DNA of 64,000 nucleotides from Actinomyces radicidentis (GCF_001553565.1 NZ_CP014228.1:2852001-2916000); one strand, 5' to 3'; shown: positions 1 through 64,000, counted from the stretch's first letter. Notes: generated from the sequence alone by a model not told the origin. Made by a program: numbers and translations.

Positions 1-58
1 TCATGATGTCCCGATCTCGGCGAGGGGGCGAAGTCGAACCGGACTCAGCCTCGTCGGC

Positions 59-3019
<2,961 letters not shown>

Positions 3020-3338
3020 CGACGGAGGGCTCTCTTCCTGCTCGTGGCGTGGTGGGAGCGCCGCGCCGCCCGGGTGAGACGGTGACGCGCTCCTCGCTGA
3101 GGCCAGCCTATCGCCCGGAACGGCGCGGAACCGCTGCCGTCCGAGTCCTGGTCGGGCGACGCCCGTCACGTCCGAGGACGCCGCCGGCCCGCTTCCCGCG
3201 ACGGCGTCCGGCGGCGTCACCGGGGTCGCGCCGACGGGACCCGTCGCCCGCCCGCGCCGCCGTACCCAGGAGGCTCCCAGGAGACTCCCGTAGCCTGCCC
3301 ACTCCCGCCCGTACGATGACCGACGACGAGAGGCCCTC
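3020..3338. other. Divergent intergenic region leuS / nhaA
   Basis: These 319 bases between two divergent starts hold no convincing gene. Both 5' regions must be here. A TACGAT box at 3312-3317 lies 21 bases before the nhaA ATG and could be its -10 element. No clear -35 or operator was recognised. Confidence 0.5.
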
Positions 3339-4589
3339 ATGACCCCCGCCGCCCACCCGTCCCGCCCGCGCAACCCCTTCGCCGCCCTCGCCCACCGGCT
3401 CGAGTCCGAGGTCTTCTCCGGCCTGCTCATGGTGGCCGCCGCGCTCATCGCCCTGACCTGGGCGAACTCGCCGTGGCGCGGCGCCTACGAGTCGCTGTCC
3501 ACGACCGTCGTCGGCCCGCACGCGCTCCACCTCGACCTCGACCTGGCGACCTGGGCCGCCGACGGCCTCCTGGCCGTGTTCTTCTTCGTCGTGGGCCTCG
3601 AGCTCAAGCAGGAGATGGTGGTGGGATCGCTGCGCGACCTGCGCGAGGCGGCCCTGCCCATGCTCGCCGCCGTCTTCGGCATGGCCGGACCGGCGGTGGT
3701 CTACACCGCCGTCCAGCTCGTCGGCTCGGGGGACGTGTCCGGCTGGGCCGTCCCGACGGCGACCGACATCGCCTTCGCCGTCGCCGTCCTGTCGATCTTC
3801 GGCAAGGGCATGCCGCCGGCGGCCCGCACCTTCCTCCTCACCCTCGCCGTCGTCGACGACCTCCTCGCGATCATCGTCATCGCCGTCTTCTTCTCGCACG
3901 GCCTCAACGTCCTGGCGCTCCTGGGGGCGCTCGCCGTGGTCGCCCTCTTCGGGCTGCTCGTCCAGCGGGGCGTCACGCACTGGTTCCTGCTCATCCCGCT
4001 CGGCGCGGTGGCCTGGTGGCTCATGCACGCCTCCGGGGTGCACGCCACCATCGCGGGCGTCCTCCTCGGTCTCACCGTCCCGGCGCGCCCGACCCGCCGC
4101 GAGCCGACCGGGATGACGGCCCGCTTCACGCACCTCGTGCACCCGTTCAGCGCCGGGATCGCGCTGCCGCTCTTCGCCCTCATGGCGGCGGGCGTCAACC
4201 TCGTCGACGCCGGCGGCCTCGGCCAGGTCCTCACCGACCCGGTGGCGGTCGGCGTCTACCTCGGCCTGCCGCTCGGCAAGATCCTGGGCATCTGGGGTTC
4301 GGTCGTCGTCCTCACCCGCTTCACGGGGCTGCGGCTGGGCCACGGAGTCGACACGCCCGACGTCCTGGGCCTGGCGACGATCGCCGGGATCGGATTCACG
4401 GTCTCGCTCCTCATCGCCGGGCTGGCCTTCGGCGAGGGGTCGACGATGGAGCACGCGCGCGCCGCGGTCCTGCTGGGCACGGCGATCAGCGCGGTGCTCG
4501 GCGCCGTCCTCCTGCAGGTGCGCGTGCGCACGCACCGTCGCGGAACGCCGTCGGCCCGCACGGGCACCATTCACGTCCGTCGGCACTGA
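3339..4589 (+). CDS. nhaA: Na+/H+ antiporter NhaA
   Basis: This inner-membrane antiporter exchanges cytoplasmic Na+ (or Li+) for external protons, giving salt and alkaline-pH tolerance. The family's functional residues are visible: TDIAFA at residues 142-147 with the aspartate of the unwound helix, VDD at 172-174 with the paired ion-binding aspartates, and a lysine in GLPLGKILG of the late helix. About 11-12 hydrophobic segments span 416 residues, a normal length for the family. GAGAGG lies seven bases before the ATG. The Arg/His-rich tail is probably cytoplasmic. It is a single-gene unit closed by a strong hairpin at 4627-4666. Confidence 0.96.
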
Positions 4590-4626
4590 TCCCCACGGAG
4601 GTCGGCCACCGACCGCCCCGAGCACA

Positions 4627-4666
4627 GGAGGAGAGCCCCGCAGCAGACGCTGCGGGGCCCTCCTCC
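4627..4666. terminator. Bidirectional terminator nhaA / HIT gene
   Basis: CCCCGCAGC (4636-4644) pairs perfectly with GCTGCGGGG (4649-4657) around the loop AGAC. The stem can be extended by GGAGGAG pairing with CTCCTCC. It sits between the convergent nhaA and HIT genes and can serve both. Confidence 0.8.
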
Positions 4667-4706
4667 GTCGTCGGCCGCCCGGACGACGTCGGGTGCCGGG
4701 CGCGGC

Positions 4707-5174
4707 TCAGGCCAGGGCGGCCGAGCCCAGCTCGGCGGGCACGTTCGCGCCCCAGCCGTCCTCGACGAGCCCGGCGCGCAGCTCGGTCATGGCGGCGTCG
4801 AGGTCGTCGGCCTCGGCCGCCGCGGCGCTGGACGGGTTGACGTCGGAGGCCTGGTGGAGCGGCAGGACGTGGACGTGCAGGTGGGGCACGTCGAGCCCGA
4901 CGACGATGATCCCCGGGCGGACGGCGTCGAAGACGCGGACCTGGGTGGCGGCGATGCGCTGCGCGACGACGGCGAGGTGCGCAACGGTCTTCTCCGGGGC
5001 GTCGACGTAGGACTCGATCTCCTCGCGGGGGACGACGAGGACGTGACCGCGCGTCTGCGGCTCGATGGTCGCGAAGGCGACGCAGACGTCGTCGGCCCAC
5101 ACGAAGCGGCCGGGGATCTCCCCGTTGATGATCCTGGTGAAGACGGTCGGCTCGGACCTCTCAGCGCTGCTCAT
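4707..5174 (-). CDS. HIT-family nucleotide hydrolase or transferase
   Basis: This is a histidine-triad protein of 155 residues, the normal size for the Hint/Fhit branch. The triad H-x-H-x-H-x-x is visible as PHLHVHVLP, with histidines at 98, 100 and 102. The central histidine is the nucleophile that becomes nucleotidylated. Such enzymes hydrolyse AMP-lysine, phosphoramidates or dinucleoside polyphosphates. The sequence does not show which. It is convergent with nhaA and separated from the downstream-strand DtxR gene by a short gap. Confidence 0.93.
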   Translation of the reverse strand: MSSAERSEPTVFTRIINGEIPGRFVWADDVCVAFATIEPQTRGHVLVVPREEIESYVDAPEKTVAHLAVVAQRIAATQVRVFDAVRPGIIVVGLDVPHLHVHVLPLHQASDVNPSSAAAAEADDLDAAMTELRAGLVEDGWGANVPAELGSAALA

Positions 5175-5215
5175 GGCCCGAGCCTAGCGAGACCGGGCGC
5201 AGGCGGAGCGGCCGC

Positions 5216-5989
5216 TCAGCGGGCGCGCTCGTCGAGCACCCAGAGGCTGCCGACGGCGACGGTCGCCGTCTCCTGCTCCGGCCGTGGGGCGCCGACGGGC
5301 AGGACGGCGCGCAGGACGCTAGATCGGCGCCGCGCGGACCGTCCGCTGCGGCCGGTCGCCTCCCCGGCGGCGGGAGAGGAGGCCGCGACCCGGTCGACGA
5401 CGGTGACGGGCGTGTCCAGCCCGATGCCGGCGGCGGCGAGCTCGCGCAGGGTGGCGACGTCGTCGAGGATCCGACCGACGACGCCCGTCTGCCCGACGCG
5501 CAGGGTGTCGACGCTGCGCAGCGCCGGCTGGACGCAGGTGCCGTCCGGCGCGGGGACCGGATCGCCGTGGGGGTCGCGCACCGGGTGGTCGAGCGCCTCG
5601 TCCAGGGCGGTGAGGAGACGGTCGGAGACGGCGTGCTCGAGGACCTCGGCCTCGTCGTGGACCTCGTCCCAGGTCAGTCCCAGGCGCTCGACGAGGTAGG
5701 TCTCGAGCAGCCGGTGCCGGCGCACCGTCGAGGTGGCGAGGGCGTGGCCGCGCTCGGTGAGGGTGACGGCCTTGTAGGGCTCGTGGACGAGGAGCCCGGC
5801 CTCGACGAGGCGGGTCACGTTCTCCGAGGCGGTCGAGGGCGCGACGCCCATGCGGCGGGCGAGGCCGGTGATGGAGGCGCCGGGCCCGCCCCACTCGGAG
5901 GCGGACCAGACGGCCTTGAGGTAGTCCTGGGTGACGGCGGAGTCGCCGGTCCCGGCGGGAGGGGCGGGGGTGCGGGCGTCTCGGGCCAT
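5216..5989 (-). CDS. DtxR/MntR-family metal-dependent repressor
   Basis: This is a metalloregulator of iron or manganese uptake genes. An N-terminal winged helix (ITGLARRMGVAPSTASENV, then LVHEPYKAVTLTERG) is followed by the dimerisation / metal-binding region with HRLLETYLVERLG, WDEVHDEAEVLEHAVS and an HPxxDPHGDPVP loop, all hallmarks of the family. The C-terminus (to residue 257) resembles the SH3-like FeoA domain but carries an Arg-rich insertion. The ATG at 5989 has the strong site CAGGAGGAGAC. The frame opens further to 6097, but the extension lacks family similarity. Metal specificity (Fe or Mn) cannot be read from sequence alone. Confidence 0.9.
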   Translation of the reverse strand: MARDARTPAPPAGTGDSAVTQDYLKAVWSASEWGGPGASITGLARRMGVAPSTASENVTRLVEAGLLVHEPYKAVTLTERGHALATSTVRRHRLLETYLVERLGLTWDEVHDEAEVLEHAVSDRLLTALDEALDHPVRDPHGDPVPAPDGTCVQPALRSVDTLRVGQTGVVGRILDDVATLRELAAAGIGLDTPVTVVDRVAASSPAAGEATGRSGRSARRRSSVLRAVLPVGAPRPEQETATVAVGSLWVLDERAR

Positions 5990-6116
5990 GTCTCCTCCTG
6001 ACCGTCGGTGTGCGGGGCCATTGTGCACCCCGCCGGGCCAGCCGCCGCGTGGCACTGGGTCCGCCGCGTGGCACCGCGTCCGCCGTGCGCGTCGCACCGG
6101 TCGCCGACGGCGCGCG

Positions 6117-8081
6117 TCAGTCGGCCGCGGCGGTGGACGACGCGGTCGCGGTCGCGGCGGCGCCCTGCCCCGTCGTCCCGGCCGCGGGCACCGGCTGCCA
6201 GGCGCCGACCGTCACCGAGGCGTCGGTGTGGACGACGACGGCGCGCCAGGCGAGCAGGTCGCCGTCGGTGGAGAAGGACAGGACGTGCAGGTAGGCGTCC
6301 TGGGTGACGGCGCCGAGCGAGGTGCCGCCCTTGCCGGCCCCGCTGATGAGGGCGGCCACGGGCCCGTCCTGCCCCTGGGTGACGCTCATCCCGCGCTCCT
6401 GGTGGACGTGCCCGGCCAGGAGCAGCGGCGTGCACCCGGAGGCCTGCATGGGAGCGAAGGTGTAGGGCTCGTGGATGAGCATGACGTCGACCCGGAGGCC
6501 GGCCGCCAGCGAGTCGCAGGCGACGGTGCTGAGCCGCGTCCCGAGCTGCTCGACGGTCTCGTCGCCGCGCTGCCGGGTGCCGGAGGCGTCGGTGCGCTCG
6601 GCGTCGACGTCGCCGAGCACGGTGAGCCCGGCGACCTTCTGGACGGTGCCGTCGGTGACCGTCCAGCCCATGGCGCGCAGGCGGGCGGCGGTGTCCGCGG
6701 AGTCGTGGTTGCCGATGGTGGCGACGCGGGCGGTGCCGCGCGGCACGGCCCGGTCGAGGGCGTCCACGCAGACCTGCTCGGCGGAGGAGCCCGTCATCGT
6801 GAGGTCGCCGTCGTCCATGTGGACCGCCGCGCCGGAGACCTCGTCGAGGGTTCCGGCCAGGGCGATCATGTCGAGGTTGCAGTGCAGGTCGGTGCTCATG
6901 ACGGCAGTGATGGCGCCGTCCTGGCCGGTGGTGAGGGCGCCAGTGGTGCGCGGGGTCGAGCTCGCGGAGGCGGTAGCGTCGTCGCCCGGGCTCGCGCTGG
7001 GGTCAAGGCTCGCGGTCGCCGGCTCCGAGGCGGTGGGGGCGGGCGAGGCGACCTGCCCGGTGAGGCGCTCGCGGGCGAGGGCCGTGGCCGCGGCGGAGGC
7101 GACGGCGTCGTCGTCGACCTCGCCGTCCGAGGCGGTGACGGTGGTGGTGCCGCCGACGGCCTGCGAGGCCGCCCAGGCGGCGCGGAGGTTGGCCTCGGCG
7201 GCGGTGTAGAAGCGCTCGTCCTCGTCGAGGAAGGTCTTGACGCGCGGACCGTAGGCCTCGATGACGTCGGCGACGCGGCCGGAGACCCGGGCGTCGGCGA
7301 GGGCCGTGCCGGACAGCACGTCGAGGGTGCTCCCCTGCGGAGTGCCGGCGGTGAGCCGCGGGACGAGCAGGGCGGCGACGGCGACCGCCGTGGTGGAGGC
7401 GACGAGCGCGGAGGCGGGTCCGCGGGACAGGCCGGCGCGCACGCCGTCGCGCAGGCGTCCGCGGGCGGCGAGCCGACCGGCCGCGGCGAGGGAGAGCACG
7501 ATCGACTCGAGGAGCCCGGCGCGGCGCAGGGCGTCGGCGGCGAGGGCCCGGACGCCGGCCTCGATGGTGGGCTCGGGGTGGCTGATGAGGTTGACGTAGG
7601 CGGCGCCGTCGGAGGACAGGTCCAGGCCGGCGCTCGTAGAGGACACGGCCGAGTCGTCGCCGGCAGCGGGGATCTCGCCGAGGACGACGTCGACGCCGAG
7701 CGGCGCCACGGGCGAGTCCAGGGAGACCGATCCGACGGGTCCGAGGTCGAGGGAGACGGAGGAGTCCAGGGTCGTCGACCAGTCGGCCTCGTGCGGGCCG
7801 ACGGGCGAGGAGCCGCTCGCGGTGACGACGCCGAGCAGGAGGCTGAGCGTGCCTGTGACGAGGAGCAGGGCGCTCGTGCGCACGACCCTGCGGAAGGCGA
7901 CGGTGCGGGCGTCCCAGAAGCGGGTGAGGGCGCCGTGGACGCGGGCGACCGCGTCGCGCAGCGGACCGCGGCCGGGACCCGCCTCGAGACGGCGGACCCG
8001 GCCCGGGGCGCGGGGAGTCGACGCGGCGTCCGCCTCGGGGGCGGTCCGCCGCGTCGGGTGCTCGGGCGAGTCTCCGGTCAC
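6117..8081 (-). CDS. Membrane-anchored metallophosphoesterase
   Basis: This 654-residue protein has a C-terminal calcineurin-like phosphoesterase domain. Metal-site motifs appear in order: STDLHCN, DDGDLT, GNHDSAD, LIHEP and GHVHQE. Near residue 60 is a hydrophobic segment (LLLVTGTLSLLLGVV), with a second around residue 210, so the catalytic domain is probably outside the cytoplasm. A Pro/Ala/Ser/Thr-rich linker precedes it. The GTG at 8081 is chosen because ACTGAGGAG lies ten bases upstream. Codons further upstream belong to the HAD gene in another frame. It follows the HAD gene by only 14 bases, so the two are co-transcribed. The substrate is unknown. Confidence 0.88.
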   Translation of the reverse strand: MTGDSPEHPTRRTAPEADAASTPRAPGRVRRLEAGPGRGPLRDAVARVHGALTRFWDARTVAFRRVVRTSALLLVTGTLSLLLGVVTASGSSPVGPHEADWSTTLDSSVSLDLGPVGSVSLDSPVAPLGVDVVLGEIPAAGDDSAVSSTSAGLDLSSDGAAYVNLISHPEPTIEAGVRALAADALRRAGLLESIVLSLAAAGRLAARGRLRDGVRAGLSRGPASALVASTTAVAVAALLVPRLTAGTPQGSTLDVLSGTALADARVSGRVADVIEAYGPRVKTFLDEDERFYTAAEANLRAAWAASQAVGGTTTVTASDGEVDDDAVASAAATALARERLTGQVASPAPTASEPATASLDPSASPGDDATASASSTPRTTGALTTGQDGAITAVMSTDLHCNLDMIALAGTLDEVSGAAVHMDDGDLTMTGSSAEQVCVDALDRAVPRGTARVATIGNHDSADTAARLRAMGWTVTDGTVQKVAGLTVLGDVDAERTDASGTRQRGDETVEQLGTRLSTVACDSLAAGLRVDVMLIHEPYTFAPMQASGCTPLLLAGHVHQERGMSVTQGQDGPVAALISGAGKGGTSLGAVTQDAYLHVLSFSTDGDLLAWRAVVVHTDASVTVGAWQPVPAAGTTGQGAAATATASSTAAAD

Positions 8082-8095
8082 CTGGCGGGCGCTCC

Positions 8096-8950
8096 TCAGT
8101 GGCGGGCCGCGGCGAGGCGGGCGGCGAGCTCGGTGACGTAGGCGGCGGTGTCCTCCCAGCCGGTGACGGCGTGGCAGGGGACGCCGAGGGCCTTGACCGG
8201 GTAGTCGTTGCCGGCAGGGTCGAGGCGGTCCCCGACGAAGAGCGTGTCGTCCAGGGCGATGCCGGTGACCTCGGCGAGACGGCGCATGCCGTAGGCCTTG
8301 TCGACGCCCTTGAGGGTGATGTCGACGCTGGTGGAGCCGCCGGAGCGGACCTCGAGCTCGGGCAGGTGGGGGGCGACGGCGTCGCGCAGTGCGGACTTCT
8401 TCTCCCCCGTGGGGTCCCAGGCGCGCTTGGCGTCGACAGGGGCCTCCTGGCCGAGGGCGGAGAAGGTGATCTGGCTGCCGCGGTCCTCGAGGACGGGCCC
8501 CCAGGTCTCCGTCTCCCACAGGCCCAGGCGGCGGGCCTCGCGCTCGACGATGGCGAAGCCCTCGGTGATCTGCTCGGGGGTGAGGTCGTTGGCGTACTCG
8601 AGGGTCCAGCCGGCGAGCGCGTCGGAGTCAGCGGTGCCGGAGGCGGGGCCCTCGTAGCGGTAGTAGCGGGTGCCGCAGGTGGGCATGAGGTGGAGGCGGG
8701 TGAGCTCGGCGGGGGTCGCGTCGATGCGGGCGAGGACCTGGTCGCGGAACTGGTTGATCTGGCCGCCCGAGATGACGCAGACGGGCACGACGTCGAGGAG
8801 GGCGCGCAGCGCCGCGGCCATGGGGTCGGGGACGGGCGACTTCGAGGGTGCGAGGGTGTCGTCCAGGTCGAAGGCGACGAGGGCGGGCAGGGCCTCGGGG
8901 TCGGCGGTCGTCAGCGAGGACGCCGAGGGAGTGCTGGGCTGGTCGGTCAT
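8096..8950 (-). CDS. HAD-superfamily (IIB) phosphatase, phosphomannomutase-like
   Basis: HAD motif I is FDLDDTLAPS near residue 28. Motif II is the SGG of VCVISGGQ. The C-terminal FVGDRLDPAGND carries the motif IV acidic residues, and the TLKGVDKAYG lysine region is typical of Cof/PMM-like members. At 284 residues with a C2-type cap it is a normal member. It probably dephosphorylates a sugar phosphate in the cytoplasm. The ATG at 8950 is the first with full homology but lacks a strong ribosome site. It stands just after a 24-bp inverted repeat. It is transcribed towards the metallophosphoesterase gene. Confidence 0.88.
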   Translation of the reverse strand: MTDQPSTPSASSLTTADPEALPALVAFDLDDTLAPSKSPVPDPMAAALRALLDVVPVCVISGGQINQFRDQVLARIDATPAELTRLHLMPTCGTRYYRYEGPASGTADSDALAGWTLEYANDLTPEQITEGFAIVEREARRLGLWETETWGPVLEDRGSQITFSALGQEAPVDAKRAWDPTGEKKSALRDAVAPHLPELEVRSGGSTSVDITLKGVDKAYGMRRLAEVTGIALDDTLFVGDRLDPAGNDYPVKALGVPCHAVTGWEDTAAYVTELAARLAAARH

Positions 8951-8959
8951 GGTGGCATT

Positions 8960-9010
8960 GTGACGCACCCGGCCCGGACGGTGGTTCACCGTCCGGGCCG
9001 GGTGCGTCAC
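8960..9010. terminator. 24-bp perfect hairpin after metS
   Basis: The 24 bases 8960-8983 are the exact reverse complement of 8987-9010, with a GTT loop. The stem is GC-rich and no T tract follows on either strand. It lies 33 bases after the metS stop and ten bases before the HAD start codon on the same strand. It could terminate metP-metS or act as a leader structure for the HAD gene. Confidence 0.6.
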
Positions 9011-9042
9011 GTCGTCGTGCGACGACGGGTGCGTCGCTGCGC

Positions 9043-9216
9043 TCAGCCGAGCTGGGCGCCCTCGCGCATGTGGGCGTGGGCGCGCTCGAAGGCCGCGGCG
9101 CGCGCCTCGTCCTCCTCGCGGCGGCCGCGCACGATGAGCGCGGTGACGGAGACGGCGAGACCGCCCCAGATGATGATCGTGGCGACCAGCATGAGGATGA
9201 GGGCCGATCCGGTCAT
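9043..9216 (-). CDS. metS: MetS-type small subunit of NSS amino-acid importer
   Basis: This is a 57-residue protein. One transmembrane helix (ALILMLVATIIIWGGLAVSV) is followed by a charged tail rich in Arg, Glu and Ala. The small partner of the corynebacterial methionine/alanine importer MetP has this layout and this position. The start ATG is one base past the metP stop (TGACATG), so translation is coupled. The protein is too short for ordinary gene-length cut-offs. Function is inferred from the partner gene and topology. Confidence 0.85.
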   Translation of the reverse strand: MTGSALILMLVATIIIWGGLAVSVTALIVRGRREEDEARAAAFERAHAHMREGAQLG

Positions 9217-9217
9217 G

Positions 9218-10771
9218 TCACCTCACCCCCTCGAGGACGTCGAGGTCGACGGGCTTGAAGCCGTCCACCTTCGTGCGCCACGGGGCGGCCGTGAAGACGG
9301 CGACGAGGACGGCGCCGAGCAGGAGCATGCCCCAGCCGAAGACGCCCTCGAGGTGGCGCGGGTAGCTCGGCTCATAGCCGCTGGTGGCGTAGCCCCACAG
9401 CGCCTGGACGAACATGAAGCCGAGGAGGAGCGGGACGACGAACTCGATCATGACGCGCCACCAGGCGCCCACGATCCGGGTCTCGGAGACGAGGTTGAGA
9501 TGACGCTGGAGGCGCTTGGTGCGGCGCAGGACCCAGCCGACGCCGATGCACATGACGATCGCGGAGAACACCACGCCGATGTTGTTGATGTAGGCGTCGA
9601 CGACGTCGAGGTCGTAGAGCCCCGAGGCCGTCCCGAAGAGCACGAAGGAGAGCACGGCGGCCGGCAGGCCTGAGATCAGCGTGGCCTTGGGGATCGACCA
9701 GCCGAACTTCTCCGCGACGGCGGGGACGACCACCTGGATGATCGAGATGAAGGAGGTCAGGCCCGCCATGAAGAAGGAGCCGAAGAAGAGGACGCCGAAG
9801 ATCGCGCCGCCGGGCATCTGGGAGATGACGGTCGGGAAGGTGACGAAGGAGAGCGTCGGGCCGGCGATGCCGTCGAGCTGGTCGACGGTGGTGCCCTGCG
9901 CGTGCGCCATGAAGCCGAGGGTCGCGAAGACGCCGATGCCGGCGAGGAGCTCGAAGGAGGAGTTGGCGAAGGCGGCCACGAAGCCGGTGCCCACGAGGTT
10001 GGAGCGCGGCTTGAGGTAGGAGGCGTAGGTGAGCATGATGCCGAAGCCCACGGACAGGGAGAAGAAGATCTGGCCGAAGGCCGCCATCCACACCTTGTAG
10101 CTGCCCAGGGCGTCCCACTGCGGGGTGAACAGGGCGTTGAGGCCGTTGGTGGCGCCGGGGAGCATGATCGCCCGGATCACCAGGATCGTGAACATGACGA
10201 CGAGGAGCGGTAGGAAGACCTTGTTCGCCTTCTCGATGCCGTTGGTGACGCCTCGGGCGACGGTGAACAGGCCGAAGGCCCACACGAGGAGCAGGGGGAT
10301 GATGACCCCGTGGATCGGGGTGGCCGAGTAAGCCGGCGTGTCCCCGAGGCCGATGTAGCCGTAGAAGAAGCCCTTCGCGTCGTCGCCCCAGGCGAGGTTG
10401 AACGAGTAGAGCATGTAGCGCAGGGACCAGGCCACGATGACTGCGTAGTACGTCATGATGACGAAGTTGATGAAGACCTGCCACCAGCCGAGCCACTCGA
10501 AACGGCGCGCGAGACGGCGGAAGACGGCCGGCGCGGAGCCGCGGAAGCGGTGGCCGAGGGCGTAGTCGAGCAGCAGTACCGGGATGCCCGCGAGGAGCAG
10601 GGCGACGATGTAGGGGACCATGAAGGCCCCGCCGCCGTTGGAGTAGGCGACGCCGGGGAAGCGCCAGATGTTGCCCAGGCCGATGGCGGAGCCGATGGCC
10701 GCCATGAGGAAGCCGAGCTGGCCGGACCACTGCTCGCGCTCGGGCGCGGCCGCTTTGGGTGAGGTGGACAT
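9218..10771 (-). CDS. metP: Neurotransmitter:sodium symporter (MetP-like)
   Basis: This is a sodium-coupled amino-acid importer of the LeuT fold in the cytoplasmic membrane. The N-terminal GAIGLGNIWRFP-type motif is visible as GSAIGLGNIWRFPG, the unwound TM1 that binds Na+ and substrate. About 12 hydrophobic helices span 517 residues. The coupled metS gene points to methionine or alanine as substrate (established for Corynebacterium MetP, inferred here). The ATG at 10771 has AAGAGG upstream. The open frame continues to 10936 but adds no recognisable sequence. It diverges from deoD. Confidence 0.93.
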   Translation of the reverse strand: MSTSPKAAAPEREQWSGQLGFLMAAIGSAIGLGNIWRFPGVAYSNGGGAFMVPYIVALLLAGIPVLLLDYALGHRFRGSAPAVFRRLARRFEWLGWWQVFINFVIMTYYAVIVAWSLRYMLYSFNLAWGDDAKGFFYGYIGLGDTPAYSATPIHGVIIPLLLVWAFGLFTVARGVTNGIEKANKVFLPLLVVMFTILVIRAIMLPGATNGLNALFTPQWDALGSYKVWMAAFGQIFFSLSVGFGIMLTYASYLKPRSNLVGTGFVAAFANSSFELLAGIGVFATLGFMAHAQGTTVDQLDGIAGPTLSFVTFPTVISQMPGGAIFGVLFFGSFFMAGLTSFISIIQVVVPAVAEKFGWSIPKATLISGLPAAVLSFVLFGTASGLYDLDVVDAYINNIGVVFSAIVMCIGVGWVLRRTKRLQRHLNLVSETRIVGAWWRVMIEFVVPLLLGFMFVQALWGYATSGYEPSYPRHLEGVFGWGMLLLGAVLVAVFTAAPWRTKVDGFKPVDLDVLEGVR

Positions 10772-11062
10772 GGAGAGGACCTCTTGTGAGGGGTAACCGT
10801 CGTACGCCGGCCGGGGCGGCCGCGCGCCGCTGACCTGCGCACGGGCGCAGGGACGCTGATGGCTCGCGAAGGTAGTCGTGACCACGTGTCGTGCAGATCG
10901 TGTCCCACGATCCGAGACCACTGTGCTGTGCGACACTGTGCCGGACTAGAGGCGCCCCTCCGGCACCCGTCGACCTCGCGCCCCGCGCGTCCCCGAGGAC
11001 GCCGACGGCGCCCGGAGCGCCCCGCACCCCCGCGGGCGCCACGCAGAACGAGAAGGAACCCC

Positions 11063-11779
11063 ATGGCCACCCCGCACATCGCCGCCGAGCCCGACGACTT
11101 CGCCCCCGCCGTCCTCATGCCCGGTGACCCCAAGCGCGCCCAGCGCATCGCCGAGGCCGTCCTCGACGGGCCCCGCCTCGTCTCCGACGTGCGCGGCATG
11201 CTCGGCTTCACCGGCACCCACGAGGGCAAGCCGCTCTCCGTCATGGGCTCCGGGATGGGCCAGCCCTCCTTCACCATCTACGCCACCGAGCTCTTCAGCC
11301 AGTTCGGCGTCCAGCGCATCATCCGCGTCGGCACCGCCGGCGGCATCGGCAAGGACGTCCACGTCGGCGACGTCGTCATCGCCACCGGCGCCCACACCGA
11401 CTCCGCCATGAACCAGCTGCGCGTCCCAGGCGTCAACTTCTCCGCCGTCGCCGACTTCCACCTCGCCCAGGCCGCCTGGGCCGAGGCCGAGGCCGCCGGC
11501 ATGACGGACCGCGTCCACGCCGGCACGATCATCTCGCGCGACCACTTCTACTTCACGCCCGAGGGCCAGACCGAGGCGCTCTCCCGCTACGGCACCCTCG
11601 CCGTCGAAATGGAGGCCGCGGCCCTGTACGGCACCGCCGCCGAGTACGGCACGCAGGCCCTCGCCGTCCTCACGATCTCGGACCACCTCCTCGACCACTC
11701 CGGGGACATGTCCGCCGAGGACCGCGAGACCCGTTTCCAGGACTCCCTGCGCCTCGCCGTCGCAGCCGCGCTCAGCTGA
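11063..11779 (+). CDS. deoD: Purine-nucleoside phosphorylase, DeoD type
   Basis: This cytoplasmic salvage enzyme cleaves purine (deoxy)nucleosides with phosphate to base and (deoxy)ribose 1-phosphate. The trimer/hexamer NP-I fold is evident: LMPGDPKRA at the N-terminus, GSGMGQPS, the phosphate-site stretch RVGTAGG, the ribose-binding VEMEAAALY, and catalytic aspartate in TISDHLLD. At 238 residues it has the usual length. ATG 11063 has AAGGA upstream. About 290 bases separate it from the divergent metP start, with no gene in that gap. It is a single-gene unit as far as visible. Confidence 0.96.
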   Translation: MATPHIAAEPDDFAPAVLMPGDPKRAQRIAEAVLDGPRLVSDVRGMLGFTGTHEGKPLSVMGSGMGQPSFTIYATELFSQFGVQRIIRVGTAGGIGKDVHVGDVVIATGAHTDSAMNQLRVPGVNFSAVADFHLAQAAWAEAEAAGMTDRVHAGTIISRDHFYFTPEGQTEALSRYGTLAVEMEAAALYGTAAEYGTQALAVLTISDHLLDHSGDMSAEDRETRFQDSLRLAVAAALS

Positions 11780-11906
11780 GGCAGACGCCCACACCGAGCG
11801 ACCAGGCAGGCCCTCGCGGAGCGCGACGCGCCGCAGGCAGGGCCCGGGGCGCGGCGTCGCGGCGAGCGTGGAGCGCGGCCGGCGCGCGGGTGCGCGCCCG
11901 GAGTCG

Positions 11907-11912
11907 TAGCCT
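11907..11912 (+). promoter_or_regulatory. -10 box of a leaderless hydrolase mRNA
   Basis: TAGCCT lies seven bases before ATG 11920. That spacing puts the transcription start at or next to the start codon. No Shine-Dalgarno sequence precedes this ATG. Leaderless transcripts of this form are common in actinobacteria. Confidence 0.6.
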
Positions 11913-11919
11913 GCGCTGC

Positions 11920-13131
11920 ATGATCATGCGCCAGGTGCTGCCACGAGCGGCCGCCGCCCTCCCCGGTCAGGGGACGGTGCGACGGCCGCTCTCGCGCGCC
12001 CGAGCCCTCGACCTGCGCTACGTGCGCTCAGGCCCGGTGACGGAGGAGCCCGTCCTCGTCATCCCCGGCGGCCCGGGCCTTGCCTCCGTGCCGCCCTACG
12101 CGGGGCTCCGCGCCAGGACCTCACGGATCGGCGTCGACGTCCTCATGGTCGAGCACCGGGGCGTCGGACTGTCACGGCGGGACACGACCGGGCACGACCT
12201 CCTCGCCGAGGACCTCACGGTGGACGCGGTCATCGACGACCTGCTCAGCGTGCTCGACGCCGTGCGGGCGCCGCGGGCGCTCGTGTTCGGCTCCTCCTAC
12301 GGCGCCTACCTGGCGGTGGCCCTCGGCGAGCGGGCACCGGAGCGGGTGGCCGCCATGGTCCTCGACTCCCCGCTGCTCACCACGAGAGCGCTGCGCGCCG
12401 AGCGCCGGGCCGTGCGCGCCGCGCTGTGGGAGGGCTCGGTCCCCGGGAGCGCCGTGCTCTCGGCCCGGGTCAGGGCCCTGTCCCACGGCGGCCTCCCCGA
12501 CGACGAGCTCGTCGACGCCCTGCGCGCGGCGTGGGAGCTCGGCGGCCCGGAGCTGTCCCGCGCGGTCACCGACGCCTGGGCCCGTGGCCGTGGGCGCCTG
12601 GCACGCGCGCTCCTGCTCGCCTGGGCCGGCCACGGCCCGGAGCCCGAGGGCGGCAGCTGGCCCGCCTTCTACGAGTACGACCTCGTCTCCGCCCTCGCCC
12701 TGCACGAGCTCGACTTCTCCCCCGAGCCCGACGGCGCCCCGCTCGACGTCGCGCTGACCTACGGGCCCGTCGAGGGCAGCGACGCGCCGCACGAGGCCTT
12801 CGCCGGTGAGTCCCACGACCTCCCGCGCGCGCTGCGCCGCTTCACCTGGCCGACCGTCGTCGTCTCGGGGCGCCGCGACATGACGACCCCGCCGGAGGTG
12901 GCACGCCGGGCGGCGGCCGGGCTCCCCCACGGCGTCCTCGTGACGATCGACGGCGGGCACTCGGCGCTCGAGAACCGTCCCGAGACGGCTCTCGCCGTCG
13001 TGAGGGCGATTCAGGCGGGCGCCTGGGAACGGTTGCCGGGGCTCGAGGACGCGCTCGACGCGCTCCCGCGGCTCGCCGTCGCCGCACGGCTCCCGGCGAT
13101 CGTCCGAGCGTGCCTCGCGCTGCCCGTCTGA
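11920..13131 (+). CDS. Alpha/beta hydrolase, proline-iminopeptidase-like
   Basis: This serine hydrolase has 403 residues. The oxyanion-hole motif GGPG occurs in VLVIPGGPGLAS, the nucleophile elbow is GSSYGAY, a candidate acid lies in SGRRDMTTPPE, and the catalytic His is in GGHSALE. GGPG plus GxSYG is typical of the S33 peptidase / proline iminopeptidase branch, but substrate cannot be assigned. An earlier in-frame GTG at 11890 exists. ATG 11920 fits the leaderless -10 box better. It is convergent with the broken hydrolase gene at 13182. Confidence 0.87.
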   Translation: MIMRQVLPRAAAALPGQGTVRRPLSRARALDLRYVRSGPVTEEPVLVIPGGPGLASVPPYAGLRARTSRIGVDVLMVEHRGVGLSRRDTTGHDLLAEDLTVDAVIDDLLSVLDAVRAPRALVFGSSYGAYLAVALGERAPERVAAMVLDSPLLTTRALRAERRAVRAALWEGSVPGSAVLSARVRALSHGGLPDDELVDALRAAWELGGPELSRAVTDAWARGRGRLARALLLAWAGHGPEPEGGSWPAFYEYDLVSALALHELDFSPEPDGAPLDVALTYGPVEGSDAPHEAFAGESHDLPRALRRFTWPTVVVSGRRDMTTPPEVARRAAAGLPHGVLVTIDGGHSALENRPETALAVVRAIQAGAWERLPGLEDALDALPRLAVAARLPAIVRACLALPV

Positions 13132-13388
13132 GCACGGTCCCGGTCCCGGCCCGGGTCGGCGCACTCCCGAGGGAACGACGCCTAGCGCGCGAGGCCGGAG
13201 AGCAGTGCCTGGGAGGCGGCGACGATCTGCTCCTGGGCGCTCGTGCGGCTCGTCGTCGGCTCTCCGTCTCCGTCCTGGGGCCCGTAGTCCCCGAAGTCAG
13301 CGTGGACGGCGCCGTCCACCTCCACGAAGCGGGTACCGGCGGGGAGCAGGTTCCGGGTGCCGGCCACCTTCGCGGGCGTGGTGAGCCC

Positions 13389-13394
13389 GTTAGC
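13389..13394. repeat. Target-site duplication of IS481, left copy
   Basis: GTTAGC here repeats directly at 14487-14492 on the other side of the element. The two bases TA and flanking T also complete the transposase stop codon on the minus strand. Confidence 0.85.
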
Positions 13395-14391
13395 TGTACT
13401 TCCCCATGAGGTTGTGAACGCGGTCTGAGGGGGTCTGGCCGCCGATTCCGGTGTGGGGTCGGTGGTGATTGTAGTAGTGCAGCCAGGTCGTGTAGGCGGC
13501 GGTTCGCTCTGCCTCGTCGGTGTAGACGGCGGCATACGCCCACTCGGCGGCGAGAGTGCGGTTGAAGCGCTCGACCTTGCCGTTGGTCTGCGGCCGGTAG
13601 GGCTTGGTCCACTTGTGCTTGACGGCCTGGCCGAGGGCATCAGCGAAGGCGCGCGAGCGGTAGCAGGCGCCATTGTCCGTCATCACGGCGGTGACGGTGA
13701 CGCCGAGGCCGGAGAAGAACGCGTTCGCTCGTTGCCAGAAGGCGGCCGCGGTCTCCTTGCGCTCGTCGTCGAGGATCTCGGAGTACGCGACCCTGGAGTA
13801 GTCGTCGACGGCGTGGTGCAGGTACCGGTAGCCGCGCGAGCCCGGCGCCCCTGCCCTGGCGGCTCGATCGCGCACAGCGCCCGCGGTGCGGTCCTGGACG
13901 GATCCGCGACCGTGGACCCGCCAGCCGCCGCCGTCGGGGATGCGGCCTTGCTTCTTGACGTCAACGTGCACCAGCAGGCCGGGCGCAGCGACCTCGTACC
14001 GCCGCGGTGCCGGCTTGCGCACTGGCAGCCCGGTGGACTGGTCGATGTTGGCCAGCTTCGGCATGTGATAGCGGGCCAGTACCCGTCCGACCGTGGAGCG
14101 GTGCAGCCGCAGGTGATAGGCGATCCGGTGGGGACCCCACCGACGTGTGAACCGCAGCGCGATGATCCGGTGCTCCGTCCTGCGAGGCAGTCGCCCTGGG
14201 GAGGAACTCGGCCTCGAGCTTCGGTCGGTCAGCTCCAGCCCGGACCGGTACCTGTCCACCCACCGCTTCGCCGTCGCCGGCGAGCACTGGAACCGTTCGG
14301 CGGCGCGCCGCAGGGACCAGCCCTGATCGACGACGAGAACAGCGAGGCGACGACGCCCCTCCGGCGTCAAAGGCGCGTTAGCGTGAGTCAT
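13390..14391 (-). CDS. IS481-family transposase
   Basis: This is an intact 333-residue DDE transposase. An N-terminal helix-turn-helix (WSLRRAAERFQCSPATAKRWV) is followed by a second HTH and the rve integrase core: HVDVKK with the first Asp, VMTDNGACY with the second, and NGKVERFNRTL with the Glu. ATG 14391 is preceded by GGAGG. The stop codon TAA is not fully inside the element. It is formed with flanking target bases, so the reading frame depends on the insertion site. It interrupts a hydrolase gene on the same strand. Confidence 0.95.
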   Translation of the reverse strand: MTHANAPLTPEGRRRLAVLVVDQGWSLRRAAERFQCSPATAKRWVDRYRSGLELTDRSSRPSSSPGRLPRRTEHRIIALRFTRRWGPHRIAYHLRLHRSTVGRVLARYHMPKLANIDQSTGLPVRKPAPRRYEVAAPGLLVHVDVKKQGRIPDGGGWRVHGRGSVQDRTAGAVRDRAARAGAPGSRGYRYLHHAVDDYSRVAYSEILDDERKETAAAFWQRANAFFSGLGVTVTAVMTDNGACYRSRAFADALGQAVKHKWTKPYRPQTNGKVERFNRTLAAEWAYAAVYTDEAERTAAYTTWLHYYNHHRPHTGIGGQTPSDRVHNLMGKYS

Positions 14392-14486
14392 GAGGACCTC
14401 CGTGGTCAGGATGCGAGTGCGGTAACCCACATCCTGCCCGGAGGTCCTCGCTACCTCGACCGTTCACAACCTCCCGGTGAAGTACA
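13395..14486 (-). mobile_element. IS481-family insertion sequence, complete
   Basis: The element is 1092 bp. The left end TGTACTTCCCC and the reverse complement of the right end TGTACTTCACC start imperfect 26-bp inverted repeats that continue to GAGGTTGTGAACG. A 6-bp direct repeat GTTAGC flanks it exactly. A single intact transposase fills it. The clean ends and intact gene suggest a recent insertion. Confidence 0.93.
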
Positions 14487-14492
14487 GTTAGC
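14487..14492. repeat. Target-site duplication of IS481, right copy
   Basis: GTTAGC here matches the copy at 13389-13394. Confidence 0.85.
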
Positions 14493-15231
14493 GCTCGCGG
14501 TGACCGAGGTGATGTCGAGGCCCTTCTCGTCCGCGACCCGGCTGGCGGGGTAGGCGGCCCACAGGAGGAGGCCGCGCACGGCCGGGGCGTCGACCTCGCG
14601 CGCGGCGACGACGCCACCGAGACTGTGTCCTCCGACGGCCCACGTGGTGACCTCGGGGTGGTGGGCGATGACGGCCTCGGCGGCGCCCGTGGCGAGGAAG
14701 GCGACCTGGAGCCGCTGCTTGACGATGACGACCTCGTAGCCGCCCGCGGCGACGTCCGAGGCGAGCGGCACGTACGCCTGGGGCGCGACGAGGGCGCCCG
14801 GTTGGAGCACGAGGCCGGTCGTGGCCGTCCCGGTCGCGGGGCGCAGGACGATCTCGATCGAGCTCTCAGCGACGGTGACGCCGTCGGCGATCCTCTCGCT
14901 CGTCGCGGCGGCGGGACGGAGCCAGGCGGTGGCCCCCGCCAGTGCGAGGACGAGGACGGCGAGAAGTGCGCGCCCGACGCCCGCGAGGACACGGCGCCCG
15001 CTCCCTCTGCGCCCCGCCCGTGCATCGGGGAGTCCTCGCAGGCCTGAGACGAGGAGCCCGAGGCCGAGCAGCGTCACGACCGCGAGGAGGACGGCCGTCG
15101 CGGGGTGCAAGCCTCGGAGCACCGCGACAGCGACGCTGGCCGTCCAGCCGGCGGCGACGAGGCAGGCGAGTCCGAGAGCAGTCCGGAGGACACGTCGTCC
15201 GGGCGGGAGCGGTGCGCAAGTCACCCGCCGG

Positions 15232-15237
15232 ACGCTA
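15232..15237 (-). promoter_or_regulatory. -10 box before broken hydrolase
   Basis: On the minus strand, TAGCGT ends seven bases before GTG 15224, the leaderless arrangement also seen for the hydrolase at 11920. It decides the start used here. Confidence 0.5.
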
Positions 15238-15269
15238 GCCGACGCGCTCACGACCGCACCCTCACCTGC

Positions 15270-15302
15270 GGCCGGCAGGGAGAGACCCTGTGGGCCGGCT
15301 GC
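15270..15302 (-). terminator. Possible terminator after ppgK
   Basis: GCCGGC at 15271-15276 pairs with GCCGGC at 15294-15299. GGG/CCC pairing lies inside, with some bulged bases. It sits directly after the ppgK stop on the minus strand. There is no T run. Confidence 0.35.
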
Positions 15303-15306
15303 GGCG

Positions 15307-16056
15307 TCAGGCGCGCCGGGAGGCCTCGTACGCAGCGCCGACGATCCCGGCGGTGTTGAGGAGCCGTGCCGGAATGATCTCCGTCTTGACGTCGAGGAGC
15401 GGGAGGAACTTCTCGCTCTTCTTGGACACGCCGCCACCCACGACGAACAGGTCGGGGCTGAAGAGCATCTCGACGTGCGAGTAGTAGCGCTGAAGGCGCT
15501 TGGCCCACTTCTTGAAGGAGAGGTCCTGAAGCTCGCGCTGGCCGGAGGACGCGTGGGACTCGGCGTCACGGCCGTCGATCTCGAGGTGCCCAAGCTCGGT
15601 GTTGGGGACGAGGGTCCCGTCGACGATGATCGCGGAGCCGATCCCGGTGCCCAGGGTGGTGACGATGACGGTGCCCGGGTGGCCCTTCGCGGCGCCGTAG
15701 GCGACCTCGGCGAGCCCGGCGGCGTCGGCGTCGTTGAGGACGGTGACGGCTCGTCCGAGGTGCTCCGCCATGATGGTCTCGACGTTGACGCCCTCCCAGG
15801 ACTGGTCGAGGTTGGCGATGAAGGGGACGACGCCGTGGATGATGGGAGCCGGGAAGTCGATGCCGACGGGCACGTCCGGGCCGACCCCGAGTGCCTCGAC
15901 GATCTGCTTGCAGACCTCGGCGACGGCGTCGGGCGTGGAGGGCTGGGGCGTCTCGATACGGACGCGCTCGCCGATGAACTCGCCGGTGTCGAGGTCGACG
16001 AGGGCGCCCTTGACGCCCGATCCACCGATGTCGATGCCGCAGCCGACGTGTGCCAT
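15307..16056 (-). CDS. ppgK: Polyphosphate glucokinase
   Basis: This ROK-family kinase phosphorylates glucose to glucose 6-phosphate with polyphosphate (and usually ATP). The phosphate-binding loop DIGGSGVKGALVD starts at residue 9. IDFPAPI, LNDADAAG with the catalytic Asp, TLGTGIGSA, and ELGHLEIDGRDAE are all present, the last being the polyphosphate-glucokinase variant. The length of 249 residues matches actinobacterial PPGK. ATG 16056 has GGAGGAC upstream. It is transcribed towards the IS481-disrupted hydrolase. Confidence 0.96.
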   Translation of the reverse strand: MAHVGCGIDIGGSGVKGALVDLDTGEFIGERVRIETPQPSTPDAVAEVCKQIVEALGVGPDVPVGIDFPAPIIHGVVPFIANLDQSWEGVNVETIMAEHLGRAVTVLNDADAAGLAEVAYGAAKGHPGTVIVTTLGTGIGSAIIVDGTLVPNTELGHLEIDGRDAESHASSGQRELQDLSFKKWAKRLQRYYSHVEMLFSPDLFVVGGGVSKKSEKFLPLLDVKTEIIPARLLNTAGIVGAAYEASRRA

Positions 16057-16213
16057 GCGTGTCCTCCAGGGTCGTGTGGTGGCTGCGGAAAGGCTACCAC
16101 CACCGGCAGCGCCCCCGGCTGCTCCTCGAGGCCGTTCCCGGCGCCTGGACGCCGTCGGTAACGCACTGGGGAAGCCCGGGCCACGGCGCTGACGATCGCG
16201 GGCCGTACGACGA

Positions 16214-16238
16214 AGGACCCCGCCGATGGCGGGGTCCT
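16214..16238. terminator. Perfect 11-bp terminator hairpin
   Basis: AGGACCCCGCC (16214-16224) pairs perfectly with GGCGGGGTCCT (16228-16238) around GAT. It lies between ppgK and the accessory region and probably marks the end of a former core transcript. Confidence 0.65.
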
Positions 16239-16245
16239 GCTGAGG

Positions 16246-16530
16246 GTGGACGCCGCTGGACTCAGCCCGAACACGTGGAAGCGGCTCGAACGGTTGAGTT
16301 TCGCGTGGGAGCAGCCGAAGCCGGGCATCGAAGGAGAGGCGCCACGGACGGTGGAACCCGGGCCTGGGGTGGTGTTGAACCCAATGAGACGGTTGCGAAC
16401 ACAACTCACCGAGACAGAAGTGGACGCAATACGAACCGCCCGGCAGAACGGCGACAGCGTGATCTCGATTTGCCGCCGGTTCGACATCCACCGAATGACC
16501 GTGCGAACGCATGCCAAGGACCTGCTGTGA
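16246..16530 (+). pseudogene. C-terminal fragment of a serine recombinase
   Basis: The last 48 codons (RRLRTQLTETEVDAIRTARQ, then ISICRRFDIHRMTVRTHAKD) form the helix-turn-helix that ends many actinobacterial resolvase/integrase-type recombinases. No catalytic serine domain precedes it. The upstream codons from GTG 16246 have no recognised similarity. It is read as a remnant of a recombinase at the left border of the accessory region. Confidence 0.55.
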
Positions 16531-16814
16531 CGGCTCAGTAGCCCAGTTGATCAATCCCCCAGCGAGCTGCCACGCCTCTTGCAGATCGAGGTTCGAACCT
16601 GCCGGCTCCGACGAACACACGCCCAGCAAACACTCATGCAGCGTCAACGCGTCGCCAAAGGACCGCCAAAGGGGAGTGCAGCGTTGCCAGACAGAGATCT
16701 CGGACGACCATCACTCACCCGTCCAACAAGGCTCGTTTTGCAGAGTCTGGCAACGGTGAGGCGATATCCTGCGGCTCGCGAGTGTCGAATCGAACCATGG
16801 CGCCTCGTTCGCGC

Positions 16815-17240
16815 TCAAAAGATGTCAGCGTTTGCGGGAGCCTCGCGGACAGCTCGTGTGAGGAAGAAGTACCACCCTGGGCTCAGTAGGACGGTGTATT
16901 CGGGCGGGCCGCCAGCACGAACAGAGCGGGAGTTCGGGTCGCTGAACTCATCGTCTATGCGGAGGTCGTCCGGCAACTTCGCGGAGTGGACAAGTTCACA
17001 TCGAAGCCACTTGTAGAAGAGGTGGTCCAGATTGACTTGCTGCCCCCGGTACTCGACGCTGATCGTCAAGTTCAGCGCGGCCTTCATGAACGCTTCGAAA
17101 TTCTCTCGATCTTTTTTGATCTCAGGATAAGTCCTGCGGGCAGTGGCCGCGACTGCGATGAGAACGCTGAGCAGCGCCCCTTCTCGCCGGTTGTGTCGCC
17201 AGAGCAGATCTGCGTCTTCGAGTCGTTCTTGAATCGACAT
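16815..17240 (-). CDS. Hypothetical protein, unrecognised
   Basis: This 141-residue soluble protein begins MSIQERLEDADLLWRHNRRE. A helical N-terminal half includes LLSVLIAVAATARRTYPE. The second half has a conserved-looking patch FYKWLRCELVHSAKLPDD, in which a W/R/C/E/H cluster could be functional. Base composition is visibly less GC-rich than in the core genes, which suggests transfer. ATG 17240 has only a weak GATGAG upstream. The intact IS256 begins about 30 bases before its start, so its promoter may have been lost. I do not recognise a family. Confidence 0.6.
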   Translation of the reverse strand: MSIQERLEDADLLWRHNRREGALLSVLIAVAATARRTYPEIKKDRENFEAFMKAALNLTISVEYRGQQVNLDHLFYKWLRCELVHSAKLPDDLRIDDEFSDPNSRSVRAGGPPEYTVLLSPGWYFFLTRAVREAPANADIF

Positions 17241-17273
17241 GATTCACTCATCATTCTTCATCCGAGATCCGCG

Positions 17274-18679
17274 GTCAAGTCCCTTGTTGTGGTGTGTCTT
17301 AGGCCGCGGTGATGGCGGTGGTGTCGTCGGTGTCGTGGCGTAGGAGGCGGGTCAGGCGTCGCATGGAGACCTCGGAGAGGTAGCGGCGTTCGCCGTACTG
17401 CCACTGCTCGTGCTGCTCGAGCAGGACGGCGCCGACCAGGCGGGTCACTGAGTCCCGGTCAGGGAAGACCTGGACGACGTCGGCTCGCCGTTTGATCTCG
17501 GTGTTGACCCTCTCGATGGGGTTGTTGGACCAGATCTTCTTCCAGTGGTCGGTCGGGAAGGCGGCGAAGGCCGTCAGGTCGGGCTCTGCGTCGCGCAGCA
17601 TGGTGGCGACCTCAGGGGAGGTGGTCTGCATCGAGGCAGTGACCTGGTGGTAGCTCTCGCGCACGGCCTCGGGGGTGGTCTGGGCGTAGATCGTGGAGAT
17701 CAGGGCGTTGACGGGCTTGGAGCGCGCTGAGCCCAGGCGCTGGGTGACGTCGCGGGCGAAGTGGACGCGGCAGCGCTGCCAGGCCGCTCCGGGCAGGACG
17801 GCCTTGACCGCGGCCTTGAGCCCGGTGTGGGCGTCGGAGATGACCAGCGCCACGCCCTGGGGGCGTGAGGCCGAGGACGGGTTCAGGCCGCGTTGGCGCA
17901 GGTCGCGCAGGAACTCCGTCCAGAAGTCGGTGGACTCGCTGTCCCCGACCGTCATGCCCAGGATCTCGCGGCGTCCGGCGGCTGAGACCCCGACGGCGAC
18001 GACGGTGGCCTGGGAGACGACGTGACCGTGCTGGCGCACGTCGAGGTAGGTGGCGTCCAGGTAGAGGTAGGGGAACCAGGTGTGGTCCAGCGGGCGGGTC
18101 AGGAAGGTGGAGACGACCTCGTCGATGTCGGCGCAGATCCGCGAGACCTGGGACGTGGAGATGCCGGTCTCGTTGCCCAGGGCACGCACCAGGTCGTCGA
18201 CCTTGCGGGTGGAGGCCCCCTGGATCCAGGCGGTGGCGATCACCGAGTACAGGGCCTTGTCGACCCGGCGGCGTGGGTGGAGCAGGGAGGGGAAGAAGGA
18301 GCCCTGGCGCAGCTTGGGGATCACCAGGTCGAGCTCGCCGGCCGGGGTCGCCAGGACCTTGGGGCGGGTGCCGTTGCGGCGCGTGGTGCGCTCGTCGGTG
18401 CGCTCGTAGCGCTCGGCGCCGATGCGGGCGATGGCCTCGGCGTCCACGAGGTCCTGCAGTCCCGCCTGCAGCGGGCGACGGAACACCTCCTCGTGGGCCA
18501 GGCCCGGATCAGCGAGCAGCTCGCGCAGCAGCGTGGACAGGGCAGACTTGTCCCGGGTCATCGTGGGGTCCCTTCGAAAGGTTCTTGGCGGAATCAGGTC
18601 CCCACGATGACCCACCCAGCACCTCAACGCACCGACCCGCGTCACCACGGGAATTGCCACCACGCTAAGGGACTCACCC
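17274..18679 (-). mobile_element. IS256-family insertion sequence, complete
   Basis: It spans about 1.4 kb and holds one intact transposase. Terminal inverted repeats share AGTCCCTT followed by GTGGTG: the left end reads GGTCAAGTCCCTT, and the complement of the right end reads GGTGAGTCCCTT. No 8-bp target duplication was found, so adjacent rearrangement is possible. Exact ends are uncertain by a few bases. Confidence 0.85.
17299..18561 (-). CDS. IS256-family transposase
   Basis: This intact mutator-type transposase has 420 residues, the normal family size. The DDE core is visible: YLYLDATYLDV holds the first Asp, VISDAHTGLKAAV the second, and NNPIERVNTEIKRR the Glu region. CRVHFARDV is the conserved C/H segment. 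ATG 18561 (MTRDKSALS) is the family-like start. The open frame runs to 18663 without added similarity. Confidence 0.95.
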   Translation of the reverse strand: MTRDKSALSTLLRELLADPGLAHEEVFRRPLQAGLQDLVDAEAIARIGAERYERTDERTTRRNGTRPKVLATPAGELDLVIPKLRQGSFFPSLLHPRRRVDKALYSVIATAWIQGASTRKVDDLVRALGNETGISTSQVSRICADIDEVVSTFLTRPLDHTWFPYLYLDATYLDVRQHGHVVSQATVVAVGVSAAGRREILGMTVGDSESTDFWTEFLRDLRQRGLNPSSASRPQGVALVISDAHTGLKAAVKAVLPGAAWQRCRVHFARDVTQRLGSARSKPVNALISTIYAQTTPEAVRESYHQVTASMQTTSPEVATMLRDAEPDLTAFAAFPTDHWKKIWSNNPIERVNTEIKRRADVVQVFPDRDSVTRLVGAVLLEQHEQWQYGERRYLSEVSMRRLTRLLRHDTDDTTAITAA

Positions 18680-18760
18680 TACGAGGGAGATGCGCTCGGC
18701 GGCACGCAGGAAATGTCAGTGGTGGCCGTCAGACTGAAGGCAGCGCAGAGAGGAGAAGAC

Positions 18761-19507
18761 GTGATCGAAGCCGTCAAAGCCCTGCCCGGGCTCATCAAGG
18801 ACTGGAAGACCAACAGTGATCTGATTTACCAACTAGTTGGATGCCTCGCTGGGGTGCTGACAATCGCCGCATACGTTCGCGAGCAACGCCCCAGTGAGGT
18901 TCTCGCGTCCGCCATGTACGCCATTGGGGCTTCGGGGGTCGGAGGGTGGTTCGAGTCCGGCCTCCCACCGTTACTTGCCGAGCCTCATGTTGAGGCAAGC
19001 CGCACACTCGTGTCGCTGGCAGCGTTGGCTGTCCTGACGATGCTGATCAAACCATTCTTCAACGCCAAGCGTGACGACTGGCCTATTGACCTTCAGGCCC
19101 GAGGCCTCTTGGGCTCGCGCGCAGCCGTCACGACGTGGGTGTTGCTCATGTTCGCAGCTCAATTCGCGTCCATAGCGTGGGCGGCGGAGTGGCTGCGTTC
19201 ACAAGTGCAGGTTGCTGTGATTGTTACCGTTGCGACCGCTTTGATTCTCGGGCTGGCATATGTTGCTGCGCGCAGACTCCAGATGCACAGCCTTCTCGAT
19301 GTGGCTGGTGCCTGGCTCGCCCACATGGTGGCGAGCGCAGGCGCAGTCGTGATCATGACGGGATTCGCCTTGGCATTCGCCGTCATCGGGCCAGTCATGG
19401 GTGCCGCGTCCTGGCTCTTTACAACAGAGTCTGATGCGTACTCAGATACCAAGCGACGGGTCGCGCAAGAACTCGCCCGTTCGCAGCAGCCAACCGGAGC
19501 TATCTGA
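18761..19507 (+). CDS. Integral membrane protein of unknown function
   Basis: This 248-residue protein has about five or six predicted transmembrane helices. Examples are LVGCLAGVLTIAAYV, LVSLAALAVLTMLI, WVLLMFAAQFASIAWAA, VAVIVTVATALILGLAYVA and AVVIMTGFALAFAVIGPVMG. A short amphipathic N-terminus and a basic C-terminal tail (DTKRRVAQELARSQ) flank them. GTG 18761 is chosen for AGAGGAGA, six bases upstream. Codon use is less GC-biased than in the core genes. It sits between IS256 and the IS nest, and no family was recognised. The N-terminal short soluble helix plus helices could fit a small effector or transporter, but I would not assign either. Confidence 0.65.
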   Translation: MIEAVKALPGLIKDWKTNSDLIYQLVGCLAGVLTIAAYVREQRPSEVLASAMYAIGASGVGGWFESGLPPLLAEPHVEASRTLVSLAALAVLTMLIKPFFNAKRDDWPIDLQARGLLGSRAAVTTWVLLMFAAQFASIAWAAEWLRSQVQVAVIVTVATALILGLAYVAARRLQMHSLLDVAGAWLAHMVASAGAVVIMTGFALAFAVIGPVMGAASWLFTTESDAYSDTKRRVAQELARSQQPTGAI

Positions 19508-19522
19508 ATCGCCCCGGGTTTG

Positions 19523-19840
19523 TTAGAGGCTCGCAAGTGCCGCGTCGGCGGTCGCCGGCACGGTCTGGTGGTGATAGTAGGTGTCCTCGAGTTCGACGGG
19601 CGGGATCATGCCGATCTCGCCGTGGAGGCGACGATGGTTGAACCAGTCGATGTACTCCGCGGTCGCGATCTCGTGGTCGTCGATGTTCTTCCAAGGGCCG
19701 TGGTTGCGGATCAGTTCGGCCTTGAACAGCGAGTTGAAGCCCTCAGCCAGGGCGTTGTCGTAGGAGTCGCCGGTCGAACCAACGGACGCGACCGCGCCGG
19801 CTTCCGAGAGGCGCTGGGTGTAGCGGACGGCGACGTACTG
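19523..19840 (-). pseudogene. IS3-family transposase, C-terminal remnant (left)
   Basis: Only the end of the rve domain remains: the YVAVRYTQRLSEAGAVASVG stretch, GDSYDNALAEGFNSLFKAEL with the catalytic Glu region, and WFNHRRLHGEIGMIPPVE. It begins at the QY codons where the IS30 end abuts. The rest of this copy is missing. Confidence 0.85.
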
Positions 19841-20539
19841 GGCGGATTCAAGGGGTGGTCGCAACACTGCGAGGATCGGAGGGGTTGTCGGTGGTTGAGG
19901 ATCAGGGTCGGCGTCGGCAGTGGCGGGCGGATCGTGCGGTTGGTGAGGTGATGCGTTCTCCGGGGCGACCGCCGGTGTCCAGGGTCGCGTGCCGCGACTT
20001 CTGGCGCCTGGTGGCTGAGGGGTTCTCCAGTGAGCAGGCTGCGCAGGCCGTCGGCGTGTCGGCGGCCGTGGGGGCCCGATGGTTCCGCCAAGGTGGCGGG
20101 ATGGCACCGATGTCGTTGGCCGAGCCCGCCGGCCGATACCTGAGCCTTGACGAGCGAGAGGAGATCGCCGTCCTTCACGCCAAGGGCGAGGGCGTGCGCA
20201 GCATCGCTCGTGCGATCGGCCGCAGCGCGGCGACGGTGAGTCGTGAGCTGCGTCGGAACGCCGCTACCCGCGGCGGGGCGGTGGTGTACAGGGCCAGCGT
20301 GGCCCAGTGGAAGGCCGAGCAGGCCGCCAGGCGCCCCAAGGAGACGAAGCTGGCCTCCAACCCGCGTCTTGGCCAGTACGTCGTTGACGCCCTGGCCGGC
20401 AGGGTGACCGACGCGCACGGGCAGGCCGTGCGCGGTCCGGAGGTACCGGGCTGGAAGGGGCGGGGCAAGCCGCGCAGGGCCGACCGCCCGTGGTCCAGGG
20501 GGTGGAGCCCGGAGCAGATCAGCAACCGCCTCAAGGTCG

Positions 20540-20547
20540 ACTTTCCC
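20540..20547. repeat. ISL3 target duplication, left copy
   Basis: ACTTTCCC here is repeated at 23365-23372. Eight bases is the usual ISL3 duplication length. Confidence 0.9.
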
Positions 20548-20675
20548 GGCTCTTCGTAATCAAGGGGGTAGGTGGGGTCTGAAGCCGCCGGCTTCGAGCA
20601 GACTCCGTGAGATGTAGTTCGTCAGGTTCCGGAAGCCCAGGGCGGAGCCGCGGAGGTGTTCGAGGCGCCCGTTGA

Positions 20676-22063
20676 ATCTCCTATGTCTGTCAAGTCGTCT
20701 TGAGCTGGGCCCGGGCTGCGGTGTTGAGGTGTCGGTAGATCTCACGGGCGAGGTATCGCTTGAGGCAGCGACGAATCTCGCGGAGGCTGCGTCCTTCGGC
20801 GGTGCGGCGCTCGACGTAGGCGCGGGTGCGGGGGTCCATGCGCATGCGGGTGACGATGGCCATGTGGAGGGCGCGGTTCAGGCGTCGGTCACCGCCGCGG
20901 TTGATGCGGTGCCGGACGGTGTTGCCCGAGGACGCGGGGATCGGGCTGACACCGGCGAGGCTGGCGAACGCGGCCTCGGATCTGATGCGACCCAGATGCG
21001 ACCAGGCGGTCAACGCGACGGCGGCGGTGACCGGCCCGATTCCGGGCTGGTCAAGGAGCGTGCCTGCAGGGCTCTGGCGGACGAGATCGGTGATCCGCTT
21101 GGTGATGTCCTTGAGTTCAGTGTCGAGTGCGGCGACGCGCTTGGCGAGACGGGTGGCTTCGCCTCGGGCTGTAGCGGTGGCGAGGTTTTCGTCGCGTGTT
21201 CTCCATGCCGCGATCGTGACGATCTGCGTCGCGGTGAGCGGGCGGCGGGCGTCGATTCCGAGGTCGACCACTCGCAGCAGCGCGGTGAGCGCGTTGATCG
21301 TCGCGGTGCGCTCGGTGCTCATGTGATCACGAGATGCCAGCAGCACCTTGACGGCGGCGCGGATACCGTCGTCAGCGCGCGGTTCGCGCAGCTGCGTGTC
21401 CTGGAGCGGGAGCGCTGCGGCGGCGATGCGGCGGGCGTCCAACGGGTCGGACTTGCCGATGCCGCGGTTCGCGCGGGCGTTCATGCGCGGGGCCTCGACG
21501 ACCGCGTATCCAGCATCCGATGCGGCGCGCGCCAGGCGTGCCCCGTAGGTTCCGGTGCCCTCGATCACCCAGAGCACGCCGGCGTCGCCGCCGGTGCGTC
21601 GTCCGCCCCAGGACACGGCTCGTGACAGACCCGCTGCGGTGGCGGGGAACTGGGCCTCATCGACGATCTCACCGGTGGGGCAGGCCAGGATCGAGATGGC
21701 GTGGTTGCGGGCGTGGGTATCCACGCCGATGACGAACGGGCGGGCATGCGCGACGATAGCCATGGCGATCGACGCTCCTCTCTTCAAACCGACAGGGTCA
21801 CGGTCGCTGAGCGGCCGGCACCGGTCCGGGAAGAGGTCACGTCGGGGCGAATCTGTGATGGGCCACGACCCCGCAGGGGTCGGGCAGTCTCCTGATGAGG
21901 CCACCGAGGTGGGCCGGACGGCGCCGGCCGCGCCGACCCGGGCGGACAATTCAACGGAAAGACACCGCAAGCGGGCCAATTGCTTCGAGAGTCACACCCC
22001 GGTCGACACGGCCGACATCCATCATGACCAGCCAGTCCCAGACCGGCCGATTCCAGACTCACA
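20676..22063 (-). mobile_element. IS110-family insertion sequence
   Basis: It is about 1.39 kb, inserted between the PTEAI and NGRLEH codons of the ISL3 transposase. As expected for IS110, no inverted repeats or long duplication are seen. Only a GA dinucleotide is shared at the edges, so ends are good to about two bases. About 300 bases upstream of the transposase (21764-22063) hold no gene. In this family that region carries the guide-RNA-bearing non-coding end. Confidence 0.85.
20690..21763 (-). CDS. IS110-family transposase
   Basis: This intact DEDD-type recombinase has 357 residues. The RuvC-like N-terminus shows FVIGVDTHARNHAIS (first Asp), VIEGTGTYG (Glu) and SDPLDARRIA (Asp). The C-terminal Tnp_20 domain carries LLDQPGIGPVTA and LAGVSPIPASSG with the candidate nucleophilic serine. 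ATG 21763 has GAGGAG upstream. It is the innermost and probably youngest layer of the nest. Confidence 0.94.
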   Translation of the reverse strand: MAIVAHARPFVIGVDTHARNHAISILACPTGEIVDEAQFPATAAGLSRAVSWGGRRTGGDAGVLWVIEGTGTYGARLARAASDAGYAVVEAPRMNARANRGIGKSDPLDARRIAAAALPLQDTQLREPRADDGIRAAVKVLLASRDHMSTERTATINALTALLRVVDLGIDARRPLTATQIVTIAAWRTRDENLATATARGEATRLAKRVAALDTELKDITKRITDLVRQSPAGTLLDQPGIGPVTAAVALTAWSHLGRIRSEAAFASLAGVSPIPASSGNTVRHRINRGGDRRLNRALHMAIVTRMRMDPRTRAYVERRTAEGRSLREIRRCLKRYLAREIYRHLNTAARAQLKTT

Positions 22064-23364
22064 GATCGCCTCCGTGGGACCGTTGCTGGTGCCGGGCCGG
22101 TCGAAGAACGCGAGCACGTCGATGGCCCGTTGCTTCAGTGTCCGGCCGAGCTTGCGCAGTTCGACAAGTCCGGCCGGGATACCGCTTGTGAGGGAGTCGA
22201 TGAGTTGCTGCATGACGAACTTCCCGAGTCCCCGGTCAGCTTCCCGGTAGGCGGTGACCATCCGCTGATAGATGCCCCAGGTCGCCTCGACCTCGACATG
22301 CTGCTCGTCGGCGAACAGCTCCTCGAGGCGGGTCTGCTGCTTCTCGGTGAGCAGCCCGGCTCCGGTGTGCAGGGTGCGGCGGGCCTTGTAGAGCGGATCC
22401 TCCTTCCTTCCGCGGCGCCCGAATGCGTCACGCTGGACGCGGCGGCGGCACTCGTCGAGCGCGTCGCCAGCCAATCTCACGACGTGGAACGGGTCCATCA
22501 CCGCGACCGCGTCGGGGAGTTCCTCGACGGCAGCGGTCTTGAACCCGGTGAACCCGTCCATCGCGACAACCTCGACACCATCGCGCCAGGCCTGGGCACG
22601 GGCGGCGAGCCAGGTCTTGAACACGCTCTTGGAACGCCCCTGGACCATGTCCAGCAACCGTGACGGTCCGGTCTTGTCCCGCACCGGGGTGAGGTCGATG
22701 ATCACGGTCACGTACTTGTCGCCGCGGCGGGTGTGGCGCCAGACGTGCTCGTCGACGCCGATCACCGCGACGCCGCACGGACCGGGCTGGGTCATCGATC
22801 AGTGCCCGCTTGCCCTGGGCGAGGACCGCGGTGTTCGCCGTGTGCCAGGACACCCCCAAGCCCGCGGCTACACGCGAGACCGTGAGATGGTCGACCACGA
22901 TGCCCTCCAGCGCCCACCGCATCCCGCGACGAGACAGCTTCGCTCGCGCGGGCGCCGCCGCGGTGAGGTCTTCGCGCCAGGAACGCCCGCAGCCGGAACA
23001 CTTGTATCGGCGGATCCGGACCAGCAGCGTCGTCGGGCGGTGTCCGAACGGCTCGTGCGCGAGCAACCGCGTATCAGTCCCGCGACAAAGCCCCTGGCTG
23101 CCACAACCCCGACACCACGGATCCGGCTCCGCAACCCGGCACTCGATCACCGCCCGGTCCGACTGGGGACACTGCCCCACCGCGACCAGACCAAGCTCGT
23201 CCAGTCGGCAGAACACGGTCAGATCAGGGGTCGCAAAGGTAGCGTGGAGCACGTCGAGGTCTTCCGGCAGATGGTCAGTGTGAGAACTTCCATCATCGGC
23301 AGACCTCGACCCTCACCCCCGCAACGACGCGCTCAACCACCTACCCCCTCAACTGCGAAGAGCC

Positions 23365-23372
23365 ACTTTCCC
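23365..23372. repeat. ISL3 target duplication, right copy
   Basis: ACTTTCCC here matches 20540-20547. Confidence 0.9.
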
Positions 23373-24136
23373 TCTGATGAGTCGATGCGGATCAGTCACG
23401 AGGCGATCTACCAGGCGCTGTTCATCCAGGGACGCGGTGCTCTGGAGCGCGAGATGACCGCGTGCCTGCGCACGGGGCGGGCGCTTCGCAAGCCTCGCCA
23501 GCGACGACGCAGCAAGCCCCAGGGGCACGTCACTGCCGACACTCTCATCGCTCAGCGTCCCCAGGAGGCCTCGGACCGCAGCGTCGTCGGGCACTGGGAG
23601 GGAGACCTGATCATCGGCACGGGCCGGTCCGCCGTCGCGACGCTGGTCGAGCGCGTCAGCCGCATGACGATCCTCGTCCACCTGCCGCGTACCGAGCGCG
23701 AGGACCTCCATCAGGAGCCCGGGCGGGTGAGGTCCCGCCCCTCCGGCTACAGCGCCGACGCGGTCGCCACGGCCCTGGAGGAGGCACTCAGCCACCTCCC
23801 ACTGGAAATGCGCAAGACCATCACCTGGGACCGGGGAGGGCAGATGGCCGCCCACGCCGCCCTCACCGCCGCCACCGGCACCAAGATCTACTTCGCCGAC
23901 CCCCACAGCCCGTGGCAGCGTCCCAGCAACGAGAACACCAACGGACTCCTGCGCCAGTACTTCCCCAAGGGCACGGACCTATCACGATGGAGCGCCCAGG
24001 ACCTCCAGGCCGTCGCCCACACCCTGAATGACAGGCCCCGAAAGATCCTGGGCTGGAAGAACCCCAACGAGGTCTTCAACCATCACCTACACTCCCTCCA
24101 ACACACACGTGTTGCGACCACCGCTTGAATCCGCCC

Positions 24137-24478
24137 ACTACCGATCCATCCGCTACAGACAGTCGCTCGCCGACTGCCAGGCCGTGGCGTCGGTGGGGCC
24201 CCGAGGGCGACTCCTACGACAACGCCCTGGCTGAGGCCCTGAACTCGTTGTACAAGGCCGAGCTCATCCGGAACAAGGGGCCCTGGACGTCCATCGACGA
24301 CGTCGAGCTGGCGACCGCCGAGTGGGTCCACTGGTACAACACTGTGCGGCCTCACTCCGCGATCGGGATGCTCACCCCCGTCGAGCACGAGCACACCCAC
24401 CACACCGCAACCGGAGCCGAGGCCACAGCCCTTGAGGTCGTCGACCGACCCCTACCCCAGACCACCACAACCAGATAA
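24137..24478 (+). pseudogene. IS3-family transposase, C-terminal remnant (right)
   Basis: This is a different IS3 from the left remnant. It also starts at the HY/QY codons (YRSIRYRQSLADCQAVASVG). One extra base near 24200 shifts the frame before GDSYDNALAEALNSLYKAEL. It ends through WVHWYNTVRPHSAIGM. It lies in inverse orientation to the left remnant. Confidence 0.85.
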
Positions 24479-24541
24479 ACGAGCCTCCACAAAACCCGGG
24501 GCTTGACAGGCTCCCCACAGCTGCGGTAGCGATCGTGCTTC

Positions 24542-24952
24542 GTGGCGCGCACCCGGCTGGGCACACTGGCACTGGACGACAGGATGACGCTGCGCGAATG
24601 GTCCTCACCCGCCCGGGCTCGGATCGATGAGACCGATCCGCTCCTGCTCGGGACCATCACCGTCGAGCTAAGCCCGACGGGGGCCGGTAGCCGCCCGACC
24701 TGGCGGCAGGGCTATGGCGCCCGAGGCCTTCCCGCCGTGCTGGCACTAGCCCTCGGGCCGTTCGCGGCCCGGGGCTACCGGGTGGCGCTGGGGCGCATCG
24801 CATCCTGTACTGACCGGCCAGGCCGTGGCGGACTCAGCCGTGGCGGGCCACCAGGCCGGCGCGTTGCACCAGGTCGGCCTGCAGGGGTAACCGCGCCCAG
24901 GAGACCAGCCGCTGCGGCCACGGGCGCCTGCGCCACCGCCAGGCCATCGTGA
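24542..24952 (+). pseudogene. Possible SRPBCC-family fragment
   Basis: The frame gives TRLGTLALDDRMTLREWSSP and LALGPFAARGYRVALGRIA, resembling the C-terminal half of polyketide-cyclase/SRPBCC proteins. An in-frame TAG stands just upstream, and the IS3 end is only 40 bases away, so the 5' part was probably removed by the element. The last third overlaps the opposite-strand DoxX gene and is unlikely to be original coding sequence. The family call is tentative. Confidence 0.35.
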
Positions 24953-25211
24953 GATTGCCGGGGAAGACGCCGATGAACAGGGCCTGGGCCGCCCGGCCGC
25001 CGGCCCGGCGGGTGGCGGGCACCGCCAGCAAGGTTCCGATGGCCAGCTCCGCCATTCCCGAGCCGAACGTCCACTGCCGTGCAATCCCGGGCAAGCAGCG
25101 AGGGATCAGCGCATCGAAAGGCTCAGGCCTAGCAAAATGCAACGCGCCCATGCCCAGACAGAGACCTGCCAAGCCCCAGGCATTGCGATGTGCTTCATCG
25201 AGAGATGTCAT
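24834..25211 (-). CDS. DoxX-like small membrane protein
   Basis: This 125-residue protein probably has four membrane segments. The sequence LAGLCLGMGALHFARPEPFD followed by LIPRCLPGIARQWTFGSGMA and AELAIGTLLAVPATRRAGG matches the DoxX / DUF4281-like pattern, with the conserved H-F-x-x-P-x-x-F-D near the first helix. Function in this family is poorly defined (redox or quinone-linked). It diverges from the FAD oxidoreductase gene and is likely part of the same stress block. Start ATG 25211. Confidence 0.7.
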   Translation of the reverse strand: MTSLDEAHRNAWGLAGLCLGMGALHFARPEPFDALIPRCLPGIARQWTFGSGMAELAIGTLLAVPATRRAGGRAAQALFIGVFPGNLTMAWRWRRRPWPQRLVSWARLPLQADLVQRAGLVARHG

Positions 25212-25566
25212 GGTTTTCTTTTACGTCAATAGGCCAGTGGAATGCAAGAGCCAGGGGGGCTGGACGGCGATAGGGAGCACTTCAACGAGATGGAGATGGC
25301 TCGGACGAGCCAGAGATCCAGGCAGCGCATGGTTCCATGCCTGGACTTTCCCTGAACCGGCCCCAGTCGCCGAACGCTGTCCCGAGAGCCCATTCAGCGC
25401 ACGCATCACGCGCATGTCATGCTCTTCATCCGCTGGTGGCGGACAGTCTTTTCGCACCACGTCTGGGACTCGGGCATGAAGCTAGGTTTGCCTCGGGTCC
25501 CCATCGAGGGATGTCACCATCCGTAGCGCCTGAGACATACGAACCCCGGAACGAGGAGGACACCCG
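25212..25566. other. Divergent intergenic region DoxX / FAD oxidoreductase
   Basis: These 355 bases hold no convincing ORF. They must carry both divergent promoters. GAACGAGGAGGACACCC is a strong ribosome site directly before ATG 25567. I saw no clear operator or long repeat. Confidence 0.5.
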
Positions 25567-26832
25567 ATGAGCCATCATGACGTGATCGTGGTGGGAGCGG
25601 GCCTGGCTGGCCTGGCCTGTGCCGCCGCCCTGAAGGATGCAGGCTTCAAGACCGTGGTGCTGGAAGCCACGGACCGCGTTGGCGGACGGGCCACCAGCGA
25701 CGAGGTGGACGGCTTCATACTGGAGCGCGGCTTCCAGGTGCTCAACCCCGCTTATCCCCATCTGCGCGCCACCGGGGTGCTGGCGGGCCTGGACCTCCAG
25801 CCCTTCCCCCGCGCCATCCGGGTGCGGCGCGGTGGGCAGATCGACGAGCTGGTCGACCCGACGCGCCACCCCCGGTCTGTCGCCCAGGACCTGCGCAGCG
25901 GGCTGGTCTCTCCTCGTGATCTGGCGGCGGCACGCCTCGCCCTGCAACTGACCAGCGCCGATCGTCGCCGGGGGGATGCCTTCGACGCCGCCGGTTTCCG
26001 GGGCCCGCTGCGCCGCCACGTCGTGGACCCCTTCCTCGCGGGGGTGGTGTGCGAGGCAGAGGGCTCCACCTCGCTGCGCTTTACCGCTTGGCTGGCGTCG
26101 ATGTTCCTGCGGGGTACCCCCGGCCTTCCCAAGGGCGGTATGCGACGCCTGCCCGAGGTCTTGGCCGACGGGCTCGACGTGCGCCTCGATCATCGCGTGA
26201 CAGCGGTGGACACCGTGGCGTCAGGGGTCTCGACCCCCCACGGTGATTTCACCGGGCGGGCGCTGGTCCTGGCGGCCGGTCCGATCGGCGCGGCCTGTCT
26301 GGTCGGCGAGCAGCCTCCAGTGACGCACCCGACCACCACGTGGTGGTTCGCCACGGACCGGGCCCCCAGTCACAGCGGCGCCATTCACGTCGACGGCGAG
26401 TCCTCCGGTCCGGTGATCACCACCGCGGTGGTGAGCCACGCCGCACCGGACCACGCACCTGCCGGCCAGCACCTCGTCACGGCACTGACCCTTGCCGAGG
26501 GTGACGTGACCGATGGTGATCGGGCCGGTGGCCAGGCGGCCGATCGCGGTGTTGACGAGCAGCAGGTGCTCGCACACCTGGGGCACATCTATGGCGCGGA
26601 CACCGATGGGTGGCGCACCCTTGCAGCGCACCGGATTCCCCAAACGTTGCCCGCCGTCGTCCCGGGACAGTTCGCCCACGGCCGCATCGGGTATCGAGAC
26701 GAGGCGGTGCTGTGCGGTGACCAATTCGGAAATGCCTCCATCGACGGGGCGGTCGCCTCCGGGCAAGCGGCCGCCAGCGAGGTCATCCGTCGCCTTCGCA
26801 CCCAGATGCCTGAGGGGAGGACCGCGCGGTGA
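25567..26832 (+). CDS. FAD-dependent amine-oxidase-like oxidoreductase
   Basis: This 421-residue flavoprotein has an N-terminal dinucleotide-binding motif VIVVGAGLAGLACAAALKD, then the FAD-ribose Glu in VLEATDRVGGRATS. The C-terminal FAD-contact segment is LCGDQFGNASIDGAVASGQA. The fold is that of phytoene-desaturase and protoporphyrinogen-oxidase relatives. The electron acceptor and substrate are unknown. It overlaps the photolyase start (GTGA), so the two are translationally coupled. A link to light or oxidative stress is inferred from that partner. Confidence 0.9.
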   Translation: MSHHDVIVVGAGLAGLACAAALKDAGFKTVVLEATDRVGGRATSDEVDGFILERGFQVLNPAYPHLRATGVLAGLDLQPFPRAIRVRRGGQIDELVDPTRHPRSVAQDLRSGLVSPRDLAAARLALQLTSADRRRGDAFDAAGFRGPLRRHVVDPFLAGVVCEAEGSTSLRFTAWLASMFLRGTPGLPKGGMRRLPEVLADGLDVRLDHRVTAVDTVASGVSTPHGDFTGRALVLAAGPIGAACLVGEQPPVTHPTTTWWFATDRAPSHSGAIHVDGESSGPVITTAVVSHAAPDHAPAGQHLVTALTLAEGDVTDGDRAGGQAADRGVDEQQVLAHLGHIYGADTDGWRTLAAHRIPQTLPAVVPGQFAHGRIGYRDEAVLCGDQFGNASIDGAVASGQAAASEVIRRLRTQMPEGRTAR

Positions 26833-28229
26833 CGACCCTGCTGTGGCTGCGCGACGACCTCAGGGTCCACGACCACCCGGCACTCAATGCTGCACTGCAG
26901 GACGACGGGGTCGTGGTGGCCCTGTGGATCCGCGAATGCAGCCCGCCCGAGCCCGAGGGCGAGGCGCGAGGACCGCGCCCGCTGGGAGCAGCGAGCCGCT
27001 GGTGGTACCACCAGAGTCTTGTGTCGCTCTCGCAGTCCTTGGCCGAACTGGGCATCCCCTTGCTCTTCGCCCAGGGTGACGCGCGCCAGATCCTGCCCGA
27101 CCTCGCGCAACGCTTGGGAGCAGGCACCGTCAGGTGGACTCGCCGGTACGCCCAGCCGGCCCGCGCGCTGGACGCCGAGGTGAAGGCGGGGTTGCTGGCG
27201 GCTGGTCTGGCGGCGCACAGCCACCCCGGCAGCCTGCTGGTGGAACCTTGGACGCTCTCCACCACCACCGGTGGGCACTACACGGTCTTCACCCCCTTCC
27301 ACCGCCGGGCCTCGGAGCTCGACGTGGGCGCCTGCCTGCCCGCCCCGGACACCCCGCCGCAGGACGCAGACAGCGCGATAGCGCTGCCCGACGACCTGGG
27401 TGAGGCCGTCACCCGCCAGGTCGACGACCTGGAGCTGCTCGACGACCACCCGCAGTGGTGGCGGGACACGGTCACACAGCACTGGTCCCCCGGAGAGGAC
27501 GAGGCGCTGGCCCGCCTCGACGCGATCGAGCAATGGCTACCGGGCTACCACACCTCACATGACTTGCCCGCGGACTACAACTCCACCAGCCGCCTGTCGC
27601 CCCACCTGCGTACCGGGGAGGTCTCGCCGAGGCAACTGCTCGAGGCAACCAACCGGGTTGACGTCCCGGCGGCCGACCGTCAGGCCTGGCTGCGGCAGCT
27701 CTACTGGCGTGAGTTCTGCTGGCACCTGACCTTTCACCTCGACGACCTCTCGACCCGCCCGATGCGGCCCCAGTTCGAGGCCTTTCCCTACGAACCGGAC
27801 GAGGAGCTCCTGCGGGCCTGGCAGCAGGGACGCACGGGATACGGCCTGGTGGATGCAGGCATGATGCAGCTGTGGCAGACGGGTTGGATGCACAACCGGG
27901 TGCGCATGGTCACCGCCTCATTGCTCACCAAGAACCTGCTGCAGCCATGGTGGCTGGGGGAGCAGTGGTTCTGGGACACCCTGGTGGACGCCGACGAGGC
28001 CAGCAATCCGGTCTCCTGGCAGTGGGTGGCCGGCTGTGGCGCCGACGCGGCGCCCTATTTCCGGGTCTTCAACCCCGAGCTCCAACGGCTCCGCTTCGAT
28101 CCGGATGGCGCCTACGCCACCCGGTGGCTCCGCGATGCAAGGCCCGGGTCGCTGGCACCCGTCGTCGATCTGAAGCAGTCCCGGCAGGAGGCCCTGGAGG
28201 CCTACGAGGCGGTCCGTCAGGGGCGGTGA
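26829..28229 (+). CDS. phrB: Deoxyribodipyrimidine photolyase
   Basis: This class I cyclobutane-pyrimidine-dimer photolyase repairs UV lesions with blue light. The N-terminal antenna domain starts LLWLRDDLRVHDHPAL. The FAD domain has YNSTSRLSPHLRTGEVSPRQ, LYWREFCWHLTFHLDD, QTGWMHNRVRMVTASLLTKN, WFWDTLVDADEASN and GCGADAAPYFRVFNP. At 466 residues it is full length. It starts at GTG 26829, inside the stop of the preceding gene. CPD rather than (6-4) specificity is likely from overall similarity, not proven. Confidence 0.94.
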   Translation: MTTLLWLRDDLRVHDHPALNAALQDDGVVVALWIRECSPPEPEGEARGPRPLGAASRWWYHQSLVSLSQSLAELGIPLLFAQGDARQILPDLAQRLGAGTVRWTRRYAQPARALDAEVKAGLLAAGLAAHSHPGSLLVEPWTLSTTTGGHYTVFTPFHRRASELDVGACLPAPDTPPQDADSAIALPDDLGEAVTRQVDDLELLDDHPQWWRDTVTQHWSPGEDEALARLDAIEQWLPGYHTSHDLPADYNSTSRLSPHLRTGEVSPRQLLEATNRVDVPAADRQAWLRQLYWREFCWHLTFHLDDLSTRPMRPQFEAFPYEPDEELLRAWQQGRTGYGLVDAGMMQLWQTGWMHNRVRMVTASLLTKNLLQPWWLGEQWFWDTLVDADEASNPVSWQWVAGCGADAAPYFRVFNPELQRLRFDPDGAYATRWLRDARPGSLAPVVDLKQSRQEALEAYEAVRQGR

Positions 28230-28397
28230 GGGGCCGACGGGGCCGTCATGACGGGTGACGCCGGGCCGCAAGGTGACCATTCGGTGGCCGCCACTTCCGC
28301 CGACGGCAGATTCACTGTCCGGCATGGGCGGTGACCTGTTGGATTGTGACGACGAGGTGCCGCGACGGTCGGCACCGACGAGGACCAGGAGACCGAC

Positions 28398-28874
28398 ATG
28401 ACGCAGCACAGCGCAGACCAGCAGAAGATTCATGAACTGATCAAGGACATCCGTTTCGCCATGATGGCCACCTCCGAGAATGGACGTGTGGTCAGCCGCC
28501 CGATGACCCCATTGCTGATCGAGGACGACCTCACGCTCCTGTTCATCACCCAGCGCAGCACCGATGTTGCCCAGCAGGCCGACGGTCAGAGTGTCAACCT
28601 GACCTTCGTGGACTCTGGCACCTTTGTTTCGATCACCGGCACCGGTGAACTTCGCGACGACGTGGAGCTGAAGAAGCAGCTGTGGAACGTGGCCACCACC
28701 GCCCACACCGAGGGTGGTCCTGAGGACCCGGAGAACGTGGTGCTCGCCGTGTTGCCGGACAGCGCCAGCTACTGGGAGTCTGACGCAGCACCCGTGGCGG
28801 TCTTCTCGATGCTGAAGGCCGCCGTCACCGACGAGAAGGCGCACTCTGGCGGGCACGGCACCGTCGATCTGTGA
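28398..28874 (+). CDS. Pyridoxamine-5'-phosphate-oxidase-like general stress protein
   Basis: This 158-residue split-barrel flavin-binding protein belongs to the general stress protein 26 group. FAMMATSENGRVVSRPMTP, LLFITQRSTDVAQQ and VSITGTGELRDD follow the family pattern. It probably binds FMN or F420. The reaction is unknown. An ATG with the upstream stretch ACCAGGAGACCGAC decides the start at 28398. It is likely in the same stress block as the photolyase, 168 bases downstream. Confidence 0.85.
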   Translation: MTQHSADQQKIHELIKDIRFAMMATSENGRVVSRPMTPLLIEDDLTLLFITQRSTDVAQQADGQSVNLTFVDSGTFVSITGTGELRDDVELKKQLWNVATTAHTEGGPEDPENVVLAVLPDSASYWESDAAPVAVFSMLKAAVTDEKAHSGGHGTVDL

Positions 28875-28878
28875 CGAC

Positions 28879-29403
28879 TTGATGACCGTGTGCCACGATG
28901 ATCTGCCCGACGCGACGCCTCCCCGGCCGCCTACCACCCCCGACGGTCACTACATCATCGTCAACGGGCGCAGATGGAGGACAAGTGACCCGTCCATTCC
29001 GGACGCGTTGCGCGCAGAACTCGTCGCGGAACTGATGCGAGCCCGCCGGGAAGTACGCACCCGCGGTGACGCCGCACGGCCCTGCGTCCACGACGCGAAG
29101 GTGGCCCTCGGAGAGCGGGGGGACCCGTGGTGGGAGCCCGCTCCCAAGGGGCGTCGGGCCCGCCTGGCCTCCACTATGCGCACCCTGCTGCGGCATCGCG
29201 AAGGCAGCACCATCTGTCCCAGTGACGCGGCCCGCGTCGTGGGCGGCCAGGACTGGCGCGGACTGATGGACATCGCGCGGGAGGTGGCGAGCGAACTCGC
29301 CGACCGCGGGGAGGCCAGGGTGCAGCAAAAGGGTGTCGACGTGGACCTGGCCACCGTGCGCGGACCGATCAGACTGGCAGCAGGGCCCTCCCTTGGCCGT
29401 TGA
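28879..29403 (+). CDS. DUF3253-containing protein
   Basis: This 174-residue protein has two parts. The N-terminal half has IVNGRRWRTSDPSIPDALRA and VHDAKVALGERGDPWWEP, a short domain seen in many DUF3253 proteins. The C-terminal half, STMRTLLRHREGSTICPSDA followed by WRGLMDIAREVASELADRG and ARGPIRL-like VRGPIRL, is DUF3253, a winged-helix-like fold. Function is not established. It starts four bases after the stress protein stop, so it is probably co-transcribed. Confidence 0.85.
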   Translation: MMTVCHDDLPDATPPRPPTTPDGHYIIVNGRRWRTSDPSIPDALRAELVAELMRARREVRTRGDAARPCVHDAKVALGERGDPWWEPAPKGRRARLASTMRTLLRHREGSTICPSDAARVVGGQDWRGLMDIAREVASELADRGEARVQQKGVDVDLATVRGPIRLAAGPSLGR

Positions 29404-29451
29404 GTTCGCGCGGGCACGTCCGGGACCCCGCCTGAGGGGTTGTCGGCTTCG

Positions 29452-30129
29452 TCAGCCGAACAGCGCCGCCCCGAGCGAAAGGGCATCTGGCAGCATGAAG
29501 AGCATTCCCAGTGACCACACCAAGTGGGTGATCGTCGGCGCGAGGAAGCCCCCGGTGGCCCGGCGCTGCATCCCCACCACGGCCCCCAGCATGGCGGCCG
29601 CCAGCACCAGGAGCGGGATGCCGGAGAAGGCCGTCACGACGCTGTAGAGCACCGTGCTCAACAGCACCTGGCGGTGTCGGGGTAGCGCCTGGAACAGGGC
29701 GCCCCGGAAAAAGTACTCCTCCCCCACCCCGTTGAGCGCGGTGAGCAGGGCGACGATGGGCAGCGATCCCCGCGGCGCGTGGTTCAGAAGGTCCTGCACG
29801 GGCTCCGCCAACGGCGGCACCTGCGAGACCACCAACGCCCCGACCAGGAAGAGCACGAGCAACAGACCGCCCCAGACCAGCGACTGCAGCACTCCGTGGC
29901 TCGCCCCCTCGCCATGGCTGGAGCGAGCGTGGCCGGGCACGACTTGTCCCGACAACCGCGCGCCCGCCAGCCACAGCAGGGCGAGGGCCGCGGTGGCCGG
30001 GTAGAAGAGGCGGTCACCCGGTGCCACGGACAGCGAGGCACGCAACAGCAGTGCCCCTGCCACCAGGGTGATGAGGCAGACCAGGCGTCGCCTGAGCGGA
30101 CTATCAGCTCCGGTTGGTGACGACTCCAC
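29452..30129 (-). CDS. CPBP-family intramembrane metalloprotease, 5' end affected by IS3
   Basis: The CPBP (Abi/CAAX-like) glutamate motif is NGVGEEYFFRGALFQ, and the second conserved histidine lies in THLVWSLGM. Six or so membrane helices are predicted. Such proteases cleave membrane-bound peptides. Bacterial members serve in immunity or protein maturation. The IS3 element begins about 20 bases upstream of GTG 30129, the first in-frame start outside it. The natural N-terminus or promoter may therefore be lost. A longer frame into the IS is not credible. Confidence 0.75.
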   Translation of the reverse strand: MESSPTGADSPLRRRLVCLITLVAGALLLRASLSVAPGDRLFYPATAALALLWLAGARLSGQVVPGHARSSHGEGASHGVLQSLVWGGLLLVLFLVGALVVSQVPPLAEPVQDLLNHAPRGSLPIVALLTALNGVGEEYFFRGALFQALPRHRQVLLSTVLYSVVTAFSGIPLLVLAAAMLGAVVGMQRRATGGFLAPTITHLVWSLGMLFMLPDALSLGAALFG

Positions 30130-30199
30130 GGCAGGGTCCAGCGGGCCCTGACCCCGGGTCTTGGACACGTGGAATCCAGCAGTTACTGGAGGAAGCGAG

Positions 30200-30550
30200 A
30201 TGATCAGGACTATGGCCACGAAGAACTACTCCGATGAGTTCGGTCGGCGGGCCGTCGACTTGTACGAGTCCACTGCCGATGCCACGTTGAAGGGCATCGC
30301 CGCCGATCTGGGGGTGTCCCGGGGAACGTTGGCGCACTGGGTGAGGGCGTTCGGGACAGGTTCGACGGCTGCGCCACCACAACACTCCTCCAGCGGCGCG
30401 AAGTCGGCCGGTACCGAGTCCGCGGCGGTGAGGATCGCCCGGTTGGAGGCGCAGAACGCCCGGCTACGGGCCGACAAGGTCAAGGTCGAGACCGAGCGGG
30501 ACATCCTGCGGAAAGCGGCCAAGTATTTCGCTGGGGAGACGAACTGGTGA
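30200..30550 (+). CDS. IS3-family transposase OrfA
   Basis: This 116-residue DNA-binding subunit has an HTH (YSDEFGRRAVDLYESTADAT, then IAADLGVSRGTLAHWVRA) followed by a leucine-zipper-like coiled coil (RIARLEAQNARLRADKVKVE) that ends ERDILRKAAKYF. ATG 30200 has GGAGGAAG upstream. It overlaps OrfB by four bases. Confidence 0.93.
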   Translation: MIRTMATKNYSDEFGRRAVDLYESTADATLKGIAADLGVSRGTLAHWVRAFGTGSTAAPPQHSSSGAKSAGTESAAVRIARLEAQNARLRADKVKVETERDILRKAAKYFAGETNW

Positions 30551-31456
30551 ACCGCTTCCAGTTCGTCGCCGACCACCAGCACGCCTTGGAGGTGAAGCGG
30601 TTGTGTCAGGCTGTGGAGGTCTGTCGGTCATCGGTCTACGCCTGGTGCGCCGCCGCACCGGCCCGGGCCGAACGGGTCGTGGCCGATGCCGAGCTCGCCG
30701 AACGGATCCGGACCGTCCAGGACCCGAAGACCGGTGGTGACCCCGCCTACGGGGCACCCAGGGTGACCGCTGAACTCAACGACGGCGTGCCGGCCCAGGA
30801 CCGGGTCAACCACAAGCGGGTCGCCCGGGTGATGCGCCACCACGGGCTGGCCGGGATCCGGCCTTCGCCGCCGGGTCCGGACCACGCTGCCCGAGCCAGC
30901 CGACCAGAAGTACCCCGTCCTGCTCAGGCGGGACTTCACCGCACAGCGGCCCAACACCATCTACGTCGGCGACATCACCTACCTGCCGCTGCCTGAGGGC
31001 CGCAATCTGTACCTGGCCACCGTGATCGACTGTTTCTCCCGCAAACTCGCCGGCTGGGCGATCGCCGACCACATGCGCACCGAACTCGTCGAAGACGCAC
31101 TCAAGGCTGCCCGCCGTGACCGGGGCAGCCTGGCCGGGGCGGTGTTCCACAGCGATCACGGGTCGGTCTACACCTCGGCTGACTACGCCAAACTCTGCGG
31201 CCAACTCGGCGTCACCCAATCCATGGGTGCCGTCGCCACCAGCGCCGACAACGCCCTGGCCGAGTCATTCAACGCCACCCTGAAACGCGAACTCCTCGCT
31301 GGCGCCGCCACGTTCACCGACGCCACCAGCTGCCGGCGGGCTGTGTTGCGGTGGGCCACCCGCTACAACACCCGCCGACGCCACTGCTGGTGCGGCCACC
31401 AGTCCCCGTCCACCTACCAGGCCCACCGGGCCGCTACGCTGCCAACCGCAGCATAA
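30547..31456 (+). pseudogene. IS3-family transposase OrfB, frameshifted
   Basis: OrfB starts MNRFQFVADHQ with the HTH_21 region (VSSVYAW-like SSVYAWC, GAPRVTAEL). At about 30862 one extra C in a CGGCCTTCG context shifts the frame. The rve core continues in the other frame as NTIYVGDITYLPL, VIDCFSRKLAGWAI, VFHSDHGSVYTS and NALAESFNATLKRELL. Correcting that base would restore all three catalytic positions. Confidence 0.9.
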
Positions 31457-31517
31457 TCAACCAACACCGTGTCCACGATCCGGGGCGAAGGCCCGTCTGA
31501 CGACGACTAGGAAGGGG

Positions 31518-31895
31518 TCATTCGGGCACTGTGACGAGGCAAAGGGGATGGCCTGCGGGGTCAGCGTAGATGCGCCAGGCTTTCGGGCCTGGGTCCAAGA
31601 CGTCAGTGAGTGGGTGGCCGCCTGCTGCTTCGACGGCGGCACATGCCTCCGAGAGGTCATCGACTAGCAGGTCAAGGTGAACCTGCAGCTCGCCTCTGTG
31701 GCCCGGCCACTGCGGGGGTTCGTAATCGGAGACGCGATGGAACGAGAGGCGTCCGACAGGCTCCCAGTCCAGCGTCAACCACTGGTCATCACCGGTGGCC
31801 GGTGCAAGATCAAGGACTTTCTGCCAGAAGAGTGCTTCCGCTGTGGGGTCCTTGCACTCAAAGACGAGTTACGTGAGGCGTCCGATTGCTGGCAT
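31518..31895 (-). pseudogene. VOC (glyoxalase-like) protein with early stop
   Basis: Read from ATG 31895, the frame gives MPAIGRLT, then a TAA codon at codon 9 (31869-31871). It continues uninterrupted as LVFECKDPTAEALFWQKVLD and through QVHLDLLVDDLSEACAAVEA to GHPLCLVTVPE. This is a typical VOC-fold protein of about 125 residues, with metal-site-like H and E positions. Unless translation restarts downstream, the nonsense codon inactivates it. Confidence 0.7.
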
Positions 31896-31976
31896 CTCTC
31901 CATGTTAGCACGCATCACCTGACCAGCCGAACGGTTCTATCGGGGTGCAGGGTGCTCACCGCGTGCTGCCTGATCG

Positions 31977-32258
31977 ATGGGCCCTGACCGCGTCGCCACG
32001 CATCTGATCGACCTTCCCTGTGCGGAGCTGCCGGAGGACTACGTCTTCGTGGCCTTGGACAATCTCGCCCGGATTGTCCAGGACAACGTCGCCGCCGAGA
32101 TGGTCTTCCCCGCCGACCAGGAAGTCGCCGACGCCCTCAAGGGCACCGAGGACCTCCTCTCGGACACCATCCTCGAACAACTCGGGGAAGGCTCGTCACA
32201 CGACAGCCGCGGCCACTTGCCGTCGGACGATCGGTCAGAACTGAGCGCCGCCGTCTGA
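31977..32258 (+). CDS. Small hypothetical protein
   Basis: This 93-codon frame has strongly coding-like third positions (mostly G or C). The peptide DRVATHLIDLPCAELPEDYV then FVALDNLARIVQDNVAAEMV is acidic and probably helical. No strong ribosome site precedes ATG 31977, so it may be a 5'-truncated fragment of a larger protein. No family was recognised. Confidence 0.4.
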   Translation: MGPDRVATHLIDLPCAELPEDYVFVALDNLARIVQDNVAAEMVFPADQEVADALKGTEDLLSDTILEQLGEGSSHDSRGHLPSDDRSELSAAV

Positions 32259-32461
32259 CCGGGGCACCGTCTCGATCTCGACCGCGCGAGTGCCCTTCCA
32301 TGCTGACTGGCTTGGAAGGGCACCCACGCATCATGAGCGGTGATGCCGGAGTCGAGTACACCCGCGGGAGAGAGGGGCTCGGCCTCGGTGCAGAGCCGTC
32401 AATCCACAGGCGCCCGCGTCTCGTCAATGTGACCCGGAGAGCGGACCCAACGCCCTGGCTC

Positions 32462-32833
32462 TCAGCTCGCTTCGCGGGCGCCCGACTCCTGGGCCTCGGC
32501 AGGTTCCTGCCATCGACCCTCGCCGGGGGGGAGCCCAACCGACTGGAGCAGACCCGGGAAGAGGTTGTCGATCGCACTGTCGCGGCGCGTGATGCGGCGA
32601 TGCTTCCCGATGGCTTCGGTGTGCATGAGGCCGGACTCTCGGAGGACCTTGAAGTGGTAGGACATCGTCGACTTGGCGACGTCGTACTTGAGGTCCAAGT
32701 CGCCGCAGAACTGCGGTCCGTCGGAGGCGATCCGCTGGAGGATGTCTCGCCGGATCGGGTCTGACAGTGCGCTGAGCACTCGGTCGAGTTCGATGTCACT
32801 CAAGGCGGGGTGATGCAACCGCTCTCTGCCCAC
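32462..32833 (-). CDS. ArsR-family transcriptional regulator
   Basis: This 123-residue winged-helix repressor has LDRVLSALSDPIRRDILQRI as helix 1, then DLDLKYDVAKSTMSYHFKVL as the recognition helices, and a wing around GKHRRITRRD. The cysteine in FCGDLD is single, so classical metal sensing is not evident. GTG 32833 follows AAAGGGCAG. It diverges from the glycosyltransferase/DUF98/MFS operon and most likely controls it from the shared 130-bp region. Confidence 0.85.
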   Translation of the reverse strand: MGRERLHHPALSDIELDRVLSALSDPIRRDILQRIASDGPQFCGDLDLKYDVAKSTMSYHFKVLRESGLMHTEAIGKHRRITRRDSAIDNLFPGLLQSVGLPPGEGRWQEPAEAQESGAREAS

Positions 32834-32902
32834 TACCTGCCCTTTCGTTGATCGCCACCCCATCCTACCGCGAGCACCACGACCTGCCGTGACTGAGCTG
32901 GC

Positions 32903-32952
32903 TTGACAGGACATGGCGATCCGGACGATTCTTATTTCGTCGAACATCGAAC
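32903..32952 (+). promoter_or_regulatory. Promoter and possible ArsR operator of the GT-MFS operon
   Basis: A perfect -35 TTGACA at 32903-32908 is followed, 18 bases on, by GATTCT as a weak -10. TCGAACATCGAAC at 32940-32952 is a direct repeat of TCGAAC with one base between. It overlaps the expected start and could bind the divergent ArsR protein. The assignment is by position only. Confidence 0.45.
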
Positions 32953-32963
32953 TGAGGATTGTT

Positions 32964-34481
32964 ATGCACCCACTTGACGAGTGGTTCCTGCACAGGTTCA
33001 CAGCGGACGGCACCCGGCTGCCTGCGGCAACGTCTGCATCAGGCGGCGAGGCCGTGACCGCTGACCAGCGGCTGCTCGACGTGGGTCTCCTCGCGCTCGT
33101 TGCCTTGGAGACAGGCGACGCGGACCCAATTGCCCAGGCCCGGCAGGCGCTGGACCGCTTCGCTGCGGACGGGAAGGACGTGCCGCCGTCGCTGCTTGAC
33201 GTGACTGGAGCCGTCCATCCTCTCGGAGGGGTCGTGAACGGTTTCGATCTTGCGGTGTGGGGCCTCGGGGTGCGGGCTCTGAATGCCGACGACAAGAGCG
33301 CCCGACGGGCCCTGGGCTTGTTGGAGTCGGTTGGATGGTCCGAGAACTTCACCAAGACCGGTGACGTCCTGGCTACCGAGCGCCGATTGGCGACTGCTGC
33401 GGCGGGTGTACTGCTGGCAGTCCGCATCGGCGAGGTTGCGCCGGTCGAGACCCTTGAGCTCTTCTGGGATGGCGCGCGGTTCTGGGATCGTGTCGATGCC
33501 GCAGGAACTACGTCGAGGGCCCTGGGCTCGACGACGCACTACCTGTCGTGGGCGCTCATGGCCTGCCGGGCTCTCGCGAATGGCAACGACGGCGGTAGCG
33601 AGTGGCAACGTCGTGCTGACAGCATCGTCACGCTGCTGCGCGATGCGGTCCTCCCCCAGGCCTGGCACCCGGGAGTATGGAGCCGCCTCGGACCCGACGG
33701 CCGTGTCTCGATGTCGCCGGAAGCCGCCTTCGCCCGCGGTGACTTCTCACCGTTCCCGGCCGTGCTCGCCTCTGACCAGGCCCTGCTGCTGGTGGCGCTT
33801 CGGGGACTCGATAGCGAGGAGGCCGGAGCCCTGCTGGACGCCGGTACGGCCCCCTATCCCCATCTGTCGGAGCCGAACATCACGTTCGTCGGGCCGATGA
33901 CCCGACCGACTCCCGAAAACGTCGACCATGCTCAGGTTCGCCGCGACCTCGGCCTCGGTTCTGGGCCGCTCGTCGTGGCATCAGTCGGCGGCACCACGAT
34001 GTTCATGGAGAACAAGCAGAACGCCGTCCAGACCTACCGGGCCGCGTTCGCGCGCCTTCGCGAGGATCATCCCGACGCGGAGATAGTCCTGATCGGTCGC
34101 GGGACCACGGGCATCGATGACGACGGCGTGCATACCCTCGATTACGTCCCCGACTGGATGCCGCTGCTCACCTGCGCCTCGGCGTTGATCGCGCAGCCCG
34201 GATGGATCACCGTCACAGAGATCGCCGCGCTCGGTGTTCCGACCATCTTCGTCCTCGGCGGGCGCGGCGAGTATCACGAGGTCGAAGCCCTGCGCCGACT
34301 CGATGCCCTGGGCTTCCCGACCTCCATCGAACCGACAGCTGAGGCGCTTCACGATCTGCTGGAAGACGCCGTCGCTGGCAGACTGGCCGACCGGTGCGCC
34401 AAGGCCTTGACCGCGCTCGCGCCCTCTGGTGATCGTGCAAGCGAAGCAGCTGCCAAGCTGATCGCGCAGGTCGCACCATGA
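32964..34481 (+). CDS. Glycosyltransferase with N-terminal helical domain
   Basis: This is a 505-residue two-part protein. Residues 1 to about 290 are helical and contain repeated hydrophobic helices (LLDVGLLALVALETG, VNGFDLAVWGLGVRALN, RRLATAAAGVLLAV, THYLSWALMACRAL), suggesting an alpha/alpha-toroid. Residues from about 310 form a GT-B C-terminal half of the MurG/GT28 type: VVASVGGTTMFMENK, then LIGRG, DYVPDWMPLLTCASALIAQP and GWITVTEIAALGVPTI. The usual GT-B N-terminal Rossmann half is not obvious. ATG 32964 has TGAGGA upstream. The stop overlaps the next gene by four bases. The donor and acceptor are unknown. Confidence 0.7.
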   Translation: MHPLDEWFLHRFTADGTRLPAATSASGGEAVTADQRLLDVGLLALVALETGDADPIAQARQALDRFAADGKDVPPSLLDVTGAVHPLGGVVNGFDLAVWGLGVRALNADDKSARRALGLLESVGWSENFTKTGDVLATERRLATAAAGVLLAVRIGEVAPVETLELFWDGARFWDRVDAAGTTSRALGSTTHYLSWALMACRALANGNDGGSEWQRRADSIVTLLRDAVLPQAWHPGVWSRLGPDGRVSMSPEAAFARGDFSPFPAVLASDQALLLVALRGLDSEEAGALLDAGTAPYPHLSEPNITFVGPMTRPTPENVDHAQVRRDLGLGSGPLVVASVGGTTMFMENKQNAVQTYRAAFARLREDHPDAEIVLIGRGTTGIDDDGVHTLDYVPDWMPLLTCASALIAQPGWITVTEIAALGVPTIFVLGGRGEYHEVEALRRLDALGFPTSIEPTAEALHDLLEDAVAGRLADRCAKALTALAPSGDRASEAAAKLIAQVAP

Positions 34482-35017
34482 CCACGGTCGATCTGATCAG
34501 ACTGCCTGCCGTCACGCGGGTGCTACTCACAAGCGATGGGTCAACGACCCGGTGCCTGCAAGCGATCGTCGGGTCAGAGGTGCGGCTCGATGTCATTGAG
34601 GATCGGGCACTCTGTGCCGGAGAGTTCGCCGTCGAGAGGGCCCATCTTGGCGCAGATGCGCCGGTGAGGCTTCGCCGTTCCCAGCTGTTCCTGGGAGACC
34701 ACGCCCTCTCGAACAACATCGTGCTGTACCCGCCGGACACCACGGAGTGGAGCCCGGGCAGCCCGCTCCCGCTCGGCCTGCAACTGCGCGGCGCGCACAC
34801 GCTGCAGCACCGGGAGATCCTCGCGGTCGGTATCGACGAGGAGTCTCATCAGGCGTTCAAGGAATACGTCATCGAGACCACGGCGAGCCCCGGACGGATC
34901 TACATCAAGGAACTGTTCTCGCCCCTTGTCGCACCCATCGCCGACACCCATGAGAACGCCCTGCTTAATTCTGCATCGATGACTCGACTCAGCGAGTCAG
35001 GAAGGAACAACCTATGA
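34478..35017 (+). CDS. Chorismate-lyase-like (DUF98) protein
   Basis: This 179-residue protein begins with the pattern RVLLTSDGSTTRCLQAIVGS, as in DUF98 enzymes (LLTxDGTxT). It continues with RLRRSQLFLGDHALSNNIVL, the Arg-rich strand preceding the active-site glutamate region. Known members such as mycobacterial Rv2949c release pyruvate from chorismate to give 4-hydroxybenzoate. Here the function is inferred from this pattern alone. It is coupled on both sides (ATGA at 34478, ATGA at 35014) to the glycosyltransferase and MFS genes. Confidence 0.6.
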   Translation: MTTVDLIRLPAVTRVLLTSDGSTTRCLQAIVGSEVRLDVIEDRALCAGEFAVERAHLGADAPVRLRRSQLFLGDHALSNNIVLYPPDTTEWSPGSPLPLGLQLRGAHTLQHREILAVGIDEESHQAFKEYVIETTASPGRIYIKELFSPLVAPIADTHENALLNSASMTRLSESGRNNL

Positions 35018-36213
35018 CACCGGGCAATACTGCTTTGAGGACCGCATCCGAACCAACGATGCGGCTGATCTCCTTCGCCACCCTCTTCGTCATCGGCACG
35101 GACACGTTCCTCACAGCCCCGCTACTCCCGCTGCTGCAACGTGAGTTCGGCGTGAGCGTGTCGCAGTCGGGCTGGCTCGTCTCGGCCTACGCACTCGGAT
35201 ACGCACTGTTCGCCCTCATCGCAGGCCCCATCTCCGACAGGCTCGACCGCCGAAAAGTCCTCCTGGCCGGGCTCATCGGATTCACCGTCTTCACCGCCGC
35301 CTGCGGTGGCACCTGGGACTTCTGGTCGCTGTTCGCCACCCGCCTATTCGCGGGCATCGCCGCCGCTTTCGTCACCCCGCAGATTTGGGCATCGATCCCA
35401 GTGACGGTCGCCCCTCCCTCGATCGTGAAGACGATGGGCTACGCGACAGCTGGACTCGCCATCGCCCAGGTCGTAGGCATCCCGATCGGCTCATTCCTCT
35501 CATCACTCGGATGGCGCATCCCCTTCTTCGCGATTGCCGCCGCCAGCGTACTGCTGTGGATCCTCCTCTACGCCCGATTCCCGAACGTGCGACCCGCCAA
35601 CGCTGCGGGGGGCCGGCTTTTCGCCCCGTACGCGCATGTGGGCCGCTCCCGGCCGCTGATGCTGTCCCTCGTGGCGTACCTGCTCTTCCAGACCGGCAAC
35701 TTCGCTGCGCTGTCCTTCATCGGTTCCTGGTTCTCCCAGGACTTCGGTGCCACTCAGACGATGATCGGTGCCGCCATGATCGTCATCGGTCTCGGAAACG
35801 CCATCGGGTCACTGACCGGCTCCCGCCTGGTCGCTCGGCTCGGGCAGCAACGGTCTCTGCTGCTGGGAATCCTCGCCCTCGGCGCGATCTACCTCGTCAC
35901 CGCCTTCGTCCACACCATGTGGATCGCCGTGGTCGTCCTCGCCCTGGGCATGCTCGTCGGTGGGTTCCTCTTCCCAGTGCTCATGAGCGAACTCCAAAGC
36001 CACACCGACCTCGCACGAGGCACCGTGTCCTCTCTGTCGAACGCGGCGATGTACGCGGGCACCACCATTGGCGGCGCCGTCGGCGGATACCTGCTGACGC
36101 AGTTCACCGGATACAGCGGCGTCGCGGTCTTCACCGTCGCTGCCTACATCGTTTCGCTCGGCGTGTACGCGTTCGGCGGCGCCTTCAAGAAGAGCACCGA
36201 AACCATCTCGTGA
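35014..36213 (+). CDS. MFS efflux transporter (DHA1-like)
   Basis: This 399-residue transporter has 12 predicted helices. The loop 2-3 signature is GPISDRLDRRKVLLAGL, with the DHA1-type N-terminus FVIGTDTFLTAPLLPLLQRE. The motif-C-like GLAIAQVVGIPIGSFL in helix 5 marks a drug/proton antiporter. It is probably the exporter for the product of the two upstream genes or a resistance pump. It is translationally coupled to the DUF98 gene and followed by a 25-codon ORF two bases on. Confidence 0.9.
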   Translation: MTPGNTALRTASEPTMRLISFATLFVIGTDTFLTAPLLPLLQREFGVSVSQSGWLVSAYALGYALFALIAGPISDRLDRRKVLLAGLIGFTVFTAACGGTWDFWSLFATRLFAGIAAAFVTPQIWASIPVTVAPPSIVKTMGYATAGLAIAQVVGIPIGSFLSSLGWRIPFFAIAAASVLLWILLYARFPNVRPANAAGGRLFAPYAHVGRSRPLMLSLVAYLLFQTGNFAALSFIGSWFSQDFGATQTMIGAAMIVIGLGNAIGSLTGSRLVARLGQQRSLLLGILALGAIYLVTAFVHTMWIAVVVLALGMLVGGFLFPVLMSELQSHTDLARGTVSSLSNAAMYAGTTIGGAVGGYLLTQFTGYSGVAVFTVAAYIVSLGVYAFGGAFKKSTETIS

Positions 36214-36215
36214 CC

Positions 36216-36293
36216 ATGGACAACGCACCCGCACCTGCGACGAGCAGCGGACTGCGACGTGAGCGATTCTTCGAAGGAAGTGAGAGCATATGA
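36216..36293 (+). CDS. Possible 25-residue peptide
   Basis: ATG 36216, two bases after the MFS stop, opens MDNAPAPATSSGLRRERFFE and five more residues to TGA 36291-36293. The stop overlaps the next ATG (36290), the same ATGA coupling as in the rest of the operon. This supports translation, although no separate Shine-Dalgarno sequence is present. It could be a short coupled peptide or the residue of a decayed gene. Confidence 0.35.
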   Translation: MDNAPAPATSSGLRRERFFEGSESI

Positions 36294-36346
36294 AAGGGAT
36301 CATTGAGGTTTTCTCACCAGAACTGACCGTGGATCATCGGCGTTGA
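36290..36346 (+). pseudogene. Truncated last gene of the GT-MFS operon
   Basis: ATG 36290 has the good site GAAGGAAGTGAG. Only MKGIIEVFSPELTVDHRR is encoded before a stop, just where repetitive, IS-end-like sequence begins. The gene was probably cut off by a mobile element. Identity cannot be told from 18 residues. From 36347 to 36480 I see only such non-coding debris. Confidence 0.4.
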
Positions 36347-36474
36347 TGCTGTGGCAAGGGGTGATGGTCGACTCGGGTGGGTGCATGCGGGTCGGGTGGT
36401 GCAGGATCGGTTTCTGCCAAGACTCCGTCCCTGTAACAGAACTGAGCCCGCATGCTGTCCTATCGTGGAGCCTG

Positions 36475-37978
36475 TCAAGGTTTTTGTGTAAGTGGGGTTG
36501 TCAGAGGTAGGGGTTGATGCGGTCGGGGTAGGCGGCGGTGAGCTGGGCGAGGGCCTGCTTCCAGCCGTTGGTGACCTGTCCTTGCACGAGGCGGCCCTTG
36601 GCCTTCCTCTTGTCCGCGGGCGTGCCGGTCTCCTTGGCCCTCTCAGCGGCGCGACGGTCCTCGATGTTGCAGACCTGCCGGCCACAACAGCTTCACGGCT
36701 GCGGCGTCACAGGGGAAGTGTCCGCGGTTCTTGGTGACCTTGCGCAGCTGGTAGCTCGTGCGAGCTCGATCGAGTTGGTCGAGGGGGCACCTCCCACGGG
36801 CGTGGGAGAGGAGATGACGCGCCGCAGGGCCGGAGGGAGGGCCAGGAACGGCGTGAGCCGCTCCCACGCCCGCTCCCACACCCCGACCGTGTCGGGGTAG
36901 CGGGTCCCCAGCGGTGAGGCCGCGAACTGGGCCAGGGCCGCCGCGGCGGCATCGGCGCTGGAGGCGGTGTAGACGGGCTTGAGGGCGGCGGCGACCTTCC
37001 TTGCGGTCCCCGTAGGACACGAACCCCCGTCCAGGAGCGGATCAGGTGCACCACGCAGGTCTGCACCATCGAGTCGGGCCACGTCGCCTCGACCGCTTCG
37101 GCAAGGCCCGTCAGCCCGTCGCATGCCCCCGCGCGCTGCGCTCCGTGCGGGAGGTGCCCCCTCTACGATCAGCACGTCCTGGATGCCGCGGCCCCGAGCC
37201 CGGGCGCACACGCCCCGCCCTTCAAGGAGGCGCCCCCTCGGCCTGCACCCAGATCCTTAAGGCACGTGCTTAACGCCCTCCATGTCGACCCCGACGGCGA
37301 TGTGGGCCGCCCTGTTGGACACGCGCCCCTGGTCACGGATCTTGACGCGGATCGCGTCGAGGTAGATCACCGGGTAGAACTCCTCCAACGGCCGCCTCTG
37401 CCACTCCAGGACGGCGTCAGCGACCGCGTCGGTGATGTTGCTGATCGTCCCGGCCGACAGCCCCCGCCCCGAGGGTGGACTCCAGGTGGTGGCCGGTGCT
37501 CGCGCACGCATCAATCCCCGCCGGCGTACCAGGCATGGTGACTCACGCCTGTCCAGGCCGCCCCGTGCCCCGGCTGCCCCCTTTGCGCACCAGACGGGGC
37601 GTGAAGGTGCCGGCACGGTCCCGAGGGACCACAGGTCTCGAAGGGGCCCACCTCGGAGTCCATCGTCTTGACGCTGGATCCGTTGCGGGCGTTGCCGCGC
37701 GCCGCCGGGGCCCTCTGGCCCTCCTCGTAGCCCAGGTGGTCGGTCAGCTCGGCCTGCAGGCCCCGCTCCAGGGTCTCCTTCAGCAGTGCGGGCAGCAGCC
37801 CGTCCGAGCCCGTCAGAGCGACCTGCCCTGAGTTGATCTGCTCGAACAGGCCGTCCAGGCCACCGCAGGCCACCAGCGCCTCGACCGCCTCACGACCCGC
37901 ACCACCCGAGGGCGCCTTCTGATCCGTCATGGTCATCAGTGTCAGTCCTTCCAGCAGGGCTTACACAAACCATTGAAC
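36475..37978 (-). pseudogene. Decayed IS256-family element and transposase
   Basis: Scattered over all three minus frames are recognisable IS256 pieces. The N-terminus is GLDGLFEQINSGQVALTGSD with ELTDHLGYEEGQRAPAARGN. The core is GLSAGTISNITDAVADAVLE with EFYPVIYLDAIRVKIRDQGR. Further on is a segment with DVLIVEG and QTCVVHLIR. At least four frameshifts break it. Both ends retain TTTGTGTAAG-like inverted termini. It differs from the intact IS256 at 17.3 kb and belongs to another subgroup. Confidence 0.85.
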
Positions 37979-37986
37979 GGGTCCTC

Positions 37987-38430
37987 TCAACGACGTGTTC
38001 GACCAGCTCGAAGGATCCAGCGAGGACGAACGCAAGCTCCTGACCGCCCAGCGCGACAAGCTCGAAGCCGAACGCCTCAAGCTCGTCCAAGCCCACTACG
38101 CCGACGCGATCCCCCTCGACCTCCTCAAGAGCGAACAAGACCGCATCCGCGCCAGCCTCGACCAGATCACCACCCGGCTCGACAACCTCACCGACACCTA
38201 CGCCGAGGCCCGAACAGGCTTGGACCAGCTCACCGAACTCCTCGTCGACCTCGACGACCTCTATAACAAGTGCGACCCAGCCGAACGACGCATCCTCAAC
38301 CGCGCCCTGTTCACCCGCATCACCATCGACGACGAAGAGAACGCCACCTACACACCCGAGCAGACCACCGCCAGCGTCCTCGCCCACACCAGCATCGATG
38401 CCCCGGCCCACGTCACCGCAGAAACAAAAC
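37987..38430 (+). pseudogene. Serine-recombinase C-terminal fragment
   Basis: The frame encodes the coiled-coil tail of a large serine recombinase: DERKLLTAQRDKLEAERLKL, DLLKSEQDRIRASLDQITTR, LDDLYNKCDPAERRILNRAL and FTRITIDDEENA. The catalytic and zinc-ribbon domains are missing on the left. On the right no stop codon occurs before the frame runs into the antisense of the tRNA-Ala gene. It is a two-sided remnant at the right border of the accessory region. Confidence 0.75.
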
Positions 38431-38452
38431 TGCCCCGCCATCAGGCGGGGCA
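38431..38452 (-). terminator. Terminator of the tRNA-Ala transcript
   Basis: TGCCCCGCC (38431-38439) pairs perfectly with GGCGGGGCA (38444-38452), loop ATCA. On the minus strand it is followed by the T-rich stretch GTTTTGTTTC. It lies 23 bases after the downstream tRNA. Confidence 0.85.
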
Positions 38453-38475
38453 AGTTTCGATTTTCTCATCTTACG

Positions 38476-38548
38476 TGGAGCTAGGGGGATTCGAACCCCC
38501 GACCTCTTCCATGCCATGGAAGCGCGCTACCAACTGCGCCATAGCCCC
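38476..38548 (-). tRNA. tRNA-Ala (GGC), downstream copy
   Basis: This is a 73-nt cloverleaf. Acceptor GGGGCTA pairs with TAGCTCC (one G-T), the D arm contains GCAGTTGGTAGCGC, the anticodon stem-loop is CTTCC-ATGGCAT-GGAAG with anticodon GGC, and the T arm is GGGGGTTCGAATCCCCC. The CCA end is not encoded. The sequence is identical to the upstream copy, 39 bases away. Confidence 0.96.
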
Positions 38549-38587
38549 GAGTAACGGGCGTCCTCACCGGCGGACCGGATCGGATCG

Positions 38588-38660
38588 TGGAGCTAGGGGG
38601 ATTCGAACCCCCGACCTCTTCCATGCCATGGAAGCGCGCTACCAACTGCGCCATAGCCCC
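38588..38660 (-). tRNA. tRNA-Ala (GGC), upstream copy
   Basis: The 73-nt sequence is identical to the other copy and has the same anticodon, GGC. It is the first gene of the two-tRNA transcript. CCA is not encoded. Confidence 0.96.
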
Positions 38661-38694
38661 GAGTATCGGGTGCCGCCCGCGGGCGACGCGGATA

Positions 38695-38724
38695 ACCATA
38701 AGGAGTTCCGGCACCCGGGGGCAA
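38695..38724 (-). promoter_or_regulatory. Probable promoter of the tRNA-Ala pair
   Basis: On the minus strand, TTGCCC (38719-38724) and TATGGT (38695-38700) are separated by 18 bases. The -10 lies 34 bases before the first tRNA, leaving room for a short leader. Confidence 0.5.
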
Positions 38725-38794
38725 ATCGGCCGCGCGTGCCGTACCTCACCGTTCCGGCGGCCGTCACCGCTGGGACCGCCCCTCGCCCGGGCGC

Positions 38795-39439
38795 TCAGGA
38801 CACGAAGCCCGCCGGGGTGCCGGGCTCGGTGTCTCCCCCACCGGCGTTCCACTCGACGAGGACCCAGCCGGGCGCCCGGTCGGTGCGCCGCAGGGTCGCG
38901 TGGTGGCAGTTGTCGAGCCCGCGCAGGCCGAACCACCCGGCGGGGTCGAGGCCGAGCAGGTGAGTGGTTCCCAGGGTGATGGCGGCGCCGTGGGCGGCGA
39001 CGACGACGGTGGCGTCCTCCGGGGCGTCGTCGGCGATGCGGGCCAGGGTCCCGCCGACGCGCTCGGCGGCGTGGGCGCGCGTCTCGACGCCGACGCCGGC
39101 CGGGTCTCCCCCGGCCCGCCACAGCGCGAACTCCTCGGGCCAGCCCTTCTCCATGGCGGCTCGGTCGAGCCCCTCCCACACGCCGAAGGACCGCTCGAGG
39201 AGCCCGTCATCGATGGTGACGGACAGCCCCGTGAGGGCGCCGAGCTCGCGGGCGGTGCCGTGGGCGCGCTCGAGCGGGGAGGAGACGACGCGGCTCGGTC
39301 CGAGGGCGGCGAGCCCGGGCGCGGCGGCGGCGGCCTGCGCGCGCCCGGTGTCGTTGAGGGGGATGTCGACGCGCCCCTGGACCCGGCCGGCGAGGTTGTA
39401 GTCGGTCTGCCCGTGGCGCCACAGGACGAGGGTCGTCAT
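38795..39439 (-). CDS. Histidine phosphatase (phosphoglycerate-mutase-like)
   Basis: This 214-residue branch-1 histidine phosphatase has the catalytic motif LWRHGQTDYN with the phosphoaccepting His9, SSPLERAHGTA, the acidic LLERSFGVWEG, and the second histidine in VVVAAHGAA. It could act on glucosyl-3-phosphoglycerate or other phosphate esters. The substrate cannot be read. ATG 39439 begins ten bases after the rsfS stop, so it ends the nadD-rsfS operon. Confidence 0.92.
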   Translation of the reverse strand: MTTLVLWRHGQTDYNLAGRVQGRVDIPLNDTGRAQAAAAAPGLAALGPSRVVSSPLERAHGTARELGALTGLSVTIDDGLLERSFGVWEGLDRAAMEKGWPEEFALWRAGGDPAGVGVETRAHAAERVGGTLARIADDAPEDATVVVAAHGAAITLGTTHLLGLDPAGWFGLRGLDNCHHATLRRTDRAPGWVLVEWNAGGGDTEPGTPAGFVS

Positions 39440-39449
39440 GGGCGCGGTC

Positions 39450-39845
39450 TCAGGCCTGCTCGGGGGCCTCGGCGGCGACGCGCTCGAGGTCGTCCGGCAG
39501 CTCGACGGCGGGACAGTCGGCCCACAGGCGCTCCAGGGCGTAGAACTCGCGGTCGTCTGCCTGCTGGGCGTGGACGACGACGTCGCCGTAGTCGACGAGC
39601 ACCCAGTGGCCCTCGTCGTAGCCCTCGCGCGTGCGTCGCTTGGCGCCTGCCTTGAGCATCGCCTCGTCGATGGAGTCGACGATGGCGCGGACCTGGCGGT
39701 CGGAGCGGCCCGAGACGACGAGGAAGACGTCGGAGAGGGCGAGCCTGTCGGCGACGTCGATGGCGATGATCTCCTCAGCCTTGCGCTCGGCGGCGGCTCG
39801 GGCGGCGGCGTGGGTGAGGTCGATGGCGCGGGGGGTGGCGGGCAC
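39450..39845 (-). CDS. rsfS: Ribosomal silencing factor RsfS
   Basis: This is a 131-residue protein of the Iojap/RsfS family. It binds ribosomal protein uL14 and blocks subunit joining in starvation. The core ADRLALSDVFLVVSGRSDRQ, EGYDEGHWVLVDYGDVVVH and FYALERLWADCP is highly typical. The GTG at 39845 has GAGGAG upstream. It lies downstream of nadD, as in most actinobacteria, with one membrane-protein gene in between. Confidence 0.95.
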   Translation of the reverse strand: MPATPRAIDLTHAAARAAAERKAEEIIAIDVADRLALSDVFLVVSGRSDRQVRAIVDSIDEAMLKAGAKRRTREGYDEGHWVLVDYGDVVVHAQQADDREFYALERLWADCPAVELPDDLERVAAEAPEQA

Positions 39846-39901
39846 GGGGCTCCTCGGAGGGTTCGGTGGTCGGTGGTCGGTGGTCGGATCGGGATGGTGC
39901 G

Positions 39902-40738
39902 TCAGGCGCCGGCGAGCCCGGGGAGCGCGGAGGCGGCGTGCTGGACGCCGGCGGCGGACGAGGAGCCCGCCTGGTGGATGACAAACCAGCACACGACGCC
40001 GACGGCGAGGACCGCGACGAGGACGAGCAGCGCGATGACGGCGCGGCGGCCCCGGCCCTCGTCCTCCTGCGAGGCCGCGGCCGCGACCTCCGTCAGCCGG
40101 GTGCCCGGCTCGTCGGGCAGGCCGGCGCCGGTGGTGCCGGCGGCGGGCTCGGGGGCGGAGTCCGGCGTCGACGCGACGGGAGGCTCCTCGCCGGGGGCCG
40201 GTGCGTCGGGGGCGATGGCCTGCCACTCGGGCGTCTCGATGCCGTCGAACCCCTCGTCGACGGGCTCGATCGGGGAGATCTCACCGGTGGCGGCGTCGAG
40301 ACGGCGCAGCCCCTGGGCGGCGGGGACGCGCAGAACGGCACGGCGGACGGGGGCGCTCGGCGCCTCCGTCGACTCGCCGGTCTCCACGGACTCGGCGGTG
40401 GAGGCGTCCCCGGCGGAGGGGCCGCCCTCGGCAGCACCGCCCTCGGTCCCGGCGGCGGCCGGGACGGCCCCTTCCTCGCCCTCGGCGGGCGCCGGGGCGA
40501 CGGGGCCGTCCTCGTTGAGGTACGGGTTCTGGAGGGCGCGGGCCTCCTCCTCGGTGATCTCACCGGCGGCGATGGCGTTGCGCATGGCCTCGGCCTCGGC
40601 GCGCTGACGGCGGATCTCCTTGCGGGTGAGGACCGGCACCTGGCCGGTGCGCAGGAGCTCGCGCTCCACCTCGCGCTCGGCCTCACGGCGGGCGCGGCGG
40701 CTCACGGGTCCGTCGGCTCCGGCGTCCTGGGTCGTCAC
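39902..40738 (-). CDS. C-terminally anchored protein of unknown function
   Basis: This 278-residue protein starts with a charged helical region ([20 protein letters not shown], then [20 protein letters not shown]). A long Ala/Pro/Glu-rich disordered stretch follows, then one transmembrane helix near the end ([20 protein letters not shown]) and a short outer tail. GTG 40738 overlaps the nadD stop (GTGA). No enzyme motif is seen. It is a topology common between nadD and rsfS in Actinomyces-type genomes, but the function is unknown to me. Confidence 0.8.
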
Positions 40739-41448
40739 GATGGGCTTCCTTCCTCGGGGGCGGCACCGTCGTCGGCACCGGGGTCGGGTTCGGATGCGGC
40801 CCGGTCCGCGACTCGCGCCGTCATCGACGTCGTCGGGGCGTCGGGCGTGCTCACGCGGTAGAGGCCGTACTTGCGGATGTACTGGACGACGCCGTCGGGC
40901 ACGAGGTACCACACGGGAGCGCCGCGGGCGACGCGCTCACGGCAGTCGGTCGAGGAGATCGCCATCGCGGGGACCTCGACGAGCGAGACGCCGTCGGAGG
41001 GCAGGCCCGAGTCGGTGAGGACGTGACCGGGGCGCGTCACGCCGACGAGGTGGGCGAGGTCGAAGATCTCCTCGTTGTCCTTCCAGGTGAGGATCTGGGC
41101 CAGCGCGTCCGCGCCGGTGATGAAGAAGAGCTCCGCGCCGGGATACTCGGCGGCGATGTCGTGGAGAGTGTCGATCGTGTACGTGGTGCCGCCGCGGTCG
41201 ATGTCGACGCGGGAGGTCGTAAAGCGGTTGTTCGAGGCGGTGGCGATGACCGTCATGAGGTAGCGGTGCTCGGCCGGTGAGACTCGGCGGTCCTTCTTGA
41301 AGGGCTGCGCCCAGGTGGGCACGAAGATGACCTCGTCGAGCCCGAAGACGTTCTGGACCTCGCTGGCGGCCACGAGGTGGCCGTGGTGGATCGGGTCGAA
41401 GGTGCCGCCCATGATGCCTATGCGAAGCGGCCTCGTGCCCTCGCTCAC
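40735..41448 (-). CDS. nadD: Nicotinate-nucleotide adenylyltransferase
   Basis: It transfers AMP from ATP to nicotinate mononucleotide in NAD biosynthesis. The nucleotidyltransferase motif is [12 protein letters not shown] at residues 14-25. [35 protein letters not shown] and [11 protein letters not shown] (the ISSTxIR motif variant) complete the signature. At 237 residues it is slightly long, through a disordered tail. GTG 41448 has GGGGAGAG upstream. It is the first gene of a four-gene operon with the membrane protein, rsfS and a phosphatase. Confidence 0.95.
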
Positions 41449-41574
41449 GCGCTCTCCCCTGGTCGGTCCGTGCGCCGTCGGGCGGCGCTCCGGCGCACCG
41501 CGTCGCGCACCGGGTCCGCTCGTGGGAGTCGGACGGGGACATCCTGCCACGCGGCCCCCGGGCGCCGTCAGAGG

Positions 41575-42810
41575 TCACGCCCCTGCCGGCTCCCACTGGT
41601 CCGGTCGAGGAACGGCGCGCAGCGCAGGGGCGGTGAGGAGGAGCGGGACGGCGAGGGCCGACAGGAGCACGAGGACGATGAGCGTGAGGCGGAAGCCGAC
41701 AGCGCCGAGCAGTGCTCCGGCCATCGCGGACCCGAGCCCGCCTGCACCGGCTCCGGCGAGCGAGCTCACCGAGAGCGCCCGGCCCAGGAGAGCGTCCGGG
41801 ACGACGTGCATGAAGTAGGAGCCGAAGACGGCGTTCGTGACTGCTGTGCAGGCGGCGGCCGCTCCCATCGCGGCAACGACGACGGCGTCCTGGGTGAGGA
41901 CGAGCATCGGCAGGTAGGCGACGCAGGTGAGGGAGGCTCCGAGGATCATCGCCCAGCCGCTCGGGACGCGCCGCGCGACGGCGGTGGCGACGAGGGCGCC
42001 GCACAGAGCGCCGGCACCCTCGGCGGTGCCGACGAGCCCGATGACGGGCGCGGGGGTCCCGCGGGCCTGGAGGTGGATGATGACGGCGCTCGCCACGCCT
42101 GCCATGCCCGCGCTCAGGGGCACGGAGACGGCGAGGAGTCGACGGACGACCCGGTGACGGAGAACCCAGGTGACGCCCTCGCGCAGGGCGGTGAGCGGGT
42201 GGAGCTCCTCGCGTGAGGGGGCCTCGTGCGGCCCCAGGTCCGCCTGGATGCCCGCGAGGGCGAGGAGCAGGACGAGGCTGGCGCCGAGCTCAGCGAGGAA
42301 CGGAAGGGCCGGGCTCACGGCGAACAGCACGCCGGCGAGGGGGCCGGAAGCCAGGAGCACCACCTGGTCGCGTGCTTGGTTCGCGCCGAAGGCCTCGGTG
42401 AGGTTCGCGTCGGAGACGACGGACTTGAGGACGATGTTGGTCACGTCACCGAGCAGTCCGGCGCGCACGCCAGAGGCGACCGCGTAGACCATGACCCACC
42501 ACGAGCTCACGGCCCCGAGGAGCACGAGGACGCCGAAGCCGCCGTGGACGAGCGCGCCGGTGACGGCGTACCACCGCATGAGCGCCCGCCGGTCATGCGT
42601 GTCGGCGAGGACGCCACCGAGGATGCTGAGCATGGCGGCGACGATCGCGGTCAGGCCCGTGGCGCCGCCCGCGAGCGCGGCAGAGCCCGTCGTGGCGTAG
42701 GCGATGAGCGGGATCGCGAAAAGCCGCATGGCGCCCGTGAGCGCCCCCGCCGTGTCACCGACGAGCCACGCCAGGTAGTCGCGGTCACGCCACAGCGCAC
42801 GCGTCGCCAC
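41575..42810 (-). CDS. MFS exporter (MFS_3 / macrolide-efflux type)
   Basis: This 411-residue transporter has 12 predicted helices. The loop 2-3 motif is ADTHDRRALMRWY, and the start VATRALWRDRDYLAWLVGDT is typical of the MFS_3 group (EntS, MefA-like). GTG 42810 has GAAAGGCG upstream. A TTG at 42855 would give a longer form. A 57-codon ORF with a strong ribosome site ends 32 bases upstream. This is the arrangement of a leader peptide or an exported peptide with its pump. Confidence 0.85.
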   Translation of the reverse strand: MATRALWRDRDYLAWLVGDTAGALTGAMRLFAIPLIAYATTGSAALAGGATGLTAIVAAMLSILGGVLADTHDRRALMRWYAVTGALVHGGFGVLVLLGAVSSWWVMVYAVASGVRAGLLGDVTNIVLKSVVSDANLTEAFGANQARDQVVLLASGPLAGVLFAVSPALPFLAELGASLVLLLALAGIQADLGPHEAPSREELHPLTALREGVTWVLRHRVVRRLLAVSVPLSAGMAGVASAVIIHLQARGTPAPVIGLVGTAEGAGALCGALVATAVARRVPSGWAMILGASLTCVAYLPMLVLTQDAVVVAAMGAAAACTAVTNAVFGSYFMHVVPDALLGRALSVSSLAGAGAGGLGSAMAGALLGAVGFRLTLIVLVLLSALAVPLLLTAPALRAVPRPDQWEPAGA

Positions 42811-42842
42811 GATACGCCTTTCGCATTCCCTCCACGAGCCCC

Positions 42843-43016
42843 TCAATGAGGCCAATCATGTACTCGCACGATGGTGATTCCACCTGCATGATCACACCAG
42901 TTGAATCTAAAAGAGATCCAGGACAAGGGGCCTTCGCCGCAACTGTGCGGGGCAGCGTCGTCGCGACGTGACTCGATCAGGTCAATGACCGACGACACGA
43001 TGACTCCGTTGCTCAT
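42843..43016 (-). CDS. 57-residue ORF upstream of MFS exporter
   Basis: ATG 43016 is preceded by GAGGAGGAGGTGAG, the strongest ribosome-binding site in the neighbourhood. The product begins MSNGVIVSSVIDLIESRRDD and later contains HSCGEGPLSWISF and FNWCDHAGG, with two cysteines. The first 30 codons have coding-like third positions, and the last 20 less so. It ends 32 bases before the MFS start. It could be a regulatory leader peptide for the pump or a small secreted or modified peptide. No family was recognised. Confidence 0.5.
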   Translation of the reverse strand: MSNGVIVSSVIDLIESRRDDAAPHSCGEGPLSWISFRFNWCDHAGGITIVRVHDWPH

Positions 43017-43148
43017 AACATCTCACCTCCTCCTCGAGGCCTATATCGCTGATGTCGGCTCCCCGATCCGACGACTGAGACAGTATGTGCTCCATCTCAC
43101 CGTAGCGACGGAGTAAAGTCCCATGGACGTCGCTGAGCGGGCTCATCG

Positions 43149-43634
43149 GCTCTTGGTGGTGTCAGGATCAATCAGCACTTCGTCCAGCGCACGGACCGCT
43201 ACCCCACCGTCGTCAAGGACCACGTCATCACCGCGGACCTGGAGCAGCCCTTCGACGACGGCGAGGGCGCGGGCGGCGACGTCTACGCCGTCAGTGAGCG
43301 CACGCAGGTGCTGTCCTACGAGGACGGCACGGTGAGGATCGCCGTCAACACCTTCGGTGAGGGCCGCGCCGTCTACTTCTCCGGTCTGCCGTACTCCTTC
43401 ACCAACTCGCGCACCCTGCAGCGCGCCCTGTACTGGGCGGCCGGCCGCGAGGACCGGCTGAGCCACTGGTTCAAAACCCACCCGGCCACGGAGGTCGCCT
43501 GGTACCCGGAGCACCGCAGGATGCTGGTGACCAACAACGCCTACGAGGCCGTGACGACGACGGTCCTGGGCGACGGGCGCCAGTGGGAGCTTGAGATCGG
43601 GCCCATGGGCTCAGTCTGGGTCGACGTCGACTGA
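43149..43634 (+). pseudogene. 1,3-beta-galactosyl-N-acetylhexosamine phosphorylase remnant
   Basis: The frame carries GGVRINQHFVQRTDRYPTVV, then LSYEDGTVRIAVNTFGEGRA with VYFSGLPYSFTNSRTLQRAL and a beta-sandwich tail. These are the last 160 or so residues of a GH112 (lacto-N-biose / galacto-N-biose) phosphorylase. The catalytic barrel is missing and there is no start signal. The sequence before 43149 is unrelated. Such enzymes use host mucin or milk glycans, so the locus once carried that pathway. Confidence 0.7.
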
Positions 43635-43830
43635 CCCCCGCCCCGCCTACGGGGCGGCGTCGGCACGCAGGGCCGGGCACCATGATCCGCATGGGGCTCG
43701 GCCCTGTGCCGTGCCTCACCCGCAGCGGCGTCGTTGCGCGGTTTGTCCTGCCTGAGACCCCGAGGGACCGCACCTTAAGAGCTCTCTCATTCTGTCCTCA
43801 TCGTGACCTTGACCGGTCTCGCCACAGTAT

Positions 43831-43859
43831 GAGGGGAACCCCAGTGGGGTCTTCCCCTC
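43831..43859 (+). promoter_or_regulatory. Hairpin in the leader of the glycan operon
   Basis: GAGGGGAA (43831-43838) pairs with TTCCCCTC (43852-43859), and CCCC pairs with GGGG inside, loop AGT and a two-base bulge. It lies about 30 bases before the first start codon, and AAGGAGGAG follows as ribosome site. It could be an mRNA stabiliser or an attenuator. No T run follows. Confidence 0.45.
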
Positions 43860-43889
43860 ACCACTCCCGGTCGATCACAAGGAGGAGCC

Positions 43890-45083
43890 ATGACCGCCGT
43901 GCCCATCAGGGTGATGCTCTACAGCCACGACGCCCAGGGCCTGGGTCACCTGCGCCGTAACCTCGCTCTGGCTCACCACCTGTCCCAGTCCCTTCCCGGG
44001 ATCGCCGACGCGCCGGTCACGGGGCTGCTCATGGCGGGACTGACCCCCGGCGAGGGCTTCGAGGTGCCCGCAGGCTTCGACTGGCTGATCCTGCCCGGTG
44101 TCATGAAGTCCCCCGACGGCTACCGGCCCCGGCGCCTGCGCTCCACGCGCGCCCAGTTCCGCCGGCTGCGCTCCCAGGTGCTCGAGGCGGCCATGACCTC
44201 CTTCGCGCCCGACCTGCTCATCATCGACCGGCACCCCTACGGCGTCCGCCAGGAGCTGCTGGAGCCGCTGCGGGCGCTCAAGCGCCTCCACCCCCACACC
44301 CGCGTGGTCCTGGGGCTGCGCGAGGTCCTGGACGACCCGACCACGATGGCACGCGAGTGGGCCTCCCTGGGTCCGGGTGAGCAGCAGCGCTCGCTCATCG
44401 ACCAGGTGTGGGTCTACGGCGACCCCACCGTCCACAACCTTGCGCGCACCGGGGAGGGCCCGCAGGTCCTGGCCGACCGGATGCGCTTCACCGGCTACCT
44501 GGCGCTCGGCAGGCGCGCCGTCGACGGCACGGGCGACGACTCCCCGCTCAAGCCCGAGCCCTTCGTGCTGACCACGGCCGGCGGGGGCTCGGACGCCATG
44601 CCGATGCTCATGCAGGCCGCCGCCATGGAGCCGCCCGCCGGGCACCAGCACGTGGTGGTCTGCGGGCCCCAGCTCAGTGAGCCGGACGTCGCGGAGGTCA
44701 CCCGCCTGGGCGGGCCGCGCACCCGGGTCATGAGGACCTGGCCGGGAATGAGCCGCCACATCAACGACGCCGCGGCCGTGATCTCCATGGGTGGGTACAA
44801 CACCGTGTGCGAGATCCTGTCGACCTCCACCCCCTCCCTCGTGATCCCCCGCGAGACGCCCCGCCTCGAGCAGCTCATCCGGGCCCGCGCCCTGGAGCGC
44901 CGCGGCGCCGTCGAGGTGCTGCGCTCGTCGGAGGCGGATCCCACCGCGCTGGGACAGTGGGCGGCCTCGGCCGTCCACCGCAGCGTCAACCGTAATCACA
45001 TCGACCTCGCGGGACTGGCAGCCGTGCCTCAGCTGGCGCACGAGCTGCTCACCGCCGACGCCGGACAGGGGTGTGCAGCATGA
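43890..45083 (+). CDS. GT-B glycosyltransferase, GT28/MurG-like
   Basis: This 397-residue protein has an N-terminal Rossmann half that starts IRVMLYSHDAQGLGHLRRNL, where the GLGH motif marks acceptor/membrane-side binding. The C-terminal half has LTTAGGGSDAMPM, VVVCGPQLSE and AAVISMGGYNTVCEILSTST, the nucleotide-sugar binding region. It is likely a cytoplasmic enzyme that starts or extends a lipid-linked glycan. AAGGAGGAG precedes ATG 43890. The stop overlaps the next start (ATGA), opening a nine-gene coupled operon. Confidence 0.88.
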   Translation: MTAVPIRVMLYSHDAQGLGHLRRNLALAHHLSQSLPGIADAPVTGLLMAGLTPGEGFEVPAGFDWLILPGVMKSPDGYRPRRLRSTRAQFRRLRSQVLEAAMTSFAPDLLIIDRHPYGVRQELLEPLRALKRLHPHTRVVLGLREVLDDPTTMAREWASLGPGEQQRSLIDQVWVYGDPTVHNLARTGEGPQVLADRMRFTGYLALGRRAVDGTGDDSPLKPEPFVLTTAGGGSDAMPMLMQAAAMEPPAGHQHVVVCGPQLSEPDVAEVTRLGGPRTRVMRTWPGMSRHINDAAAVISMGGYNTVCEILSTSTPSLVIPRETPRLEQLIRARALERRGAVEVLRSSEADPTALGQWAASAVHRSVNRNHIDLAGLAAVPQLAHELLTADAGQGCAA

Positions 45084-46288
45084 CACGCATCGGTTACGTC
45101 CTTAAGGTCTACCCCCGTTTCTCTGAGACCTTCATCGTCACTGAGATGCTGGCGCGTGAGGCGCTGGGCGACGACCTGTCGATCTACGCCCTGCGCCCCA
45201 CCACGGACAGCCGCTTCCACCCGGAGATCGCACGGGTGCAGGGCCGCGTGAACTGGGTCAGCCGCCCCTGGAAGGGCATCGAGATGTGGGACCAGATGGC
45301 CCAGTGCCTGGACGGGGCCGACATGGACCGCTTCGCGCGGATCCTCCCGGCGCTGCTCACCCTTCCCGGGGACGAGGTCACCCAGGGCCTGGAGCTGGCC
45401 CGTCAGGTGCGTGCCGACGGCATCGACCACCTGCACGCCCACTTCGCCTCCCTGGCCGGCAGGGTGGCCTGGATCGCCTCGTCGCTGACGGGCGCGCCCT
45501 ACACTGTCACCACCCACGCCAAGGACATCTTCCACGAGTCGGTGGACCCGACGTGGCTGCGGCGCGTGTGCGTCGACGCCGACCGGGTCATCGCCATCAG
45601 CAGGTTCAACGAGGACTACCTCACCCGGGTGCTCGCGGGCAGCGGGGCACGCATCAGCCTGCGTTACAACGCGCTCGAGCTCGACCGCTTCGCCTACCGG
45701 GACCCCGACCCCGTGGCCACGCCCCTGCGGGTGTGCGCGGTGGGCCGGCTTGTCTACAAGAAGGGCTTCGCCGACCTCATCCGGGCCACGCGCCTGCTTC
45801 TCGACGACGGCGTGCCGGTGCAGGTGGAGATCGCCGGCGAGGGCGACGAGTACCAGGCGCTGAGCGAGCTGATCCAGTCGCTGGGACTGACCGACAACGT
45901 GCGTCTCCTCGGTCCCATGACCCAGGCTGAGGTGCGCGAGTTCCTGGCCCGTTCCGACGTCTTCGCCGCCCCCTGCGTCGAGGCGCCGGACGGCAACCTC
46001 GACGGCCTTCCCACCGTGGTGCTGGAGTCCATGGCCTGCGGGACGCCCGTGGTGGCCACCGCCGTGTCGGGGCTGCCCGAGGTGGTGCGCGACGGTGAGA
46101 CGGGCGTGCTGCTGCCCCCGGGCGTGCCCAGCGAGCTGGCCCGCGCGCTGCGGGACATCGCCTCGGGCGCCACCGACACCCGGGCGCTGGCCCGGGCCGC
46201 CCGTGGCCTCATCGAGCAGCAGTTCGACTCACGCCACCAGGCCGCGATCCTGTCGGGCTGGCAAGCACGACGACAGCAGGAGCAGTGA
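45080..46288 (+). CDS. Glycosyltransferase family 4 (operon gene 2)
   Basis: This is a 402-residue retaining GT-B enzyme. The N-terminus is RIGYVLKVYPRFSETFIVTE, a pattern of exopolysaccharide GT4 enzymes. HLHAHFASLAGRVAWIAS and TTHAKDIFHES lie in the acceptor half. CAVGRLVYKKGFADLIRA begins the donor half, and the E-x7-E motif region is EAPDGNLDGLPTVVLESMAC. It starts at ATG 45080 inside the previous stop. Confidence 0.93.
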   Translation: MTRIGYVLKVYPRFSETFIVTEMLAREALGDDLSIYALRPTTDSRFHPEIARVQGRVNWVSRPWKGIEMWDQMAQCLDGADMDRFARILPALLTLPGDEVTQGLELARQVRADGIDHLHAHFASLAGRVAWIASSLTGAPYTVTTHAKDIFHESVDPTWLRRVCVDADRVIAISRFNEDYLTRVLAGSGARISLRYNALELDRFAYRDPDPVATPLRVCAVGRLVYKKGFADLIRATRLLLDDGVPVQVEIAGEGDEYQALSELIQSLGLTDNVRLLGPMTQAEVREFLARSDVFAAPCVEAPDGNLDGLPTVVLESMACGTPVVATAVSGLPEVVRDGETGVLLPPGVPSELARALRDIASGATDTRALARAARGLIEQQFDSRHQAAILSGWQARRQQEQ

Positions 46289-46290
46289 GA

Positions 46291-47448
46291 ATGCGTATCG
46301 CCTACGTCTGCACGGACCCGGGCATCCCGGTGTTCGGCACCAAGGGCGCCTCGGTCCACGTCCAGGAGGTCATCCGCGAGATGCGGGCCCGGGGCCACGA
46401 GGTGACCCTCTACACGGCCCGCACCGGGGACCACCGTCCCAGCGACCTCGCCGACCTCGCGGTGCACCACGTCCCGGTCGACGCCGAGGACCCGGCCTCG
46501 CGCGAGCAGGCCCAGCTGGAGGCCTCGCGGCAGATCGCCCAGATGGTGCGCGACCAGGGAACGGACATGGTCTACGAGCGCTACTCGCTGTTCAGCGAGG
46601 CGCTGTCCGAGATCACGCAGGCGCTGGGCGTCCCGGGCGTCCTGGAGGTCAACTCCCCCCTCATCGACGAGCAGCGCCAGCACCGTCACCTGGCGGACGA
46701 GGACCTGGCCTGGCAGCTGCTGCGCCGCCAGGTGGCCGGCGCCACCAGCACCGTGTGCGTCTCGGAGCCGGTGACCCAGTGGGTGCGACGCGCCCTGGGC
46801 CCCGCCGAGCTCTACCCGGGCACCGATCCGGCCGAGCGCGTGCGCACCGTCCCCAACGGGGTGAGCGTGCGACGCATCCAGCCCCAGCCCGAGGACCCCG
46901 ACGAGGTCGTGGTCACCTTCGTGGGCACCCTCAAGCCGTGGCACGGGGTCGCCGACCTCCTGGAGGCGGCGAGCCTGTCCCAGGGAGGATGGCAGCTGCG
47001 CGTCCTGGGTGACGGTCCCGAGATGGACTCCCTGAGGGAGCGTGCCGAGGAGCTCGGGGTGGAGGTCGACCTGCGCGGCGCCATCGCGCCCGACCTCATG
47101 CCCTCCCACCTGGCCGGCTCTGCCATCGGCGTCGCGCCCTACCCGGACCTGGGTGGGCAGGAGCACCAGTACTTCTCTCCCCTGAAGGTGCTGGAGTACA
47201 TGGCGGCCGGGCTCGCGGTGGTGGCCTCCGACGTCGGGCAGGTCCCGCAGCTGGTGGGCGAGGTGGGCGTCCTGGTGCCGCCCTCTGACCCGCAGGCGCT
47301 GGCCGAGGCGCTCGACGCCCTGGCCGCCGACCCCGCACGGCGCACCGACCTGGGTCGGTTCGCACGCCGCAGCGCCGTGGAGAAGCACTCCTGGAGCTCC
47401 GTGGTGCGCACCATCCTCGAGCCTGTGGAGGCATCCCATGAGCAGTGA
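46291..47448 (+). CDS. Glycosyltransferase family 4 (operon gene 3)
   Basis: This 385-residue GT4 enzyme starts RIAYVCTDPGIPVFGTKGAS followed by VHVQEVIREMRARGHEVTLY. The donor half begins VTFVGTLKPWHGVADLLEAA, and the phosphate-sugar site includes FSPLKVLEYMAAGLAVVASD. ATG 46291 has GGAG upstream. An in-frame GTG at 46285 overlaps the preceding stop. The product overlaps the ABC exporter gene by 11 bases. Confidence 0.92.
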   Translation: MRIAYVCTDPGIPVFGTKGASVHVQEVIREMRARGHEVTLYTARTGDHRPSDLADLAVHHVPVDAEDPASREQAQLEASRQIAQMVRDQGTDMVYERYSLFSEALSEITQALGVPGVLEVNSPLIDEQRQHRHLADEDLAWQLLRRQVAGATSTVCVSEPVTQWVRRALGPAELYPGTDPAERVRTVPNGVSVRRIQPQPEDPDEVVVTFVGTLKPWHGVADLLEAASLSQGGWQLRVLGDGPEMDSLRERAEELGVEVDLRGAIAPDLMPSHLAGSAIGVAPYPDLGGQEHQYFSPLKVLEYMAAGLAVVASDVGQVPQLVGEVGVLVPPSDPQALAEALDALAADPARRTDLGRFARRSAVEKHSWSSVVRTILEPVEASHEQ

Positions 47449-49303
47449 TGACGTCATCGGGGGCGGTTCCGGACAGGATTCGCGCTCCCAGCAGGGAAAC
47501 ACCGACACCTCGGCGCTGCGCCAGACCCTGCGCCTGATTCGTCCCGACGCCACCCCGCACTGGCCCCTCATGGCCGGCGGCACCGCGGCGCTCCTGGCGG
47601 AGGTCGGCTTCCGCGCCCTTGAGCCCTGGCCCATGAAGATGGTCGTCGACTCCGTCGTCGCCTCCCTGGGCACCACAACCGGTGTCGCCCCGGCCGACTT
47701 CGGGCTGCTGCTCGTGCTGGGCGCCGCCCTGGTGGCGGTCGTGGCGGCGCGCGCCCTGTTCAACTACATGGCCACCCTGGCCTTCACGCTGGTGGGCTCG
47801 CGCACCTCCGCCTCCCTGCGGGCCCGGGCCTTCAGGCACGTCCAGGGCCTGTCCCAGCAGTTCCACGCCCGCAACCGCAGCGCCGACACCGTCCAGCGCC
47901 TCGTCGCGGACGTCAACCGCATGCAGGAGGTCGCGGTCACCGCGGGCCTGCCCCTGGCGGCCAACGTCCTCACCCTGGTCGTCATGCTCGTCGTCATGGT
48001 CGTGCTCGACCCGCTGCTGTCCGTCGTCGTGCTCCTGGCCGTGGGCGCCTTCTCCCTGACCTCGTCGGGCAGCTCCAAGCGGATCACCGCCGCCTCCCGG
48101 CGCAGCCGACGCTCCGAGGGAAACCTGGCCAACACCGCGCAGGAGGCCCTCGGCGCCATCAAGGTGGTCCAGGCCTACGGGCTTGAGCCCCTCCTGCAGG
48201 ACCGCTTCAGCGGCGTCAACAAGGTCTCGCTGCGCGAGGGCGTCCAGTCCCGGCGCATCGCGGCGCGTCTGGAGCGTCGCACCGACGTCATCGTCGGGAT
48301 CGCGACCGCCGTGGTCATGGTCGGCGGCGGCCTGCGCGTCCTGCAGGGCGCCATGACACCGGGAGACCTGGTGCTGTTCACGACCTACCTGCGCACCACC
48401 ATGAAGCCCCTGCGGGACATGGCCAAGTACACGGGCCGCATCTCCCGGGCCACCGCCTCGGGCGAGCGCGTCGCCGCCCTCATGGCCATCGAGCCCGAGA
48501 TCGTCTCGCCGCGCCAGGGCTTCACGCTGCGCGACGTGCAGGGCATGCTGCGCTTCGAGGGCGTCAAGGCCGCCTACGAGGACAACGAGGTGCTGCACGG
48601 CATCAACCTGACCATCCGCCCCGGCGAGCACGTGGCGCTGGTCGGACCCTCGGGATCGGGCAAGTCGACGCTCGCCTCCCTCGTGGTGCGGGCCATGGAC
48701 CCCACCGCGGGCACCGTGAGCCTGGACGGCCAGCCGCTGACCGAGCTGAGCCTGAGCCACCTGCGGGCCCAGGTCTCGGTGCTGCACCAGGAGGCCGTGC
48801 TGCTGACCGGCAGCATCAGGGAGAACATCCGGCTCTCACGTCCTGAGGCAAGCGACCGGGAGGTCGAGCGGGCGGCGCGCGCCGCCTTCGCCCACGACTT
48901 CATCTGCAAGCTGCCCGAGGGCTACGACACCTCGGTCGGCGAGAGGGGCGGGACCCTGTCCGGCGGCCAGCGTCAGCGCGTGGCCATCGCCCGGGCCCTG
49001 CTGAGGGACTCCAGGATCGTCGTGCTCGACGAGGCCACGACGGGACTCGACCCCGACGCCGCCCTGGTCGTGCTCGACGCCATCGACCGCCTGGTCGAGG
49101 GCCGCACCACCCTGACCGTCACCCACGACCCGCAGGCGGCGCTGCGCGCCGACCGCGTCGTGTGGATCCAGGACGGCCGGATCCTCATGGACGGCACGCC
49201 CGACAGGCTGCTGGCGTCCTCCGAGGTCTTCCGCTCCTGGGCCGGGACGACGCCCGTCGGGTCTCCGCGCGCCACCCTCACGCACCTGAGGGCCGGAGCG
49301 TGA
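47438..49303 (+). CDS. ABC exporter, fused permease and ATPase
   Basis: This 621-residue half-transporter probably works as a homodimer. Six helices occupy residues of about 40-330 (ABC_membrane). The ATPase domain has Walker A GPSGSGKST, Q-loop VLHQEAVLLTGS, signature GGTLSGGQRQRVA, Walker B SRIVVLDEAT and H-loop TVTHDP. The family includes MsbA-like flippases of lipid-linked sugars. The position between glycosyltransferases and kinases suggests it exports the product. It starts at ATG 47438 within the previous gene and stops at 49303. Confidence 0.94.
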   Translation: MSSDDVIGGGSGQDSRSQQGNTDTSALRQTLRLIRPDATPHWPLMAGGTAALLAEVGFRALEPWPMKMVVDSVVASLGTTTGVAPADFGLLLVLGAALVAVVAARALFNYMATLAFTLVGSRTSASLRARAFRHVQGLSQQFHARNRSADTVQRLVADVNRMQEVAVTAGLPLAANVLTLVVMLVVMVVLDPLLSVVVLLAVGAFSLTSSGSSKRITAASRRSRRSEGNLANTAQEALGAIKVVQAYGLEPLLQDRFSGVNKVSLREGVQSRRIAARLERRTDVIVGIATAVVMVGGGLRVLQGAMTPGDLVLFTTYLRTTMKPLRDMAKYTGRISRATASGERVAALMAIEPEIVSPRQGFTLRDVQGMLRFEGVKAAYEDNEVLHGINLTIRPGEHVALVGPSGSGKSTLASLVVRAMDPTAGTVSLDGQPLTELSLSHLRAQVSVLHQEAVLLTGSIRENIRLSRPEASDREVERAARAAFAHDFICKLPEGYDTSVGERGGTLSGGQRQRVAIARALLRDSRIVVLDEATTGLDPDAALVVLDAIDRLVEGRTTLTVTHDPQAALRADRVVWIQDGRILMDGTPDRLLASSEVFRSWAGTTPVGSPRATLTHLRAGA

Positions 49304-50442
49304 GCGTCTCCGTCCCCGGCGTCCTGGAGACCGTCCTGGGCGCCGACGCCCTGAGCGAGCTGGCCGGCCGGCCGGTGCGCGCCGTGCGGCTGCGCGTCAA
49401 GCCGGAGGTCTCTCTGCTCATGGGGCTGGCCGAGCGCGAGTCGGGGCGCACCGCGGGCTGGGCCCACGTCCTGTGGCCCGTATCCGCGTCCAAGGCCGCC
49501 AAGGTCCGGCACCGCGCTGAGCGCTACGGGGCGCAGGTCCTCACCCGCACACTGCCCGACGGGCTCATCTTCCAGGCCGGCCCCGAGCTCGCCGACCCCA
49601 AGCTCGCGAAGTACCTGGGCCGGGCCCGCGAGCGCGGCCTGCTGGAGGACATCGACCCCGACGCGGTGCTGCGCTACAACCCGGCGCGGCGCCTGGTGCT
49701 GCGGACGGCGGAGGGGGTGCTGCGCGTGCGCACCGGCGGCGGACGCCGGCTCGCGCAGATCCACCGCGCCGCCGGTTGCATCGTGCCCGTGCCACGGCTG
49801 AGCGACCTGGGCCGGTCCTGGGACCCCGAGCACTACAGCCTCCAGGAGCTGTGCGGCAGCACCGACCTGGAACAGTCACCGAGCCAGGAGGACACGCACC
49901 GGGCCGGCACTCTGCTGGCCCGTCTGCACGCCTCCACCTCCTCGCTGCCGACCGACGTCAGGAGCGGGCTGAGGAACACCCCCGTCTCGGTCGACAAGCT
50001 CGTCCGGGTCCACGCCCGCATCCTCGAGCCCCTGGCCCCCGCGCTGGCCAGGAGGACGCGCGCGCTGGTCCCCGTGCTGCCGGCACGGCTGGACGGAGCA
50101 CCGGTCCTCCTTCACGGCGACGCCTCACCGGACCAGTTCCTCACGGACCCGGACAGCCGGGCCCTGTGGCTGACCGACTTCGACCGGGCCCGGCTCGGGC
50201 CGGCCGCCATCGACCTGGGCTCCTACCTGGCGGTCTGCCCGCCCGACGCGGGCGCCGCCCTGCTCGAGGGGTACCGGCAGGAGGCGGGGCGGGTGCCGGA
50301 CAAGCACCAGCTGCGCGCCGCCACCACCCTGGCCGAGCTCTCCCGCCTGGTCGAGCCGCTCAGGCACGCGGACCCCGGCTGGGCCGACGCCATCGGCGTC
50401 CGGCTCTCACGCCTTGAGCAGGCAGGAGAGCCGCTGACATGA
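49300..50442 (+). CDS. APH-fold phosphotransferase (first)
   Basis: This 380-residue protein has an aminoglycoside-phosphotransferase-like kinase domain in the second half. The catalytic loop is VLLHGDASPDQFLTD, and the metal-binding motif is WLTDFDRARLGPAAIDLGSY. An N-terminal region of about 140 residues is unusual. GTG 49300 overlaps the ABC gene stop (GTGA). Such kinases phosphorylate sugars, choline, antibiotics or polyols. In this operon a glycan or headgroup substrate is likelier than a drug. Confidence 0.8.
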   Translation: MSVSVPGVLETVLGADALSELAGRPVRAVRLRVKPEVSLLMGLAERESGRTAGWAHVLWPVSASKAAKVRHRAERYGAQVLTRTLPDGLIFQAGPELADPKLAKYLGRARERGLLEDIDPDAVLRYNPARRLVLRTAEGVLRVRTGGGRRLAQIHRAAGCIVPVPRLSDLGRSWDPEHYSLQELCGSTDLEQSPSQEDTHRAGTLLARLHASTSSLPTDVRSGLRNTPVSVDKLVRVHARILEPLAPALARRTRALVPVLPARLDGAPVLLHGDASPDQFLTDPDSRALWLTDFDRARLGPAAIDLGSYLAVCPPDAGAALLEGYRQEAGRVPDKHQLRAATTLAELSRLVEPLRHADPGWADAIGVRLSRLEQAGEPLT

Positions 50443-51530
50443 GTACTGACAACGAGAGGAGCACCGCCTCCGTGCCGCACCCCGCGCCCGGCGTCGACAC
50501 GCTGCAGACCCTGTCCCGCCTGCCGGGCGTCCGGCGCGCCTGGCCCGCCCGAGACGGCTCGATCAGCATCGAGTGCCGCGACGAGCAGGGCCGGCTCAGG
50601 GCCGGGCACCTGGCCCCGGACGGCACCGTGAGCATGCTGCCCTACGCGACGGACCCGGCCCTGCCGGACCTGGCTCCGCCGCACGACGGTGAGCTCGTCG
50701 TCCACCGTGCGGGTCGACGCGCGGTGGTGCTGGAGCTCGAGCTGGTGCGCAAGGCCACCCGGCCCGGGCGCGCCGCGCCGTCGCCGGGCGCCCTGGCGGC
50801 CTTCGGGGCCTTCACCGCGATGGGCCTGCGGGTGCCCCGCGTCCTCGCCGTCGGCGACGCCCACATCGACTTCGAGCGGGTGCCCGGGCGCAGCCTGGCC
50901 GAGCTGGGCGACGACGGGCTGCAGGGCTGGAAGCACCTGGCGGGCGCATGGGGCGGGCTGTCGCGGCCCGACGCCGACCTCGCCGTCCACGGACCCCGGC
51001 AGGAGGCCGGCGTCCTGCGAGGCTGGTTCGACAACGCCAGCCGCCACGGGCTGCTGCGGGGCCTGGTCGACAACCCCGACGCCCTCGGGCGCGCGGTGGA
51101 CGCGACCTGCGCCGAGCTCGTGCAGGGGACGCAGGGGCCGATGACCCTCAGCCACCGCGACCTGCACGACGGCCAGCTGCTGTGGAGCGGTGAGGAGCTG
51201 TCGCTCATCGACCTGGACACCGCCTGCCTGGCCGAGGCCGAGCTGGATCTGGGCAACCTCATCGCCCACGCCGAGCTCATGGGCGTCCAGGGCCGTCTGA
51301 GCCAGCAGGGCGCCGAGCGCCTCTCCCCCGTCCTGGAGCTCATGTGCGCCGCGTCGTCCGCACGCGCGGAGCGTCTGAGCCTCTACCGCCGCAGCGCTGC
51401 GCTGCGACTGATCTTCGTCCACGCCTTCCGCCCCGGCGCCAGGGCGTGGCTTGCGAGCTGGGTGCGCAGGAGCCTGGCACCCCTCCCGTCATCCTGCACC
51501 ATCGACCTGAGGAGAACCTCATGCGTCTGA
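50439..51530 (+). CDS. APH-fold phosphotransferase (second)
   Basis: This 363-residue kinase-like protein has the catalytic loop MTLSHRDLHDGQLLWSG and the metal motif LSLIDLDTACLAEAELDLGN. The catalytic Asp and His of the APH family are present in both. It shares general architecture with the preceding gene but is clearly different in sequence, so the pair is not a recent duplication. ATG 50439 overlaps the previous stop. It overlaps ugd by ten bases. Confidence 0.8.
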   Translation: MSTDNERSTASVPHPAPGVDTLQTLSRLPGVRRAWPARDGSISIECRDEQGRLRAGHLAPDGTVSMLPYATDPALPDLAPPHDGELVVHRAGRRAVVLELELVRKATRPGRAAPSPGALAAFGAFTAMGLRVPRVLAVGDAHIDFERVPGRSLAELGDDGLQGWKHLAGAWGGLSRPDADLAVHGPRQEAGVLRGWFDNASRHGLLRGLVDNPDALGRAVDATCAELVQGTQGPMTLSHRDLHDGQLLWSGEELSLIDLDTACLAEAELDLGNLIAHAELMGVQGRLSQQGAERLSPVLELMCAASSARAERLSLYRRSAALRLIFVHAFRPGARAWLASWVRRSLAPLPSSCTIDLRRTSCV

Positions 51531-52838
51531 CAGTTGTCGGCTGCGGCTACCTGGGCGCGGTCCATGCCGCCGCCATGTCGCACCTTGGCCACGACGTTCT
51601 GGGAATCGAGACCGCCCCCCCAGCGGGCGGAGTCCCTGGCCCAGGGCCGGGTCCCCTTCCATGAGCCCGGCCTGCCCGAGCTGCTCGAGGAGGGCGTCGA
51701 CAGCGGCAGGCTGCGGTTCACCAGTGAGCCCACGGTCGAGGACGTGGCCGGGGCCGACGTCCACTTCATCGCGGTGGGCACCCCCCAGAGCCCCAACTCG
51801 GGCAAGGCGGACCTGTCGCAGGTACGTTCCGCAGTCGAGATGCTGGCGGCGCTCCTGGACGGCCAGCGCCAGCCGCTGGTGGTCGGCAAGTCGACGGTGC
51901 CGGTGGGAACGTCCGCCGAGCTGGCCGGGGTGCTGGCCGGGCGGGCCCGTCTGGTGTGGAACCCCGAGTTCCTCAGGGAGGGGTTCGCCGTCAAGGACAC
52001 CCTCCACCCCGACCGCATCGTCTACGGCCTGCCCGACGAGCCCGAGGAGGCGGAGGCCGCACGGTCGGTGCTGGACGAGGTCTACGCCCAGATTCTCGAC
52101 GAGGACGTGCCGCGCATCCTCACCGACTACGCCACCGCCGAGCTCGTCAAGACCTCCGCCAACGCCTTCCTGGCCATGAAGATCAGCTTCATCAACGCGA
52201 TGGCCTCCATGTGCGACGCGGCGGGAGGCGATGTCACGGTCCTGGCCCGCGCCCTTGGCCTGGACGCACGGATCGGCTCTCGTTTCCTGCGGGCGGGGGT
52301 GGGCTTCGGCGGCGGCTGCCTGCCCAAGGACATCCGCGCCCTGGGCACGAGGGCCTCGGAGCTGGGGGTCGAGTCCCTGGCCCGTCTGCTCGCCCAGGTC
52401 GACTCCGTCAACCAGGGCCAGCGCGACCACATCGTGGACCTGGCCGTCGAGAGCTGCGAGGGCAACGTGGAAGGCGCGGCCGTGACCGTCCTGGGCGCCA
52501 CCTTCAAGCCCGACAGCGACGACCTGCGCGACTCGCCTTCCCTGGAGGTCGCCGAGCGCCTGTCGCAGCTGGCCGCCCGTGTCACGGTCTACGACCCGCA
52601 GGCCGCCGAGCAGGTGCGACGACGCCACCCCGACCTCACCGTGGCTGAGGACCCGTGGCAGGCGCTGACCGACGCCGACCTGGTGATCCTGGGCACAGAG
52701 TGGCCAGAGCTGACCGGGCTGGACCCGCAGCGGGCCGCCGAGACCGTCTCCCGTCCGGTGGTCATCGACGCCCGCAACGCGCTCGATCCCGAGGCGTGGC
52801 GCTCAGCCGGCTGGTCCTACCGGGGCGTGGGCCGGTGA
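51521..52838 (+). pseudogene. ugd: UDP-glucose 6-dehydrogenase, frameshift near start
   Basis: The product would make UDP-glucuronate from UDP-glucose with NAD+. The N-terminus MRLTVVGCGYLGAVHAAAMS is in one frame up to GIET. A run of seven C at 51615-51621 then shifts the frame, and the rest reads QRAESLAQGRVPFHEPGLPE, KSTVPVGTS, the catalytic cysteine in GVGFGGGCLPKDIRAL, and VTVLGATFKPDSDDLRDSPS. With six C the whole of about 439 residues reads as one normal enzyme. This may be a real inactivation, phase variation or a sequencing error. GGAG precedes ATG 51521. Confidence 0.85.
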
Positions 52839-54409
52839 GCCTGACCGCGCTTGAGCACCCGAGCACAGCCGTGAGCCTCACGGCGCCCCGCGTCCACGGC
52901 ACGGGCGTGCCCGGCGTGGGCGCGGGGCACACTAGTGACGTGGACGACGAGCAGATCAAGCCCTCGGCCACCGTCGGAGTACGGGTCATGGCCGCCATCA
53001 TCCTGGTGTCAAGCATCGCCCTGCTCATCTCCGGGGCCATCGTGTGGGTGCTCGGGCGGCAGACGCTGCACGCCGACATCGACGAGCAGCTCAACCGCGG
53101 CCGCCAGCGGCTCGAGCAGCTGGCCACCGCGGGCATCGACCCCAGCAACGGGCAGAGCTTCACCGACGCCTCCAGCGTGGTGCGCGCCTACATCCGGCAG
53201 TCCGTGGTGGGTGCCGGCGAGAGCGTGCTGGGCTTCGAGAGCCAGACGCTGAGCTGGCACTACTCCTCCGCGGCGACCGACCGCCAGCCCCAGGAGGACA
53301 AGCAGCTGGTCGACCACCTTGCCTCCATGAGCACGGCGAGGGACTCGACCACCACCACGGTGCGCACCGCTCAGAGCACCTACCGGGTCATGGTCGTGCC
53401 GCTGCGCGACGGAACGACCCAGGTGGCGCTGGCACACATCATCGACCTGGACACCGCTGAGGCCTCGCTGCGGCGCACCATGATGCTGTACGGCGTGGCC
53501 GCGGTCTTCACCGTCGCCCTGGTGGCCGCACTGGCCTGGTTCGTCGTCGAGCGGCTCCTGGCGCCCATCGGCGAGCTGCGCATGGCCACCGAGTCGATCG
53601 GCAGCCAGGACCTGAGCGCGCGGGTTCCCGTGCACGGACGCGACGACCTCGGCATCCTGGCCCGGGCCGTCAACAGGATGCTGGACCGTGTCCAGCACTC
53701 GGTGGAGGCCGAGCGCAGCATGCTCGACGACGTCGGGCACGAGCTGCGCACCCCCATCACCATCATCCGCGGCCACCTCGAGCTGCTCGACCCCACCGAC
53801 ACCGAGGATGTCAGCCGGACCCGTTCCCTGGCCATCGAGGAGCTGGACCGCATGGGCTCCATGGCCAACGACCTGCTTGAGCTCGCCAGGACCAGCGGGA
53901 CCGACTCCTTCGTCCCCAAGCCCACCGACGTGAGCGAGCTGACCGCCAGCGTCTTCGACAAGGCCCAGGTCCTGGGCCCGCGCGTGTGGGTCCTGGAGGA
54001 GTCTGCGAACACCGTGTGCGACCTGGATGCCCAGCGCCTGAGCCAGGCCTGGCTGCAGCTGGCCGCCAACGCCGTGAAGTACTCCGAGGCCGGCTCCCGC
54101 GTGACCCTGGGGTCACGGGTGAAGGACGACCACCTGCTCCTGTGGGTCACGGACCAGGGCATCGGCATCGCCCCCGAGGAGCTGGAGCTGGTGCGCCAGC
54201 GCTTCTGGCGCGGCTCCAACGCCGAGAGCATGGCCACGGGCACGGGCCTGGGGCTGAGCATCGTGGAGAACATCGTCAGCGCCCACCAGGGCACGTTGGA
54301 CATCAACTCCGTCGCCGGGACCGGCTCGCAGTTCACCATGCGGATCCCCTGCGGGCGAGACCACGGTCATCACCCGCGGGGCCGCACCACGAAAGGACAG
54401 CTCTCATGA
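52835..54409 (+). CDS. Sensor histidine kinase
   Basis: This 524-residue membrane kinase has a first helix (VMAAIILVSSIALLISGAIV), a sensory segment of about 130 residues, a second helix (GVAAVFTVALVAALAWFVVE) and HAMP. The HisKA box is DDVGHELRTPITIIRGHLEL with His near residue 301. The ATPase domain has N box QLAANAVKYSEAG, G1 DQGIGIAPEE and G2 GTGLGLSIVENIV. GTG 52835 overlaps the ugd stop. A later GTG at 52939 is also possible. The sensor part is unlike known domains. It pairs with the following regulator. Confidence 0.92.
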   Translation: MSLTALEHPSTAVSLTAPRVHGTGVPGVGAGHTSDVDDEQIKPSATVGVRVMAAIILVSSIALLISGAIVWVLGRQTLHADIDEQLNRGRQRLEQLATAGIDPSNGQSFTDASSVVRAYIRQSVVGAGESVLGFESQTLSWHYSSAATDRQPQEDKQLVDHLASMSTARDSTTTTVRTAQSTYRVMVVPLRDGTTQVALAHIIDLDTAEASLRRTMMLYGVAAVFTVALVAALAWFVVERLLAPIGELRMATESIGSQDLSARVPVHGRDDLGILARAVNRMLDRVQHSVEAERSMLDDVGHELRTPITIIRGHLELLDPTDTEDVSRTRSLAIEELDRMGSMANDLLELARTSGTDSFVPKPTDVSELTASVFDKAQVLGPRVWVLEESANTVCDLDAQRLSQAWLQLAANAVKYSEAGSRVTLGSRVKDDHLLLWVTDQGIGIAPEELELVRQRFWRGSNAESMATGTGLGLSIVENIVSAHQGTLDINSVAGTGSQFTMRIPCGRDHGHHPRGRTTKGQLS

Positions 54410-55071
54410 GCCGCATCCTGGTGGTCGAGGACGAGCCGCGCATCGCCTCGTTCCTGCTCAAGGGCCTCAAGGCCGCGGGTTTCAGCGCCCAGGCCACGGC
54501 CTCGGGCGCTGAGGCCATCGAGCGGGCGGTGAGCGACCAGGCCGACCTCATCATCCTTGACGTGGGCCTGCCCGACATCGACGGCTTCTCCGTCCTGGAG
54601 CAGATCCGCGGCCAGGGGGTGAGCGTGCCGGTCATCATGCTCACCGCCCGGTCCTCCGTGGCGGCCAGGGTCAAGGGCCTGGAGGGAGGGGCGGACGACT
54701 ACGTGCCCAAGCCCTTCTCCTTCGAGGAGCTGCTCGCCCGGGTGCGGCTGCGTCTGCGTGACGATGCCGCGGCGCCCACCTCCGACCCCGTGCGCCTGCA
54801 TCACGACGGCCTGGACCTGGATCTGCGGACGCGGACGATGGAGGTCTCGGGCTCCACGGTCGAGCTCTCTGCCCGCGAGTTCGCCCTCGCTGAGACCTTC
54901 ATGCGTCACCCCGGCCAGGTCCTCAGCAGGCAGCAGCTGCTGAGCACGGTGTGGGGCTACGACTTCGACCCCGGCTCCAACGTGGTGGAGGTCTACGTGT
55001 CCTACCTCAGGGGCAAGATCGGCAAGGAGCGGATCCAGAACGTGCGCGGCATGGGATACCGGCTGGTGTAA
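54406..55071 (+). CDS. OmpR-family response regulator
   Basis: This 221-residue regulator has a receiver domain with phospho-acceptor Asp52 in LIILDVGLPDIDG, conserved Thr80 and Lys102 (PKPF). The C-terminal winged helix has LSAREFALAETFMRHPGQVL, then QLLSTVWGYDFDPGSNVVEV. ATG 54406 overlaps the kinase stop (ATGA). As last gene of the glycan operon it is likely to control that operon or related cell-surface genes. It is followed by a strong terminator. Confidence 0.95.
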   Translation: MSRILVVEDEPRIASFLLKGLKAAGFSAQATASGAEAIERAVSDQADLIILDVGLPDIDGFSVLEQIRGQGVSVPVIMLTARSSVAARVKGLEGGADDYVPKPFSFEELLARVRLRLRDDAAAPTSDPVRLHHDGLDLDLRTRTMEVSGSTVELSAREFALAETFMRHPGQVLSRQQLLSTVWGYDFDPGSNVVEVYVSYLRGKIGKERIQNVRGMGYRLV

Positions 55072-55090
55072 GCAGGTTCCACGCGCAGAC

Positions 55091-55134
55091 AAAGGCCGTG
55101 CGCACCGCCTATCGAGGCGGTGCGCACGGCCTTT
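55091..55134. terminator. 20-bp bidirectional terminator
   Basis: Bases 55091-55110 (starting AAAGGCCGTG) are the exact reverse complement of 55115-55134, around a four-base ATCG loop. The stem ends in TTT on either strand. It lies between the converging response regulator and acidic protein genes. Confidence 0.9.
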
Positions 55135-55153
55135 CAGTGGGCGGCGCGGTCCG

Positions 55154-55507
55154 TCAGTCGTAGTCGTCGTAGTCGCTGGTGTCGCTGTCGTAGGCGTCGT
55201 CGTGGTCGTCGTGGTCGTCGTCATAGACCGGCGGGGCGGGCGGGGCCGGCGGCTGAGGCGCGGGGACGGCCGGCGCCTCGGCGGGCGCGCCCGTGTCCGG
55301 CGCCGTCGGAGTGGCGGTCTCGGTCGCGACGGGGGTGGGGGTGGGTGTGGGCGTGACGCTCGGGGTGGTCATGTCGATGCCCGGCTTGACGTTGCCCCCA
55401 CTGCCCGAGCCGAGCACCACCGAGGCGACCCAGGTCAGCAGGATCGAGGCCACCAGGATGGTCAGGACGGCGATCAGACGTCCACGGGTGCGTACAAGGC
55501 GTGTCAT
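55154..55507 (-). CDS. Small membrane protein with acidic tail
   Basis: This 117-residue protein has one N-terminal transmembrane helix (LIAVLTILVASILLTWVASV), a Thr/Pro-rich spacer (VTPTPTPTPVATETATPTAP) and a proline/alanine stretch, then an extremely acidic end DDDHDDHDDAYDSDTSDYDD. Aspartates and histidines alternate, so the tail could bind divalent metals. ATG 55507 has GAGGGAGC. It starts 18 bases after the proA stop. No family was recognised. Confidence 0.75.
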   Translation of the reverse strand: MTRLVRTRGRLIAVLTILVASILLTWVASVVLGSGSGGNVKPGIDMTTPSVTPTPTPTPVATETATPTAPDTGAPAEAPAVPAPQPPAPPAPPVYDDDHDDHDDAYDSDTSDYDDYD

Positions 55508-55525
55508 TGGAGCTCCCTCAGCGTT

Positions 55526-56821
55526 TCACGGGCGCACGTGCCCGTCGCCCTCGACGACCCACTGGGTGGTCGTCAGCGCGGTCAGCCCCATGGGTCCGCG
55601 GGCGTGTAGCTTCTGGGTGGAGATGCCGAGCTCGGCGCCCAGGCCGAGCTGGCCGCCGTCGGTGAATCGCGTGGAGGCGTTGACCATGACGACGGCGCAG
55701 TCAACGCCCGCGGTGAAGGCGTCGACCACGCGCAGGTCCTGGGCGAGGACGGCCTCGGTGTGACCGGTGGAGTAGCGGCGCACGTGTGCGGCCGCCTCGT
55801 CGACGTCGGCGACGACACGCACGGCCAGGTCGAGGCTGCCGTACTCGGTGGCCCAGTCGTCCTCGGTCGCGGCGACGAGGCGGCCCGCCTTGTCGCCGAG
55901 CACGGCGCGGGCGGCGTCGTCGGCGTGAAGCGTGACGCCACGCTCCCACAGGGCACCGGCCGCGCGGGGCAGGAAGGCGGCGGCGACGGCCTCGTGCACG
56001 AGTAGGGTCTCGGCGGCGTTGCACACGCCCACACGCTGGGTCTTGGCGTTGACGATGATGCTCACGGCGTCATCCAGGTCCGCCGAGGCGTCGACGTAGA
56101 CGTGGCAGTTGCCTGAGCCCGTCTCGATGACCGGCACGGCGGAGGACTCGACGACGGCATTGATGAGACCGGCGCCGCCGCGGGGCACGAGGACGTCGAC
56201 GAGGCCGCGGGCCTGCATGAGAGCGGTGGCGCCGGCGCGGCCGGCCGGGTCGATGGTGGCGACGAGGTCGGCGGGGAGGCCGACGCCCTCGAGGGCGCTG
56301 CGCAGGACGTCGACGAGGGCCGCGTTGGAGGACTCGGCGGCGCTGCCGCCGCGCAGGAGGACGGCGTTGCCGGACTTGAGGGTGAGGGCGGCGACGTCGA
56401 CAGTCACGTTGGGGCGGGCCTCGTAGATCATGCCGACGACGCCGAGGGGGACGCGGCGGCGGCGCACGCGCAGGCCGTTCGGGAGGGTCTGGCCGTCGAC
56501 GAGCTCACCGACCGGGTCGGGCAGGGCGGCCACCTCGCGGACGGCGGAGGCGATGGCGGCGACGCGCTCGGGCGTGAGGGCGAGGCGGTCGACGAGACCG
56601 GCCCGCATGCCGCCGGCGCGGGCGCGCTCGAGGTCCTCGGCGTTGGCGGCGACGACGCGCTCGGTGGCGGCCTCGAGGGCGTCGGCGAGGGCGTGGAGGG
56701 CAGCGTCCTTCGTGTCGCGCGTGGCGACGGCGACGGAGCGCTGCGCGGTACGGGCGCGTCGGGCGAGGGCCTCGACGTACGCGGTCGCGTCGCTCGGGTC
56801 GGGGAGGGCGGTCGTGGACAT
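55526..56821 (-). CDS. proA: Gamma-glutamyl phosphate reductase
   Basis: It reduces glutamyl-5-phosphate with NADPH in proline biosynthesis, directly after ProB. Family features are [57 protein letters not shown] with the oxyanion site, and the catalytic cysteine in [17 protein letters not shown]. The length of 431 residues is normal. ATG 56821. Normally it follows proB immediately. Here a 2-kb cassette lies between, and the left copy of a 51-bp repeat sits only 15 bases upstream of the start. Confidence 0.97.
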
Positions 56822-56836
56822 GGCCCCATGCTAGGG

Positions 56837-56887
56837 CCCCGCGGTGCGGGGCAGCTCGGCCAGGTCGTCGCGGTGGACGACGGGCGC
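56837..56887. repeat. 51-bp direct repeat, left copy (proB 3' end)
   Basis: 49 of 51 bases match 58813-58863, in the same orientation. On the minus strand it encodes [17 protein letters not shown] followed by a proline and a TAG stop, so it preserves a complete proB-type end. It marks one boundary of the ATPase/TOPRIM cassette. Confidence 0.9.
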
Positions 56888-56978
56888 CGGGTCTGGTACC
56901 CGGCAACACGATCATCCACACGGTCGCGCACCCGAGGCGCCCATCATGCGGAGCAGCCATGACGCCACCGACTCTCGC

Positions 56979-56984
56979 TAGAAT
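56979..56984 (+). promoter_or_regulatory. -10 box of the ATPase/TOPRIM operon
   Basis: TAGAAT lies 42 bases before ATG 57026, inside the cassette. No clear -35 matches. The region from 56888 to 57025 holds no gene and must carry the control of the two genes. Confidence 0.45.
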
Positions 56985-57025
56985 TCCTTCGACAACGACC
57001 ACTCGACGACGGAAGCGGTACCGGC

Positions 57026-58186
57026 ATGCGAATCGTGCGGCTCGAGGCGACCAACTGGCGCAACTTCAAGACAGTCGCCTTCGACATTGAAGACCGTCTC
57101 TTTATCGTCGGGCCGAACGCCTCCGGCAAGTCCAACCTCCTCGACGTCGTTCGTTTTCTGTCCGACCTCGCGGCTCCTGACGGCGGGTTGTCCTCAGCGA
57201 TCGAGCGTCGCGGCGGGCTGAGCAAGGTGCGGAGCCTCTTCGCGCGCAACCACGCCAGAGGACGCCTCATCGTCGACGTCACTCTCAAGGAGGCCGAGAC
57301 GACCTGGCGCTACCGGCTCGCGGTCCGCGGCGAGGCCGGCGGGAGAAACCGGCCCATCGTCGACGAGGAGCTCGTGGAGAAGGACGGCGAGGTCGTTCTC
57401 AGTCGTCCGGATGAAGAGGACAAGGAGGACTTGGAGCGCCTCACCCAGACCCATCTGGAGCAGATCTCCGCCAACCACGCCTTCCGCGACATCGCCACGT
57501 ACCTGCAACGGGTCCAGTACTTCCATCTCGTGCCGCAGATCATCCGAGCCCCCCGGCACACCAACAACCTCGTGCATGACGATCCCTTCGGAAGCGACTT
57601 CATCGCCCAGATCAACGCGACTCCCATGCGCACGCGCGAGGCGTGGCTGCGCCGGATGCAGCAGGCCCTCCAAGCAGCCGTCCCAGGATTCGAGTCGCTC
57701 TCGATCGAGACCGACGCCTCAGGTCAGCCACACCTCATCGCCGGGTACAAGAACTGGCGGTCCCAGCCAGCCAAACAGAACGAGTCCGACTTCTCCGACG
57801 GGACTCTCAGGCTCATCGGGCTCCTCTGGTCCATCATTAAGGCACCGGCGAACCCAGGCGTGCTCCTCCTCGAGGAGCCCGAGCTCTCCCTCAACAACGC
57901 CGTCGTACGGATGCTGCCGACCGTGCTCGCGCAGGTGCGCCGATCCTCCGACCTCCAGATCCTCGTCTCCACCCACGCCCCCGAGATCCTCAACGACGAG
58001 GGCGTCAGCACCCGTGAGGTCCTCGTACTCCGAGCGACAGACGACGGCACGCAGGCCGACCTGCTCGCAGCCCTCCCAGAGGTCGCAGATCTTGAGCTCG
58101 GCCTGAGCATGTCGGACGTCGTGGACGGACTCATCGCACCACGAGATCTCAGCGGACTCACCGCGGCAGCGAGGAGCCCGCGATGA
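57026..58186 (+). CDS. ABC/OLD-type AAA ATPase of a two-gene defence-like module
   Basis: This 386-residue SMC/ABC-type ATPase starts MRIVRLEATNWRNFKTVAFD, as in RecF/AAA_15 proteins. Walker A is GPNASGKS at residues 29-36, the ABC signature SDGTLRL is at 257-263, Walker B LLLEEPE at 280-286 and the H-loop STHAPE at 315-320. Between them is a helical insert of the OLD/AriA kind. It lacks a fused TOPRIM domain, and the next gene supplies one. ATG 57026 has only a weak GGAAGCGG. The stop overlaps the next start (ATGA). It is carried on a cassette between proB and proA. Confidence 0.85.
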   Translation: MRIVRLEATNWRNFKTVAFDIEDRLFIVGPNASGKSNLLDVVRFLSDLAAPDGGLSSAIERRGGLSKVRSLFARNHARGRLIVDVTLKEAETTWRYRLAVRGEAGGRNRPIVDEELVEKDGEVVLSRPDEEDKEDLERLTQTHLEQISANHAFRDIATYLQRVQYFHLVPQIIRAPRHTNNLVHDDPFGSDFIAQINATPMRTREAWLRRMQQALQAAVPGFESLSIETDASGQPHLIAGYKNWRSQPAKQNESDFSDGTLRLIGLLWSIIKAPANPGVLLLEEPELSLNNAVVRMLPTVLAQVRRSSDLQILVSTHAPEILNDEGVSTREVLVLRATDDGTQADLLAALPEVADLELGLSMSDVVDGLIAPRDLSGLTAAARSPR

Positions 58187-58794
58187 CACAGGCGGCACCC
58201 GCGGTTAGCGTCGCCGTCGAGGGGGATTCCGACACGGGGATGGCAGAAGCCGTGCTCCGCGCGGTTGGCCTCACGCTTTCGCGTCCTGTTCTGGTCAAGC
58301 ACGGCGTCGCCAAGCTCGACACACTGATTCCCGGTCTGGCGCGCACCGGCCCTCGTTCAGCATGGATCGTCTTCAGGGATGCCGATCAAGCTTGCCCGGT
58401 TGAGCTGCACAGCAAGCTGATTGGTGCGCGGCCACACGGCGCGGGATTCGAGCTCCGGTTCGCCTGCTCCATGACTGAGGCATGGCTGCTCGCGGACGGC
58501 GCAGGCTTCGCCAGCTTCTTCCGAGTCGCGCCGGCCAGACTACCGAGGACCCCCGATTCGCTGCCACACGCCAAGCACGAGCTGATCCGCTTGTGCCAGA
58601 CGTCTCGGTCCCGCTCGATCAGGGGCGCGATGGCACGGCAGGATGGCTCCCCGGGTCCGCTCTACGTGAGCACGCTCAACGATTTTGCGCGCACCGCATG
58701 GAACGTCGAGGACGCTCGTGACTCGAGCCCGAGTCTGAGCCGGTCGCTCGAGCGACTCGTCGCGCTGCGCCGCGAGCTGGAGCACCTCACCTGA
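58183..58794 (+). CDS. TOPRIM-like (DUF4276-type) partner protein
   Basis: This 203-residue protein begins with VAVEGDSDTG (Glu13), the first acidic TOPRIM-like motif, followed by WIVFRDADQ with D66-x-D68 and a third conserved patch CSMTEAWLLAD (Glu99, Asp105). This fits the DUF4276/TOPRIM-like nuclease group that accompanies separate OLD/ABC ATPases, as AriB accompanies AriA in PARIS. Assignment to an exact family needs a search. It is translationally coupled to the ATPase and ends 12 bases before the converging proB stop. Confidence 0.75.
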   Translation: MTQAAPAVSVAVEGDSDTGMAEAVLRAVGLTLSRPVLVKHGVAKLDTLIPGLARTGPRSAWIVFRDADQACPVELHSKLIGARPHGAGFELRFACSMTEAWLLADGAGFASFFRVAPARLPRTPDSLPHAKHELIRLCQTSRSRSIRGAMARQDGSPGPLYVSTLNDFARTAWNVEDARDSSPSLSRSLERLVALRRELEHLT

Positions 58795-58806
58795 GCACGG
58801 TCGTAC

Positions 58807-59940
58807 CTACTCCCCCGCGGTCCGGGGCAGCTCGGCGAGGTCGTCGCGGTGGACGACGGGCGCGACGTGGTCGGGCGCGGGCCGCCCGGCCGCCCGGGCC
58901 GCGAGCACCTCGGCGAGCTCAGCGGCCGAGTAGCGGCAGATCCCTCGCGCGACGGTCCGCTCGGGACCCACGACCTCGACGACGGAGCCGGACTCGAAGT
59001 CCCCGTCCACGCCGGTGACGCCGGGCAGGAGGAGCGACTTCTTGCCGACGGTGACGGCGCGCGCCGCGCCCGCGTCGACGAGGACGCGGCCCTCCGGCTG
59101 GGAGGCGTGCGCCATCCACAGGCGCCGGCTCGACCGGTGCGGTCCCGTCGGGAGGAACCAGGTGCCCAGGTCCGAGGGGACCCCGGGGCCGCCGAGGAGG
59201 CGCTGGGCGTCGTCGGCGGAGGCGATGATCGTGGCGGTCCCGGAGGCGCCCGCGATGGCGGCCGCCTGCGCCTTCGTGCGCATGCCGCCGGTGCCGAGCG
59301 CGCTGCCGCGGCCCGAGACGTTGACCCGCTCGAGGTCGGCGGGTCCGGTGACGAGCCGGACGGGCTCGGCACCGGGGTTGCCGGGGCGGTCGGTCCACAT
59401 GCCGTCGACGTCGGTGAAGAGGACGAGGACGTCCGCGGTGACGAGATGGGCGACGAGGGCGGCCAGGTGGTCGTTGTCGCCGAGGTTGAACTCGGTGGTG
59501 GCGACGGCGTCGTTCTCGTTGACGATGGGGACGGCGCCCATGGAGAGCAGGGCCGCGAAGGTGGAGCGGACGGTGCGGTAGTGGCGCCGGACGGCGACGT
59601 CCTGGGCGGTGAGGAGCACCTGGGCGGTGACGACGCCGTAGGCGCTCATCGCGGTCTCCCACCGGGAGACGAGCCGCCCCTGCCCCACGGAGGCGGCCGC
59701 CTGGAGGAGGCGCAGCTCGCCGGGGCGCTCCTCGAGGCCCAGCGCCGGCAGACCGGCGGCGACGGCTCCGGAGGAGATGAGGACGACCTCGTGGCCGCGG
59801 CCCCTGAGACCCGCGATGAGGCGGGCGAGGATGTCGATGCGGTTGAGGTTGAGCCCGCCGTCGGGTCGGGTCAGCGAGGACGAGCCGACCTTGAGGACGA
59901 CGCGCGCTCCCTCGGGCAGGCCCCCGGGCCGCTCGCTCAC
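58807..59940 (-). CDS. proB: Glutamate 5-kinase
   Basis: This is the first enzyme of proline synthesis, which phosphorylates glutamate with ATP. The amino-acid-kinase domain shows [53 protein letters not shown] and [13 protein letters not shown]-terminal PUA domain ([20 protein letters not shown]) follows. It has 377 residues. GTG 59940 overlaps the obg stop (GTGA). The 3' 51 bases are duplicated at 56837. It is normally joined to proA but here separated by the cassette. Confidence 0.97.
58813..58863. repeat. 51-bp direct repeat, right copy (within proB)
   Basis: This is the 3' end of the present proB gene. It matches 56837-56887 with two substitutions. Its position at the end of the cassette suggests that integration or recombination occurred here. 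Confidence 0.9.
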
Positions 59941-61511
59941 TCCTCGTCCCCGTCCCAGCCGGCATCGGTCCACAGGCCCTCGGCGGCCTCGTCACGGAGC
60001 TCCTGACGGGCGGCCTCCTTGGCGTCCATGCGGTCGTGGTACTGGACTCGGCGCTCGGCGTTGGTGCGGCGGCGGTAGTCCTCGACGCGGGCGTCGGTGC
60101 CGCGGGCGCCGAGGAGCTCGGCACCGGTGGAGACGGTGGGCTCCCAGGAGAACATGACGCCGCCCTCGAGGTCGCCGATGAGGACCGCGTCGCCGGCGCG
60201 GGCGCCGGCCTCGACGAGATCGTCCTCGACGCCGGCGGCGGCGAGGCGGTCGGCGAGGTAGCCGACGGCCTCGTTGTTGCCGAACTCGGTCTGGAGGACC
60301 CACTCCTCGGGCTTCTCGCCGCGGACCTGGTAGACGAGGCCCTCGGTGGGGTGGTGGACGGCGCGGACGGTCGCGACGGGCTCGTTCCTGCGGCGGCCGA
60401 CGGAGGCCGGGCGGATGACGGGGCGCGCCTCCTGCTCGGCCGCCTCTGCGGCCTCGGCGGCCTCGCGGGCGGCCTCGACGCGCTCGGCGAGGGCGAAGGA
60501 GAAGGGGCGCAGGCCCGTGTGGGCGACGGCGGAGACCTCGAAGACCGGCAGGCCGCGGGCCTCGACGTCGGCGCGGACGAACTCGGCGAGCTCGGCGGCC
60601 TCGGGGACGTCGACCTTGTTGAGGACGACGACGCGGGGGCGCTCCATGAGCGGGACGCGACCGGTGACGGCCGGGGCGTCCTCGGTGTCGCCGAGGCGCT
60701 CGGAGTAGGCGGCGAGCTCGGCCTCGATGGTGTCGAGGTCGGAGAGCGGGTCGCGGCCGGGCTCGAGGGTGGCGCAGTCGAGGACGTGGACGATGACGCT
60801 CGTGCGCTCGATGTGGCGGAGGAACTCCAGGCCGAGGCCCTTGCCCTCGCTGGCGCCGGGGATGAGACCGGGCACGTCGGCGATGGTGTAGCGCGTCGAG
60901 CCCGCCTCGACGACGCCGAGGTTCGGCACGAGGGTGGTGAAGGGGTAGTCGGCGATCTTGGGGCGCGCGGCGCTCATCGCCGCGATGAGGGAGGACTTGC
61001 CGGCGCTGGGGTAGCCGACGAGGGCGACGTCGGCGATGGTCTTGAGCTCGAGCGTGACGTCGTGGGCCTGACCGGGCAGGCCCAGGAGGTGGAAGCCGGG
61101 GGCTCGCCGCTTGGAGGAGGCCAGGGAGAAGTTGCCTCGGCCGCCGGTCCCGCCGCGGGCGATGACGACGCTGGCGTCGGGCTCGACGAGGTCCGCGATG
61201 ACGTCGCCGTCCGCGTCCTTGACGACGGTGCCCTGCGGGACGGGCAGGACGAGGTCCTTGCCGTCGACGCCTCGGCGCCAGTCGCCCATGCCGGGCGTGC
61301 CCTTGCCGGCGACCTGGTGCGGTGAGCGGTGGTAGGTGAGGAGCGTCGTCACCTGGGGGTCCACCGTGAGGACGACGTCGCCTCCGTGGCCGCCGTCGCC
61401 GCCGTCGGGTCCCGCCAGCGGCTTGAACTTCTCGCGGTGGATGGACGTGCAGCCGTTGCCTCCGTCGCCGCCCGCGACGTGCAGGACCACTCGGTCGATG
61501 AAGCTGGGCAT
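59937..61511 (-). CDS. obg: Obg-family GTPase
   Basis: This ribosome-associated GTPase controls late 50S assembly and stress response. The Gly-rich Obg fold comes first ([20 protein letters not shown]). G1 is [11 protein letters not shown]2/G3 is [12 protein letters not shown] with [13 protein letters not shown]4 NKVD and G5 SAV. A C-terminal OCT domain ([19 protein letters not shown]) and an acidic tail follow. The length of 524 residues is normal for actinobacteria. It overlaps proB at GTGA and follows rpmA by 143 bases. Confidence 0.97.
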
Positions 61512-61594
61512 GAGGGTCCTCCTGGACGTGCGTGCGGTCGGTGGCTGTGGTGGTGGCGTCCGCGCGCCCTGGTGCGCTGCAGGGCCCGGACGCG

Positions 61595-61632
61595 GCGCGA
61601 GGGCGGACGGCCGAAGCCGTTCGCCCTCGCGC
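61595..61632 (-). terminator. Strong hairpin between rpmA and obg
   Basis: A 17-bp stem (one G-T) starts GCGCGAGGGCG at 61595, has a CGAA loop, and closes CGCCCTCGCGC. It lies 22 bases after the rpmA stop and 83 before the obg start. It could reduce read-through from ribosomal protein genes into obg-proB-proA. Confidence 0.7.
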
Positions 61633-61654
61633 GGTGGTGCTTGAGTTGTGAGGC

Positions 61655-61912
61655 TCAGGCCTCAGCGAGCACGACGTTGACGACCTTGCGGCCGTGGTGC
61701 GTGCCGAACTCGACGTTGCCGTCGGCGGTGGCGAACAGGGTGTCGTCCTTGCCGCGGCTCACGTTGTCGCCGGGGTGGAAGTGGGTGCCGCGCTGACGGA
61801 CGATGATCTCGCCGGCGCCGACGAACTGGCCGCCGAAGCGCTTGACGCCGAGGCGCTGCGCGTTCGAGTCACGGCCGTTGCGGGAGGAACCAAGACCCTT
61901 CTTGTGTGCCAT
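61655..61912 (-). CDS. rpmA: 50S ribosomal protein L27
   Basis: This 85-residue bL27 has [20 protein letters not shown] and [10 protein letters not shown], then the [20 protein letters not shown] core. It stabilises tRNA at the peptidyl-transferase centre. It starts at ATG 61912, 50 bases after rplU, the normal order. Confidence 0.98.
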
Positions 61913-61962
61913 GGTGAGGCTTCTTTCTCTCGAGCTGAACGTTCAGGATGCCGCGAGGGCGG

Positions 61963-62271
61963 TCACTTGATCGCGGTGACCTTGACGGCCGTGAGCTTGG
62001 CGCGGTGACCCTGGCGCTTGCGGAAGCCCGTCTTGTTCTTGAACTTGAGGATGTTGATCTTGGGGCCCTTCTCGTCGCCGACGATCTCGGCGGTGACGGA
62101 GGCCTTGGCCAGGTCGGCAGCGGCGGTGGTCACCTTGTCGCCGTCCACCAGCACGACGGGGGCGAGGGAGACCTCGTCACCGATCTTGCCGGCAAGCTTG
62201 TCGACAACCACGACGTCGCCGACGGAGACCTTCTCCTGACGGCCGCCGGCCTTGACGATCGCGTAGACCAC
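61963..62271 (-). CDS. rplU: 50S ribosomal protein L21
   Basis: This 102-residue bL21 protein has [20 protein letters not shown] at its start and [20 protein letters not shown] near its end. The GTG at 62271 gives the usual MVYAIV start. A TTG four codons earlier is an unlikely alternative. It heads the rplU-rpmA-obg operon. Confidence 0.97.
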
Positions 62272-62292
62272 TTGAATGCTCAATTCTGTCGT

Positions 62293-62298
62293 ATCTTA
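62293..62298 (-). promoter_or_regulatory. -10 box of the rplU operon
   Basis: TAAGAT lies 21 bases upstream of GTG 62271 on the minus strand. A good -35 was not seen. The short distance suggests a leader of about 10-15 bases. Confidence 0.45.
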
Positions 62299-62444
62299 GG
62301 ACGCTCTCCGCCGGGCTCCGCGCTCGTGGGCGGGAGGACGGGAGGGCTGTCTCCTGGGCTTCGGTGCAAGAACGCACCGGCGGACCACTTTATGCGATCG
62401 ACACCGTGGGACCAACCCGGATCCCGGGCAGCCTCCTGTGTTCT

Positions 62445-62480
62445 TCCGCACGGCGACGGTGCGAACCGCCGCCGTGCGGA
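62445..62480 (-). terminator. Hairpin after rne
   Basis: TCCGCACGGCG (62445-62455) pairs with CGCCGTGCGGA (62470-62480). It lies ten bases after the rne stop on the minus strand. No T run follows, so Rho-independent termination is only likely. Confidence 0.55.
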
Positions 62481-62489
62481 GTCACGGCG

Positions 62490-64000
62490 TCACTCACCCG
62501 CAGGGTCCTCGGCGGCGGGCGCCGTCTCATCCGTCACAGGAGCCTCAGCGGCCTCCTCGGACGGCTCGGACGCGGTGTCCGTCGGCTCTTCGGCGGGCTG
62601 CTCGCTGGGCTGCTCGGGCTCCACAACCGGCTCGGGCTGCTCCGCCTGCTCCTTGTGAGCCTGCTCGGCGGCAGCGGCGATCTGGGCGAGCGAGCGGCGC
62701 ACGGCCTCGCGGGTCGCGTCGTCCTGCTCGTCGACGGAGACCTCGGCGCCCTCCTTCTCGGCGCCCTCGGAGCCCTTGCCCCCCTTGCGCGAGCCGGAGC
62801 GCTCCTGGCCGGACTGACCGCCCTTGCCGCGCCCGCGGCCCCGGCCGGAGCCCGAGCCGCGCGAGGCAGAGGCGGACATGTCGGCCTGCTGGTTCTCGAC
62901 GGGGTTCTCGTGGACGATGAAGCCGCGTCCGCCGCACTCCTCGCACTGCGTGGAGAAGGCCTCGACGAGGCCCTGGCCGACGCGCTTGCGGGTCATCTGG
63001 ACCAGGCCGAGGCTCGTGACCTCGGTGACCTGGTGGCGGGTGCGGTCGCGTCCGAGGCACTCGACGAGGCGGCGCAGGACGAGGTCGCGGTTGGACTCGA
63101 GGACCATGTCGACGAAGTCGATGACGACCATGCCGCCGATGTCGCGCAGGCGCAGCTGCCGGACGATCTCCTCCGCGGCCTCGATGTTGTTGCGGGTGAC
63201 GGTCTCCTCGAGCGTGCCGCCGGCCCCGGTGAAGCGGCCGGTGTTGACGTCGATGACGGTCATGGCCTCGGTGCGGTCGATGATGAGCGTGCCGCCGCTG
63301 GGCAGCCAGACCTTGCGGTCGAAGCCCTTGGCGAGCTGCTCGTCGACGCGGTGGGCGGTGAAGACGTCCTCGGCGCTCACCCAGTGCTCGAGGCGCTCGG
63401 CGAGGTCCGGGCTGACGTCGGTGACGTACTCGCTGATCGTCTTCCAGGCATCGGGGCCCTGGACGATGAGCTTGCCGAAGTCCTCGTTGAAGACGTCGCG
63501 GACGACGCGCACCGCGAGCTCGGGCTCGCCCTTGAGGAGGACGGGGGCCTTGCCGGAGCCCTTGAGGACGGCGCTCGACTTCTTGTCGATGGACTCCCAC
63601 TGCTTGGCGAGGCGGTCGACGTCGGACTTGAGCTGCTCCTCGGTGGCGCCCTCGGCGGCCGTGCGCACGATGACGCCGGCGTCGTCGGGGACGATGCGCT
63701 TGAGGATCCTCTTGAGGCGGGCGCGCTCGGTGTCGGGCAGCTTGCGGGAGATGCCCGTCATGGAGCCGCCGGGGACGAGGACGAGGTAGCGGCCCGCGAG
63801 CGTGATCTGGCTCGTGAGGCGGGCGCCCTTGTGGCCGATCGGATCCTTGGTGACCTGGACGAGGACGGTGTCGCCGCTCTTGAGAGCGTCCTCGATGCGG
63901 CGCGGCTTGCCCTCCATCCCGGCGGCGTCCCAGTTGACCTCGCCGGCGTAGAGGACGGCGTTGCGGCCCTTGCCGAGGTCGACGAAGGCGGCCTCCATCG
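62490..64000 (-). CDS. rne: Ribonuclease E/G, partial at window edge
   Basis: The gene runs off the right edge. Visible are the S1-domain part (EAAFVDLGKGRNAVLYAGEV and following) and the catalytic core with GTLIIDRTEAMTVIDVNTGR (metal-binding Asp) and GGMVVIDFVDM. The zinc-link cysteines lie in TQCEECGGRGFIVHENP. A long Gly/Arg-rich and then Glu/Pro/Ala-rich tail of about 120 residues follows, as in actinobacterial RNase E. It starts RNA decay and rRNA/tRNA maturation. The N-terminus is not included. Confidence 0.95.
   Translation of the reverse strand, partial: MEAAFVDLGKGRNAVLYAGEVNWDAAGMEGKPRRIEDALKSGDTVLVQVTKDPIGHKGARLTSQITLAGRYLVLVPGGSMTGISRKLPDTERARLKRILKRIVPDDAGVIVRTAAEGATEEQLKSDVDRLAKQWESIDKKSSAVLKGSGKAPVLLKGEPELAVRVVRDVFNEDFGKLIVQGPDAWKTISEYVTDVSPDLAERLEHWVSAEDVFTAHRVDEQLAKGFDRKVWLPSGGTLIIDRTEAMTVIDVNTGRFTGAGGTLEETVTRNNIEAAEEIVRQLRLRDIGGMVVIDFVDMVLESNRDLVLRRLVECLGRDRTRHQVTEVTSLGLVQMTRKRVGQGLVEAFSTQCEECGGRGFIVHENPVENQQADMSASASRGSGSGRGRGRGKGGQSGQERSGSRKGGKGSEGAEKEGAEVSVDEQDDATREAVRRSLAQIAAAAEQAHKEQAEQPEPVVEPEQPSEQPAEEPTDTASEPSEEAAEAPVTDETAPAAEDPAGE

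Follow-up and report, generated by a model that had tools for sequence, protein, structure and literature searches.

The locus examined here raises the question of what a short ArsR-controlled operon, described as a glycosyltransferase, a chorismate-lyase-like protein and a drug-type exporter, provides to its host, Actinomyces radicidentis. The original prediction was that these genes could make and export a glycosylated phenolic compound. Comparison of the locus, which lies in a 64,000-nucleotide stretch of the genome (the window; NZ_CP014228.1:2852001-2916000), with related clusters gives a divided answer. The proposed role fits intact clusters found elsewhere but not the window copy, in which a deletion of 2,733 bp has hit three enzymes. 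The best explanation, and one we consider probable, is that the locus is a mobile, ArsR-repressed biosynthetic cassette scarred by this internal deletion.

The basic organization of the locus was as predicted. A gene for an ArsR/SmtB-type winged-helix repressor of 123 residues with a GTG start (32462-32833, minus strand) is divergent from the operon, and its product scores above the cut-off with both HTH_20 (48.6 bits, E 8e-13) and HTH_5 (25.9 bits, E 9e-6). The operon comprises three plus-strand genes coupled by ATGA-type overlaps: a first ORF of 505 residues (32964-34481), an intact 179-residue Rv2949c/DUF98-like protein (34478-35017), and an intact 399-residue predicted exporter of the DHA1-type MFS (35014-36213; MFS_1, E 9e-47). 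Two boundaries required correction. A listed 522-residue version of the first ORF starts at 32913, upstream of the ribosome-binding site, and the start of the 505-residue form is at 32964; position 36293, first given as the end of the cluster, is that of an overlapping ORF judged spurious, and the exporter gene has its stop at 36213.

A search with one genome per species gave one further locus (L004), from a metagenome-assembled genome named as Pseudoclavibacter, and its gene order explains the first ORF. The L004 operon encodes an alpha-toroid, prenyltransferase-fold protein (703-707 residues), a hexapeptide acyltransferase, a full GT-B glycosyltransferase (408-429 residues), the Rv2949c-like protein and the MFS protein, with a divergent ArsR gene. 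The same intact order is present in another genome of the window's genus (G018, locus L005) and in two genomes of a large-genome Streptomyces-like genus (G561 and G899); the toroid protein of other genomes has 703-734 residues. BLASTN of the window against L004 returned two segments, corresponding to L004 1260-2624 and 5357-7714, which abut at window position 33834. Translated comparison identifies the first ORF as an in-frame chimera of toroid protein residues 1 to ~290 (32964-33833, plus strand) and the last ~215 residues of the glycosyltransferase, its C-terminal, nucleotide-sugar-binding half (33834-34481, plus strand). The toroid segment is 81% identical to L004 1260-2624 by BLASTN and 72-76% identical to the L004 protein (75% by tblastn), and the glycosyltransferase part is 88% identical to residues 192-408 of the L004 enzyme. 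Relative to L004, 2,733 bp (3 x 911, or 911 codons) are absent. As intact versions occur in L004, L005, G561 and G899, the fused form is the derived one. This gene order and this deletion are read directly from the aligned sequences.

The predicted glycosyltransferase is thus present only in part. A complete GT-B enzyme needs an N-terminal acceptor and a C-terminal donor Rossmann domain; the ORF retains only the half equivalent to homologue residues 192-408, its N-terminal ~290 residues being toroid protein, and its Pfam matches (Glyco_trans_1_4 and GT28-C) are weak and all fall within residues 350-468. Three pieces were removed by the deletion: the entire hexapeptide acyltransferase, the glycosyltransferase acceptor half, and the catalytic half of the toroid protein with its conserved GQGSWFSTPxDPTVPL motif and PF00432 domain. 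When the window's own genome was searched, neither the missing toroid half nor the missing glycosyltransferase half turned up at another site, and the acyltransferase gave only weak matches (34-54% over short stretches). With the toroid half, the acyltransferase and the acceptor domain lost, the original product is unlikely to be completed in this genome. Most likely the window copy can no longer finish the product; what it keeps is the regulator, the predicted lyase and the exporter. The chimera itself has most likely lost function.

The cassette is situated in an IS-rich stretch, between an IS3 element on the left (30161-31456, plus strand; HTH_Tnp_1 and rve domains, with IS3 annotations in plasmid matches) and Mutator/IS256-type transposase remnants on the right (36314-37936, minus strand; PF00872 fragments in two ORFs). 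The simplest reading is that the cassette was acquired horizontally. More broadly, window positions 13390-38000 are rich in transposase genes, several of them broken, of IS481-like, Mutator/IS256, IS30-like, IS110, ISL3-like and IS3 types (some named by eye), and are in parts poorer in GC than the remaining window sequence. Two tandem tRNA-Ala (GGC) genes (38474-38687; 102-bp units, 91% identical, 112-bp spacing) lie at its right edge and are a plausible integration target. The same stretch also carries a gene for an FAD amine oxidase-family protein with a DNA photolyase gene immediately after it (25567-28229), and then a CAAX-type protease gene (29452-30219, minus strand).

The control region of the operon is whole. 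A Sigma-70-like promoter (32903-32931, plus strand) is predicted by consensus match and three-way upstream comparison, with -35 TTGACA, a 17-nt spacer and a candidate -10 CGATTC that aligns with TAATAC in L005. Just 3' of the -10 and 5' of the ribosome-binding site is the 16-base element TTCGTCGAACATCGAA (32936-32951, plus strand), which is identical in the window, L004 and L005 despite differing flanks and recurs with 1-3 mismatches at the promoters of the Streptomyces-like clusters. A whole-genome pattern search allowing at most one mismatch located it once in the 3.05-Mb genome, at this site. Its conservation and position are strong circumstantial evidence for a putative ArsR operator. The repressor is 92% identical to its L004 homologue and has homologues in L005, G561 and G899; in L005 the gene (5497-5856) follows the MFS gene in the same orientation, instead of being divergent and upstream as in the window. 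Direct reading of the protein revealed a single Cys, in FCGD, and no CxC metal motif, and the score against NCBIfam HTH_metalloreg (44.9 bits) is under the cut-off of 55. A classical metal-responsive ArsR was dropped as a candidate since the metal ligands are missing, and the effector of this repressor is therefore probably not a metal.

The exporter is likewise retained. It is 92% identical to the L004 protein, and the NCBIfam models closest to it are efflux proteins, the best being Cmx/CmrA efflux, although it scores far under the cut-off for that model and under the cut-off for all of them. Amino-acid changes were counted on the window and L004 branches with L005 as the outgroup. The window to L004 ratio was 27:12 for the toroid remnant and 9:5 for the glycosyltransferase remnant, and 8:7 for the lyase, 8:18 for the MFS protein and 6:1 for ArsR; the pooled contrast of broken parts with whole genes is modest and based on small numbers (Fisher p 0.03). 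These rates fit relaxed constraint on the chimera and ongoing selection on the exporter, although ArsR, which is whole, has also changed more on the window branch. They also bear on a possible, if tentative, reading in which the remnant serves as an immunity device, ArsR sensing the product of cluster-bearing neighbors and inducing the MFS exporter while the lyase is a passenger. The whole operator, promoter, ArsR and MFS genes would suit such a role, as would the fact that the exporter alone has changed less on the window branch than on that of L004, and the presence of intact clusters both in the same genus and in a metagenome-assembled genome named as another genus. The small rate differences, and a lyase that is also whole with near-equal rates on the two branches, count against it. 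This role is compatible with our preferred explanation of a mobile cassette scarred by deletion.

The 179-residue protein was predicted to be DUF98-like, with a profile check as the proposed test and a chorismate-lyase fold and active-site residues as the points on which this would stand or fall. Its match to PF01947 (Rv2949c-like) has an E value of 6e-4 and 20.2 bits, just under the Pfam gathering score of 22 bits; 10 of its 19 relatives match the same family (best E 3.6e-5). A profile built from the 19 members finds the DUF98 structure 2NWI at E 1.9e-9, and the top PDB matches of an AlphaFold model (pLDDT 68) in Foldseek are 2NWI (E 1.7e-7) and Escherichia coli UbiC (1G1B, E 8.8e-6), with a probability of 1.00. 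Invariant in the 19 homologues are R66, E145, N80, R112 and Y130, of which R66 and E145 align with Arg and Glu of 2NWI and, by their position in the motifs, are the predicted counterparts of Arg76 and Glu155 of UbiC, residues that bind 4-hydroxybenzoate (PMC7879144). Identity to the window protein is 36% for the G561 homologue and 24% for that of G899; the L004 lyase (6001-6474) is ~20 residues shorter at its end owing to a 2-bp difference from the window, the L004 cluster being otherwise intact.

Genomic context provides independent support for the predicted lyase role. Of 21 homologue loci, 8 have a class II DAHP synthase gene no more than 10 kb from the lyase gene, and in G899 the class II DAHP synthase is fused to the lyase, the sole fusion among the loci, with a chorismate synthase gene nearby. 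The homologue at L041 adjoins a 4-hydroxybenzoate 3-monooxygenase (504 bits; cut-off 351). At L053 (8546-10243, minus strand) a single ORF combines a chorismate-lyase-like domain with a class II DAHP synthase, joining the first step of chorismate supply to a chorismate-using enzyme; to our knowledge, no such fusion has been described. The linkage to DAHP synthase, chorismate synthase and 4-hydroxybenzoate hydroxylase also helps to separate the lyase reading from an unlikely one, in which the protein is a UTRA-like ligand-binding protein of the same fold. UTRA effector domains of GntR regulators, which are non-catalytic, appear in the same Foldseek list, so the fold alone is no proof of a lyase, and one family member weakly matches UTRA. 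The UbiC-type Arg and Glu are nevertheless invariant in all 19 members, a DNA-binding domain is absent, and the top structural matches are to DUF98 and chorismate lyase rather than UTRA. On both the fold and the active-site residues the chorismate-lyase reading, as a structure-based prediction, holds, and 4-hydroxybenzoate would be the product.

A very unlikely alternative gives the chimera itself a new function, with the toroid N-terminal domain substituting for the glycosyltransferase acceptor domain and the shortened operon making a simpler 4-hydroxybenzoate glycoside. In its favor, the number of deleted bases is divisible by three and the downstream genes are whole. With no stops in its 505 residues and low pairwise dN/dS (0.11-0.25), also points in its favor, the chimera is either a recent fusion or still somewhat constrained. 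Against a working enzyme, the GT-B acceptor domain with its invariant GxGHNMR and SDYN...TERYDF motifs is missing, the conserved, catalytic-looking region is not in the toroid segment that was kept, the dN/dS signal is mostly older than the fusion, and the fusion parts evolve faster on the window branch. It is most improbable that misassembly produced the deletion and that the living strain has an intact cluster, given a genome in one contig rated 100% complete and L004 breakpoints with only ~6 bp (TGACCT) in common, which is too short for assembler collapse and favors illegitimate recombination.

The preferred explanation, a scarred mobile cassette, allows a pathway to be proposed for the intact cluster, which most likely makes and exports a 4-hydroxybenzoate-derived glycoside. 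The lyase would convert chorismate to 4-hydroxybenzoate and pyruvate, and we infer that the glycosyltransferase would use a nucleotide-activated sugar to glycosylate this aromatic unit or a compound derived from it. Both Streptomyces-like clusters (G561 and G899) are adjoined by rmlA and rmlB, which makes a dTDP-deoxysugar a reasonable, and probably the actual, donor. The acyltransferase and the toroid enzyme would add further modification, and the MFS protein would export the product. ArsR bound to TTCGTCGAACATCGAA, between promoter and ribosome-binding site, would keep the operon shut in the absence of its ligand, which may be the product or one of its precursors. In the window, an in-frame deletion fused the first ~290 toroid codons with the latter half of the glycosyltransferase gene and took out the acyltransferase; because the fusion is in frame, the translationally coupled downstream genes stay readable, and selection may be keeping these remaining genes.

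The lost toroid half carries PF00432 (E 2e-35 in the L004 protein), and the fold predicted for the L004 domain resembles RabGGTase beta (Foldseek E 6.6e-12). The structure model is of low confidence outside residues ~440-700, and we make no claim for the N-terminal domain. The alpha-alpha toroid of the C-terminal half is common to protein prenyltransferase beta subunits (RabGGTase beta, 6O60/3C72; PF00432), but in the toroid protein no conserved Asp-x-Cys zinc pair is apparent; it has no alpha subunit, and has an additional N-terminal helical domain and a conserved segment, GQGSWFSTPxDPTVPLxRxVMVPPR...GNxTYVPxxxKHAxTQ. The His of DAWHT/DAWHS is invariant and D-x-C is not conserved across four toroid proteins, with equivalence to the zinc site judged by eye. 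A class II terpene cyclase was dropped as a candidate, DxDD being absent from all four. Hexapeptide repeats occur in two sets in the lost acyltransferase, and the N-terminal half of this protein resembles sugar acetyltransferases such as QdtC. The intact glycosyltransferase shares the GT-B layout of MurG/UgtP-type (GT28) enzymes, with weak matches to MurG (7D1I) and the processive diacylglycerol glucosyltransferase 9WDE, but the similarity is low.

Each of the closest known systems resembles the cassette in part. Rv2949c of the mycobacterial phenolic glycolipid locus, which belongs to the same superfamily as the window lyase by profile and fold (PF01947), is a chorismate pyruvate-lyase making a phenol unit that is decorated by glycosyltransferases of the same locus (PMC3087520). 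The present cluster has no polyketide or lipid machinery and instead has the prenyltransferase-fold protein, hexapeptide acyltransferase, MFS exporter and ArsR. UbiC of E. coli has the fold (1FW9, 1G1B) and the Arg76/Glu155 pair in common with the window lyase, but it was not picked up by sequence profile, and the window protein is not in ubiquinone synthesis. The xiamenmycin cluster is also actinobacterial and begins with a small, biochemically proven Streptomyces chorismate lyase, XimC, yielding 4-hydroxybenzoate, but it continues with membrane UbiA-type prenylation (XimB), an epoxidase and an amide synthetase, and its five genes include no glycosyltransferase, toroid protein, hexapeptide acyltransferase or ArsR (PMC4053376).

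The cluster is sparsely distributed. It is carried by 2 of 49 genomes of the window's genus, and elsewhere in the order only distant matches or none were found; a match at L003 (E 9e-4) was rejected as a homologue as it is antisense to a peptide-binding protein gene, and a plasmid search with the lyase gave no matches. Lyase relatives occur in 31 Streptomyces-like genomes, mostly in other gene contexts, and among 20 neighborhoods examined, only that of G899 has toroid and acyltransferase genes near the lyase relative. No DAHP synthase or rml genes accompany the short form of the cluster, seen in the window's genus and in L004, in the stretches read. A limited search of the open-access literature found no published description of the intact cluster. 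A more speculative proposal, which we regard as doubtful, is that actinobacteria have in the intact cluster a natural-product pathway of a new class, whose soluble enzyme of protein-prenyltransferase fold would act, through a novel active site (GQGSWFSTPxDPTVPL / GNxTYVP), on a 4-hydroxybenzoate glycoside, and that the deleted copy persists as an inducible exporter system giving immunity to what neighboring producers make.

An apparently normal glycosyltransferase ORF can thus be a deletion fusion, which is a warning for the reading of such operons. The conserved unit is, by prediction, a six-gene cassette of a toroid/prenyltransferase-fold protein, a hexapeptide acyltransferase, a GT-B glycosyltransferase, a chorismate lyase, an MFS exporter and ArsR, which brings the lyase together with an enzyme of the prenyltransferase fold and is apparently undescribed. 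The occurrence of intact and deleted copies within one genus would offer a testbed for the retention of regulator and exporter as immunity in non-producers.
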